Positions 1-41,828 of a stretch of 41,828 nt of DNA are shown here, one piece after another. The DNA comes from Acidobacteriota bacterium. GTDB taxonomy: Bacteria > Acidobacteriota > Aminicenantia > JAMOAD01. The first letter of the stretch is position 1. Each line of letters opens with the position of its first letter. The notes beneath the pieces were generated by a model that was not told the origin of the DNA, made no database searches, and saw only the letters and a list, made by a program, of their open reading frames with translations. A program made the translations under genes and the position numbers. Location of the stretch: assembly GCA_023621955.1 (NCBI GenBank), contig JAMOAD010000204.1, positions 1 through 41,828 of the forward strand. The letters are read 5' to 3'.

Positions 1-1360
1 CGACATTGTGCAACTCCTTTGGCACCAGAAGTTCATACTCCCCGATGACGATACGTGTCCCGGGGTAGACGACACCCTTCACCTTCACCATGGCGTTGAC
101 GTTAAAGGCCTCGCTCTGAAGCTGTTTCACTAGGTTGTAACTATCCTGTATCAGGGCTCCCAGCTCCTTGTAGCGGTGGTAGTCGGTCTCCACCTGTTTG
201 GAGCCGGAGTACTGCCTTAAGAAGTAAGCGAGTTCCTGGGTCTTCAGATTCTCTTCCCCGTATTTCTGCTTGAGCTGTCGTAGTTCTACGACAAGGTTGT
301 TGAGGTTTTCGTTGGCCGTCTCCAACTGCTTCTCCTTCTCAACGTCCATGCCGCAGATCAGGTCGAGTCTCTTCGTGAAAGGGGAGCCCACGTTGAAAGC
401 CATGATCCCTTGCCCGGCCTTGATGACGCTCTCCATGACCCTCCCGCCGGGAGAGTCTCCATAGAACTTTCCGTAGCAAAGAACAGTGCTGTTGAGTACT
501 CCGGTCTTTACGTGAACATCCTTCTTTCCTTCGATGGTTCCTCTCTCAACGTAGGATATGTCAATATCCTCGTTCGAGAGGACCATGCCTTTATCTTTCC
601 CTGAGACCCCCCCCCGGATGGTCACCGTTCCTCCAGCCTCTATACGGCTCCCCAACACCGTTCCGTATATGGTCACCTTCCCTGTGGTTTCGACGACGAA
701 ATCGGGAAGGACATCCCCCATGATCGTCACATCCCCTTTGAAGCGGATGTTCCCAATGGAAAAGTCAACGTCCTTCTTGATCGTGAGAACGGGAAAGACG
801 GAGAGCCGATCGCTCTGGACGATGACGTACCCGTTCTCCCCGGCGTAGAAGTAGACCGCATCCGTGTTCTCCTGGGTCACCACATTCTTTCCCGGGAAGA
901 GAAGGGTCGTCTTTCCCGTGCGCGGGCTCTTGGCCATCCCGGTCACCGTCGTTCCACGGCTCCCAGGGCGGGGCTTCCACTTCACCGCGAGAAGATCCCC
1001 TTTCTCTACGCTCTTGAATTGATCGATTTCTTTGTAATCGACGCGGCTGTCTACAATCTTAGGCTGGACGGACATATCGATCTTGAACTCGATTCGCCCG
1101 TCCATTCCCTCTTCCACAGGCTGGCCTAATGCGACGGAATAATTTTGGACGGGTTTACCGTCGTTGTAATCGTGGAGAGCTTGCCAAACCCTCTCCATGT
1201 CGAGACCGAAAACGATCCCTTGTCGCTTAATCTCTTGAACAAGCTGATCGATATCGGGGATGGGCTGTCTGGGCTCTGACGACGAGATGACTGTGACGAA
1301 CCCCTCCATCTCGTCGTCAGAAAAGCTGGCAAGAACCTGGAACCCGTCTATTTCACCCAT
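1..1360 (-). CDS. FapA/DUF342 family polymer-forming protein (3' end outside window)
   Basis: The 453 visible residues match the FapA (DUF342) family. An N-terminal region carries the family signature of a Gly-rich turn followed by 'GRIEFKI', then 'VDYKEIDQ', 'VEKGDLLA' and 'GSRGTTVTGM'. A beta-helix-like series of short strands follows (about residues 190-310), then a predicted coiled coil (about 340-420) and the start of the C-terminal module ('VKGVVYPGTRIVIGE'). Family members are about 450-600 aa, so only the tail is missing. The ATG is preceded in frame by TAG three bases upstream, so it is the earliest start; the Shine-Dalgarno is weak. It lies 49 nt after glyA and is probably cotranscribed with it. 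FapA was named from flagellar loci in Vibrio, but no flagellar gene is seen here, so a cytoskeletal or envelope role is equally possible. The coding strand contains a 9-G run (607-615) with the frame intact. Confidence 0.88.
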   Translation of the reverse strand, partial: MGEIDGFQVLASFSDDEMEGFVTVISSSEPRQPIPDIDQLVQEIKRQGIVFGLDMERVWQALHDYNDGKPVQNYSVALGQPVEEGMDGRIEFKIDMSVQPKIVDSRVDYKEIDQFKSVEKGDLLAVKWKPRPGSRGTTVTGMAKSPRTGKTTLLFPGKNVVTQENTDAVYFYAGENGYVIVQSDRLSVFPVLTIKKDVDFSIGNIRFKGDVTIMGDVLPDFVVETTGKVTIYGTVLGSRIEAGGTVTIRGGVSGKDKGMVLSNEDIDISYVERGTIEGKKDVHVKTGVLNSTVLCYGKFYGDSPGGRVMESVIKAGQGIMAFNVGSPFTKRLDLICGMDVEKEKQLETANENLNNLVVELRQLKQKYGEENLKTQELAYFLRQYSGSKQVETDYHRYKELGALIQDSYNLVKQLQSEAFNVNAMVKVKGVVYPGTRIVIGEYELLVPKELHNV

Positions 1361-1409
1361 CCACTATCCGGTCTCTTCCTCCGGGGCCCTTCAGGTGAAC
1401 CGATCAACC

Positions 1410-2687
1410 TCAGGAGTGCAGGTCTTTCTGGTACTTCTCCCTAAGGTTGGGGTAGAGGGGAAAGCCTTTCGTCAGATCACGAACCTTTCCGGCCACCTTC
1501 TCCAGGAGCGCGTCATCCTTAATGTTGTGGACCGCTTCCGCGATGAGGACCGCGATCGTCTTCATCTCCTCTTCCTTCATGCCTCTGGTGGTAACGGCCG
1601 GCGTTCCCAGGCGGATCCCCGACGTAACCAGAGGCGGGTTGGGATCGAAGGGAATCGTGTTCTTGTTCACCGTGATGTGGGCCTTGTCCAGGGCGATCTC
1701 GACATCTTTCCCGGAGACCCCTTTGGAGGTGAGGTCCACAAGCATGAGATGGTTGTCCGTTCCTCCCGAGACGATCCGGAAGCCGTTGTCCTGAAGGGCT
1801 CCGGCGAGGACCTTGGCGTTGGCCACAACCTGCTTCTGATAAGCCTTGAACTCCTCGGTCATGGCCATCTTAAAGCAGAGCGCCTTGGCGGCGATCACGT
1901 GCATGAGGGGACCGCCTTGCATGCCAGGGAAGACGTTCTTGTTGAGATTCTTCTTGAAAGGCTCCCGGCAGAGGATGAAACCACCCCTGGGCCCTCGAAG
2001 GGTCTTATGGGTCGTGGAGGTGACGAAGTCTGCGAAGGGGACCGGTGAAGGGTGTACCCCGGCGGCAACGAGCCCTGCGATGTGGGCCATATCGACGGTC
2101 ATGACAGCCCCGACCTTGTCGGCGATCTGCCTTATCCGGCGGAAGTCTATCGTTCTGGGGTACGCGCTCGCTCCGGCGATGATCATCTTGGGGCGATGCT
2201 CCAAAGCCAGCCTCTCCATCTCGTCGTAATCGATCGTCTCCGTCTCCTTTGAGACGCCGTAAGGGACGATCTTGTAGAACAAGCCCGAGAAGTTGAGAGG
2301 ATGACCGTGGGAAAGATGTCCGCCATGGGAGAGGTTCATGCCGAGAACCGTATCGCCGGGCTGACAGACGGAAAAGTAAACGCCCATGTTGGCCTGGGTT
2401 CCGGAATGGGGCTGGACGTTGGCGTGGTCTGCACCGAAGAGGCTCTTCGCCCTTTCGATGGCCAGAGACTCCACAATGTCGACGTTGTGACAACCACCGT
2501 AGTATCTCTTTCCGGGATACCCCTCGGCGTATTTGTTCGTAAAGGCGGAGCCCATGGCTTCCATGATCGATTCGGGCACGAAGTTCTCGGAAGCGATAAG
2601 CTCGATGTTGTCGTTTTGACGGTTCAGCTCCTGCAGAAGAGCTTCTGTTACCTCTCTGTCCATGACGGATAGATTCTCATAAAACAT
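1410..2687 (-). CDS. glyA: Serine hydroxymethyltransferase
   Basis: This PLP enzyme interconverts serine plus tetrahydrofolate with glycine plus methylene-THF, the main entry of one-carbon units. At 425 aa it has the standard bacterial length. It shows the N-terminal 'IELIASENF' motif, the '[11 protein letters not shown]' loop, the metal/PLP-region '[12 protein letters not shown]', the PLP-lysine motif '[14 protein letters not shown]' with the Schiff-base Lys at 228, and the folate-region '[12 protein letters not shown]'. The ATG is preceded by a strong GGAGGAGGT ribosome binding site. It begins 31 nt after the rpiB stop, an arrangement common in bacteria, and is followed by the FapA-family gene. 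No terminator or separate promoter is apparent between rpiB and glyA, so it is probably read from the rpiB promoter. Confidence 0.98.
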
Positions 2688-2718
2688 AGATCAACCTCCT
2701 CCTATCCCAGGGTTTGCC

Positions 2719-3156
2719 TTAACTCTTTCTCTTGTCCAGCTTTTCGATTCGAACTCTGTGCCTTCCTTCGGCGAAGGGTGTGGTTAACCAGAGGGAGAGG
2801 TAGAGCTCCGCCATCTCCGTCGTCGTGACCCTCGCCCCTAAGACAAGGATGTTGGAATCGTTGTGTTCACGGCACTTTCGGGCTTGATACTCGCTTTGGA
2901 CAAGCGCCGCCCGAACGCCAGGGACCCTGTTTGCGGCAATGGACATACCGATGCCGGTGCCACAGACGAGTACACCCCGTTCCACCTCTCCCGAGGCAAC
3001 CGCTTCGGCAACAGCGGAGGCGTAATCGGTGTAGTCGCAGGAATCTCTCCCGTAGGTCCCCTTATCTTCTACCCCATAGCCTTGTTGGCGAAGGGTTTCG
3101 GCTAAGATCTCTTTGAGCGAAAAGCCGGCGTGATCGGCTCCCAGGGCTATTTTCAT
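2719..3156 (-). CDS. rpiB: Ribose-5-phosphate isomerase B
   Basis: It interconverts ribose 5-phosphate and ribulose 5-phosphate in the non-oxidative pentose phosphate pathway. The 145-aa length is typical of RpiB/LacAB proteins. Visible family marks are the N-terminal 'IALGADHAGFSLKE', the active-site loop 'VCGTGIGMSIAANR' with the catalytic Cys, and 'REHNDSNILVLGAR'. The ATG has almost no Shine-Dalgarno (only AAGAG directly before it). A consensus promoter puts the -10 box five bases upstream, so the mRNA may be leaderless (see the promoter entry). It is first in an rpiB-glyA-fapA-like unit. Confidence 0.96.
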   Translation of the reverse strand: MKIALGADHAGFSLKEILAETLRQQGYGVEDKGTYGRDSCDYTDYASAVAEAVASGEVERGVLVCGTGIGMSIAANRVPGVRAALVQSEYQARKCREHNDSNILVLGARVTTTEMAELYLSLWLTTPFAEGRHRVRIEKLDKRKS

Positions 3157-3161
3157 CTCTT

Positions 3162-3190
3162 AAGGTATAACACATAACCCCGATTGTCAA
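3162..3190 (-). promoter_or_regulatory. Sigma-70 promoter of rpiB, predicted leaderless
   Basis: On the minus strand TTGACA (3190-3185), a 17-bp spacer and TACCTT (3167-3162) are followed after five bases by the rpiB ATG at 3156. A start point 6-8 bases after the -10 box would coincide with, or fall just inside, the start codon. A TATACC hexamer overlaps the -10 with a shorter 15-bp spacer, which would give a leader of a few bases at most. Confidence 0.75.
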
Positions 3191-3227
3191 GGCGAGCCTT
3201 CGCCACCGGCCTTTTCGCCCGCTTTCT

Positions 3228-3662
3228 TCAGGCCCTGACAGGGCCGTTGGAACGGCTCTGTTGTCCTGATGCCGTCCCTTTATCCCGGCCTCTCTCTCCG
3301 CCTTCTTCTCGTCCCTCTTCCAAGGCCTTCTTGAGGCGGTAAACCATCTTGCCCAAATCGTCACCCTCCTGAAGGCACCGGTTCACCGCACTCTCGCACC
3401 CGTTTCCCCGACGTAAAGCCATTTCCAGGAGGACAAAGGCCTTAACAAGGCCATCCTGAACCCGCGTCAGCTTCTCCAGAAAGCCCGAAGTGTCCCTCCT
3501 CTGATACCCCTCGGCGAGGAGGCAGGGAATCGAGACCGTCACCTCCCGCAGGGCTTTCATCTCGGCCTGCTCCCCCCCGCGTCCCTCCGCGAGAGAAAGC
3601 GTCGCCGTCCAGAGGTCCATACTCTTCTGCCAAACTCTCAGATCCTTGAAGTTTTGTGCCAT
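3228..3662 (-). CDS. Four-helix-bundle protein (S23/IVS-protein family)
   Basis: The N-terminus 'FKDLRVWQKSMDLWTATLSLA' pattern, followed by 'SIPCLLAEGYQRRDTSGFL' and 'GLVKAFVLLEMAL', is the signature of the four-helix-bundle family. That family is found as the ORF in 23S rRNA intervening sequences and as the DGR accessory protein Avd. The helical core spans about residues 1-112; the last 30 residues are charged low-complexity sequence. The ATG has a good GGGAGGAG site and starts 11 nt after the stop of the preceding pilin-like gene, so it is the last gene of the pseudopilin operon. Neither rRNA nor a reverse transcriptase is near. Its biochemical function is unknown; members form pentamers and bind nucleic acid in the Avd case. 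Confidence 0.8.
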   Translation of the reverse strand: MAQNFKDLRVWQKSMDLWTATLSLAEGRGGEQAEMKALREVTVSIPCLLAEGYQRRDTSGFLEKLTRVQDGLVKAFVLLEMALRRGNGCESAVNRCLQEGDDLGKMVYRLKKALEEGREEGGERGRDKGTASGQQSRSNGPVRA

Positions 3663-3673
3663 TCTCTCCTCCC

Positions 3674-4096
3674 TTATTCAATTTCGCAGACCCGTACTCT
3701 TCCCACGGAGTTCATGGTGATCTTCCTCACCCTGTCAGGGCCGACCAGGGTTAAGGTAAAGAAGTTGGAAACCGTTCCCGTGGGGGTAAAGAGAGGGGTG
3801 TTGTTCGCTTTGAACCGAAAGAAGGGGATGCTCACCCGCCGGCAAGCGACCCATTTCCCTCCAAACCGTCTCTGCCGTTCCATCCCATCAGATACAAAGA
3901 AAACTCTCCTCTCTTCTCCCTTGACAATGGCCTCAAGCCTGGAAGCTTCGAGGAAAACCTTGATTTGAAAGAGCTCTCCCGACTCCCTCCACTGCCTCCA
4001 GCAGTTCCTCCCCCAACCCCAAACAGCGACGACCATCCAGAGCGAGAGCCCCAAGACGGCGACCGCTTCGATCAGGCTTACACCTCTCTCCCTCAT
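3674..4096 (-). CDS. Minor pilin-like protein (GspH/FimT type)
   Basis: A 140-aa protein beginning 'MRERGVSLIEAVAVLGLSLW'. This is a class III signal (short basic leader, Gly, hydrophobic helix with Glu at +5) recognised by prepilin peptidase PilD. The C-terminal part is beta-rich and ends 'TMNSVGRVRVCE', resembling the end of GspH/FimT domains. The chosen ATG has GGAGGG five bases upstream and overlaps the preceding gene's stop as ATGA. A longer reading from 4168 would add 24 residues with no signal-like character. It is fourth in the pseudopilin operon. It probably helps prime a type IV pilus or pseudopilus; whether for DNA uptake, motility or secretion cannot be told from the gene alone. 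Confidence 0.85.
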   Translation of the reverse strand: MRERGVSLIEAVAVLGLSLWMVVAVWGWGRNCWRQWRESGELFQIKVFLEASRLEAIVKGEERRVFFVSDGMERQRRFGGKWVACRRVSIPFFRFKANNTPLFTPTGTVSNFFTLTLVGPDRVRKITMNSVGRVRVCEIE

Positions 4097-5442
4097 GGTC
4101 CCTCCACATCCCTGAGAACCACCCGTTTGACTAGAGTCCACTCCCCCTCTCCTCGGGGAAGGGGCCATTTCCAGGGGCGGAAGAAGTTGTCAGGATCCTC
4201 ATAGACCGTCCACAGACCGGTCCCTTGGACCTCTCCCCCTCTGAGGGCGCCGAAAACCTTCACATCCTCTTCAGACCTAAGGATACCCCGGGTGAAGAGG
4301 TTCCCATGGAACTCTCCCGGTTCGCCCCGTAAGAACACTTCCTGGACGGGGAGCGAGGGCTTCTCCTCCAAGAGCCCTGGGCTCTGTACAAGGCAGAGTC
4401 GGCTCTTCTCCCTCTTAAAGCTGCCTCTGGCGATAGAGACCCCGTCGTAGCGAAGGGGAAGATCGATGGCTACGTCCCCTCCCAGATAGAGTTGAAGCTC
4501 AACGCCCTCCCCCAGAGCCGGAGAGTCCGGAGCCTCCACAAGCCTCTCGCCCATAGGCTCCCCCGAGCCAAAACTCTTCACATCCCCTTCCACAAGGAGG
4601 ACTCCCGAGAAGAGACCGTGGTAGGATCCTCCCGCTCCATCTTTGGCATACCTGGTCTCGCCTCCCTCGGGAGGGTAACTCAACAAGAGCGTATGCTCCT
4701 CTTCCTCCACAAAGATGTACTCCTTCTCGCCGTCCCAACCCAAAAGAAGGCGCTCGACATTCCCTTTGATGTAGAGAAAGAGGCCATCGTCACCCTCTCC
4801 CACGTAGATGCCGTCCACTATCGGCATCTCCCCAGGTTCCAGGCCGCACTTACGACGAAGGGCGGCCCGCAGGGACTCTCCCTCCCTTGGGTTCAGGAGT
4901 CTCCCCATGGCCGACTCCCTTGGGAAGAGAAACTCCGCCCCATACTCTTTCGCGGATCTATGGTAGGGAAAGAAGTAGTGCCCCATGACCCCCCCCAAGG
5001 GGGAGACCGGAAAGAAGAGGAAGGGGGGAAAACCGGAGAAGATTTCCAGATCCACCGAGGCGCCCATCCGTCCCCCCCGCCCCAAGAGAGCCTTCATGGT
5101 CAGATGGGCATCGATCTCCCTCCCCTCACCGTAGAGGCGGCTCTCTTCCTCCACCTTCACCTCCAGCCGGGCCGCCTCCTCCCGCAAAGAGTCCCCGTAG
5201 CTTCCCTCCAAGATTCCCGCGTCAGCGACGGAACGGATCATCCCCTCCTTATGGTTCACCTTCTCCAACTCGTGACCGATTCCCTTGGAAAGGAACCCCC
5301 TCAAGAGGCTCTCCCGGTAGTACCGCTCAACCATCCCCCGCTGAGCCCTCTGTGAGAGCTGAGCAGTTGAGATAAAGGCCGTCATGAAAACCCCCACCAG
5401 AGAGAGAACCACCAACATTGTCAGAAGAATGCTCCCTTTCAT
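4093..5442 (-). CDS. PilX-like membrane-anchored protein of the pseudopilin operon
   Basis: A 449-aa protein starting 'MKGSILLTMLVVLSLVGVF', which resembles the PilX N-terminal segment (basic residue, Gly-Ser, long hydrophobic helix). It lacks the usual FTLxE pilin pentapeptide. The rest has no motif I recognise and is predicted soluble, rich in beta-type segments and charged residues. The start ATG overlaps the previous stop as ATGA and sits behind GGAGGC. The open frame continues upstream to 6039, but that stretch is an out-of-frame shadow of the PilW-like gene. In minor-pilin operons the large PilX/PilY-linked protein caps the initiating complex; that role here is inferred from position and the N-terminus only. 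Confidence 0.72.
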   Translation of the reverse strand: MKGSILLTMLVVLSLVGVFMTAFISTAQLSQRAQRGMVERYYRESLLRGFLSKGIGHELEKVNHKEGMIRSVADAGILEGSYGDSLREEAARLEVKVEEESRLYGEGREIDAHLTMKALLGRGGRMGASVDLEIFSGFPPFLFFPVSPLGGVMGHYFFPYHRSAKEYGAEFLFPRESAMGRLLNPREGESLRAALRRKCGLEPGEMPIVDGIYVGEGDDGLFLYIKGNVERLLLGWDGEKEYIFVEEEEHTLLLSYPPEGGETRYAKDGAGGSYHGLFSGVLLVEGDVKSFGSGEPMGERLVEAPDSPALGEGVELQLYLGGDVAIDLPLRYDGVSIARGSFKREKSRLCLVQSPGLLEEKPSLPVQEVFLRGEPGEFHGNLFTRGILRSEEDVKVFGALRGGEVQGTGLWTVYEDPDNFFRPWKWPLPRGEGEWTLVKRVVLRDVEGP

Positions 5443-6110
5443 GGGAGGCCTCCGCCGTTGTTTCTTAGAAAAGGGAGTCCGGCGTAGAAGATAAACTCCC
5501 GCCACTCCTTTCCCCTCCGCTCTTCTCCTTGAAAGACGAGGGTTGGCCCCGAATCGAGCCGGAAGGAGAGGTTTTTCATCTCTTCCGTCAGCATCTGGAA
5601 GGGAGCCCCATCCACCTTGAGCGCAAGCCCCTCCCCTCGAACGCTCAACCGGTGGCTTTTCACGACCCGTCCCACCTCCCCGACCCCATGGGCTCTCGTT
5701 GTGGGGAGTTCCAGCGTCACGGTTTCCCCCTCCGTCCCTTTCACTTCCAGGGTCTCCGTTCCCAGGCGCATCTTCTGCCCTTTTCTCAACCCTTCGATGC
5801 GGCCTTTGAGAACCACCGCCCCCGCAGGAGCGCTCTCCTGAAGAGAGAGGAGGGCGATGGCGCTCTTGAAGGAGACCTCTTTCGCTTCCACCTCCAGGGC
5901 CTCTTCGTCTCCCATCTTTTGACCGCACCTGCCGGCCAAGGAATCGATGAGGAAAAAGACCGTCTGCCCTTCCGCCAAACCGCCACTCACCTGCATGTTC
6001 TCTTTTCCCCTCGTGGTGACACTTCTCAGAAGGCTCCAAGCGGAAGCCATCATCAGAGACGCCAACAAGAGAGAGACCAACGTTTCCACAAGACCGATTC
6101 CTTTCTTCAT
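5439..6110 (-). CDS. Minor pilin-like protein (PilW type)
   Basis: A 223-aa protein with a textbook prepilin leader: 'MKKG' then 'IGLVETLVSLLLASLMM', with Glu at +5 of the mature protein and a long hydrophobic helix. The remaining ~190 residues are typical in size for PilW/PilJ-type minor pilins, which are the longer ones in these operons. It starts nine bases after the preceding pseudopilin gene and its stop overlaps the next start (ATGA), so expression is translationally coupled. It is expected in the inner membrane and then in the tip complex of a pilus or pseudopilus. Confidence 0.85.
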   Translation of the reverse strand: MKKGIGLVETLVSLLLASLMMASAWSLLRSVTTRGKENMQVSGGLAEGQTVFFLIDSLAGRCGQKMGDEEALEVEAKEVSFKSAIALLSLQESAPAGAVVLKGRIEGLRKGQKMRLGTETLEVKGTEGETVTLELPTTRAHGVGEVGRVVKSHRLSVRGEGLALKVDGAPFQMLTEEMKNLSFRLDSGPTLVFQGEERRGKEWREFIFYAGLPFLRNNGGGLP

Positions 6111-6119
6111 CCTCTCCTC

Positions 6120-6446
6120 CTAAAGGTTGAAAAGGTCGGACCGGAAGAAGAGGTACCTCCTCCTTCCCTTGGAATCCTCTAGGGAGTAGAGCGTCCCCTC
6201 CCCTTCGATCCTTTCCAGGCAGTAGAGGAGGGGGCGGTTCCTCCAGCTCTCCCGACCCTCAGGAAAATGGAGCCCGTCCCCCATACTGTTCAGCCGCTCG
6301 AAGAGCTCCCTCTCCCAACAGGAGCGCCGTCGAAGCTCCTCCAAAGCCCCCAGCCCCCGCACAAGCAAAAGAAGGGCTCCCGCAAAAACAGCCAATGCCA
6401 CCACCGTCTCCAACAGGGTGAAGCCTCTCTCCCCTCTACCTTCCAT
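6120..6446 (-). CDS. Minor pilin-like protein (PilV/GspI type), first gene of operon
   Basis: A 108-aa protein with the prepilin signature 'RGERGFTLLETVVALAVFAG': basic leader, Gly-Phe cleavage site, Glu at +5. The small size and 'TLLETVVALAVF' resemble PilV/GspI proteins. The ATG at 6446 has AGGAGG six bases upstream. A TTG further up (6485) is open but lies inside the -24 element, so it cannot be used from that promoter. This is the promoter-proximal gene of a five-gene minus-strand operon ending at 3228. Confidence 0.85.
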   Translation of the reverse strand: MEGRGERGFTLLETVVALAVFAGALLLLVRGLGALEELRRRSCWERELFERLNSMGDGLHFPEGRESWRNRPLLYCLERIEGEGTLYSLEDSKGRRRYLFFRSDLFNL

Positions 6447-6468
6447 TGCCGCCTCCTCTCTTTTGTTA

Positions 6469-6485
6469 GGCAACAACGGTGCCAA
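6469..6485 (-). promoter_or_regulatory. Sigma-54 (-24/-12) promoter of the pseudopilin operon
   Basis: On the minus strand the sequence reads TTGGCAC, CGTTG, TTGCC. TGGCAC (6484-6479) and TTGC (6473-6470) are separated by five bases, so the invariant GG and GC are exactly 10 bp apart, as RpoN holoenzyme requires. The predicted start point, about 12 bases past the GC, gives a leader of roughly 12 nt that still contains the AGGAGG ribosome site of the first pilin gene. Sigma-54 control of pilin genes is well known (for example pilA with PilS/PilR). No rpoN or enhancer-binding protein gene is visible in this window. Confidence 0.72.
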
Positions 6486-6727
6486 CTCTCTTCCTGCCGC
6501 AGATATGCTCTCTCCCCGCTCTTTCCTCCTCTTTTCTCTCTCAAAAGAAGAGAACGAATACTTTTCTTTACGTTTTCGGAAACGCCATCGAGATGTTTGT
6601 AAAGTCCCCTCCCTGAAAGAGGAAAAGAAACTTTACGCTTCGCCCCCGCTACGGCCTTTTCCCCCCCTTTTTTCTCTGGCACGGCTCTTGACGTCGGAAG
6701 GTATTCCGCGTTTACCAAGGAGGGAAA
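6486..6727. other. Divergent intergenic region between pilin operon and comEA-like gene
   Basis: About 240 bp without a coding frame I believe. It holds an inverted repeat with 7-bp arms GTAAAGT (6599-6605) and ACTTTAC (6630-6636), and a small hairpin CGTTT-TCGG-AAACG (6571-6584). This is where an activator for the sigma-54 promoter could bind. For the plus-strand comEA-like gene, TTGACG (6688-6693) with TTTACC 17 bp further is a possible but weak promoter. The Shine-Dalgarno AGGAGGG before 6728 is strong. Confidence 0.4.
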
Positions 6728-7027
6728 ATGAGAACAACCCGTTCTGTGACAGCCCTTTTCATCGTTTTCTTTCTTCTCGCCGCGCCCCTGATCGCCCAGG
6801 CTCAGAAGAGCCCCACTCCACCCTCAGGGGTCAAGAAGATCAACCTTAACTCTGCTACGGTTCAAGAGTTGGTGACTCTACCGAAGATCGGAGAGAAGAC
6901 CGCCCAGAGAATCCTCGATTACCGGACAAAAAACGGACGTTTTCAGAAGATCGAAGATCTGATGAAGGTGAAGGGAATCGGGGAAAAGACCTTTCTGAAG
7001 CTCAAAGACAAAATCTTCGTCGGGTAG
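6728..7027 (+). CDS. comEA: Secreted ComEA-like helix-hairpin-helix DNA-binding protein
   Basis: A 99-aa protein with a Sec signal peptide (residues 1-25, ending 'PLIAQAQ'), a short Pro/Ser linker, and two consecutive helix-hairpin-helix units, 'INLNSATVQELVTLPKIGEK' and the 'KVKGIGEKTFLKLKDKI' region. This is the ComEA architecture of Gram-negative competence systems, where the protein binds incoming double-stranded DNA in the periplasm. It is as short as the stand-alone ComEA proteins of Neisseria or Vibrio. It lies divergent from a minor-pilin operon, which supports a DNA-uptake role. No ComEC or PilQ is in the window, so competence itself is inferred. Confidence 0.88.
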   Translation: MRTTRSVTALFIVFFLLAAPLIAQAQKSPTPPSGVKKINLNSATVQELVTLPKIGEKTAQRILDYRTKNGRFQKIEDLMKVKGIGEKTFLKLKDKIFVG

Positions 7028-7035
7028 CTGCAAAG

Positions 7036-7064
7036 AAGAGGGGGGGAGCTCCTCCTCCCCTCTT
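7036..7064. terminator. Possible bidirectional hairpin between convergent genes
   Basis: The arms AAGAGGGG (7036-7043) and CCCCTCTT (7057-7064) form an 8-bp stem around a G/C-rich loop that itself contains GGAGCTCC. It sits between the convergent comEA-like and SpoIID-like stops and touches the latter. A clean U-tract is lacking on the plus strand, so this is only a candidate. Confidence 0.4.
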
Positions 7065-8976
7065 ACTCCCTCTTTTCCACCTTCGAGAGGTTCTCCACCC
7101 GGGTACCGGGATAGTAATGGAGAAGGATCTCCTTGTACTTAGAACCTTCCTTGGCCATCCCGTAGGCCCCGACTTGGCAGAGTCCGACACCGTGGCCCCA
7201 CCCTCGCCCGAGAAAGGTCAGCCCCGTTATCTCTCCGGAGGGGCCGAACTCTCTATCCAAGAAGAAGTTGAGATCTCTGAGTCCAAGGATGGTCTTGATC
7301 TTTATCCCTTCGAACCTCTTGGAGCCCTCGATTCCCTGAACCTCCAACCCTGTGACCCTTCCAGAGGCCCCGTGGGCTACCGGGACGATGTCGACAAGCC
7401 TATCCAGGGTCATATATTGGCGAAGCCTCGCCTCAAGCTCATCCCGGGAGTACCGTTTATGCCAGAACGGGTAGAGGCTGTTGGAATCCGGATTGGAAAA
7501 GAAGGGAGGGTAGAGAACTTTCATGAAGAGGATCTTCCCTCTTACCTCAAGAAACTGAACTCTCTCGGCGCCGGTGAGAAAGAGAAGTGTCGCCGGAGAG
7601 ACAACCCCTTCCGCATCGCGGTAGAGGAAAGCCGCAGGGTCGACGGAGTACTCCTTCTCCACCGCCGGCGAGGGTTTCCCACTCTGAGGAAGGGCCCCTC
7701 TCTCCTGAAAGATGAGCCCCTCTTTCCCCATCTTCAGGAACGTCCCTTCCGTGAAGATCGTATAGCTCCCCATGAAAAGACGCCCAGAGAGGACCAGGAG
7801 TGACCGGAAGGTGAGAGGCCGCTCCAGAGCCTCCCCCTTCTCCCCCGAGAAGCCCCTCTTCTGGAGATAGAGAAGGACCCTTTCCTCCGGGGCCGCCTCG
7901 CCGTGCTCCTTACCGGACTTCTCCCGGAGGGAGAAAAAATGGTCGAAAACGGGCAGAAGGGCCTTAACGGTCGTTCCCTCCACCCTTCCTTTCCAGGCCC
8001 GACCGGTAATCTTTCCCAGGTTGCCGAAATACTCCTCCGCCTTGGACGCAGTCAGAGGAAGGTCCAAGCCTTTCATGGCTCGGTCGTCCACAAGGTTTAG
8101 GGCCAGGGCCAAGCCGATCTCGGGAGGAAAGCCCGAGGAAGAGGATGTGCGGATCCACTGGAGGCGGAAGTTGTCGTACTGGCAAGGCCTTCCCACAAGG
8201 TAGGGCAGTTCCTTTTCGAGGAAGACCGCGCCGTTGCTCTCGGTATGGCCGCCGCAGGTAGAGGAATAGAGCGTTTTGGCAAAGGAGCCGCCGTAAACGA
8301 CAACCTTTCCCTCGGTCTCCTCAACGGCTTTGTTGGAAAGGAGGGTTTCCCGCTCGGTTCCCCCGTAGACCTGGCACTCTTCGGTACTGCAAATATCGAA
8401 CCCTTGGGCTTCGAACTTCCCCCGGGTGTAGAGGGCGTAGGTTCGCGCTGCCACCGCTTGAGCCTTAAGGGCCTCAATCTCCGGATACTTCTCCGAAGAG
8501 AGTTCGTAGGGCAGGACCCCCCGCACGTAATCTTCCAGAGAGAGGAGGTTGATCAACAAAAGCTTGCCGTTTCGGAGGCTCAGGGTGAAGAGCCCCCGGT
8601 AGGTCCGCTCTCCAGACTTGAGGAGAGAGTCTCTCTCAGGGACCAGGGTTATCTCGGAGACCCTGCTCCTCTCCTCCCCCGATCGAACCTCGATTCCTCC
8701 CTCCACTGGGACACAGAGAATCTTCCCGGCCGGATAGTCCCTCAGAAGGTTCATCCCTTTGTAGATCCTCATCCCGCCCGTGGATCCCAATTCCAAGGCC
8801 TCTGCCCCCTGAACAAGACCGACTCGGATCACAGGCGCCTTCAGTGTAGTTCCTCCGGGGTACTCCACTCTGACGGGCCCGGCACAACCGGAAAGGAGGA
8901 GAAGGCATGCTCCGGCCACCCCCAGGAAGACAAAGCGAAGTACCACCTTGACCGTTTTTCTGAAGAAACCTTCCAT
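7063..8976 (-). CDS. SpoIID/LytB-domain lipoprotein (putative peptidoglycan glycan-strand enzyme)
   Basis: A 637-aa exported lipoprotein with lipobox 'LLLLSGC', the acylated Cys at 31. The SpoIID/LytB domain is recognisable in two blocks. The first contains 'EDYVRGVLPYEL', with the Glu equivalent to the SpoIID lytic transglycosylase catalytic residue, then 'ALKAQAVAARTYAL' and 'YSSTCGGHTES'. The second contains 'GRGWGHGVGLCQVGAYGMA' and 'ILLHYYPGT'. Between them lies about 250-300 aa of extra sequence, so the protein is roughly twice the usual SpoIID-domain length. The chosen ATG has GGAGAGGG upstream and follows a good promoter. Outside spore formers such proteins act on denuded glycan strands or are of unknown role. 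It is divergent from the solute-binding-protein gene. Confidence 0.9.
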   Translation of the reverse strand: MEGFFRKTVKVVLRFVFLGVAGACLLLLSGCAGPVRVEYPGGTTLKAPVIRVGLVQGAEALELGSTGGMRIYKGMNLLRDYPAGKILCVPVEGGIEVRSGEERSRVSEITLVPERDSLLKSGERTYRGLFTLSLRNGKLLLINLLSLEDYVRGVLPYELSSEKYPEIEALKAQAVAARTYALYTRGKFEAQGFDICSTEECQVYGGTERETLLSNKAVEETEGKVVVYGGSFAKTLYSSTCGGHTESNGAVFLEKELPYLVGRPCQYDNFRLQWIRTSSSSGFPPEIGLALALNLVDDRAMKGLDLPLTASKAEEYFGNLGKITGRAWKGRVEGTTVKALLPVFDHFFSLREKSGKEHGEAAPEERVLLYLQKRGFSGEKGEALERPLTFRSLLVLSGRLFMGSYTIFTEGTFLKMGKEGLIFQERGALPQSGKPSPAVEKEYSVDPAAFLYRDAEGVVSPATLLFLTGAERVQFLEVRGKILFMKVLYPPFFSNPDSNSLYPFWHKRYSRDELEARLRQYMTLDRLVDIVPVAHGASGRVTGLEVQGIEGSKRFEGIKIKTILGLRDLNFFLDREFGPSGEITGLTFLGRGWGHGVGLCQVGAYGMAKEGSKYKEILLHYYPGTRVENLSKVEKRE

Positions 8977-9005
8977 CGTCCCTCTCCTCATACTCGCAGA
9001 AAAAC

Positions 9006-9034
9006 ATTGTAATGAAAAGGCCAAGGCAAGTCAA
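9006..9034 (-). promoter_or_regulatory. Sigma-70 promoter of the SpoIID-like gene
   Basis: On the minus strand TTGACT (9034-9029), a 17-bp spacer and TACAAT (9011-9006) are followed by a predicted start near 8999 and a ~23-nt leader with a Shine-Dalgarno. It is back to back with the plus-strand promoter at 9046, with only 11 bp between the two -35 boxes. Confidence 0.8.
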
Positions 9035-9045
9035 ACCCCAGGTTG

Positions 9046-9074
9046 TTGACACCCTTCCTGGATTGTCTTATAGT
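9046..9074 (+). promoter_or_regulatory. Sigma-70 promoter of the solute-binding-protein gene, predicted leaderless
   Basis: TTGACA (9046-9051), a 17-bp spacer and TATAGT (9069-9074). Six bases later comes the ATG at 9081, so the expected transcription start falls on the A of the start codon. No Shine-Dalgarno is present in the intervening bases GGTTTC. A leaderless transcript is the simplest reading. Confidence 0.8.
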
Positions 9075-9080
9075 GGTTTC

Positions 9081-10583
9081 ATGGCGGCGCAGAGTCTCTT
9101 TCTCCGGGTTCTTCTGCTCCTCTCTCTTCTCTTCTCTTCAACTCTTTCCGCCTTGCCCACGAAAGCGGATTTGATCCTTTCTGTGAAGAGCTGGGAGACC
9201 GTCCGCCTCCCCATCCTTGAGACGAGCCGTTCCTACCTCGTACAGAACCTCTTCAGCCGTCTCGTCTCCTTCGATGGCACCGGCACACTGACGGCCGACC
9301 TGGCCTACCGCTGGAAGATCGACCCCTCCAAGAGGGTCTTTACCTTCTTCCTCCGCCCTGGGATCTCCTTCGAAGACGGCTCCCCCCTGGACGCCGCCTC
9401 GGTGAAGAGAAGCCTTGAGACCTCCTTGGAGAGGTTCAACCCCTACTTTTCCCCGCAGGTCGCCTCTCTCGAGGGTTTTTCCGACTTCATCAAGAAGAGG
9501 CGGAGTGAGGTCAGAGGGATTCAGGTCCTGAACCCCACGACTCTCCGCTTCACCCTCATCCGCCCTGACCCTCACTTCTTCTACGTCTTAGCGGATATCA
9601 ACTTCTCTATCTTCAAGAGAGGTCCCGGCGGGTACATCGGAAGCGGGCCTTACCGAATCCTGATCTCCTCCCCCCATGAACTTCTGCTAGGACTCTCTCC
9701 CCGGTATTTCATCCCCCTGCCTCACGCGCCGCGGACCATCACCGTTCGCCCCTACTCCCGGCAGAGGGCCCTCTCCGCCAACGAAGTCTGTCTCCTGGAG
9801 GAGAACTTCGACCCTCCTCAAGGGTGGGAACGCTCCTCACGCCACCTTCAGACCCCCTCCACCTCCGTGGAATACCTCTTTTTCAACTTCCATCGTCCCT
9901 GGGGTCGGCGGAGCGAGTTCCGCCGCCTCATCGCCGAAGAGTTCGACATCCCTAAGGTCTTAGCGGAAGAGAAGCTCTCTTCATCCTCCGTTTACGGCCT
10001 TCTTTCCATGGGGTTGAAGTACTTCTCCCTGGCCCCGTTCCCCCAATCGAAGCCAGGGAAAGGCCCCTTCATCCTCAAGAGACGACCCTACCGGCCGGTC
10101 ACCGTACTCACCACATCCTACCGCGGGAGAGAGCGCTTTTCCAAAAGGCTTCTCGAGTTTCTCAAAGAGAAGAAGATTCCCACCAAGCTTATCGTCCAGT
10201 CCCATGAAGAGTATGTCAGGACGGTTCGCTCCGGAAGTGCCTCCAACCCAGCTGATCTCTACCTTATCACCCACAACCCCGATGCGGGTTTTCTTCCCGC
10301 TCAGGCCTTTCTTCAAGACTTCCTCTCCCCCCAGGGACAGTACAACTTTGGGGGGTACTCAAACCCCAAGGTAGCCTCCTCCCTCGTACGGCTCTCCTCT
10401 CTCACGGACAGCCAGAAGCGAGAGGAGGTCCAGAGGATCCTCTCCCACATCCGGGCGGAGATCCCCCTTCTTCCCCTCTACTACCCTCCGATCCATATCC
10501 TGGCCGGCAAAGAGGTCCTCTCCTTCCCTATCTCCTCCTTCGGATTCTACGATTTTAGAGAGATCCGCTTACCTAACCGATGA
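9081..10583 (+). CDS. Extracellular solute-binding protein, family 5 (oligopeptide type)
   Basis: A 500-aa protein with an N-terminal Sec signal peptide (about residues 1-26, hydrophobic 'LLLLSLLFSSTLSA'). It has the SBP_bac_5 hallmark region 'LAYRWKIDPSKRVFTFFLRP' with 'FEDGSPLDAASVKRSLE' just after. Family members bind peptides, nickel or other solutes in the periplasm and normally feed an ABC importer. Here no permease or ATPase gene follows. Instead the stop overlaps the start of a sensor-kinase-like gene (ATGA), which suggests it is a ligand sensor partner rather than, or as well as, a transport component. An upstream in-frame ATG at 9012 would include the promoter and is rejected. The ATG at 9081 fits the leaderless promoter and the signal peptide. 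Confidence 0.85.
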   Translation: MAAQSLFLRVLLLLSLLFSSTLSALPTKADLILSVKSWETVRLPILETSRSYLVQNLFSRLVSFDGTGTLTADLAYRWKIDPSKRVFTFFLRPGISFEDGSPLDAASVKRSLETSLERFNPYFSPQVASLEGFSDFIKKRRSEVRGIQVLNPTTLRFTLIRPDPHFFYVLADINFSIFKRGPGGYIGSGPYRILISSPHELLLGLSPRYFIPLPHAPRTITVRPYSRQRALSANEVCLLEENFDPPQGWERSSRHLQTPSTSVEYLFFNFHRPWGRRSEFRRLIAEEFDIPKVLAEEKLSSSSVYGLLSMGLKYFSLAPFPQSKPGKGPFILKRRPYRPVTVLTTSYRGRERFSKRLLEFLKEKKIPTKLIVQSHEEYVRTVRSGSASNPADLYLITHNPDAGFLPAQAFLQDFLSPQGQYNFGGYSNPKVASSLVRLSSLTDSQKREEVQRILSHIRAEIPLLPLYYPPIHILAGKEVLSFPISSFGFYDFREIRLPNR

Positions 10584-12028
10584 AACACTACAAGAGCATC
10601 CGTCGCCGTATCCTCACCCTTTCGGTCCTCTTCTCCTCGCTCCTCTTCCTGGCGGCCACCTTTTTTTTCTTGAACGTCCAGAAGAACAACCTCATCAGGA
10701 ACCAGCGGGAGTTTCTCAGGGACACAGGACTTCTGGTCGCCCAAGAGATGCGTATCCCCCTCTGGCTCTTCAACCCCGCCCAGATTCAAAGAAAGTCCTC
10801 TCTCTTCTTCACCCCTTCCCTGGACTATATGGAGATCTCTGACAAGGATGGGCTGCCTCTGGCGATTCTCTCCTCCCCCTACGCGAAGGGATGGAGTCGG
10901 GAGAAGTTGCCCCCCCTCTCCTTCAAGACGCCGATCTACCACAACCAGAAGTACCTCGGTCAGGTCCTCTTGGCCGTCTCGCCCCGCAAGATCTCCTCCC
11001 CCCTCTGGAGATCGGGTCTCTTTTTCGCCTCCTCTTCTCTCTTCCTCATTCTGGTCATCAACACCCTTTTGGCCGTCTCTGTCCGCCGTTACCTTCAAGA
11101 ACTTCAGGATGTCACGAGCAGGCTCGAACTCTCGGACACGCCTCAACCCATTCAGATCGCCTCCTCCTCGGAGCTTTACCCCATCGTCTCTCTGATCAAC
11201 GACCTGATCGCCCAGGTCGGCTCCGCCCTCAAGGACCGGGAGAAGTACCAATCCCTTCTGGAAGAGACCATCGACCAGAGGAGGAGACGGTTGCTCGACA
11301 ACATCCGAAGGATAGAAGAGCTCCAGAGGGAGTTCCAAACGACCAAGGAGAAGCTCATCCTCTCGGAGAAGCAGGAGATGATGACGAAGCTCTTCTTCGA
11401 TGTGAACGAGAAGATTCAGCTCCCTCTGCGGAGCCTCATCGCCTCGACAGAGGAGTGGCTCTCCATGAAAGAGCTCAGCGAAGAGGGGCAGAAGAAGATC
11501 TTAAAAATCTACGCCTCCGCCGAAAAGATCTTGACCCTTCTCGACCATATGGCATCCCTCAGCTCTCAGGCCCGGGTGACGAAGGCCTCTTTCTCTCTGG
11601 CCTGTCTGGTCGTCGAAGCGGTGACCTCACTCAAACTCCCCTCCTCCTTGAACGTTCGCATCGAGATTCCCCCTCAGTTGAGAGTCTTCGGCAACTACAC
11701 CCAGCTTCGGGAGGTCTTCACCCACCTTGTCCGCAACTCCTGGGAAGCCCTGAGGGAGGGAGACCTGGCGAAAGGGACCATCCGTATCTTCTCCCGCCAG
11801 CAAGAGGCTCAGGAGATCACCCTCACCATTGAGGACAACGGGCCGGGGTTTCAGGACTTCGAGCGGATCTTCACCCCCTTCTACACCACGAAAGTCAACG
11901 ATCTGAACAAAGGGATGGGTCTCCCTCTGACCCAAAAGATCGTCTCCGAGCACGGGGGTTCGGTCCGCGCTTTCAACTCCCCCTCAGGGGGAGCCTGTGT
12001 AGAGGTCTCCCTACCGACACTGGGCTGA
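10580..12028 (+). CDS. Membrane sensor histidine-kinase-like protein lacking the canonical phospho-acceptor His
   Basis: A 482-aa protein: TM1 about 11-31, a periplasmic sensor segment about 32-145, TM2 about 146-166, a HAMP-like/coiled-coil stretch about 170-265, a DHp-like helix, then a complete HATPase domain. N-box Asn386 lies in 'HLVRNSWEAL', the G1 box is 'DNGPGF' (419-424), the F-box is 'FTPFYTT' and the G2 box is 'GMGLPL'. In the DHp helix the usual 'HExxNPL' is replaced by 'EKIQLPL' (277-283), with Glu277 where His should be. The only other His in the region is at 323. It is translationally coupled to the solute-binding protein. No response regulator gene is adjacent. It may be a pseudokinase or may act through a partner kinase. 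Confidence 0.85.
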   Translation: MKHYKSIRRRILTLSVLFSSLLFLAATFFFLNVQKNNLIRNQREFLRDTGLLVAQEMRIPLWLFNPAQIQRKSSLFFTPSLDYMEISDKDGLPLAILSSPYAKGWSREKLPPLSFKTPIYHNQKYLGQVLLAVSPRKISSPLWRSGLFFASSSLFLILVINTLLAVSVRRYLQELQDVTSRLELSDTPQPIQIASSSELYPIVSLINDLIAQVGSALKDREKYQSLLEETIDQRRRRLLDNIRRIEELQREFQTTKEKLILSEKQEMMTKLFFDVNEKIQLPLRSLIASTEEWLSMKELSEEGQKKILKIYASAEKILTLLDHMASLSSQARVTKASFSLACLVVEAVTSLKLPSSLNVRIEIPPQLRVFGNYTQLREVFTHLVRNSWEALREGDLAKGTIRIFSRQQEAQEITLTIEDNGPGFQDFERIFTPFYTTKVNDLNKGMGLPLTQKIVSEHGGSVRAFNSPSGGACVEVSLPTLG

Positions 12029-12058
12029 GGCCCTCTTCTCCCTTTCCCCCTTTTCACC

Positions 12059-12064
12059 TATAAT
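12059..12064 (+). promoter_or_regulatory. Possible -10 box for smc
   Basis: A perfect TATAAT stands 15 bases before the smc ATG, in the 51-nt gap after the kinase gene. The hexamer 17 bp upstream (TTCTCC) is a poor -35 and there is no extended -10 TG. The gap is short and readthrough from the kinase gene is equally possible. Confidence 0.35.
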
Positions 12065-12079
12065 AGAGGGACCATAGCC

Positions 12080-15000
12080 ATGGCTTACTTGAAAAAGATC
12101 GACCTGTTCGGTTTCAAATCTTTCCCCGACCGTCAGGAGATGATCCTGAAGAGGGGAATCAACGTGATCATCGGCCCCAACGGGAGCGGGAAGAGCAACG
12201 TGCTGGACGCCCTCCTCTGGGGACTCGGAGAGACACGGATCTCCACTCTCCGGGGGACCAACACACAAGACATCATCTTCAACGGCAACCACAGGCGTAA
12301 GCCTATGGCCTCCGCGGAGGTCTCTCTGGTCTTCACCCTCTCCCAGGACGACGAAGAGAAGGTCTTCTTACGGAAATCCTTCAGAGACGGGGAGTCGGTC
12401 TTTCGGATCAACTCCCAGAAGGTTCGCCTGAAAGACCTGACCGACGATCTCTACTCCCTTGGTCTGGGGGACCGGCGTTACTTCTTCATCGAACAGGGGA
12501 TGGTGGGAAGTCTGGCCACCATGGGCCCCCTGGAGAAGAGAAGCCTCCTGGAGGAGGCCGCGGGGATCTCCCGTTACAGGGAGAAGAAGAGGGAGGCGAC
12601 CCTCAAGCTCATCGAGAGCCAGAACAACCTGACCGTGGTTGAGAACATTCTCAAGGAAGTCGAAACGGAGAGGCTTTTTTGGGAAAAGGAGTGGGAGAAG
12701 CTCCTCCGCTACAGAACACTGAAGACGAAGTACCGCGACCTGCGCCGATCCTTCTACCGTATTCGTCTGGAGGGGATGGAGAGGAGGCGGGAGGAACTTC
12801 TGGGAGCGGTCAAGGAGATGTGGAAGCGCCTGGAAGAGCTCCGGATTCAGCAGAAGGGGGCGGAGAGCGAACTGGCCCGGACGAACTCCTCCTTCTGGAC
12901 CCTTCAAGAAGATGTAAAGGCTCAAAGGGAGAGCTGTTTCCGATGCACTTCCCGCAGGGACCTCCTGATCAACCTCCTCGGAGCCAACGGGAAGAGGAGC
13001 CAAGAGGTTGAAGAAGCTTTGGCCAAGAACCGCCGTTGGGAAGAGGAGAGCGGCAAGAACCTCGCCGCCATGGCCAAGAGAGAGGAGGAGATCGTCTCGC
13101 TTCGCCAGGGAGTCCTGGCCAGATGGGAGGGGGAGAAGAGCGCCCTGGAAGATCTGAAGAGAAAGTGGGAGAAGGAGGAGGAAGGCGAGCGCGTCTTGGA
13201 GGATGAGGTCCAGGACCACCGCCAACTCTACCTGGAAGCCCTCTCCCGCAAGACAGACCTTTCCAACAGAAAAGTCTCCCTGGAAAAACTGCTTCAGAGT
13301 TCGAAGCAGAAGAGGGAGCACTCCCTGAAGATGGTTCAGGAGTGGGAGAAGGAGAGAGACCTCTGGCTGGCCAAGGGGAAGGAGCTGAGTGACCAGGGTA
13401 TCGAGGATTTCAGCAAACCCCTGGAGGAGGCCAAGGGAAGAAGGGAACGGCTGAAGAGGGAGTCTGAAGGGTGTGAGGCCGCCCTGAGAGAGGCTGAACT
13501 TCACTACGAGAAGGTCTCCGCCCTGAGCAAGGAGTACCACCGCCAAACCGAAGAGATCCTGAAGAAACGCTCCCTCGCCTTGGGCAAGGAGATCTCCCTC
13601 AAGGGGGACCTCCCGGAAGCCCTCTCCTGGTTTCTCGAATCCCTTCTCGACCTGAGTCCGGCTCAGAGTTGCGAAGAGATTCAACACGACCCGAAACGTG
13701 CCTACATCCTCTCTCAAGGCGAACGGTGCCCCCTCTACGACCAGTACATCGACTCCCCATCCCTGGACTTTCTCCCCCCCCTCGAGCACTCCCCATCCCT
13801 TCAGGAGGCCGTCGTCGAATGGAGGAAGAGGCGCCGCAACTTCATAACCGGCGACGGTTACTTCCTCTCCTACAACGGTCAGGTCACCCGCGGGGAGAAG
13901 CAGGGTCTCCTCCTCCTGAAGGAACGCCTTCGGGACCTGGATTCCCGTCTCAAGGAGAGGGAGAGGGAACGGGATGAGGCGAAGAGCGCCGCCGAAGCCT
14001 TGAGGAAGCAGAAGAGCGAAGCCTTTAACGATGTCGCCCTCTGGGAACAGCGTCAGAGAGAGGAAGAGAAGAGGGGAGAGAAGATCGCTCAAGAGAAGAA
14101 GCTCCTGGCCGTGAAGACGGAAGGGATGGAGGAACGGCTCCGGGTTGTCAACAAGGAGATTCTCGCCGCCGAACAGGAGGAGGCCGCCTTGGAGGGCCAG
14201 ATTCTGGCCCTGGAAGAGAAAATCGAGAAGTTGTCCTTCGAAGAGGAGAGGCTCTTGGCCCGGAAGAGGGAGAGCGAAAGCCGATGGGAGAACGCGAAGA
14301 AAGCCCGCCAAGAGAGGCTCAAAGAGGTGGACCTGCGAAGAGAGGGGATCACCAAGAGCGAGAAGGAGCTGATCTCCCTCGAGAAGGAGGCCGAAGGGCT
14401 CAAGGAGAGGAAAAAAACCGAAGAAGCCCACCAGAGCCAATGGAAGAGAGAGGCTCTGGACCTGGAAAGGGAACGGGAGAGGCTGAAGGGGGAGAAGGAA
14501 GAGAAGGAGCGGGAGAAAGGAGAGGCCCTGACCCTCTTGAAAGCAGAGGAGGCCAAGCTCGTTGAGGTTCTCGGTCGGGAGGGAGAGTTAAAGGCCCTCA
14601 TGGACGACCGTGAGAAGAGCGTCAAGAGTTTCGCCCGTAAGATCTCTCAGCTCACCGCCTCCCAAGGGGAGAAAGAGGTAGAGAAAGCGGCCCTGGAACG
14701 TGATCTCATCAACTTGGAAGAGAACCTTTGGAACGAGTTGACGCTGAACAGGGAGGAGCTTCTGCGCAACCCCTGCACCGGCGACGAAGGAGACCTGACG
14801 AAACAGTGTGAAGAGCTCAAGGAAGAGCTCGACCTCTTCGCGGACGTCCGCTTCGAATCCGAGAGCGAGTTGACCAAGTTCCGTGAAAAAACGGATTTCT
14901 ACACGAAGCAGAAGGTCGATGTAGAAGAATCCATCCTGAACACGCAACAGATCATCGAAAAGATCGACCAAGAGAGTAAGAAACGGTTTTCCGAGACCGT

Positions 15001-15451
15001 CGAAGCCGTCAACCAAGGGTTCAGAGAGGTCTTCGCCATCCTCTTCCCCGGAGGCAGCGCGGAGGTCACCCTCCTGGACCCGGAAGACCTCCTCAACACG
15101 GGAGTGGAGCTCAACGTCAGGCTCCCCGGCAAGAGGCTCCAAAACCTTCAACTCCTTTCAGGAGGGGAGAAGGCCTTAGCCTCTCTGGCCTTCCTTTTCG
15201 CCATGTTCAGGTTAAAGCCGGCCCCTATCTGCGTCCTCGACGAGATCGACGCCCCTCTGGACGAAATCAACGTCGAAAGCCTGAAGAAGCTGCTCAAGAC
15301 TTACGAGCTCTCCACCCAGTTCATCCTGATCACCCACCACCCCAAGACCATGGAGGTCGCCGACGCGGTCTTCGGAATCACCATGAAAGAGCCTGGAGTC
15401 TCGACGATCTTCTCTATCGACCGAAGCGCCGGTGAGGCCTCTCCGGCGTGA
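12080..15451 (+). CDS. smc: Chromosome segregation ATPase SMC
   Basis: A 1123-aa structural-maintenance-of-chromosomes protein, the ATPase core of the SMC-ScpAB condensin that organises sister chromosomes. It has the N-terminal head with Walker A 'GPNGSGKSN' (32-40). The 'FFIEQGMVGSL' and 'LEEAAGISRYREKK' motifs follow. Two very long Glu/Lys/Arg-rich coiled coils come next. The C-terminal head carries the ABC signature 'LSGGEKALASLAFLF' (about 1025) and Walker B 'CVLDEIDAPLDE' (about 1050). The hinge, about residues 495-605, is short and ends with the recognisable 'GYFLSYNGQVTRG' turn. It lacks an obvious Gly-rich hinge motif. Canonical SMC is 1150-1200 aa. No scpA or scpB is adjacent. Confidence 0.95.
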   Translation: MAYLKKIDLFGFKSFPDRQEMILKRGINVIIGPNGSGKSNVLDALLWGLGETRISTLRGTNTQDIIFNGNHRRKPMASAEVSLVFTLSQDDEEKVFLRKSFRDGESVFRINSQKVRLKDLTDDLYSLGLGDRRYFFIEQGMVGSLATMGPLEKRSLLEEAAGISRYREKKREATLKLIESQNNLTVVENILKEVETERLFWEKEWEKLLRYRTLKTKYRDLRRSFYRIRLEGMERRREELLGAVKEMWKRLEELRIQQKGAESELARTNSSFWTLQEDVKAQRESCFRCTSRRDLLINLLGANGKRSQEVEEALAKNRRWEEESGKNLAAMAKREEEIVSLRQGVLARWEGEKSALEDLKRKWEKEEEGERVLEDEVQDHRQLYLEALSRKTDLSNRKVSLEKLLQSSKQKREHSLKMVQEWEKERDLWLAKGKELSDQGIEDFSKPLEEAKGRRERLKRESEGCEAALREAELHYEKVSALSKEYHRQTEEILKKRSLALGKEISLKGDLPEALSWFLESLLDLSPAQSCEEIQHDPKRAYILSQGERCPLYDQYIDSPSLDFLPPLEHSPSLQEAVVEWRKRRRNFITGDGYFLSYNGQVTRGEKQGLLLLKERLRDLDSRLKERERERDEAKSAAEALRKQKSEAFNDVALWEQRQREEEKRGEKIAQEKKLLAVKTEGMEERLRVVNKEILAAEQEEAALEGQILALEEKIEKLSFEEERLLARKRESESRWENAKKARQERLKEVDLRREGITKSEKELISLEKEAEGLKERKKTEEAHQSQWKREALDLERERERLKGEKEEKEREKGEALTLLKAEEAKLVEVLGREGELKALMDDREKSVKSFARKISQLTASQGEKEVEKAALERDLINLEENLWNELTLNREELLRNPCTGDEGDLTKQCEELKEELDLFADVRFESESELTKFREKTDFYTKQKVDVEESILNTQQIIEKIDQESKKRFSETVEAVNQGFREVFAILFPGGSAEVTLLDPEDLLNTGVELNVRLPGKRLQNLQLLSGGEKALASLAFLFAMFRLKPAPICVLDEIDAPLDEINVESLKKLLKTYELSTQFILITHHPKTMEVADAVFGITMKEPGVSTIFSIDRSAGEASPA

Positions 15452-15477
15452 GGTTTCCTTATTTTCGGAGGTGAAAG

Positions 15478-16209
15478 ATGATCCCCTTCCCGGCCGTCGC
15501 CGTCGTGGGTTACAAGAAGAGCGGGAAAACCCTTCTTCTAGAGGGCATTCTGGAGACCCTTCACAGGGATTCGCCCCACCTTCGGCCCCACGTGATCAAG
15601 CACAGCCAAGAGCCCCTTCCTTCAGGGATGGAAGACACCATGCGCCTCTTCCCCCACGCCTCCACTGTGGAGGGACTCTTTCGTGAGGGCTCGGCTCTCC
15701 TCACCCACAAGCTCCTCCCTCTACCCACCTACCCTGAGGAGGTGGAGGGCGATCTCCTCCTCCTAGAGGGGTTCAAAGAGGTTTTCCGGCTTCCGAGAAT
15801 CCTTTGCCTCCGCAGCCCTCAAGAGTGGGAAGAGCTATCCACTGGCCTTGAGCTGGCCTGTTTCTCCCTCTCCCCCATGGAAATCCCCGGAGTCACCCTC
15901 TTCGGGCCACAGGAGATTCCCGAATTGACGGCCCGTCTCTTAACCTCTGGTTTTCTCCTCCCCGGCTTCGATTGCGGGGGTTGCGGAAAGAAGAGTTGCC
16001 GCGCCCTGGCCCGAGAGATTGTCGCCGGGAAGGCCTCACCGAAGGAGTGCGTCAACGACTCGTCCCAGGAGATCTCAGTTCAGGTCGGCAACCAGAGGCT
16101 GAGTCTGAACGGTTTTACCGGAAACGCTCTGAGAAACGTCATCTCCGCTTACCTGAAGACCCTCAAGGGAACCGGCGACGGTCCGGTGACCATCAGGTTT
16201 CGCCTTTGA
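15478..16209 (+). CDS. MobB-like GTPase fused to an Fe-S cluster domain
   Basis: A 243-aa protein. The N-terminal ~160 residues resemble MobB, the molybdopterin-guanine-dinucleotide accessory protein, with P-loop 'GYKKSGKT' (11-18), a histidine-rich 'VIKHSQE' strand and 'LLLLEGFKE'. The C-terminal part has Cys166-x2-Cys169-x4-Cys174-x16-Cys191. This is the spacing of the RnfB-type [4Fe-4S] domain, with typical 'GKASPKEC' around the last Cys. It then ends in a small domain similar to the tail of archaeal and deltaproteobacterial MobB-FeS proteins. The ATG follows GGAGGTGA. Its stop overlaps the start of a radical SAM gene, which suggests a joint job. No other molybdenum-cofactor gene is in the window, so a Mo-cofactor role is only family-based. 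Confidence 0.82.
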   Translation: MIPFPAVAVVGYKKSGKTLLLEGILETLHRDSPHLRPHVIKHSQEPLPSGMEDTMRLFPHASTVEGLFREGSALLTHKLLPLPTYPEEVEGDLLLLEGFKEVFRLPRILCLRSPQEWEELSTGLELACFSLSPMEIPGVTLFGPQEIPELTARLLTSGFLLPGFDCGGCGKKSCRALAREIVAGKASPKECVNDSSQEISVQVGNQRLSLNGFTGNALRNVISAYLKTLKGTGDGPVTIRFRL

Positions 16210-18023
16210 CACCCCCCGCGGATTCTCTTCTCTGGAAGGGCCACTGGCTCTTCTTCGGCGAAATCACCCAAAAACGGTGCGAAGATCTGCTCATGGATAT
16301 CCTCTCCCTTCGACGGAAGGGAGAGTTCGCCGGCGGGCTCATCGGAGGGGATGGGACCCCCTCCCGCCTCAGGATTCGGGGACGGGACTTCCTCTCCCTC
16401 CCGACACCGGAGACCCCCTTCCTCTGGGAAGAGCTTCCGGTCAAGGAGGTTCCCTCCTCTCCCCCCCCTCTCTCCTCTCCCTCCACCCACTTTTCCACCT
16501 TTTACTCCCCCCAAGATACCCGTTGGGAGAGCCTTCCCGTTCCTCCAGCGCCTCTGATCCTGGCCGGTGAGTGCCGGAGGGAGGGGCTCGAAAGCTCTCT
16601 CTCCCTACTCCCCTTGGAAGGAGCCCTTCCCCGCCCTCCTGAGGCCGAAGTCTGGGGGTTTACCCTCTACGATGACTTCCTTCCCTCCATCCTTCCACGG
16701 CTCAAGAGTATCCGGGCAAGCTACCCGGGGCTCCTCGGTGCGGGAGGTCCCCTCCCCTCCCTGGCTCCCCTGGCCACAGCCGTCCACCTTCCCCAGCTCA
16801 ACTTTCTCTACCGGGGCGAAGGGGAGGGGCGGATCGGCCCCCTCCTGAAGGAGATGGTCCGATGGCGGACCCTGAGCGCGGAAGCGCTCCTGGAGAGAAG
16901 CTTATCCTGGGAGGGGCTCCTCTTCCGTGATAAGGGGCTCTTTCTCCTGGCCTCCTTGGACAAGGTCAACCTTGCCGAGAATCTGGACGCTCCCCTGGAT
17001 TTTTCCCTTCTCGACGATCGGGCCCTCGCGCTGGGTCTGGAGCTGAACCTCTCCCGTGGGTGTATCGGCCGCTGCCGTTTCTGTTCCCATGTTCACGGCC
17101 GAAGAATCCGCTCCACCTCCCCGGAGGCCTTAGAACGCCTCCTCGAAGACCACCGGAACGAGCTGGAGCTCCGGAAGATCTCCCCAACCCGACAGGCCCT
17201 CTCCGTAAACATCAACGACGACGACCTTCCCGCCTCCCCGAAAGTCGCCCTTCCCCTCTTGAAGACTCTTTCCAAGAAGGGATACAGGGTCCACGGCCTC
17301 CAGACCTCCTTGGGAGCCCTCTCGACGGGGAGGGGGACCCTGCGGCGGGACCTCTTCGAAACCCTGAGCGACCCCGTCTTTTTCCTCGGTTCCCCCCTCT
17401 TTTGGATCGGCACGGACGCCTTTCTCCCTCGGAGAGAGGAGCGGTTGGGAAAGAGACCCGTTCCCAAGGCCTTCTTCGAAGAGTTAGGGGAGATGGCAGA
17501 GGACCTAGGGGTCGACCACTACCACTATTGGATCATCCTAGACGGGGACTCCACATGGGACGAGTTCTGGCAGGAGTTCTTTCTCCTCTGGGAGCTCTCC
17601 ACAAGGTTCCCCCGGTTTCACCTCCTCCCCACGAGCCCCTACCTCATCCCCTACCCCTACACCGAGGCCTACCGCAATCGGATCTCCCTGCCGGAGCCCC
17701 GCATACGCCTCAAGGCCCTCTTGGAGACAACACCGCCCCTGCTCTCCTACCCCGTCGTGGAGAGAGAAGAACCGGCGGATTCCCTCCTCTCCCTCGCCGT
17801 CGACCCCCAACGCTCCGAGGCTCTCCTCGCGGCTTTAAAGAATCAAGAGTTTTTCCAGGCTTTCCGGGAGTTCTTCTCCCTCTGGAGCAGAAGCGACGAG
17901 TACCTCTCCGGGGAGGAAGGAGAGAGACGGGGGAAGCGGTTCGCCTTAGAGGAGAGGGTCTCCTCTCTGCAAGGGGTTACTTCCTCTGGAGGGGACGACG
18001 GACATCCTCTTCGGAAAGGGTGA
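16206..18023 (+). CDS. Radical SAM protein of unknown function
   Basis: A 605-aa protein. The central radical SAM core starts at Cys286 with 'RGCIGRCRFCSH', a Cys-x3-Cys-x2-Cys motif for the SAM-binding [4Fe-4S] cluster. About 280 residues precede it in the position of a cobalamin-binding-like domain, though I see no DxHxxG motif. Downstream 'SVNINDDD' and the 'TSPYLIPYPYTEAYRNR' stretch fit a TIM-barrel radical SAM enzyme related to the B12-radical SAM group. No ATG is available near the front. A TTG at 16206 overlaps the MobB-like stop as TTGA and is my chosen start, although the frame is open upstream. Its 3' end overlaps the convergent mutL by 47 bp. The substrate is unknown. Confidence 0.78.
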   Translation: MTPPADSLLWKGHWLFFGEITQKRCEDLLMDILSLRRKGEFAGGLIGGDGTPSRLRIRGRDFLSLPTPETPFLWEELPVKEVPSSPPPLSSPSTHFSTFYSPQDTRWESLPVPPAPLILAGECRREGLESSLSLLPLEGALPRPPEAEVWGFTLYDDFLPSILPRLKSIRASYPGLLGAGGPLPSLAPLATAVHLPQLNFLYRGEGEGRIGPLLKEMVRWRTLSAEALLERSLSWEGLLFRDKGLFLLASLDKVNLAENLDAPLDFSLLDDRALALGLELNLSRGCIGRCRFCSHVHGRRIRSTSPEALERLLEDHRNELELRKISPTRQALSVNINDDDLPASPKVALPLLKTLSKKGYRVHGLQTSLGALSTGRGTLRRDLFETLSDPVFFLGSPLFWIGTDAFLPRREERLGKRPVPKAFFEELGEMAEDLGVDHYHYWIILDGDSTWDEFWQEFFLLWELSTRFPRFHLLPTSPYLIPYPYTEAYRNRISLPEPRIRLKALLETTPPLLSYPVVEREEPADSLLSLAVDPQRSEALLAALKNQEFFQAFREFFSLWSRSDEYLSGEEGERRGKRFALEERVSSLQGVTSSGGDDGHPLRKG

Positions 18024-19698
18024 AGAGAATCGGTCGGCCGTGGGGACAGAAGAGGGGGTTGGAGCTCACCAAGAGCGACCCCACAAGGTTCTCCATCTCC
18101 TGAAGGGTCAAGGGGTGGTTGACCTTGATGGCCCCTTTGCAGGCCATCATTTTCAGCAGATCCTCCCTCGGCGCCTCTCCCTTACCGTCCCCCTCCAGGT
18201 ACTCCCGGAGGAACTCCCCCACCCCTGCGGGGTCCATCTCCACGGGAAAAGCCTTGACCACGACGCTCCTCTCCCCCCAAGCCTCCACCTCCCACCCCCA
18301 GGGTTCCAACTTGGCGAGCCTCTCCTCCCGGTCCTCGCAACCGTCCACCTCCAGGATGATGGGGAAGAGGGGGCTCCTCTTCTCGCTTCTCCCCTCGCCG
18401 TTGGAGAGTCTGTCGTAGCGGACTCTCTCGTCGGCGTTGTGCTGATCGACCACAACCAGGTCTCCCCCTTTCTCGATGAGGATGTAGCTCTCCCGGTACT
18501 GACCAATCACCCGAAAGAGTGGACCCGGTGAGGGAAAGAGGGAGGGTTCAGGCCCCTGCCCCTTCGGGGAGCGCGTCTCTTCTCCCTCCCGCGGGGAAGG
18601 TTCCCGATAGCCAAGGCTCCCAGAACCAGAGGAAGAGAGCGGTTTAGAGAGAGAGGGGGTGAAACTTTCGGCCGAAGCCTCTTCAGGGCTGATTCCCTCC
18701 GCCGCCCTTCCCTCCAGGAAGAGTCTGAGAGAGGAGCGTAGGAACGAGAAGATCCTGTCGGTCTCGCGAAATTTCACCTCCGCCTTGGTCGGGTGGATGT
18801 TCACTTCCACTTGGGAGTGGGGAACCGAGAGGAAGAGAACATATCCGGGTTTCACCCCCTTTTTCAAGAAGGTTTCATAGGCCGAGTAGACCGCCTGTAT
18901 CGAGCACTTCTCACGAACCAGCCTTCGGTTAACGAAGAGTACCTGGGGAAGCCGTCTCTCCTCTTCCAGGCCGGGCTTCAGGAAAAACCCCTCCAGGCCC
19001 AAGTTCCCCCTTTCGTCTTGGTGGGGACGGAAGAAGCGGTACCAGGGTTCCCTCCCATAAACTTGGAAGAAGCGGTTTCCCGGATCCTCCACCGGTTCGT
19101 AGAAGAAGACCTCCCGACCATCCGAATGGAGGGAGAATCCCACGGTCGGGTAGGCAAGGGCCATGCTGCGAAGAAAGGAGCTGACGCTCCTGCCCTCGGT
19201 GGCGATGCTCCGGAGGAAGTGGCGTCTGGCGGGAAGGTTGTAGAAGAGATCCTCCACCCGAAGCCGGGTCCCTCTCATGAAGGGCTGCTCCTCAGGCCCC
19301 TTCAAGAGGTGTCCCCCCTCCACCTCTATCCCGTAACAGGAGGAGTTTCCCCTCTTGGTGGAGAGGAGGGAGAGCCGGGAGATCTCCGCAACGCTCGCCA
19401 AGGCCTCTCCCCGGAACCCCAGGGTGGCCACTGTTTCCAAATCCTCCACCTCCCTGATCTTGGAGGTCGCGTGACGCTCGACGGCCAAAGAGAGCTCTTC
19501 CGGAGCCATCCCCTCTCCATCGTCCTTCACCTCGATCAGCCGTCGCCCCCCCTCTTCGAGGCGCACCTCCACCCTCTCCGCTCCGGCGTCCAAGGAGTTT
19601 TCCACCAACTCCTTCACCACGGAGAGGGGGTTTTCGATCACCTCCCCGGCCGCGATCTTGCCGGCGATCTCCGGAGGCAGTTTTAGGATCTGCGCCAT
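17977..19698 (-). CDS. mutL: DNA mismatch repair protein MutL
   Basis: A 573-aa protein. The N-terminal GHKL ATPase is clear: 'IAAGEVIENPLSVVKELVEN', 'DDGEGM', 'HATSKI' and 'TLGFRGEALASV', followed by the transducer region with 'VFVNRR'-type and 'HPTKAEVKF' motifs. The C-terminal domain carries the endonuclease-type set in altered form. Position 418 begins 'DQHNADERVRYD' (consensus DQHAxxExxxxE), then 'ACKGAIKVNHPL' at about 519 and 'CPHGRP' at about 549. This places it with MutL proteins of bacteria lacking MutH. It overlaps the upstream helical-repeat gene by 16 bases and the convergent radical SAM gene by 47 bases. It is the last gene of a five-gene minus-strand chain. Confidence 0.96.
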   Translation of the reverse strand: MAQILKLPPEIAGKIAAGEVIENPLSVVKELVENSLDAGAERVEVRLEEGGRRLIEVKDDGEGMAPEELSLAVERHATSKIREVEDLETVATLGFRGEALASVAEISRLSLLSTKRGNSSCYGIEVEGGHLLKGPEEQPFMRGTRLRVEDLFYNLPARRHFLRSIATEGRSVSSFLRSMALAYPTVGFSLHSDGREVFFYEPVEDPGNRFFQVYGREPWYRFFRPHQDERGNLGLEGFFLKPGLEEERRLPQVLFVNRRLVREKCSIQAVYSAYETFLKKGVKPGYVLFLSVPHSQVEVNIHPTKAEVKFRETDRIFSFLRSSLRLFLEGRAAEGISPEEASAESFTPSLSKPLSSSGSGSLGYREPSPREGEETRSPKGQGPEPSLFPSPGPLFRVIGQYRESYILIEKGGDLVVVDQHNADERVRYDRLSNGEGRSEKRSPLFPIILEVDGCEDREERLAKLEPWGWEVEAWGERSVVVKAFPVEMDPAGVGEFLREYLEGDGKGEAPREDLLKMMACKGAIKVNHPLTLQEMENLVGSLLVSSNPLFCPHGRPILFTLSEEDVRRPLQRK

Positions 19699-21944
19699 GG
19701 GAAAAGGTCCTTAAAGAGGGGGTAGAAGATCTTGGCCATACTGTAGGGGGGGAGGAAAGCACGGACAGAGCCTTCACCCTGGAGTTCCCCGTGCTCGGTG
19801 GGATCCTTCAGGAACGCGGTCACCCCCCAGGGTCCCCCTTGAAGGGCGCTCTCTCGGCGGAGATTCTCGTGATCGGCCAAAACCTGCGCGGGCTCCCCCT
19901 GGTTCAGGTTGGAGATGATCTTGAAGTCCGGCAGGAGTTCCCGAATCTGGGCCTCCACGGTCCACTTAAGCTTCGGATCCTCGGTCTCTACCAGGATGAG
20001 CCTCTCCTTAGACATCCTTGAAAGAAGGCGTTCCGCCTCACTCTTAACAAGGTACTTCTCGGAACGACTCAACTCTTCGATCTCCTTGGCGAAGTAGGAG
20101 GAGAAGAGAGGGGAGAGGCCTATGACCCCCAAGACCGCGAGGGTCTGTTCCGGAGCGTCTGTTGAAAGAAGCGCGTTCTTGACCCTCTCACAGATTCGCT
20201 CCCTGAGCAGGGCGAAGGCCAGAGGGTTCGTTTCCCAAAAGGCCCTGAGGGCCGCAGGGTCAAGGGTCTCCTTCTGGAGGATGTAGAGGGCTGACTTCAC
20301 CGGTTCTTCCAGAGGGTTGAGGAGCCTTCCCAAGGCCTCGAGGTTCTCTTCGGCCTTAGGCACCTCCGCCCTCTCCTCGTCGGAGATCTCCTCCTTTCGC
20401 AGGGAGAGAAAAGTGGTCCACCCCTTCTGAAGGATGGCAAAGGTGGCGGGGCTGATGGTTTTCAGCCTACTGTAGGCCTGAATGAAGGGAACGCCGATAT
20501 CGGGGGCACCCAACTTCGCCACCTTCTCGGTAAGGGTCAGGAAGCTGTCCCTGTTCTCCCACCGGAGCAGTGGCTCCCACTGACCGAAGAGGGCGATCTT
20601 CTCCCAGATAAGCCTGAACCGGGAGGCGGAGAACTCTCCACTCTGTCCCGCCTCTTCCACGGCAAGGTTGATAAGCCTCGAGGGAAAGAGCTCGGAAACA
20701 AGGTTGATGTACTCCCTCTCCAGCGTCCCGAAACACCCCCTCTTGGCGGGGTCGAGAAGAGTCGCCTCGGCTCCGAGGTCCCGGAAGGAGAGGACCGTCT
20801 GGAGAGCCTGCTTCTGGAGGTTCACGTTGGGAGCGACGAGAGCCTCATAGACCCTCTCACGGAAATCTTCGTAGCTCTCCTCTCTCAGGAGGGAGAGAAG
20901 CCTCTCTTTCTCCTCTAGGGGAAGTTCGTTCCAGAGGGCGAGGAAGTGGTTACGCCCCTTTTCGCTCTTAAGGAGGGCCGCCGTGGTCTCCGGTTTAGGG
21001 TCTTCCCCATAAGAGGCGAGAAGGATCTCGGCCCCCTCCTCTGAGGAAGAGAGCTTCTCCCGGCAAACCGCCCGGAGCTCTTCCCTCTCTTTGTAAACCT
21101 GTCCAAGGAAGAGGACCCCCTTCTCTTCGGCGGCGATGATCCCGAGAAGGTGCTCCCGAATCCGGGTCTCCTCGATACGCTGGAAGAGATCGATGGTCTC
21201 CGACAGGATCTCGGAGGCGATCTTGTGAAAACGCTCCACATAGTTCTCCCATGCGCCGGAGGCCACGTAGAAGAGCTCCGTCTCCTCCCGATGCCCTTCG
21301 ATGAAGAGGCCGGCCTTCTCCTGATAGAAGGCCCGGAGAGAAGGGAAGTGGCCCTCGTCCCCCCGGTAGCAGAGAACCTCGAAGGCCCCGTACGCGAGAG
21401 TCGGTTCCTGCCCCTTGAGGAAGGGGAGGAAGGTGCGACAGTCCGCAGGGGACAAGACCTTCTTCAAGATCTCCACGGTGGTCCGGAAGTTCTTCATCTT
21501 CGCCTTTCCCTCGAGGAAACGGGGCATAAGGGCCAGCAGAGGGTTGTTGTCCTTGATCCGGGCCATCTCGGTCCTGATGATCCCCTCCAGGGAGGGGTCC
21601 TTGATCCGGGAGAGGGCGCTGCTCAGAATGTTCAGGGCCCTACGGTCGTTGTATTTGGAGACGGCCAGGATGGACTCCTTGACCAGAGAGGGGTTGTTCT
21701 CGTTCTCCAGGACCCTCTTCAGGTTCACCAGGAAGAGGCTCCTCTGAACATAGCCGGTGACACGAATCAGGTTCATCCGTATCCGCAGGGAGAGGGAGCC
21801 GTTCACCAAGGAGAGGGCTATGCCGTCCTCGATCTCTTTCCCCCCCCTCTTGAGAAGCTGTTCGAGGAGAAGCCGAAAGTCCAGATCGTTGAAGTCTTGG
21901 GAACGGGCAAACAACGCTTCCAGCGGTTTTCCGGACTCAGCCAT
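19683..21944 (-). CDS. Large alpha-helical-repeat (HEAT-like) protein, unknown function
   Basis: A 753-aa protein with no family I can name. It is almost entirely alpha-helical. The first ~650 residues show repeating ~35-residue helix pairs of the HEAT/ARM kind (for example 'LENENNPSLVKESILAVSKY', then helices around 'RALNILSSALSRIKDP'). There is no signal peptide or membrane span, so it should be a cytoplasmic scaffold. The C-terminal ~100 residues differ, with 'RLILVETEDPKLKW' followed by 'FKIISNLNQ' suggesting an alpha/beta unit. The ATG overlaps the yraN stop by eight bases and has GGAGGT nine bases upstream. The 3' end overlaps mutL. It may be lineage-specific. Confidence 0.75.
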   Translation of the reverse strand: MAESGKPLEALFARSQDFNDLDFRLLLEQLLKRGGKEIEDGIALSLVNGSLSLRIRMNLIRVTGYVQRSLFLVNLKRVLENENNPSLVKESILAVSKYNDRRALNILSSALSRIKDPSLEGIIRTEMARIKDNNPLLALMPRFLEGKAKMKNFRTTVEILKKVLSPADCRTFLPFLKGQEPTLAYGAFEVLCYRGDEGHFPSLRAFYQEKAGLFIEGHREETELFYVASGAWENYVERFHKIASEILSETIDLFQRIEETRIREHLLGIIAAEEKGVLFLGQVYKEREELRAVCREKLSSSEEGAEILLASYGEDPKPETTAALLKSEKGRNHFLALWNELPLEEKERLLSLLREESYEDFRERVYEALVAPNVNLQKQALQTVLSFRDLGAEATLLDPAKRGCFGTLEREYINLVSELFPSRLINLAVEEAGQSGEFSASRFRLIWEKIALFGQWEPLLRWENRDSFLTLTEKVAKLGAPDIGVPFIQAYSRLKTISPATFAILQKGWTTFLSLRKEEISDEERAEVPKAEENLEALGRLLNPLEEPVKSALYILQKETLDPAALRAFWETNPLAFALLRERICERVKNALLSTDAPEQTLAVLGVIGLSPLFSSYFAKEIEELSRSEKYLVKSEAERLLSRMSKERLILVETEDPKLKWTVEAQIRELLPDFKIISNLNQGEPAQVLADHENLRRESALQGGPWGVTAFLKDPTEHGELQGEGSVRAFLPPYSMAKIFYPLFKDLFPWRRS

Positions 21945-22341
21945 ATTCCAAGACCTCCAAAATACTATAACACACTTTCGATCCCTTCACATCGATCGCG
22001 AAGAGGAGAGGGCGGGCGTTCCTCTGTTCTCCTTCACTCCAGAAGAGGGCCAGTTTCCTCAGCCGCTCGATCTTCTTGGCCGAGAGAGAGTCCCTGGCAT
22101 CGCCGTAGACCCCTCCTCGACGAACCTTCACCTCCACGACCACGATCTCCCCGTTCCTTTCGGCAACGATGTCCGCCTCGGCAAAGGAGAGATGCCGGTT
22201 TGTTTCCAGGATGCGGTACCCCTCAAGCCTAAGCGTCATGAGGGCGAAGAGTTCCCCCAGCCGCCCGGTTCTTCGCCCGTTCGGCTCTGGAAGGGCCAAG
22301 AGCCTCTTCAACAGGAACCGTTTCAGGCGAAGGAGAAGCAT
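21937..22341 (-). CDS. YraN family (UPF0102) putative endonuclease-fold protein
   Basis: A 134-aa protein of the usual UPF0102/YraN length. It has the 'GRLGELFALMTLRLEGYRIL' N-terminal helix-strand and the PD-(D/E)xK-like core 'EADIVAERNGEIVVVEVKVR'. The C-terminal segment contains 'DSLSAKKIERLRKLALFW'. The Asp and the Glu-x-Lys of the nuclease-like core are present. The cellular function of the family is not settled; it is often annotated as a Holliday-junction-resolvase-related protein. It starts one base after the smpB stop and overlaps the next gene, so it is within a tightly coupled operon that ends in mutL. Confidence 0.92.
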   Translation of the reverse strand: MLLLRLKRFLLKRLLALPEPNGRRTGRLGELFALMTLRLEGYRILETNRHLSFAEADIVAERNGEIVVVEVKVRRGGVYGDARDSLSAKKIERLRKLALFWSEGEQRNARPLLFAIDVKGSKVCYSILEVLEYG

Positions 22342-22342
22342 T

Positions 22343-22798
22343 CTACTCCCGGCCGCCCCTCTTCAGGAAGCGATCGGTCTCACGGCGCTCAACCTTCTCC
22401 TTGATCTTATCCTTCTTCTCGTGAACCCTCTTCCCTTTGGCCAGCGCGATCTCAACCTTCACGAGGCCCTTGGGGTTGAGGTAAACCTTGAGGGGAATAA
22501 CGGTCAGCCCCTTCTCCTTCACCTTGGAGAACCAACGGAGAATCTCCCGTCGGTTCAGGAGCAACTTCCTATCCCTGGAGGGGTCAAGGTTGTTGTATGA
22601 GGCCTGCACGTAAGGGGCGATATACGAATTGACCAGGAAGGCCTCTCCCGCCTTGAACCTGCAGAAACTGTCCTTCAGGTTGAAGCTTCCCCGCCGGGAG
22701 GACTTCACCTCCGGTCCTGTCAAGACGATGCCCGCCTCGAGGGATTCGAGGATCTCGTACTCCCCGTAAGCCTTTTTATTGGTCGCAAGAATCTTCAT
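22343..22798 (-). CDS. smpB: SsrA-binding protein SmpB
   Basis: It is the tmRNA-binding partner in trans-translation, rescuing stalled ribosomes. The 151-aa length is standard. Visible marks are 'ATNKKAYGEYEILESLEAGI', 'LTGPEVKSSRRGSFNLKDSF', 'VNSYIAPY', 'DPSRDRKLLLNRREI' and the basic C-terminal tail that folds in the decoding centre. The ATG lies inside the end of the upstream CNNM-type gene (23-base overlap). I found no tmRNA (ssrA) gene in the window, though these are often near smpB. Confidence 0.97.
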   Translation of the reverse strand: MKILATNKKAYGEYEILESLEAGIVLTGPEVKSSRRGSFNLKDSFCRFKAGEAFLVNSYIAPYVQASYNNLDPSRDRKLLLNRREILRWFSKVKEKGLTVIPLKVYLNPKGLVKVEIALAKGKRVHEKKDKIKEKVERRETDRFLKRGGRE

Positions 22799-24044
22799 TG
22801 TCCATCTCCACTAGAATTGACTTGATCGTCTGCCTCTCCATCTCCAGCACCGAGAAGCGGAAGCCCTTTTCCCGAACCTCTTCGCCGACTTCCGGTATGT
22901 GGCCCAAACGGTCCAGGAGGAACCCCGCGAGGGTGACGAAATCCTCGCTCTCCTCCTCGGGAGCCCGTCCGGCCACCTCCAAGTAGAAGGCCGCGGTGCC
23001 GAAATCCCCTGGAAGAACCCACCGCTTCTTCTCCTTCCTCAGGAGAGGCCGCATCCCCGGATCCTTTTCGTCGCTGATCTCCCCTGTGAGCTCCTCAAGA
23101 ATATCCTCGAGGGTGACGATCCCCTCGAAACTGCCGAATTCGTCGACAACGACGGCCAGATGGCTTCTCTCGGTCCTGATCCTCTCCAGGGCGTGGGGAA
23201 GAAGCGTGGACTCCGGGAGGAAGAGAGGTTTGTGAACATAGCCTTCCAGACTCTCGACTCCCCCCTCCAGAGAGGCTTGGAGGTAGTGACGGGTGAGAAG
23301 AATGCCCACGATATCGTCGGGGTCTCTCCGGTAAACCGGGTAGCGGGAGAACCCATGACGCCTCATGACCTCCAGAACCTCGTCCCTCTTGCAGTCCAGG
23401 GGGAGAGTGATGGTCCTGGTACGCTGGACCATCGCCTCTTTAACCCTCTTGCGGGAGAAAGAGAAAAACCTCAGGTAAAGCCTCTCCTTCTCTTCGGATT
23501 CGAGCTCCACCTTCTTGCTCTCTACAAGGTAGGTGAGAAGATCTTCGTTGAGCTTCGGCGGTTCCACCTTCGTCCCCCCCTTGGTCCTGCGGAGGAAAAA
23601 GTTGGAAAAACTTGTCAAGAGTCTTCCCAGCGGCCGAAAGAGGATGTGGCAGAACCTCAGGAGTGGGAAGAAGAGGAAAGAGATTCTCTCGCCGTTGAGG
23701 GCGGCGACGGTCTTCGGTGTGACCTCCCCAAAGATCAGGATGACCAGTGTGACCGAGAGCGTCGAGAGGGCGAGGGAACCCTTCAGGTCGCCCAGGAGGG
23801 TATCGGTGAGAATCGTCGCCAAAGCGGCGAGAGCGGCGTTCACCAGGGTGTTCCCGATCAGTATGGTGGCCAGGAAATCCCCTGGGTGGGCGACGAAGGC
23901 GGCCAGGTTCTTGGCCCTCTTGGACCCCTTCCTGGAGAGGAAGAGAAGCCTGTCCCTGTTGAGTGTCGTAAGAGCGGTCTCTGAGGCGGAAAAGAACGCG
24001 CTCAGAAGGAGAAACACAAGAAAGAGAAATCCAGTCTTTACCAT
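22776..24044 (-). CDS. CNNM/CorC-type membrane protein with CBS domains
   Basis: A 422-aa protein. An N-terminal DUF21/CNNM membrane domain spans about residues 1-180: 'SAFFSASETALTTLNRDRL', several hydrophobic segments and 'IFGEVTPKTVAA'. A CBS pair follows (about 205-325, including 'RYPVYRRDPDDIVGIL' and 'VVVDEFGSFEGIVTLEDILE'). The C-terminal CorC_HlyC domain occupies about 335-415 ('LAGFLLDRLGHIPEVGE'). Proteins of this build are annotated as hemolysin-family or magnesium/cobalt efflux proteins; current evidence favours Mg2+ export. It is first in the operon running to mutL, behind its own promoter and a 5' leader hairpin. Confidence 0.92.
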   Translation of the reverse strand: MVKTGFLFLVFLLLSAFFSASETALTTLNRDRLLFLSRKGSKRAKNLAAFVAHPGDFLATILIGNTLVNAALAALATILTDTLLGDLKGSLALSTLSVTLVILIFGEVTPKTVAALNGERISFLFFPLLRFCHILFRPLGRLLTSFSNFFLRRTKGGTKVEPPKLNEDLLTYLVESKKVELESEEKERLYLRFFSFSRKRVKEAMVQRTRTITLPLDCKRDEVLEVMRRHGFSRYPVYRRDPDDIVGILLTRHYLQASLEGGVESLEGYVHKPLFLPESTLLPHALERIRTERSHLAVVVDEFGSFEGIVTLEDILEELTGEISDEKDPGMRPLLRKEKKRWVLPGDFGTAAFYLEVAGRAPEEESEDFVTLAGFLLDRLGHIPEVGEEVREKGFRFSVLEMERQTIKSILVEMDNEDSCDQ

Positions 24045-24076
24045 TCTTCCCGGTCGTTTTGCCCCTCTCCACAGAG

Positions 24077-24098
24077 AGAAGAAGGGCGCACTTCTTCT
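24077..24098 (-). promoter_or_regulatory. Leader hairpin before the CNNM-type gene
   Basis: Perfect 8-bp arms AGAAGAAG (24077-24084) and CTTCTTCT (24091-24098) surround a 6-base loop. They lie between the predicted start near 24112 and the ATG at 24044. No U-tract follows on the minus strand, so it does not look like an intrinsic terminator. Given the Mg2+-transporter-like product it could be a control element, but I do not recognise a known Mg riboswitch (M-box/ykoK). Confidence 0.4.
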
Positions 24099-24118
24099 GT
24101 CAGGGTGGGGGTTCCCCT

Positions 24119-24148
24119 ATTTTAGCCTACTTCTCCCCGACCTGACAA
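24119..24148 (-). promoter_or_regulatory. Sigma-70 promoter of the CNNM-smpB-yraN-helical repeat-mutL operon
   Basis: On the minus strand TTGTCA (24148-24143), an 18-bp spacer and TAAAAT (24124-24119) precede a predicted leader of about 68 nt. It lies in the 116-bp gap after the preceding membrane-protein gene, the only sizeable gap between the two minus-strand gene chains. Confidence 0.6.
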
Positions 24149-24160
24149 GGGAGGAAGCCC

Positions 24161-24991
24161 TTAGAACTCGACGCCGAAAGGTTTTCTAAGAAACCAGGCG
24201 AGGAGGAAAGTCTCCACGAGGTAGAGCAGGAGCCAGGAGACCCGCCAGCCCAGAAAGGAGATCCGGTGAGAGGGGTAGTCGAGAGAGACGCTCTTGACCA
24301 GGGAATCCCCTCTTGGAGCCCCTTCCCCCGGATCAGTCCAGTAGGAGGGGGCAAGGTTCCAGAAACGGGTTTCCACATAGGATCCAAAGGGGGTCGAGAC
24401 GAGAAGGCCCTTCCGGTAGACACCACCGCCGATTCTCAACGAAATGGCGCCCTCCATGGGAGCCTTCAGGATTTCGACCTCCTGATCCACTTCGTCAAGG
24501 GCCGGGATGAATACCGGGGGGATCGTCTGACGAAGCCCTCCCCCCTCGGGAAGGACCACCTGGAGTTTGTCCCAGTCCACACCGGGTTGAAGCTTGATCT
24601 TCAGCACAGTGCGTTCGCCCACTTCCAGAGCCCTCCTCCCGTAACGGCTCTCGGCGGGCAGGAAGAAGAGGAAGAGGAGGGGGAAAAGGAAGACCAGAGG
24701 GCGGAGGTTGAGGAAGAAGTAGACCGCCGTATGACCGAGACTGCGCAGGAAAGAGAGGGCGACAACGGAAGGGAATTCGCCGTAGAGGCGAATCGCGAGA
24801 ATCTCCGCCTTGATCCTGTTCTTTCTCTCCCTGATTGCCTTCGCCGAGGAGACGGTTCTTGTCACCCCCAGGACCAACAGGGCTGTCAAGAGGCTGAAAA
24901 GGGTGACACCGACCCAGGGGGGAAGGGGGGCGATGAGGGCGAAGAAGAGGTCGGCCGCCTTGTAGAGTCCCGCGAAGAGTCTCAAGAACAT
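24161..24991 (-). CDS. Multi-pass membrane protein, possibly Oxa1/EMC3 (DUF106)-like
   Basis: A 276-aa protein. TM1 is about 25-46. A cytoplasmic basic helical segment follows, with 'KAIRERKNRIKAEILAIRLY'. Hydrophobic helices span about 80-112. An extracytoplasmic beta-rich domain occupies about 113-245 ('GERTVLKIKLQPGVDW'). A final TM is at about 250-268 ('WLLLYLVETFLLAWFLRKPF'). The TM plus cytoplasmic coiled coil plus paired TM order recalls YidC/Oxa1-superfamily proteins such as DUF106/EMC3, but this is a weak, topology-based suggestion. It starts one base after the small RHH-like gene and ends the EF-G/phosphodiesterase operon. The context suggests it works with the two exported phosphodiesterases. 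Confidence 0.65.
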   Translation of the reverse strand: MFLRLFAGLYKAADLFFALIAPLPPWVGVTLFSLLTALLVLGVTRTVSSAKAIRERKNRIKAEILAIRLYGEFPSVVALSFLRSLGHTAVYFFLNLRPLVFLFPLLFLFFLPAESRYGRRALEVGERTVLKIKLQPGVDWDKLQVVLPEGGGLRQTIPPVFIPALDEVDQEVEILKAPMEGAISLRIGGGVYRKGLLVSTPFGSYVETRFWNLAPSYWTDPGEGAPRGDSLVKSVSLDYPSHRISFLGWRVSWLLLYLVETFLLAWFLRKPFGVEF

Positions 24992-24992
24992 G

Positions 24993-25184
24993 TCAGGAGA
25001 TGTAGCCCAAGCCCTTCAGCTTCTCGATGGTCTTCTCGTCACCGCCTTCGCGGATCAGTTCGAACTCTTTGTCGATCAGGTGTTCCACCAACTCTTCCAG
25101 AGAACTGTACCCCTTCACTTCCCGAAGGGCCTCGGCCTTCTCGAAGATCTCTTTTCTCAAAGCCAGTTTCTTACCGAAAAGCAT
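24993..25184 (-). CDS. Small ribbon-helix-helix-like protein
   Basis: A 63-aa protein. 'MLFGKKLALRKEIFEKAEAL' followed by 'GYSSLEELVEHLIDKEFEL' fits a strand-helix-helix, CopG/Arc-like pattern (residues 5-45). It ends 'EKLKGLGYIS', a tail resembling the 'LxxLGYI' ending common in sulfatase and phosphodiesterase-type proteins. The ATG at 25184 has GAGGTGA five bases upstream; a TTG at 25202 is less likely. It begins four bases after the phosphodiesterase stop and one base before the membrane-protein gene. It could be a DNA-binding repressor or simply a small partner that dimerises by a ribbon. Confidence 0.68.
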   Translation of the reverse strand: MLFGKKLALRKEIFEKAEALREVKGYSSLEELVEHLIDKEFELIREGGDEKTIEKLKGLGYIS

Positions 25185-25188
25185 ACTA

Positions 25189-27174
25189 TCACCTCGCTTC
25201 AATCAGACTCTTCCCCCGCATCTCCGACGGAGGAGTCAGGGAGAAGAGCTTCAAGATCGTCGGCGCCAGGTCCCAGATGACCGGCGCCCTGTTTGTCTTG
25301 CATGGAAAGCTTGTCATCAAAAGGGCGGGGACGACACGGGAGTCCACACAGTGGTCTCCGGACCAGCGGTCCCTGTTCTCCTTGACCCCTTCGGGGGTAA
25401 GGGTTCCCAACGCCGAATCGTTGTCAATGCGGTAGGTGTCGTTGAAACCCACGACGATATCCGGCCCCCTCTTCATCCAGGGTCCCGAAAACTCCCTCTC
25501 CGGAACCGTCACCTTGGTCACCAGAGCGGCGCCGTTCCCGGGATCTTTCAGCGAGAGAAGCCACGTTTTCAACTCCTGAACCTTCCGAGAACGCTCCGAA
25601 GGGTCGACGGCACCCTCCCCCTCCCGCCCCTTCAGGTTCAGGTAGAGACCGTTGAGGCCGAGGGCGTAGGCTTGGGTCTCGCCCCAGAGGGCCCCCTCGT
25701 AGAGGGAGACCGGGAGATCGTACCCACTCTTCAGTTTCAGAAAACCGTCCCTTTGAAGGAGGGTGTTGATGTTCACCTTCCTGCGGAAGGTCGTGAAGCC
25801 GTGATCGGAGAGGACGATCAGATCGGCTCCCTTGGGAAGGCCCTTCATCGCCCGATCGAGAATCCTGTCGAACCGGAGGTAGAGATTCTCCACGGGGTCG
25901 CCGTACCGCTTTCGTTCTTCCGGTTTGTGAAGGGGGTGACCCTCGTCCCGGAGGGACCAGAACATGTGACTTCCCTGATCGACGGAGGAGAAGTAGAAGA
26001 AGAGCATCCCTCCCCGAGAAAGGGAAGAGAACCTCTCCAGCTCTCCGGCGAAGATCCTCTCGCTCTCGTGGAGAATGGTTTCGCTGTGGGAGAGAAAGTC
26101 CTGGACATCGAAGGTCCCATCGCTGAAAGCTTTCGTATCCGCGGGAAGGCCGAGGGTATGGAACCGCCCATAGCGATGGACCAGCTCCTTGCCGTAGTCC
26201 GAAGGCTCGCAGATAGGCTGGGCCGGATCGGCGGGGTCTAGAGAGAGGGGGGAGAGGTAGAGGCGGAAACGCTCCCCCGCCTCAAGGAGCTGAAAGCGGA
26301 CCATAGCCGGCAACTCCTTGAAAGGCATCAGAGGGAACTTAAGGGGGATCCAGGGGGAGACACCGCCTTCGGCCAAGAGAATCTCTCTTCCGGCAACGTC
26401 CAGCCGGGCGGTTCGGTGGCGTTTATCCCAGTAGACCTTGAGGGGAAGGGAGAGGGTCTCCTCCTCTTTGAGCGGATGGGGGGGACCGACGATCTCACTC
26501 TCCGCCGCCCCTTGGGGGTCGAAGATCAGGAAGAGAGCCTTGGCGGCCGAGAAAGAACGGGAAGCCTCGCCCTCGTCGGTGGTGAAGATCGTGTAAACCC
26601 CATAGGAATCGCCGGTGATGTCGGGGGTTCCCATCCCGGCGATGCTCCTCCCCCTCTCCATGGGCGAAGGGGGATAGTTGGAGGGAATCTTGAAGATCGT
26701 ACAGTCCTGTCCGGCCTCTTCCAGAAGATTCCAAAAGGGCTTGCCCTCACGGCACAGACGGATTCCTCCCTTCTCCATGGGAAGCTTCCAGGAGCCGAGC
26801 TTAAGGAACCGACGGGGCGCCTCGGCCTCGCTGATGGCGAAGTGGGGAAGGTAGTTCTCCGGATCTCGGTGAACAAAGTCGAAGATACCGTGGCCCGCCG
26901 GGTCGAGGCCGGTGATGAAGGAGGCCCAAGCCACGGGGCTCGCGGGAGGGTCGGTGGAGAACATACTCTGAAGCGTTCCGCGTTCCATGAGACGCCTGAA
27001 GGCGGGGAGACGGCCCTGCTCGACCAGGAGGCGGACGATTCTGGGGTCCATTCCATCGAAGCCCAGGACCAGCAGTTTCCTGGCGGAGTGGCTCCGGGAG
27101 ATCAACTGCGGCGAAGCCAGGAGGGTCGAAGCGGCCAGAACACCTCCGGTCTTGAGAAACTGTCGACGGTTCAC
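25189..27174 (-). CDS. Tat-exported alkaline-phosphatase-superfamily phosphodiesterase (second of pair)
   Basis: A 661-aa protein of the type I phosphodiesterase/nucleotide pyrophosphatase group. The N-terminus 'NRRQFLKTGGVLAASTLL' is a twin-arginine signal, so the protein is exported folded, probably with metals. Catalytic-core marks are 'LVLGFDGMDP' (metal Asp40), 'DPPASPVAWASFITG' (nucleophile region, Ser79 likely), 'GHGIFDF', 'IVLSDHGF' and 'RWSGDHC'. The GTG start at 27174 overlaps the previous stop as GTGA and lies behind GGAGGTGA; upstream in-frame sequence is shadow. It is a paralogue of the neighbouring gene throughout its length but lacks that gene's N-terminal membrane segments. 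The substrate is unknown: phospholipid head groups, nucleotides or glycan phosphates are all possible. Confidence 0.85.
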   Translation of the reverse strand: MNRRQFLKTGGVLAASTLLASPQLISRSHSARKLLVLGFDGMDPRIVRLLVEQGRLPAFRRLMERGTLQSMFSTDPPASPVAWASFITGLDPAGHGIFDFVHRDPENYLPHFAISEAEAPRRFLKLGSWKLPMEKGGIRLCREGKPFWNLLEEAGQDCTIFKIPSNYPPSPMERGRSIAGMGTPDITGDSYGVYTIFTTDEGEASRSFSAAKALFLIFDPQGAAESEIVGPPHPLKEEETLSLPLKVYWDKRHRTARLDVAGREILLAEGGVSPWIPLKFPLMPFKELPAMVRFQLLEAGERFRLYLSPLSLDPADPAQPICEPSDYGKELVHRYGRFHTLGLPADTKAFSDGTFDVQDFLSHSETILHESERIFAGELERFSSLSRGGMLFFYFSSVDQGSHMFWSLRDEGHPLHKPEERKRYGDPVENLYLRFDRILDRAMKGLPKGADLIVLSDHGFTTFRRKVNINTLLQRDGFLKLKSGYDLPVSLYEGALWGETQAYALGLNGLYLNLKGREGEGAVDPSERSRKVQELKTWLLSLKDPGNGAALVTKVTVPEREFSGPWMKRGPDIVVGFNDTYRIDNDSALGTLTPEGVKENRDRWSGDHCVDSRVVPALLMTSFPCKTNRAPVIWDLAPTILKLFSLTPPSEMRGKSLIEAR

Positions 27175-29297
27175 CCTTTCACCTCCAAATCCCGCCCCTC
27201 CAGGAAGGAGGGCTTGGGGACGCCGAAGAGGGAGAGAAGGGTCGGGGCGATGTCGATCAGCCCGGGGTCCGTGACGCCGACCTTCCGGTCGGAGAAGAAG
27301 ATTCCCGGAACCTTGGCGGCGGTGAAGGAGTGGTCGCCGCTCCACCTTCGGGTGTTATCCGAGAGAAGCCGGTCATCCACAAAACCGACGGCGGATTCCC
27401 AAGAGACCCTGAAACCGGGCCTATAGCCCAAGACGATATCCGGGGCGTTCTCCACATAGGGGCCTTCGTAGATCTCTTCCCGGCGGAAGACCGCGTCGAA
27501 GACCCTCTCGTCCCCATCCTTCACCTCGGTCAACTTCTCTTGAATCTCCCGTTGGAGAGCCTCCGCCTCCTGCCGGGTGAGGAAACCGTCCCTCTCCCGC
27601 CCTTTCCTGTTGAGGAAGAGGCCGCTCAACCCTGTCCCGTAGGCCTTGGTCTTGGACCAATCGACGTTGGCGAACCACTTCCCGCTCTCGGTGAAGCCCT
27701 CCTGAAGCACCAGGTACCCCTCCCTCTTGAGCCATGAGTTGAGGTGAAACCCCCTGCGAAAGAGGTTGAACCCGTGGTCGGAGACCACGAGAACCGCCTC
27801 ATCGCTCTTCTTGCGGCTCAGGACCTCCCCGAGGAAACAGTCCATTCTTCGGTAGACCTCGGGAATCGCGTCGGTCGAGGCGGGAGAGTCCGTGTCCCTG
27901 GGGGCCGGAGAGCTGGAGTCGGTGTAGCGCCAAAACATGTGCTGGATCCGATCGGTAGCCTCGAAGACCGCGGTGAGAACTCCCTCCCTCTGCTTTTCCC
28001 ATCCATCCCAGAAGGCCCTCTCCCTCTCGACCTGAGCGTCATAGACCTGGTCCAGGAAGAGCCGGTCGTCCAGAATCGCCTCGTTCAAGGCCCATGTGTC
28101 CTCCGCCATACCCAGAGTCGCGAAGGAACCGAACCTCTTGGCCAGATAGGGGGCGAAGGTCCCTGGGTAGGAGATCGGCATAGAGGGCTCCTCAGGGTCG
28201 ATCTGAAGGGGAGCCAGGTAGACCTCCACGTCCGGCTCTGTCCGACGGAGGACCCAGCGGCTCAGCCCCCAGACTTTCAAGGGCCCCGCGGAGAAGGCGA
28301 TCCGTACCCAAGGGGAGAAAGCGTTGACCCTGAGAACCACCCGTTCCCTCTGAACCTTCAGTTCAGCCCCCCCGTCCGGGAGAAGCCGGAGGGTGAAGGG
28401 GACCCTCATGAGAGGAGAGCCGTCGAGAAAGGGATGGGGAGGGCCTTCGATCTCCCCCTTCAGAATCTCCCCCTCCCTCTCCAGGAGGCAGACCCTGTTG
28501 TCCGCCAGAAGAGAGGCGTCGGAGAGAGAGGTCGAGAAGAGGGTCGAACTCCCCTGGGTTCCCCGGAGGTCCGGCGTTCCCAGCCCGGCCAACTGTATCC
28601 CTTTAAACTTCTCGGGGGGGAAGGTGATCGGAACCCGAAGCACCAGGGAAGGAATCCCCTCTTGCCCCAGGAGAGACCAGTAAGAACGGCTCTTGCGTAG
28701 AAGAGAGATCCTGGCCTTCGAGAGGGGAACCAGCCAACGCCCCCACCGATAACTCTTCCCAGGGTGGACAGAAGAGCAGGAGAGGAGGGGAAGGTAGTTT
28801 TTCGGATCCCGGGAGAGAAAATCGAAGATGTTGTGCTTCCCGGGGTTCACCCCGGTGGCGAAGGTCGACCAGGCGACCGGGGAGAGTGGAGGGTCGGTAC
28901 TTCTCAAGGGACAAAAAGAACCCTCCTTCCGGAGCCTATCGAAATTGGGGAGCTCCCCTCGGTCCATCATCCCTTCGGTCAGAGTGTAGTCCATTCCATC
29001 GAACCCCAAGAGAATCACCCGACGGAACCGGCTTTTGCTTCGCCTCCTGAGGCGCCTTACCCTCCGCACCAAAGCTCGAAAGGGCAGGGTTATCAGGTTG
29101 AAGAGGGCGAAGAAGAAGGCGAGGAAAACGAGGAAGAAGGAGCCGAGAAAGGCGAACCCCGCCCCCGGTCCTACGTAGGCGCCGAGAAACGAGGGAAAAA
29201 GAAGAGAAAAAATGCCCAGGGAAAGACGGAGGGCGGAGGGGAGGAGAGGGGACGCTCCCCCTAAAGGGCGACGTCCCCTCTTGGAAATCAGCGTCAA
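27171..29297 (-). CDS. Membrane-anchored alkaline-phosphatase-superfamily phosphodiesterase (first of pair)
   Basis: A 708-aa protein. The N-terminus has two hydrophobic segments (about 24-40 and 47-72) flanking 'AYVGPGAGFAFLGSF', then a very basic stretch 'RRVRRLRRRSKSRFRR' and the enzyme domain. Its motifs are 'ILLGFDGMDYTL' (Asp100), 'STDPPLSPVAWSTFATG' (nucleophile region, Ser139 likely), 'VVSDHGFNLFR' and 'RWSGDHSF'. If the basic stretch stays inside, the catalytic domain would sit on the cytoplasmic side unless the first segment is cleaved; the topology needs testing. The start is a TTG overlapping the EF-G stop as TTGA, behind AGGAGG, and no other start precedes the hydrophobic region. 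It is paralogous to the next gene. Confidence 0.83.
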   Translation of the reverse strand: MTLISKRGRRPLGGASPLLPSALRLSLGIFSLLFPSFLGAYVGPGAGFAFLGSFFLVFLAFFFALFNLITLPFRALVRRVRRLRRRSKSRFRRVILLGFDGMDYTLTEGMMDRGELPNFDRLRKEGSFCPLRSTDPPLSPVAWSTFATGVNPGKHNIFDFLSRDPKNYLPLLSCSSVHPGKSYRWGRWLVPLSKARISLLRKSRSYWSLLGQEGIPSLVLRVPITFPPEKFKGIQLAGLGTPDLRGTQGSSTLFSTSLSDASLLADNRVCLLEREGEILKGEIEGPPHPFLDGSPLMRVPFTLRLLPDGGAELKVQRERVVLRVNAFSPWVRIAFSAGPLKVWGLSRWVLRRTEPDVEVYLAPLQIDPEEPSMPISYPGTFAPYLAKRFGSFATLGMAEDTWALNEAILDDRLFLDQVYDAQVERERAFWDGWEKQREGVLTAVFEATDRIQHMFWRYTDSSSPAPRDTDSPASTDAIPEVYRRMDCFLGEVLSRKKSDEAVLVVSDHGFNLFRRGFHLNSWLKREGYLVLQEGFTESGKWFANVDWSKTKAYGTGLSGLFLNRKGRERDGFLTRQEAEALQREIQEKLTEVKDGDERVFDAVFRREEIYEGPYVENAPDIVLGYRPGFRVSWESAVGFVDDRLLSDNTRRWSGDHSFTAAKVPGIFFSDRKVGVTDPGLIDIAPTLLSLFGVPKPSFLEGRDLEVKG

Positions 29298-31390
29298 TCC
29301 TCCTCTTCCTCCTGGGTACGGCCCTCTTTGGCGGCCGCCTCAATGACTTTAGGCTGGAGCATTCCTGGAACCTCTTCGTAATGGGAAAACTCCATGGTAT
29401 AGGAACCCCTGCCTCCGGTGATGGAGGTGAGGGTAGGTTCGAAGTCGAGCATCTCCACCAGGGGAACCTGAGCCTTAATAATGCTGATCTTCCCCTTCTT
29501 GTCGGTCCCCAAGGGTTTCCCCCGGCGGCCGTTGAGGTTGCCCATGATATCCCCGAGAAGTTCTTCGGGAGCGTAAATCTCAACGTTGGCGATAGGCTCC
29601 AGCAGAGTGGGCTTGGCCTCTTTAGCCCCCTTCTTGAAGGCGCGGGAAGCGGCGATCTTGAAGGCCATATCCGAAGAATCCACCTCGTGGTAAGAGCCAT
29701 CGTAGAGGCTCACCTTGAAGTCTACAGTGGGGTAACCGGCCAGAACGCCCTTGAGCCGGGCATCCTGAATCCCCTTCTCCACCGAGGGAACATAGTTCTT
29801 CGGAATGGCGCCTCCGAAGATGTCGTTGGAAAACTCGAAGTCCCCTCCCCTGGGAAGAGGCTCCAAACGGATCTTGACATGACCGTACTGGCCACGTCCA
29901 CCGGTCTGTTTCTTATGCTTGTGCTCAACATCGGCCTTCCCCTTGATCGTTTCAAGGTAGGCGATCTTCGGGGGCTTCAGGATCACATCAACGTTGAATT
30001 TTTTCTTCAACCTGGCAACGAGAATCTCGATATGGAGCTGTCCGTTCCCGGAGATGATCAACTCCTTCGTCTGAGGATCCCTCTTGAACTTCACCGTCGG
30101 ATCCTCTTCTGTGATTCTCACCAGAGCCGTGGAGAGCTTGTCCTCGTCCTGCCGCGTCTTAGGTTCGAGGGCGAAGCTGATGGAGGAGGCGGGGAAGACG
30201 ATCGGGTCGAGGATAACCTGCCGTTCCTTCGCGGCAAGGGTCTCTCCGGTCAGAGTCTCCTTGAGCTTGGAAGTCGCGATGATATCGCCTGCATAGGCCT
30301 TTTCAACGGCATTGAGCTGTTTGCCCATGGGGAAGGCGAGGGAGGTGATCTTCTCCTCGATCTCCCGGGAGGTGTTGGCCACGGTGGCGTCGACGGCCAA
30401 AACGCCGGAGACGATCTTCAGAAGGTTGATCCGCCCTGCGTAAGGATCCGAGAGGGTCTTGAAGACGATTCCCGAGAAGGGCTCTTTCGCGTCGACCTTC
30501 ACGGGGGCCTCTTTTCCTCCCAGTGTAGCGGAGAGACTCCCCTTCTGCGCCGGGGAGGGGATCAGAGAGACCATGGCGTCCAGAAGGGGCTGAACACCCA
30601 TGTTCTTTGCCGCGGAGAGGATGAAGACCGGCGCGAGCTCACCGGAAGTCACACCCTTCTTCAAGGCGGTCATAATATCTTCACCGGAGAGGTCTCCCTC
30701 TTCCAGGTACTTGTTCATGATGCTTTCGTCTTGCTCGGCGACCATCTCGACGAGAGCCTGACGGGCTTCGTCGTACTCGCCCTTCAGGTCGGCGGGAATC
30801 TCCGCCTCGGTCATTTTCCCGCTCTCATCGGCGGCGAAGAGGTAGGCTTTCCCCTTGATCAGGTCGACAACACCTTTGAAGGAGGCTTCCTGGCCGATAG
30901 GAATCTGGACGGGAACGGCGCTACGGCCGAAGAAGTCGTGGATGCTCTCCATGGTGTTGGCGAAAGAGGCCCTTTCCCTGTCGATCTTGTTGATGGCGAT
31001 CATCCGGGAGACCCCATACTCAGCGGCGAAGCTCCAGCCTTTTTCGGTCTGAACCTCGACTCCGGCGGTGGCGTCCACCATGACGATGGCTCCCTCGGAG
31101 ACCCTGAGGGCGGCCTTGGTGTCCCAAAGGAAGTTTCCATAACCTGGGGTGTCCAAGAGGTTGATTTTATGGTTATTCCACTCCAAGTTGGCAAGGGCGG
31201 TAAAGATCGTGATCTTTCTTTCGATCTCTTCGGAATCGTAATCGGTGATCGTGTTTCCCTGTTCTACCTTGGTTAACCGGTTGACGGCTCCGGCATCGAA
31301 GAGAAAGGCCGACGCCAGAGAGGTCTTCCCGGAGTTCCCGTGGCCAATGAGAGCCACGTTTCGGATGTTCTCGGTCATGAACTCTTTCAT
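29294..31390 (-). CDS. Elongation factor G-like GTPase (EF-G paralogue)
   Basis: A 698-aa translational GTPase with all EF-G domains: G domain with P-loop 'GHGNSGKT' (16-23), 'NKID', domain II, III ('SGNGQLHIEILVARL'), IV ('GRGQYGHVKIRLEP') and V. In switch II the motif is 'DTPGYGNF' (80-87), with Tyr84 where ordinary EF-G has the catalytic His. The P-loop reads GNSGK rather than DAGKT-type. These changes mark the EF-G-like paralogue group rather than the main FusA, and hydrolysis may be slow or used for a different step. The ATG at 31390 has AGGAGG five bases before it; a GTG three bases upstream is less likely. It is first in an operon with two phosphodiesterases. Confidence 0.92.
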   Translation of the reverse strand: MKEFMTENIRNVALIGHGNSGKTSLASAFLFDAGAVNRLTKVEQGNTITDYDSEEIERKITIFTALANLEWNNHKINLLDTPGYGNFLWDTKAALRVSEGAIVMVDATAGVEVQTEKGWSFAAEYGVSRMIAINKIDRERASFANTMESIHDFFGRSAVPVQIPIGQEASFKGVVDLIKGKAYLFAADESGKMTEAEIPADLKGEYDEARQALVEMVAEQDESIMNKYLEEGDLSGEDIMTALKKGVTSGELAPVFILSAAKNMGVQPLLDAMVSLIPSPAQKGSLSATLGGKEAPVKVDAKEPFSGIVFKTLSDPYAGRINLLKIVSGVLAVDATVANTSREIEEKITSLAFPMGKQLNAVEKAYAGDIIATSKLKETLTGETLAAKERQVILDPIVFPASSISFALEPKTRQDEDKLSTALVRITEEDPTVKFKRDPQTKELIISGNGQLHIEILVARLKKKFNVDVILKPPKIAYLETIKGKADVEHKHKKQTGGRGQYGHVKIRLEPLPRGGDFEFSNDIFGGAIPKNYVPSVEKGIQDARLKGVLAGYPTVDFKVSLYDGSYHEVDSSDMAFKIAASRAFKKGAKEAKPTLLEPIANVEIYAPEELLGDIMGNLNGRRGKPLGTDKKGKISIIKAQVPLVEMLDFEPTLTSITGGRGSYTMEFSHYEEVPGMLQPKVIEAAAKEGRTQEEEED

Positions 31391-31417
31391 CACTACCTCC
31401 TCGGAGTATATCTTATG

Positions 31418-31446
31418 ATCTTACTAGATTTTAAATCCTGTGACAA
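31418..31446 (-). promoter_or_regulatory. Sigma-70 promoter of the EF-G-like operon
   Basis: On the minus strand TTGTCA (31446-31441), a 17-bp spacer and TAAGAT (31423-31418) give a leader of about 20 nt with AGGAGG. It is divergent from the malic enzyme promoter at 31467. Confidence 0.7.
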
Positions 31447-31466
31447 CAGAGGCTCCAGGAGAGGCT

Positions 31467-31495
31467 TTGACTTTTTGCTCCATACCTTGTATATA
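31467..31495 (+). promoter_or_regulatory. Sigma-70 promoter of the malic enzyme gene
   Basis: TTGACT (31467-31472), a 17-bp spacer and TATATA (31490-31495). The predicted start near 31502 leaves a ~27-nt leader with GAGGTGA before the ATG at 31529. Confidence 0.75.
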
Positions 31496-31528
31496 AGGTC
31501 TCCGGCCCATTCCGCCGACGAGGTGACC

Positions 31529-32995
31529 ATGAAGAATTCCTCCCTGACCCTGGACGATCTCGAGAGCCTCTTTCCCAAGGAGCTCTCTCCCGCCCGAAGG
31601 GCCGCCGCCAAGACCCTCTTTCTCAAGGAGCTCTCCCTGAGCCTACACCGCTTCTACCGGGGGAAGCTCACGGTCCTCCCGAAGGTCCCCCTCTACGGGT
31701 TCAACTGGTTCAGCCTCTGGTATACCCCCGGCGTCTCGGCGGTCTCCACTTCGATCCGCGACGACAACGCCCTTTCCTACGAGCTTTCTGGCCGTGGGAA
31801 CCTGGTCGCTGTGGTCTCCGACTCGACCCGGGTCTTGGGAGACGGAGACTGCACCCCCCCCGGCGGCCTGGGGGTCATGGAGGGGAAGGTTTTCCTGATG
31901 AAATACCTGGGAGGGGTCGACGGGGTCCCCCTCTGCATCAACAGCCGCAACGCTCTCGGGGAACCCGACGCCGACAAGATCATCGATTTCGTCCGGATGG
32001 CCGCCCCCTCCTTCGGGGCCGTCAACCTGGAGGACATCTCCCAACCGAACTGTTACAGGGTGCTGGAGGTTTTGCGGAAGGAGTGCCCCATCCCCGTTTG
32101 GCACGACGACGCCCAAGGGACCGGGAGCGTCACCGTCGCCGCTCTCATCAACGCCCTGCGCCTAGCGGAGAAGAAGATTTCCGATGTCTCCCTGGTCTTC
32201 TTCGGAGCCGGAGCGGCCAACACCTCCATCGCCAGGCTGATCATCCAGGCCGGGGGAAACCCTGAAAGGATGATCCTCTTCGACGCCTTCGGCTCCCTCC
32301 ACAAGGGGAGGGAGGAGTTTAGAAAAGACCCGAGGCTGGAATCGGTCTGGGAGCTCTGTAAGAGAACGAACCCCAAGGGGATCTCCACACCCGAAGAGGC
32401 CTTCAAGAACGCCGACGCCTTGATCGCCCTTAGCAAACCCGGGCCTGGAACCATCAGAGGGGAGTGGATACGCCTCATGGCGCCCCGTTCGATCGTCTTC
32501 GCTTGCGCCAACCCCGTACCGGAGATCTACCCCCATGAGGCGAAAGAGGCGGGAGCCTTCATCGTGGCCACCGGGCGCGGAGACTTTCCCAACCAAGTCA
32601 ACAACTCCCTGGGCTTCCCGGGAATCCTGAAAGGGACTCTCCTGAGCGGAGCTTCCAAGATCACGGACTCCATGGCCCTGGCCGCTTCGCAGGCTTTAGC
32701 GGATTTCGCCCTCCTCAAGGGCTTAACCCCCGAGAGGATTCTCCCCACCATGGACGAGACCGAGCTCTACGCCGAAGAGGCGGTCGCCGTGGCGGAGCAG
32801 GCCCGTCGGGATGGGGTCGCCACGAGGATCATCACCGCCGCGGAGGTCCGTAGGGAGACCCTGGAAGACATCCAAAGAGCCCGACTCTCCTGGAAGAGCC
32901 TTCTCTCATCGGGGATCATCCCCTCCCCTGATCCCTCTTTGATCAAGGAAGCCTTGGCGAAAGCCCTCTCCTCCCTGCCCCCGGAGAGAGAATAG
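31529..32995 (+). CDS. NAD(P)-dependent malic enzyme (malate oxidoreductase)
   Basis: A 488-aa protein catalysing oxidative decarboxylation of malate to pyruvate, or the reverse. Motifs are 'WYTPGVSAV' with the active-site Tyr, 'VMEGKVFLMKYLGGVDGVP' with the Lys region, metal ligands in 'NLEDI' and 'HDD', the Rossmann loop 'FFGAGAANTSIARL', 'ALSKPG' and 'FACANPVPEI' with 'NNSLGFPG'. Compared with common bacterial forms it has 'HDDAQGTGSV' instead of HDDQHGTA-type and 'LGDGDCTPPGGLG' around the dinucleotide/malate loop, so it belongs to a divergent branch. The ATG is behind GAGGTGA; the frame is open further upstream but that region contains the promoter. It appears monocistronic, with another promoter just downstream. 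Confidence 0.88.
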   Translation: MKNSSLTLDDLESLFPKELSPARRAAAKTLFLKELSLSLHRFYRGKLTVLPKVPLYGFNWFSLWYTPGVSAVSTSIRDDNALSYELSGRGNLVAVVSDSTRVLGDGDCTPPGGLGVMEGKVFLMKYLGGVDGVPLCINSRNALGEPDADKIIDFVRMAAPSFGAVNLEDISQPNCYRVLEVLRKECPIPVWHDDAQGTGSVTVAALINALRLAEKKISDVSLVFFGAGAANTSIARLIIQAGGNPERMILFDAFGSLHKGREEFRKDPRLESVWELCKRTNPKGISTPEEAFKNADALIALSKPGPGTIRGEWIRLMAPRSIVFACANPVPEIYPHEAKEAGAFIVATGRGDFPNQVNNSLGFPGILKGTLLSGASKITDSMALAASQALADFALLKGLTPERILPTMDETELYAEEAVAVAEQARRDGVATRIITAAEVRRETLEDIQRARLSWKSLLSSGIIPSPDPSLIKEALAKALSSLPPERE

Positions 32996-33011
32996 GGGGT
33001 TCCTTTTCCTT

Positions 33012-33040
33012 TTGACAAAGGATTTGAATTTGATTAGAAT
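33012..33040 (+). promoter_or_regulatory. Sigma-70 promoter of the REC-kinase-TonB_C gene
   Basis: TTGACA (33012-33017), a 17-bp spacer and TAGAAT (33035-33040), close to full consensus, in the 104-bp gap after the malic enzyme gene. The predicted leader is about 50 nt, with AGGTAGGA ahead of the GTG start at 33100. Confidence 0.8.
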
Positions 33041-33099
33041 GGTCGGTAAGGTCTTGCTGAGCTCCTTTTAATCGAAATCCCCTTTGATGAGGTAGGATA

Positions 33100-36000
33100 G
33101 TGGAAAACGACCGGAAAAAGATTTTGATCGTCGACACCGATGCCCGTTTCGTGAAGAATCTTACCCACTTTCTGAGTTCCTTCGATATCGTGGTGGAAAC
33201 GGCTGCCGACGGTCTTGACGCGCTAGACAGGCTGCGGGAGAATTTTCACGCGGTCATCTGCGAAATCGTTATTCCCAAGATCGACGGGCTGAAACTGACA
33301 ACGAGGATCCGAGCCCAGCTTCCCGATCTTCCCATCATCGTCGTATCGGGTATCTACAAGGGACAGGCCATTCGCCACAAGGCCGTCCACGACTGCAAGG
33401 CCTCCGCCTTCCTGGAGAAGCCCTTCCCTCTGGAAGAGGTCTGGAAGGCACTGGAGTTGGTCGCCGGGTTCAAGGCTCCCGAAGAGGGAGACATGACCCG
33501 GGTGGCTCCAGTCGCCGAACCCCCATCACCTCCGGTTGTGAGTGCCCCTCCCCCTCCGGTCACCGAGCCCCCCTCACCTCCGGTTGTAAGCGCCCCTCCC
33601 CCTGCGACACCTCGGGCAAAGAGGGAGGAGCTTCTCTCCGTGGACTCCCTCTTCGGCGACATCTTGGACGAGATCAACAAAGACCTTCCGGATTCTCTAC
33701 TGGACGAACAACCCGCCCCTTCGCACCACCCGACCCCAGTGGCATCCCCGGCCCCCTCTCCGGCCCCTCCCCGCCCTACGATCGCCCAGGCGGAACCCCC
33801 GGCTCCTCGCCCGGTCTCCCACACGGAGCCCATGCCCCCCAAGATCGCCGCGGAGCCCCCAAGACAGGCATCCCCCGTTCCTCCTCCGCCGGTCGCCCCG
33901 GCCCCGGAGAAGAAGAGAAGGAACATCGAATACGACGACATAGACGAGTTGATCCATAAGACCCTGGTCGACCTTCGGCGAAAACCGACCGCCGGAGAGA
34001 GCGTCCCTTCCAAGGCCGTTCACGAGGGTAAGGCCGCTCCGGTCTCCTCTCCAAAACCGGTTTCGCCCCAACCTCCTCCTGCTCCTGTCCAGGAACCACC
34101 CGTGGCTCCCCCCCCTCCTGCTCCTGCTCCCGCCCAGGAACTCCCCGTGACTCCCCCTCCTCAAAAGGTGGAGCCCCTCCCGTTTCACGCCCCCTCCTTT
34201 CAAGAGCCACCCAAGCCCCTTGAGAGAGAGGTGAAGGCGGAAGGGAGGTACGAACTCCTTGAGAAGATCGCCACCGGAGGCATGGCGGAGATCTACAAGG
34301 CCCGGCAAAGGGGTCCCGGAGGTTTTGAGAAGATCGTCACCATCAAGAAGATCCTCCCGCAGTTCGCCAACGACGAAGAGTTCATCGCCATGTTCACCGA
34401 TGAGGCCCGAATCGCCGCCTCCCTCTCCCACCCCAACATCGTCCAGATCTTCGATCTCGGGAAGATGGACAGAGAGTACATCATCGCCATGGAGTACGTC
34501 CCCGGGAAGGATCTGGGAGCCATCCTGAGGAAGCTTCGCAAAGAGAAGAGGAAGATGCCTCTGGATGTAGCCCTTCACATCGCCCTCAAGGTAAGCGAGG
34601 CGCTGGACTACGCCCATAAGAAGAACGACAACTCGGGAAACCCTTTGAACATTGTCCATAGGGATGTGACGCCTCAGAACATCCTTATCTCCTTCAACGG
34701 TGAGGTCAAGCTCACCGACTTCGGGATCTCCAAGGCGAAGAACAAGATTCACCAGACTCAGGCAGGGGGCCTGAAGGGCAAGTTCATCTACATGTCCCCC
34801 GAACAGGCCCGGGGAGAGGCCGAGGTTGACCACCGTTCGGACATCTTCGCCTACGGCATTCTCCTCTACGAGATCTTCACCCTCCGCAACCCCTTCCTGG
34901 AAACCACGGAGATCGGGATTCTCGAAAAGGTGAAGAAGGCGGAGTTTCTCCCTCCGGAGTCCCTCGACCCGAGTATCCCCGGAGAGGTAAGCGAGCTTAT
35001 CAAACACTGCCTCCAACTCTCCCCGGAGAAGCGGTTCGGTTCCGCCAAAGAAATCACCTCGGAACTGGAGAAGATCATGGTGGAGGTCGACGTCAACCTT
35101 CCTCTGGCCAAGGATCTTCTCTGCAAAACCATCGCCCAGCTCTTTCCCGAAGAGGTGGCCCACGAGGGATTTGCCGTCGACGACACCAAGGAGATCTTCC
35201 GCAAGCAGAAGGAGTTTGAAGACATCCTCAAGAAGAGAGGCGAGAAGACCGTTCCTCCCGTGGCGGCCCCATCACCGACGCCGGCTCCTCCCATGGAGCC
35301 CCCTCTGCCGAAGGCCCCTCCGCAGGAGCCGAAGCCGCCCAAGCCCCAAGCGGTGCAACCCCCTCCCCAGAAAGCCGTCAAAGAACCGGAACCGGTCAAG
35401 TTCGTCCCCAACAAGCACTCCCAAGCCCAACAAGATTTAGACGCCCTCTTGAAGGAGGAGGCCAAACGTCCTCCTATCGCCCTGATCGTCGGCATCGCCG
35501 TTTTGGTCTTGGCGGTTGTCCTCTTCTTCGTCTTGAAGAGAGGCTCCGCCCCCTCCACGGTTCCCCAGGTTCAAACCCCCGGTCAGACAACATCGACTCA
35601 GCCTCCAGCCCTTCAGACAGGCCTTCAAGACGCGGCGCTCCCTGCCACGACACCGGCACAGACCGAGCCCAAGGGGACAGACCAGAAGGAGGAGCCTAAG
35701 GCTGCGGCTCAGGTCCAGCCTCCCACTCCGGAGAAGAAGCAGGAGCCTAAGGCTACTGCCCCCGCTCAGATCGGGAACGACAAGCCCAAAGAGGAGAGCA
35801 AGCCCGTGGTCGAGCCGCCCAAGGCGAGCGAACCGACCCCCCAGCAACAGACTCCAGCCGCCTCTCCCGTTCAGAGCACGCCTCAAGAGACCGTTCAACC
35901 CCGTCCTCAGCCCCAGCAGCCCTCGGGGCCCGCGGAAGGTTCCGTTGTCGCCGCGACGGCCCTGGATTTCCCTGTGAAGGCGACCTCTAAGAGTGTCCCC

Positions 36001-36228
36001 TCCATAACCTCCGAGGAGAGACGCCGCGGCCCCTACCGGATCATGATGCAGGTTCTCGTGGGAATCGACGGTCGGGCGGAAAAGTTCATGATACTGAAAG
36101 TCTCCCCCGCCCTCTCTTCCCTTCAAAGCTCCATGGAGAGAGCCATCTCGGGATGGCGCTTCACACCTCCCGTCAGCCAAGGCGTGAAGGTCAAAGTCTG
36201 GACAACGGTTTCCATGATGATTCAATAA
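33100..36228 (+). CDS. Receiver domain - Ser/Thr protein kinase - TM - TonB C-terminal domain fusion protein
   Basis: A 1042-aa protein with a GTG start. Residues 5-122 form a receiver (REC) domain: 'ILIVDTDARF', 'VICEIVIPKIDG' with Glu55 at the phospho-Asp position, Ser83, and Lys107 in 'FLEKPF'. A Pro-rich linker (about 125-375) has repeats such as 'EPPSPPVVSAPPP'. The kinase domain (about 380-665) shows a Gly-loop 'TGGMAEIYKA', Lys416, 'HRDVTPQNIL' (His520, Asp522), 'DFGISK' (Asp540) and 'MSPEQARGE'; all catalytic residues are present. After a second Pro-rich stretch comes a single TM (about 793-815), a Pro/Gln/Lys-rich spacer that would cross the periplasm, and a TonB-like C-terminal domain (about 960-1042, 'VLVGIDGRAEKFMILKVSP' and 'ISGWRFTPPV'). 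The kinase is cytoplasmic and the tail periplasmic. Confidence 0.9.
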   Translation: MENDRKKILIVDTDARFVKNLTHFLSSFDIVVETAADGLDALDRLRENFHAVICEIVIPKIDGLKLTTRIRAQLPDLPIIVVSGIYKGQAIRHKAVHDCKASAFLEKPFPLEEVWKALELVAGFKAPEEGDMTRVAPVAEPPSPPVVSAPPPPVTEPPSPPVVSAPPPATPRAKREELLSVDSLFGDILDEINKDLPDSLLDEQPAPSHHPTPVASPAPSPAPPRPTIAQAEPPAPRPVSHTEPMPPKIAAEPPRQASPVPPPPVAPAPEKKRRNIEYDDIDELIHKTLVDLRRKPTAGESVPSKAVHEGKAAPVSSPKPVSPQPPPAPVQEPPVAPPPPAPAPAQELPVTPPPQKVEPLPFHAPSFQEPPKPLEREVKAEGRYELLEKIATGGMAEIYKARQRGPGGFEKIVTIKKILPQFANDEEFIAMFTDEARIAASLSHPNIVQIFDLGKMDREYIIAMEYVPGKDLGAILRKLRKEKRKMPLDVALHIALKVSEALDYAHKKNDNSGNPLNIVHRDVTPQNILISFNGEVKLTDFGISKAKNKIHQTQAGGLKGKFIYMSPEQARGEAEVDHRSDIFAYGILLYEIFTLRNPFLETTEIGILEKVKKAEFLPPESLDPSIPGEVSELIKHCLQLSPEKRFGSAKEITSELEKIMVEVDVNLPLAKDLLCKTIAQLFPEEVAHEGFAVDDTKEIFRKQKEFEDILKKRGEKTVPPVAAPSPTPAPPMEPPLPKAPPQEPKPPKPQAVQPPPQKAVKEPEPVKFVPNKHSQAQQDLDALLKEEAKRPPIALIVGIAVLVLAVVLFFVLKRGSAPSTVPQVQTPGQTTSTQPPALQTGLQDAALPATTPAQTEPKGTDQKEEPKAAAQVQPPTPEKKQEPKATAPAQIGNDKPKEESKPVVEPPKASEPTPQQQTPAASPVQSTPQETVQPRPQPQQPSGPAEGSVVAATALDFPVKATSKSVPSITSEERRRGPYRIMMQVLVGIDGRAEKFMILKVSPALSSLQSSMERAISGWRFTPPVSQGVKVKVWTTVSMMIQ
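33517..33603 (+). repeat. Tandem 48-bp-spaced repeat in the Pro-rich linker
   Basis: Two near-identical 39-bp copies (33517-33555 and 33565-33603) each encode 'EPPSPPVVSAPPP'. Similar but looser Pro-rich duplications occur near 34075-34155 and 35690-35765. They encode unstructured linkers and could expand or contract by slippage. Confidence 0.75.
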
Positions 36229-36269
36229 ACGGTGTTTTCAAGAAATAAGAGACCAAAGGAGACATGCTG

Positions 36270-36506
36270 ATGGTGGACATCACCAAAACCAACGAAGATT
36301 TTTATCGCAACACCCTCGAGCAGACCCGGTCCCAGATCATTTCCATCGACCAACAGGTCAAAGATGAAGTGAAAGCCTTCAAGGAGAGAATGGCCTCTCT
36401 CCACAACCAGAGGAAGGTCATCAAACAGATCTACGACGGCGCCGCGACCCTCCTGGGTGAACCCGATGAGTTCGCCGAGAGCGGGGAAGAGGTGGAAGAG
36501 ATCTAA
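36270..36506 (+). CDS. Small helical (coiled-coil) protein, unknown function
   Basis: A 78-aa highly charged protein, mostly one long helix ('FYRNTLEQTRSQIISIDQQV' continuing to about residue 58) with an acidic tail ending 'EEVEEI'. There is no signal peptide or membrane span. I do not recognise a family. The ATG at 36270 is chosen because GGAG lies eight bases upstream; the ATG at 36264 is only two bases from it. It follows the fusion-kinase gene by about 40 bases and precedes folC by nine, so it is probably cotranscribed with them. Confidence 0.62.
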   Translation: MVDITKTNEDFYRNTLEQTRSQIISIDQQVKDEVKAFKERMASLHNQRKVIKQIYDGAATLLGEPDEFAESGEEVEEI

Positions 36507-36515
36507 GAGTCCTCT

Positions 36516-37805
36516 TTGAACCTAGAAGAACGTAACGGTTACCTGGATTCCCTTCAACGCCTGGGAATCAAGTTGGAACTCGATCGGGTCTCCCGTTTCC
36601 TCGATGGGCTCGGGAGGCCCGCGGAGAGATTCCGTGCCCTCCTCGTGACGGGCACCAACGGGAAGGGCTCCGTTTCCACCTACCTTTCCTCCGCCCTCTC
36701 CCACATGGGTTTTAGGACAGGCCTCTACACATCCCCCCACCTTGTCCGCGTCGAAGAACGGATCAAGATCGACGGAGCCCAGATTCCCGAAGAGACCCTC
36801 ACCTCCCTGGTCGGTTTCCTCAAGGAGAAGGTGGACGAAGCGATTTCCAAGGGAGTCCTCCCCCAGCCCCTGACCTTCTTCGAACTCTTAACCGTCGCGG
36901 CCTTCCTCTGGTTCAAGGAGGAGAAGGTTGATTGGGCGGTACTGGAGATCGGACTGGGAGGGCGTCTCGACGCCACAAACGTCGTAAACCCCGAAGCTTC
37001 TGTCATCACCACGGTGGCTCTGGACCACACCCAGATTCTCGGTAAAACCGTGGCCCAGATCGCCCGGGAGAAGGCGGGAATCGTAAAGCCCGGCAAACCC
37101 GTCATCATCGGAAAGCTTCCCCCTTCGGCCCGGAGGGTCATCGAAGAGACCTGCCAGGAACGGAACGCCCCCCTCTTCGGAGCCTTCGACCCGCCACGCC
37201 GGCTTCTCCGGAATGGAAGAGCCGGATGGCTCTACCGGAGCGAAGGAGGGGACTACCTCTACCGTCCCTCCCTCTTGGGAGTCCATCAGGCCTACAACGC
37301 GGCCATAGCCCTGAAGACACTGGAACTCCTCTCCCTGGACCCACTGAACCCCGAGAGGGTCTGCGAAAAAGCCCTCCTCGGCCTCCAGGAGGCAAAGATC
37401 GAAGGGCGCCTGGAGTGGGCGCGGGAGAACATGCTTCTTGACGGAGCGCACAACCCTGCGGGAATGGCCACCCTGGTCGCCTACCTGAAGTCGAAGGGCC
37501 TCAGGAACCTCTCCTGCCTCTTCGGCGTCTCCAACGACAAGAGGATGATCACCATGGCCAGGCTGCTCTTTCCCTTCTGCAGACGGGTCGTTCTGACCCG
37601 CTCGGACGTCGCCAAGGCCCAGGATCCCTTGGAGCTCTCCAACATGCTCCATCAAGCCGGCCTGAGGATTCCCATGGAGGTTGAACTGGACCCCCAAAAG
37701 GCTCTCGCCCGCCTCAGGAAGGGAGCCCGGCCCCAAGAGACCCTCCTGGTTACGGGTTCCCTCTACCTGGTGGGGAACATCAAGGCGCTCCTGGAAAGGG
37801 AATGA
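36516..37805 (+). CDS. folC: Folylpolyglutamate synthase / dihydrofolate synthase
   Basis: A 429-aa Mur-ligase-like enzyme that adds glutamate to dihydropteroate and/or to folates. It shows the P-loop 'TGTNGKGSVS' (45-54), 'GLYTSPHLVRVEERI', 'EIGLGGRLDATNVV', 'TTVALDHTQILG', 'IAREKAGIVKPGKPV', 'GRLEW' and 'LLDGAHNPAG', covering both the ATPase and C-terminal ligase domains. The start is a TTG nine bases after the previous stop. No better start lies upstream of the family's usual N-terminus, and the Shine-Dalgarno is weak. The stop overlaps the sirtuin ATG. Together with glyA it is one of two folate genes in the window, though they are far apart. Confidence 0.94.
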   Translation: MNLEERNGYLDSLQRLGIKLELDRVSRFLDGLGRPAERFRALLVTGTNGKGSVSTYLSSALSHMGFRTGLYTSPHLVRVEERIKIDGAQIPEETLTSLVGFLKEKVDEAISKGVLPQPLTFFELLTVAAFLWFKEEKVDWAVLEIGLGGRLDATNVVNPEASVITTVALDHTQILGKTVAQIAREKAGIVKPGKPVIIGKLPPSARRVIEETCQERNAPLFGAFDPPRRLLRNGRAGWLYRSEGGDYLYRPSLLGVHQAYNAAIALKTLELLSLDPLNPERVCEKALLGLQEAKIEGRLEWARENMLLDGAHNPAGMATLVAYLKSKGLRNLSCLFGVSNDKRMITMARLLFPFCRRVVLTRSDVAKAQDPLELSNMLHQAGLRIPMEVELDPQKALARLRKGARPQETLLVTGSLYLVGNIKALLERE

Positions 37806-38587
37806 ACTCTCTTCTCTTCCCGAAAGACCTTCACCAGGATGCACTGGAACTCCTCGAGACCCTCCGCTCCGCCAAGGCCATCTTCGCGGTGACCGGAGCG
37901 GGAATCAGCACCCCTTCGGGTATTCCCGATTTTCGAGGTCCTCAAGGGATTCTCTCCTCTGGAAGCAGGTCCGTCTTCGACAAGGAACTCTTCTTCAGAG
38001 ACCCTAAACCCTTCTACCTCTTCGCCAAGACGTTCCTTCCGCTCATCCTCGCCTCCCGTCCCAACCCCGCCCACAGGCTCCTGGTGGAGTTGGAGGAGAA
38101 AGAGCGCCTCATCGCCACGGCGACCCAGAACATCGACTCCCTCCACCAGATGGCCGGAAGCCGCGCCCTTCTTCCCCTCCACGGCTCTCTGGAAAGCTAC
38201 TCTTGCACCCTCTGCCGTAGGCCTTTTCCACTGACCGAAATCCTTCCCACCGTTCTTGAGGGCCTGGTCCCCTACTGTCCCTGCGGAGGGCTCATCCGCC
38301 CCGAAGCGGTCCTCTTCGGAGAGAGCGTCAAGAGCGACATCCTCCAAAAAGCGAAGCAGGTCGCATCCCAGGCCGACCTTTGTCTGGTCATGGGATCGTC
38401 CCTCATCGTCTCTCCAGCGTCAACCCTCCCCGGACTGACCCTCAACGCCGGTGGGCGCATGGTTATCATCAACCGGACCCCGACACCTCTGGACGACTAC
38501 GCCGTCAAGCGTTACAGCTGGGATCTGGCGGAGTTCAGCGAAGAGGTTCTCTGCCTGGTCCACCAGAAGCGGTTCCTCTTTTTCTGA
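37802..38587 (+). CDS. NAD-dependent protein deacylase (sirtuin, Sir2 family)
   Basis: A 261-aa protein with the complete sirtuin core: 'TGAGISTPSGIPDFRG' (31-46) for NAD binding, 'ATQNIDSLH' (108-115), the catalytic His127 in 'PLHGSL', a zinc ribbon with Cys135-x2-Cys138 and Cys159-x-Cys161, 'RPEAVLFGES' and 'VMGSSLIVSPASTL'. It removes acyl groups from lysines using NAD+. The second zinc pair is C-x-C rather than the common C-x2-C. It is translationally coupled to folC (ATGA overlap). It is likely cytoplasmic, and its targets cannot be inferred. Confidence 0.95.
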   Translation: MNSLLFPKDLHQDALELLETLRSAKAIFAVTGAGISTPSGIPDFRGPQGILSSGSRSVFDKELFFRDPKPFYLFAKTFLPLILASRPNPAHRLLVELEEKERLIATATQNIDSLHQMAGSRALLPLHGSLESYSCTLCRRPFPLTEILPTVLEGLVPYCPCGGLIRPEAVLFGESVKSDILQKAKQVASQADLCLVMGSSLIVSPASTLPGLTLNAGGRMVIINRTPTPLDDYAVKRYSWDLAEFSEEVLCLVHQKRFLFF

Positions 38588-38591
38588 ACTG

Positions 38592-38620
38592 TTGACCGAA
38601 GGCCTCTTTTTCTCTACCTT
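38592..38620 (+). promoter_or_regulatory. Sigma-70 promoter of the SGNH hydrolase gene, predicted leaderless
   Basis: TTGACC (38592-38597), a 17-bp spacer and TACCTT (38615-38620). The ATG at 38627 lies six bases after the -10 box, exactly the spacing seen at 9081, so transcription should begin on the start codon. No Shine-Dalgarno is present. The -10 hexamer is identical to that of rpiB. Confidence 0.7.
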
Positions 38621-38626
38621 ATGGGT

Positions 38627-39307
38627 ATGGGAAAGCGACGCCTTCTCTTCGCAGGGACAGCCCTTCTGCTCATCTCTTTTCTCTTGCTCTTCCTCTTCCT
38701 CCACCCCCGAAACCGAACCTTGATCATCTTATCCCTGGGCGACAGCCTCACTTCGAGCTCCTACGGCTCCTACCTCCCCTCTTTGGGACGGGCCCTGGAC
38801 AAGGCGGAGATTTCCCACAAGATCGTCGACGGGGGGAGGCCCGGACACACCTCTGGAGAGTACCTGAGCTTTTTGAGGAACTCGCCCTCCCTCTTTACCC
38901 CTTCGCCGGACATCGTTCTTCTCATGCTCGGCACCAACGATGTCCGCTCCGACGGCGACAAGACCGACCGGGAGGGCTTTCGCCGCCACATGAACGGGAT
39001 TATCGACCTTGTTTTGGCCCAAGGGTCGCCCGACTCCCCACCCCAAATCTTCCTGATCATTCCCCCTCCCCTTCGACGCTTGGATCTGCCGACCTTCGAC
39101 GGCGATTCCCCCCGACGCCTTCGTGAGGAGATCGTTCCGGAGTTGGAAAGCCTCGCCAAGACCAGGCACCTGAAGATCGTTGACCTGAGGCCCCTCTTTT
39201 TGGAACACCCCCGTCTTCTCCCCGGAGTCCACCCCTCCTCAGAGGGGTACCGGGCCATGGGCCTTCTCATCGGCCGTTCCTTGGTTAAAGCCCTCTCACC
39301 GCCATGA
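38627..39307 (+). CDS. Membrane-anchored SGNH/GDSL-type hydrolase
   Basis: A 226-aa protein with an N-terminal hydrophobic signal or anchor (about 6-26) and an SGNH fold. Block I is 'LGDSLTSSS' with nucleophile Ser40, block II has a Gly in 'DGGRPGHTSGE', block III is 'MLGTNDVRS' with Asn104, and block V is 'LLPGVHPSSEGY' with His202. The Asp usually three residues before that His is Pro199 here, so the triad may lack its acid or use another residue. ATGs occur at 38621 and 38627; the second matches the promoter geometry. SGNH enzymes act as esterases or acetyl-transfer partners on lipids and glycans. The gene overlaps the next membrane-protein gene by four bases. Confidence 0.85.
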   Translation: MGKRRLLFAGTALLLISFLLLFLFLHPRNRTLIILSLGDSLTSSSYGSYLPSLGRALDKAEISHKIVDGGRPGHTSGEYLSFLRNSPSLFTPSPDIVLLMLGTNDVRSDGDKTDREGFRRHMNGIIDLVLAQGSPDSPPQIFLIIPPPLRRLDLPTFDGDSPRRLREEIVPELESLAKTRHLKIVDLRPLFLEHPRLLPGVHPSSEGYRAMGLLIGRSLVKALSPP

Positions 39308-40272
39308 GCGCTAAGAGGGTACTCTCTTGGTCGATTCCCCTCCTGATCACGCTCCTCCTCTTCCTGCTCTTTCTCCGTTCCACTCCGCCTCGGGAGATTC
39401 TTTCGGGCCTCCTCTCCCTCCCCTGGAACTGCCTTCTCCTCTACCTCTCCCTCTCCCTGGGCGGAGGGTTCCTGAGGGCCATACGGTTTCGATGGCTTCT
39501 GAAACGTCCCCTCCCCTTCTTCCGACTCTTCCTGATCACCCTCGTCCAAAACTGCACGGCCGACCTGCTCCCCGCCCGAAGCGCCTCGCTCCTCTTCTAC
39601 TCCGGGCTGCTCCGTAAGGAGGGGATTGAGATCGAGAAGGGTTCCGGAGACTTCCTGGTCATTCTCCTCTTCGATCTTCTCTCATTGGCTCTCTTCCTGG
39701 GTCTGCTAACCCTGGTCCCCTTGAACCTCCCCTTTCCCCTTCCCCGGCTCCGAGCCCTTCTCCTCCTCCTTGGTTTGGGATCCCTAGGGATCTTCTTCCT
39801 CCTCTCCTCCCTCCCCCTCACGAGAGTCGTTTCCCGCCTCTTCGGAAGTCGTTTTGGCTCCCTTCCGACCCACTTCTTCGTGGTTTTGAAGGAGAACTCC
39901 CGCCTCCCCCTCTTCGGCCCCCTCCTCCTGCTCAGCCTCGCCATCCGGGCAACCAAGTACCTCTCCCTCTACGCTCTCTTCGTAGGCTTCTCCAACCTTC
40001 CCCCCTCTCCCGCCGGAGGAGCCCTCTTCTCGATCGGAATCGCCGCTACCGAACTCTCCTCCCTCCTCCCCGTTCAAGGCCTGGCGGGGTTTGGAACCTG
40101 GGAAACCGCATTTCACCTCGTCTTCTCCCTCCTCGCCCCGGAACACCCCAATCCCTTCATCACCGGCCTCTTGATTCACACGGTCACACAGCTCTGGGAA
40201 TACCTTCTGGGCCTTCTCTCCTTCGGGATCCTCCTTTGGCCCTCTCGACACCCTTCTTCCCCCTCTCCTTGA
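39304..40272 (+). CDS. Lysylphosphatidylglycerol synthase-type TM protein (UPF0104/AglD-like)
   Basis: A 322-aa, very hydrophobic protein with about seven to eight predicted membrane helices. It has the family's pattern of a first TM pair followed by 'FLRAIRFRWLLK', then 'NCTADLLPARSASLLFYSGL' (the R/G-x-D-x-x-P-A-R-type loop) and a late 'LLPVQGLAGFGTWETAF' loop. This resembles the membrane flippase half of MprF and related glycolipid proteins, without the cytosolic aminoacyl-transferase domain. Such stand-alone proteins are thought to move or modify lipids. It is coupled to the SGNH hydrolase (ATGA), so the two may modify the same lipid or glycan. Confidence 0.82.
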   Translation: MSAKRVLSWSIPLLITLLLFLLFLRSTPPREILSGLLSLPWNCLLLYLSLSLGGGFLRAIRFRWLLKRPLPFFRLFLITLVQNCTADLLPARSASLLFYSGLLRKEGIEIEKGSGDFLVILLFDLLSLALFLGLLTLVPLNLPFPLPRLRALLLLLGLGSLGIFFLLSSLPLTRVVSRLFGSRFGSLPTHFFVVLKENSRLPLFGPLLLLSLAIRATKYLSLYALFVGFSNLPPSPAGGALFSIGIAATELSSLLPVQGLAGFGTWETAFHLVFSLLAPEHPNPFITGLLIHTVTQLWEYLLGLLSFGILLWPSRHPSSPSP

Positions 40273-40297
40273 TAGAAGGCCCCTTACGTGTTAAAGT
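40269..40297 (+). promoter_or_regulatory. Sigma-70 promoter of hflK-hflC
   Basis: TTGATA (40269-40274, overlapping the preceding stop codon), a 17-bp spacer and TAAAGT (40292-40297). The predicted leader is about 78 nt and contains the hairpin described next. Confidence 0.6.
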
Positions 40298-40332
40298 AAC
40301 TTTGGAGGGGGAGACCTCATACGCCCCATACC

Positions 40333-40359
40333 CTTTGTCGAAGTCGATCCTTCGCAAAG
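40333..40359 (+). promoter_or_regulatory. Leader hairpin before hflK
   Basis: The arms CTTTG-T-CGAAG (40333-40343) and CTTCG-CAAAG (40350-40359) form a 10-bp stem with one bulged T around loop TCGATC. It lies between the predicted start of transcription and the AGGAGG site of hflK. No U-tract follows. It may set mRNA stability or be a binding site. Confidence 0.4.
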
Positions 40360-40381
40360 CCCTCTCCGGTAGGAGGTATCC

Positions 40382-41359
40382 ATGTGGCAAGAGAACGAAG
40401 GGAACGAGGCTCCGCCCCGTCCTCCCAAATGGCTTAAAATTAAGTGGATTTTGATCGTCCTCATCGTCGGGCTCTTTCTTTTCGACACAATCTACCAGGT
40501 GAGCCCCGAGGAGGTTGGGGTCATTCTCCGCTTCGGGCGCTTCAACCGCACAGCGGAGCCGGGCCTTCACATGAAGCTTCCCTTTCTTTTCGAGACACTC
40601 CAAAAGGTTCCGGTCCAGAGACAGCTGAAGATGGAGTTCGGGTACCGCTCGGCGAAAGACGAGGTCCCCACCCGGTACTTGGTCTCTCCGGACGCCTCCA
40701 AGGAGGCCGTCATGTTGACCGGAGACCTTAACGTTGTCGTCGTGGAATGGATCGTTCAGTACAAGATCAGCGATGTCTACAAGTACCTCTTCAAGATGCG
40801 CGATGTCAACCAGACCTTTCGCTACATGAACGAAGCGGTTGTCCGGAAGATCGTGGGCGACAACTCCGTCGACGAGGTTCTCACGACCGGTCGCGCCAGA
40901 ATCGCCGCGGAGGCGAAGAAAGAGTTGCAGGATCTCTGCGCCCTCTACGAGATCGGCATAGACGTCAACCAGTTGATCCTTCAAGACGTCAACCCTCCGG
41001 ACCCTGTCAAGCCTTCGTTCAACGAAGTCAACGAAGCGCTTCAGGAGAAAGAGAGGAAGATCAACGAAGCCTGGTCCGACTACAACCAGACGGTCCCCAA
41101 GGCCCGTGGCGAGGCCGAGCAGACGATCCGGGAGGCCGAAGGTTACGCCCTGGAGAGGGTGAACCGGGCCCAGGGGGACATCGAGCTCTTCAACGCCATC
41201 CATACCGAATACGCCCGGGCGCCCCTGGTAACCAGGAAGCGACTCTACCTGGAGACCCTCTCCGAGGTCTTCTCCAAGAGCCCCAGGAAGGTCATCGTGG
41301 ACGAGAAGCTGAAGGCCCCTCTCCCCTTCCTCAACCTGAAAGAGGAGGATAAACCATGA
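40382..41359 (+). CDS. hflK: FtsH protease modulator HflK
   Basis: A 325-aa SPFH (band 7) membrane protein. It has a short cytoplasmic N-terminus with 'PPRPPKW', one TM (about 22-37), then the SPFH domain ('YQVSPEEVGVILRFGRFNRT', 'PGLHMKLPFLFETLQKVPV') and a C-terminal coiled coil ('KARGEAEQTIREAEGYALER'). HflK and HflC form a large periplasmic cage around FtsH hexamers and tune its proteolysis. It is shorter than the E. coli protein because the Gly-rich N-terminal region is reduced. The ATG is behind AGGAGGT. The stop overlaps hflC (ATGA). Confidence 0.95.
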   Translation: MWQENEGNEAPPRPPKWLKIKWILIVLIVGLFLFDTIYQVSPEEVGVILRFGRFNRTAEPGLHMKLPFLFETLQKVPVQRQLKMEFGYRSAKDEVPTRYLVSPDASKEAVMLTGDLNVVVVEWIVQYKISDVYKYLFKMRDVNQTFRYMNEAVVRKIVGDNSVDEVLTTGRARIAAEAKKELQDLCALYEIGIDVNQLILQDVNPPDPVKPSFNEVNEALQEKERKINEAWSDYNQTVPKARGEAEQTIREAEGYALERVNRAQGDIELFNAIHTEYARAPLVTRKRLYLETLSEVFSKSPRKVIVDEKLKAPLPFLNLKEEDKP

Positions 41360-41828
41360 ACCCCAAGACGAGAATCATCTTCCTGATCTCCCTGACCATC
41401 ATCGTTCTCTTCGTTCTGGGGGACACCTTCTTCATCGTCTCCGAAATGAACCAAGTGATCATCACCCAGTTCGGAGAACCCGTGAGCGGCACCATCAGTA
41501 AACCTGGAATCCACACCAAGCTCCCCTTCGTTCAAGACGTCCACTCCTTCGAGAAGAGATGGCTCGAATGGGAAGGAGACTCCAACCAGATCCCGACAAA
41601 GGACAAGAAGTATATCTGGGTGGAAACCTATGCCCGCTGGCGGATTCACGACCCCTTGGTCTTCTTCCAAAGGGTGAGGGACGAGAGGGGGGGGCAGTCA
41701 CGGCTCGACGACATCATCGACGGCGAGACCAGAAACGCCATCGCCAACTTCGACCTCATCGAGATCGTTCGCTCTTCGAACCGGAAGTTTGAAGCCTCCG
41801 CAGAGGTCGGCGCCCTTGGCCCCGACGT
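41356..41828 (+). CDS. hflC: FtsH protease modulator HflC (cut by window end)
   Basis: The first 157 residues of HflC are present. An N-terminal TM (about 6-26) is followed by the SPFH domain: 'FIVSEMNQVIITQFGEPV', 'KPGIHTKLPFVQDVHSFEKR' and 'VETYARWRIHDPLVFFQRV'. Its start overlaps the hflK stop (ATGA), the standard hflKC order. The remaining C-terminal half lies beyond the window. Confidence 0.95.
   Translation, partial: MNPKTRIIFLISLTIIVLFVLGDTFFIVSEMNQVIITQFGEPVSGTISKPGIHTKLPFVQDVHSFEKRWLEWEGDSNQIPTKDKKYIWVETYARWRIHDPLVFFQRVRDERGGQSRLDDIIDGETRNAIANFDLIEIVRSSNRKFEASAEVGALGPD

Follow-up and report, generated by a model that had tools for sequence, protein, structure and literature searches.

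Several described systems share parts of their organization with the protein considered here. Pseudo-receivers (PsRs, also called aspartate-less receivers or ALRs), such as that of FrzS, have the receiver fold without the phospho-accepting aspartate or the second metal-binding acid; this second position (DD2) is non-acidic in about 80% of PsRs, and the function of the bacterial domains was called a mystery in a 2025 review (PMC12632262). Acidobacteria belong to the phyla with the most pseudo-receivers (PMC4395418), and a report on Caulobacter ShkA indicates that such a domain can gate a kinase through ligand binding (PMC7010744). In fungi, the Rim15p Ser/Thr kinases have a pseudo-receiver, with Asp replaced by Glu in Ascomycota (PMC12632262). 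The transmembrane kinases of the PknB type (M. tuberculosis PknB and the PASTA kinases) join a kinase fold through a single membrane span to an extracytoplasmic sensor tail, and the TonB proteins of E. coli and Pseudomonas end in a Pro-rich periplasmic linker and a C-terminal domain (CTD). Finally, GltG (PglI) of the Myxococcus xanthus gliding machinery has a cytosolic FHA domain, one membrane span, a Pro-rich stretch and a TonB_C tail (PF03544 at residues 570–637; PMC3169522).

The locus described here lies in a stretch of 41,828 nucleotides (the window) from an acidobacterial genome of the class Aminicenantia, a fragmented assembly of 394 contigs that is 85% complete. The assignment to this class follows from two relatives of the genome in the class (G012 and G024), whose DNA is about 90% identical to that of Candidatus Aminicenantes UBA2199 across 13 kb. 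One protein of this window had been proposed, in a sequence-only reading, to consist of a receiver with Glu (Glu55) in place of the phospho-Asp, an apparently active Ser/Thr kinase, a membrane span and a periplasmic TonB-like tail, so that it could span the periplasm. The open reading frame, its domains and the Glu55 observation are confirmed and stand above chance level, and Pfam, AlphaFold (with models built on alignments of this family) and hydropathy agree on the order of the parts (Table 1). Response_reg is matched at residues 8–118, Pkinase at 384–652 and TonB_C at 981–1037 (E 9e-4), and all 18 aligned members of the class, the window protein included, match the same three families (best TonB_C E 9e-19). 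The modelled kinase is closest to PknB among PDB structures; Lys416, Asp522 and Asp540 are invariant across 57 homologues, as are the columns of the Gly loop, VAIK Lys, alpha-C Glu, HRD Asp, DFG Asp and SPE motif that mark Hanks-type, PknB-like kinases, which supports the view that the enzyme is catalytically complete and apparently active. C-terminal of the kinase, residues 793–812 are the sole convincing membrane span. The C-terminal domain is modelled confidently, and its top Foldseek matches in the PDB are all TonB CTDs (Pseudomonas, E. coli and Salmonella), as had been suspected for this tail; the score against PF03544 falls on either side of the 24.6-bit cut-off, at 20.1 bits in hmmscan, just below, and 24.7 in the genome search, just above. 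The tail, presumed to face the periplasm, has the length needed for an outward reach, and both the orientation across the membrane and contact with the envelope are probable.

Table 1. Features of the locus and their positions in the window.
Feature	Position	Strand	Basis
Pseudo-receiver / Ser-Thr kinase / TM / TonB_C protein	33100..36228	+	Open ORF, Pfam domains, orthologues; GTG start, 1042 aa
Degenerate receiver domain, residues 6–122	33115..33465	+	Response_reg E 3.5e-18; (beta-alpha)5 fold; Thr13 at second metal position, Glu55; Ser83 and Lys107 kept
Glu55 codon GAA at the phospho-Asp column	33262..33264	+	Alignment with 78 homologous receivers
Linker motif L-S-x-D-x-L-F-G-D-I-L, residues 179–190, short helix	33634..33669	+	F185-G186-D187 at least 90% conserved in class; predicted helix 181–194
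Linker helix D-D-I-D-E-L-I-H-K-T-L-V-D-L, residues 278–292, with Thr288	33931..33975	+	T288/L289 at least 90% conserved, 57 homologues; predicted helix 278–292
Hanks-type kinase domain, K416, E435, D522 and D540 intact	34249..35055	+	Pkinase E 5e-42; invariant columns; best fold matches M. tuberculosis PknB
Single transmembrane span, residues 793–812, without His	35476..35535	+	Hydropathy
Pro/Gln-rich presumed periplasmic linker, residues 813–949	35536..35946	+	Composition: 21 P and 15 Q among the 92 residues 854–945
TonB C-terminal domain, residues 950–1042	35947..36225	+	Pfam 18/18 class members; AlphaFold pLDDT 92.2; Foldseek best E 1.4e-5
Small coiled-coil partner gene, 80 aa	36264..36506	+	Orthologue directly downstream in class loci; likelier start 36270 (78 aa) from AAAGGAG spacing
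folC-like gene downstream	36516..37805	+	Syntenic across 20 class loci; an adjacent gene, probably outside the mechanism

This protein differs from each of the described systems in particular ways. Relative to the PknB-type and PASTA kinases it has a TonB CTD in place of PASTA, plus the N-terminal pseudo-receiver; it scores 273.5 bits against the NCBIfam model NF033483 of Stk1 family PASTA kinases (cut-off 450), and Pfam detects no PASTA repeats. With TonB it has in common the fold of the last ~93 residues and the Pro-rich linker, but it has a large cytoplasmic kinase half, lacks the histidine of the TonB membrane span and does not lie beside ExbBD. Rim15p is eukaryotic, with a C-terminal receiver and neither a membrane span nor a TonB domain, and the likeness is convergent, though it illustrates that Ser/Thr kinases elsewhere can also come with a pseudo-receiver bearing Glu. 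FrzS and other PsRs lack the same acids, whereas here the domain shares one chain with a transmembrane Ser/Thr kinase and TonB_C, is spread through a phylum and has coordinated substitutions at positions 55 and 107. GltG follows the same plan in a different family, with FHA where the window protein has pseudo-receiver and kinase, and is one component of a larger machine that is encoded by several genes and has the AglRQS motor; Pfam finds no FHA in the window protein, and the genes conserved around it are the small gene, folC and in some loci accD, not glt or agl genes. We know of no ~80-aa coiled-coil partner of this kind for GltG.

Searches for the domain architecture recovered a phylum-wide family rather than a one-genome oddity. 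Orthologues with the order receiver–linker–kinase–TM–TonB_C, mostly of 850–1200 aa, are present in many families of several groups among 40 relatives and 297 genomes of the phylum. Among the best 80 loci of an all-genomes scan, receiver and kinase share an ORF only in Aminicenantes, Thermoanaerobaculia/Acidobacteria and one CSSED10-310 record, and the Myxococcota and Nitrospirota matches are kinases without a receiver. In the kinase tree, which was built quickly and contains several long branches, the sequences cluster according to genome family, as vertical descent predicts, and we regard the architecture as a vertically inherited family of the Acidobacteriota, a phylum of soils and sediments. 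The family is apparently undescribed: no account of it was found in the non-subscription literature on kinases with a TonB tail, on kinase, TonB and receiver in Acidobacteria, and on Aminicenantes kinases. The novelty claimed by the sequence-only reading stands for the unusual architecture but not for the Glu receiver; what is new is that a pseudo-receiver family extends through a whole phylum, keeps a conserved partner gene and can dispense with its kinase. We lean towards regarding it as a trans-envelope signalling scaffold of Acidobacteriota, modular and usually equipped with a kinase, an interpretation that we consider somewhat probable.

The receiver is complete in fold and degenerate in chemistry. 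AlphaFold gives the full (beta-alpha)5 fold at residues 7–122, with most blocks at pLDDT 95–98; its nearest solved relatives, by sequence only, are CheY, PhoP, Spo0A and others, and the matches listed by the fold search with the receiver–kinase model were all kinases. There are four lines of evidence for degeneration. First, the phospho-site is occupied in 79 homologous receivers by Ser (28), Glu (17), Arg (11), Ala (10), Thr (5), Asp (4), Tyr (3) and Asn (1), counts that are of sequences and not of independent events, and site 55 must have changed 10 times or more across the kinase tree; Asp is evidently not routine there. Second, DD2 is Tyr in 64, Phe in 9 and Thr in 3 and is acidic in none, and the window receiver retains DD1 (Asp12) with Thr13 at DD2. 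Third, all five canonical receiver residues are together in 0 of 79 sequences. Fourth, positions 55 and 107 change jointly by lineage (R/D in 11, S/F in 6, Y/W in 3 and D/E in 3 of the 79), which reads as repacking of the pocket rather than tuning of phosphorylation. Lacking the canonical phospho-acceptor Asp and the pair of acidic ligands, the domain is by its sequence a pseudo-receiver, and the earlier suggestion that it serves as a protein-interaction module gains support by elimination.

One part of the receiver is unusually conserved where the phosphorylation residues are not, the beta4-alpha4 stretch S-x-[IV]-Y-K-G, with Tyr86 in 76 of 79 sequences. This pattern would suit an autoinhibitory ligand sensor, in which a small molecule such as a cyclic dinucleotide binds the pseudo-receiver and frees the kinase, and such release is reported for the pseudo-receiver of ShkA (PMC7010744). 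However, ShkA is a histidine kinase, the receivers here show no ligand-binding motif, and the receiver is retained in proteins that have no kinase to inhibit; we regard this explanation as rather unlikely.

The modular scaffold that we favor has a nearly constant companion. A small coiled-coil gene of 70–110 codons begins 13–36 nt downstream of the scaffold gene in all 20 class loci having that flank, the window included, and is downstream in 60 of 69 kinase loci with a receiver or TonB_C; the nine others are three pseudokinase paralogues (L210–L212), three members of lineage f19 and three loci at or near contig ends. It is present in 108 of the 297 genomes, nearly always as a single copy, and adjoins the scaffold gene in most genomes whose coordinates were compared by eye. 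Its product matches no Pfam or NCBIfam family, and a profile search of the PDB returned as its best match (E 0.005) coiled-coil noise and no solved homologue.

The disordered linkers between receiver and kinase are interrupted in the model by the two short helices at 181–194 and 278–292, with moderate or low confidence (pLDDT about 73 and 56). The second is the best-kept cytoplasmic element outside the folded domains. When linkers were scanned with a matrix seeded from kinase-bearing sequences, with the Thr column masked and matches above the 95th percentile of shuffles counted, Thr was found at the 288 column in 62 of 65 proteins with a kinase and 2 of 10 without; the Fisher p of 4e-7 ignores shared descent, and the kinase-less forms descend from few losses, making this a contrast of few independent events. 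The helix drifts as a whole in kinase-less proteins. The association suggests that Thr288 may be a target of the attached kinase, by self-phosphorylation, and, since several sequences have a second TL motif, it may be one of several sites. The FGD motif of the first helix was also considered as a kinase-specific dock, an idea weakened by kinase-less L224, which keeps LTSEDLFGDIL, and by kinase-bearing L054, which is without it. In lineage f19 (L176, L180 and L181) both linker motifs are lost and the small gene was not found in genome searches, a joint loss, representing one event, that would fit attachment of the small protein to a linker motif.

Further variants of the locus show which parts are constant. 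Genome G048 and three families of the same class (f3, f7 and f8) have a receiver–TM–TonB_C protein without a kinase ahead of the small gene, always with Glu at the phospho-site; the loci at which the small gene lies beside a kinase-less protein of this form include L214, L216, L218, L224, L227, L228, L232–L235 and L237. TonB_C proteins with neither receiver nor kinase adjoin it at L219–L223, L225 and L239–L242, and in family f34 such a protein takes the place of the scaffold. At L200 and L203–L205 the small gene accompanies a kinase that has a tail anchor but lacks TonB_C. The f30 lineage likewise has a kinase anchored in the membrane at its C-terminus, with the TonB domain absent, so contact with the envelope would not be universal. 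Two things recur in all these variants, the small coiled-coil protein itself and a membrane protein encoded beside it. As kinase-less lineages keep the remainder, the kinase appears to be an output module attached to a core of scaffold and small protein. The same losses could indicate that the protein serves chiefly as a structural tether of the envelope and that its kinase is incidental, several lineages having kept receiver–TM–TonB_C and small gene without it, but wherever the kinase is present its catalytic residues are all invariant, and conservation of Thr288 follows its presence; a mainly structural role is unlikely.

For the signalling scaffold, the parts suggest how a signal might pass. 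The TonB domain would grip an outer-membrane or other envelope protein, and the pseudo-receiver would act as a docking or ligand-binding module independent of phosphorylation. The small protein would be a dedicated subunit, probably seated on the TL helix (residues 278–292) or another linker element. A change in the complex or in envelope contact would then activate the tethered kinase, probably by dimerisation as in PknB, and the kinase would phosphorylate its own linker at Thr288 and then further substrates. In its fullest form, which we offer tentatively as possible rather than probable, this would be a complex from early in the phylum, composed of a TonB-tailed scaffold, a pseudo-receiver, a plug-in kinase and an obligate coiled-coil subunit of ~75–80 aa, in which phosphorylation of Thr288 controls binding of the subunit and relays the state of the envelope to the cytoplasm without Asp phosphorylation. 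For the question of what bacterial pseudo-receivers do, the family supplies many orthologues in which receiver chemistry has decayed in various ways yet the fold, linker motifs and partner gene are kept; it also contains natural versions with and without the kinase, singles out a candidate partner and phosphosite, and suggests that a large phylum that has been little studied has a conserved route from envelope to cytoplasm.

Glu55 itself is not a sequencing error, since both same-family relatives having the receiver (L038 and L039) carry it too. It had been taken for a functionally special phosphomimic, and in the strongest version Glu would lock the receiver in an active-like state, in which it would either keep the kinase permanently switched on or, in this 'on' form, bind a partner. 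D-to-E substitution in NtrC is a precedent for such locking. In the lineages with Glu (17 of 79) the switch Thr/Ser is retained, the residue at K-3 is mostly aromatic and position 107 is Lys or Arg, nearly always Lys, and their receivers may adopt an active-like conformation. Glu is also the commonest replacement in Asp-less receivers (26%) and at times mimics phosphorylation, but D-to-E is often insufficient by itself (PMC4395418). Against a lock, and against a family-wide phosphomimic, the column is variable among orthologues (Ser, Ala, Arg, Thr, Tyr and Asn) and the DD2 acid is missing from every homologue. Kinase-less proteins of this locus carry Glu as well, and it is therefore not there solely to switch the kinase. 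We consider the lock decidedly improbable; Glu55 is explained in an ordinary way by pseudo-receiver drift, and the system around it proves more interesting than the earlier reading supposed.

It is highly improbable that the modular scaffold is instead a TonB-like energy transducer, driven by an ExbB/ExbD motor and with kinase and receiver regulating transport, for although the C-terminus has the TonB CTD fold and the genome contains TonB-dependent receptor plugs and ExbB homologues, no homologue examined has a His in the membrane helix, the conserved-neighbour search gave no outstanding ExbB/D-like gene beside this locus and hence no gene context for canonical ExbBD coupling, and on contig C204 of the same genome it is another TonB_C gene that adjoins an ExbB homologue.

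At the receiver phospho-site (the column of Glu55), Arg is present in L156, L157, L161, L163-L165, L168, L170-L172 and L175, and the position of the conserved Lys (column 107) is occupied by Asp in the same sequences, an apparent inverted salt bridge in these domains.

The TonB_C-tailed paralogues are distinct from the full scaffold (receiver, Ser/Thr kinase, TM and TonB_C), which their genomes carry too. Of the three, L210 is the one whose full sequence was read: its HRD motif is replaced by HGA and DFG is missing, and it is likely a pseudokinase. The L063 protein has HGN where HRD is expected and is without TM or TonB_C; its genome also encodes an intact family member (L054). The adjoining L058 genes amount to a kinase and TonB-like tail split over two genes, with the TonB_C resemblance being weak.

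In G001, a 99% complete genome of the window's family, neither the scaffold (at 1e-60) nor the small coiled-coil protein (at 1e-6) is matched, whereas both are matched in its family mates; this absence could reflect either loss or an assembly gap. The small gene also occurs away from the scaffold, and in two loci (L217 and L229) such a copy is preceded by an Era-like GTPase gene. Within the window, two large proteins encoded side by side are alike, apparently through tandem duplication.

Locations of related and neighboring genes
Feature	Location	Remarks
Kinase-like + TM + TonB_C	L210:2364-4427	
Same	L211:2050-4074	
Same	L212:2069-4174	
Receiver (Glu) + kinase-like	L063:120-1874	593 aa
Zinc-ribbon/kinase/TPR	L058:772-2532	window's own genome, contig C310
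Separate ORF	L058:2591-5377	directly follows; end weakly TonB_C-like
Small coiled-coil	L217:5319-5612	no adjoining scaffold gene
Same	L229:5205-5504	no adjoining scaffold gene
Same	L226:4607-4930	no adjoining scaffold gene
Same	L245, L246	no adjoining scaffold gene
Resembles alkaline-phosphatase-superfamily enzyme	window 25189-27345	minus strand
Same	window 27171-29297	minus strand
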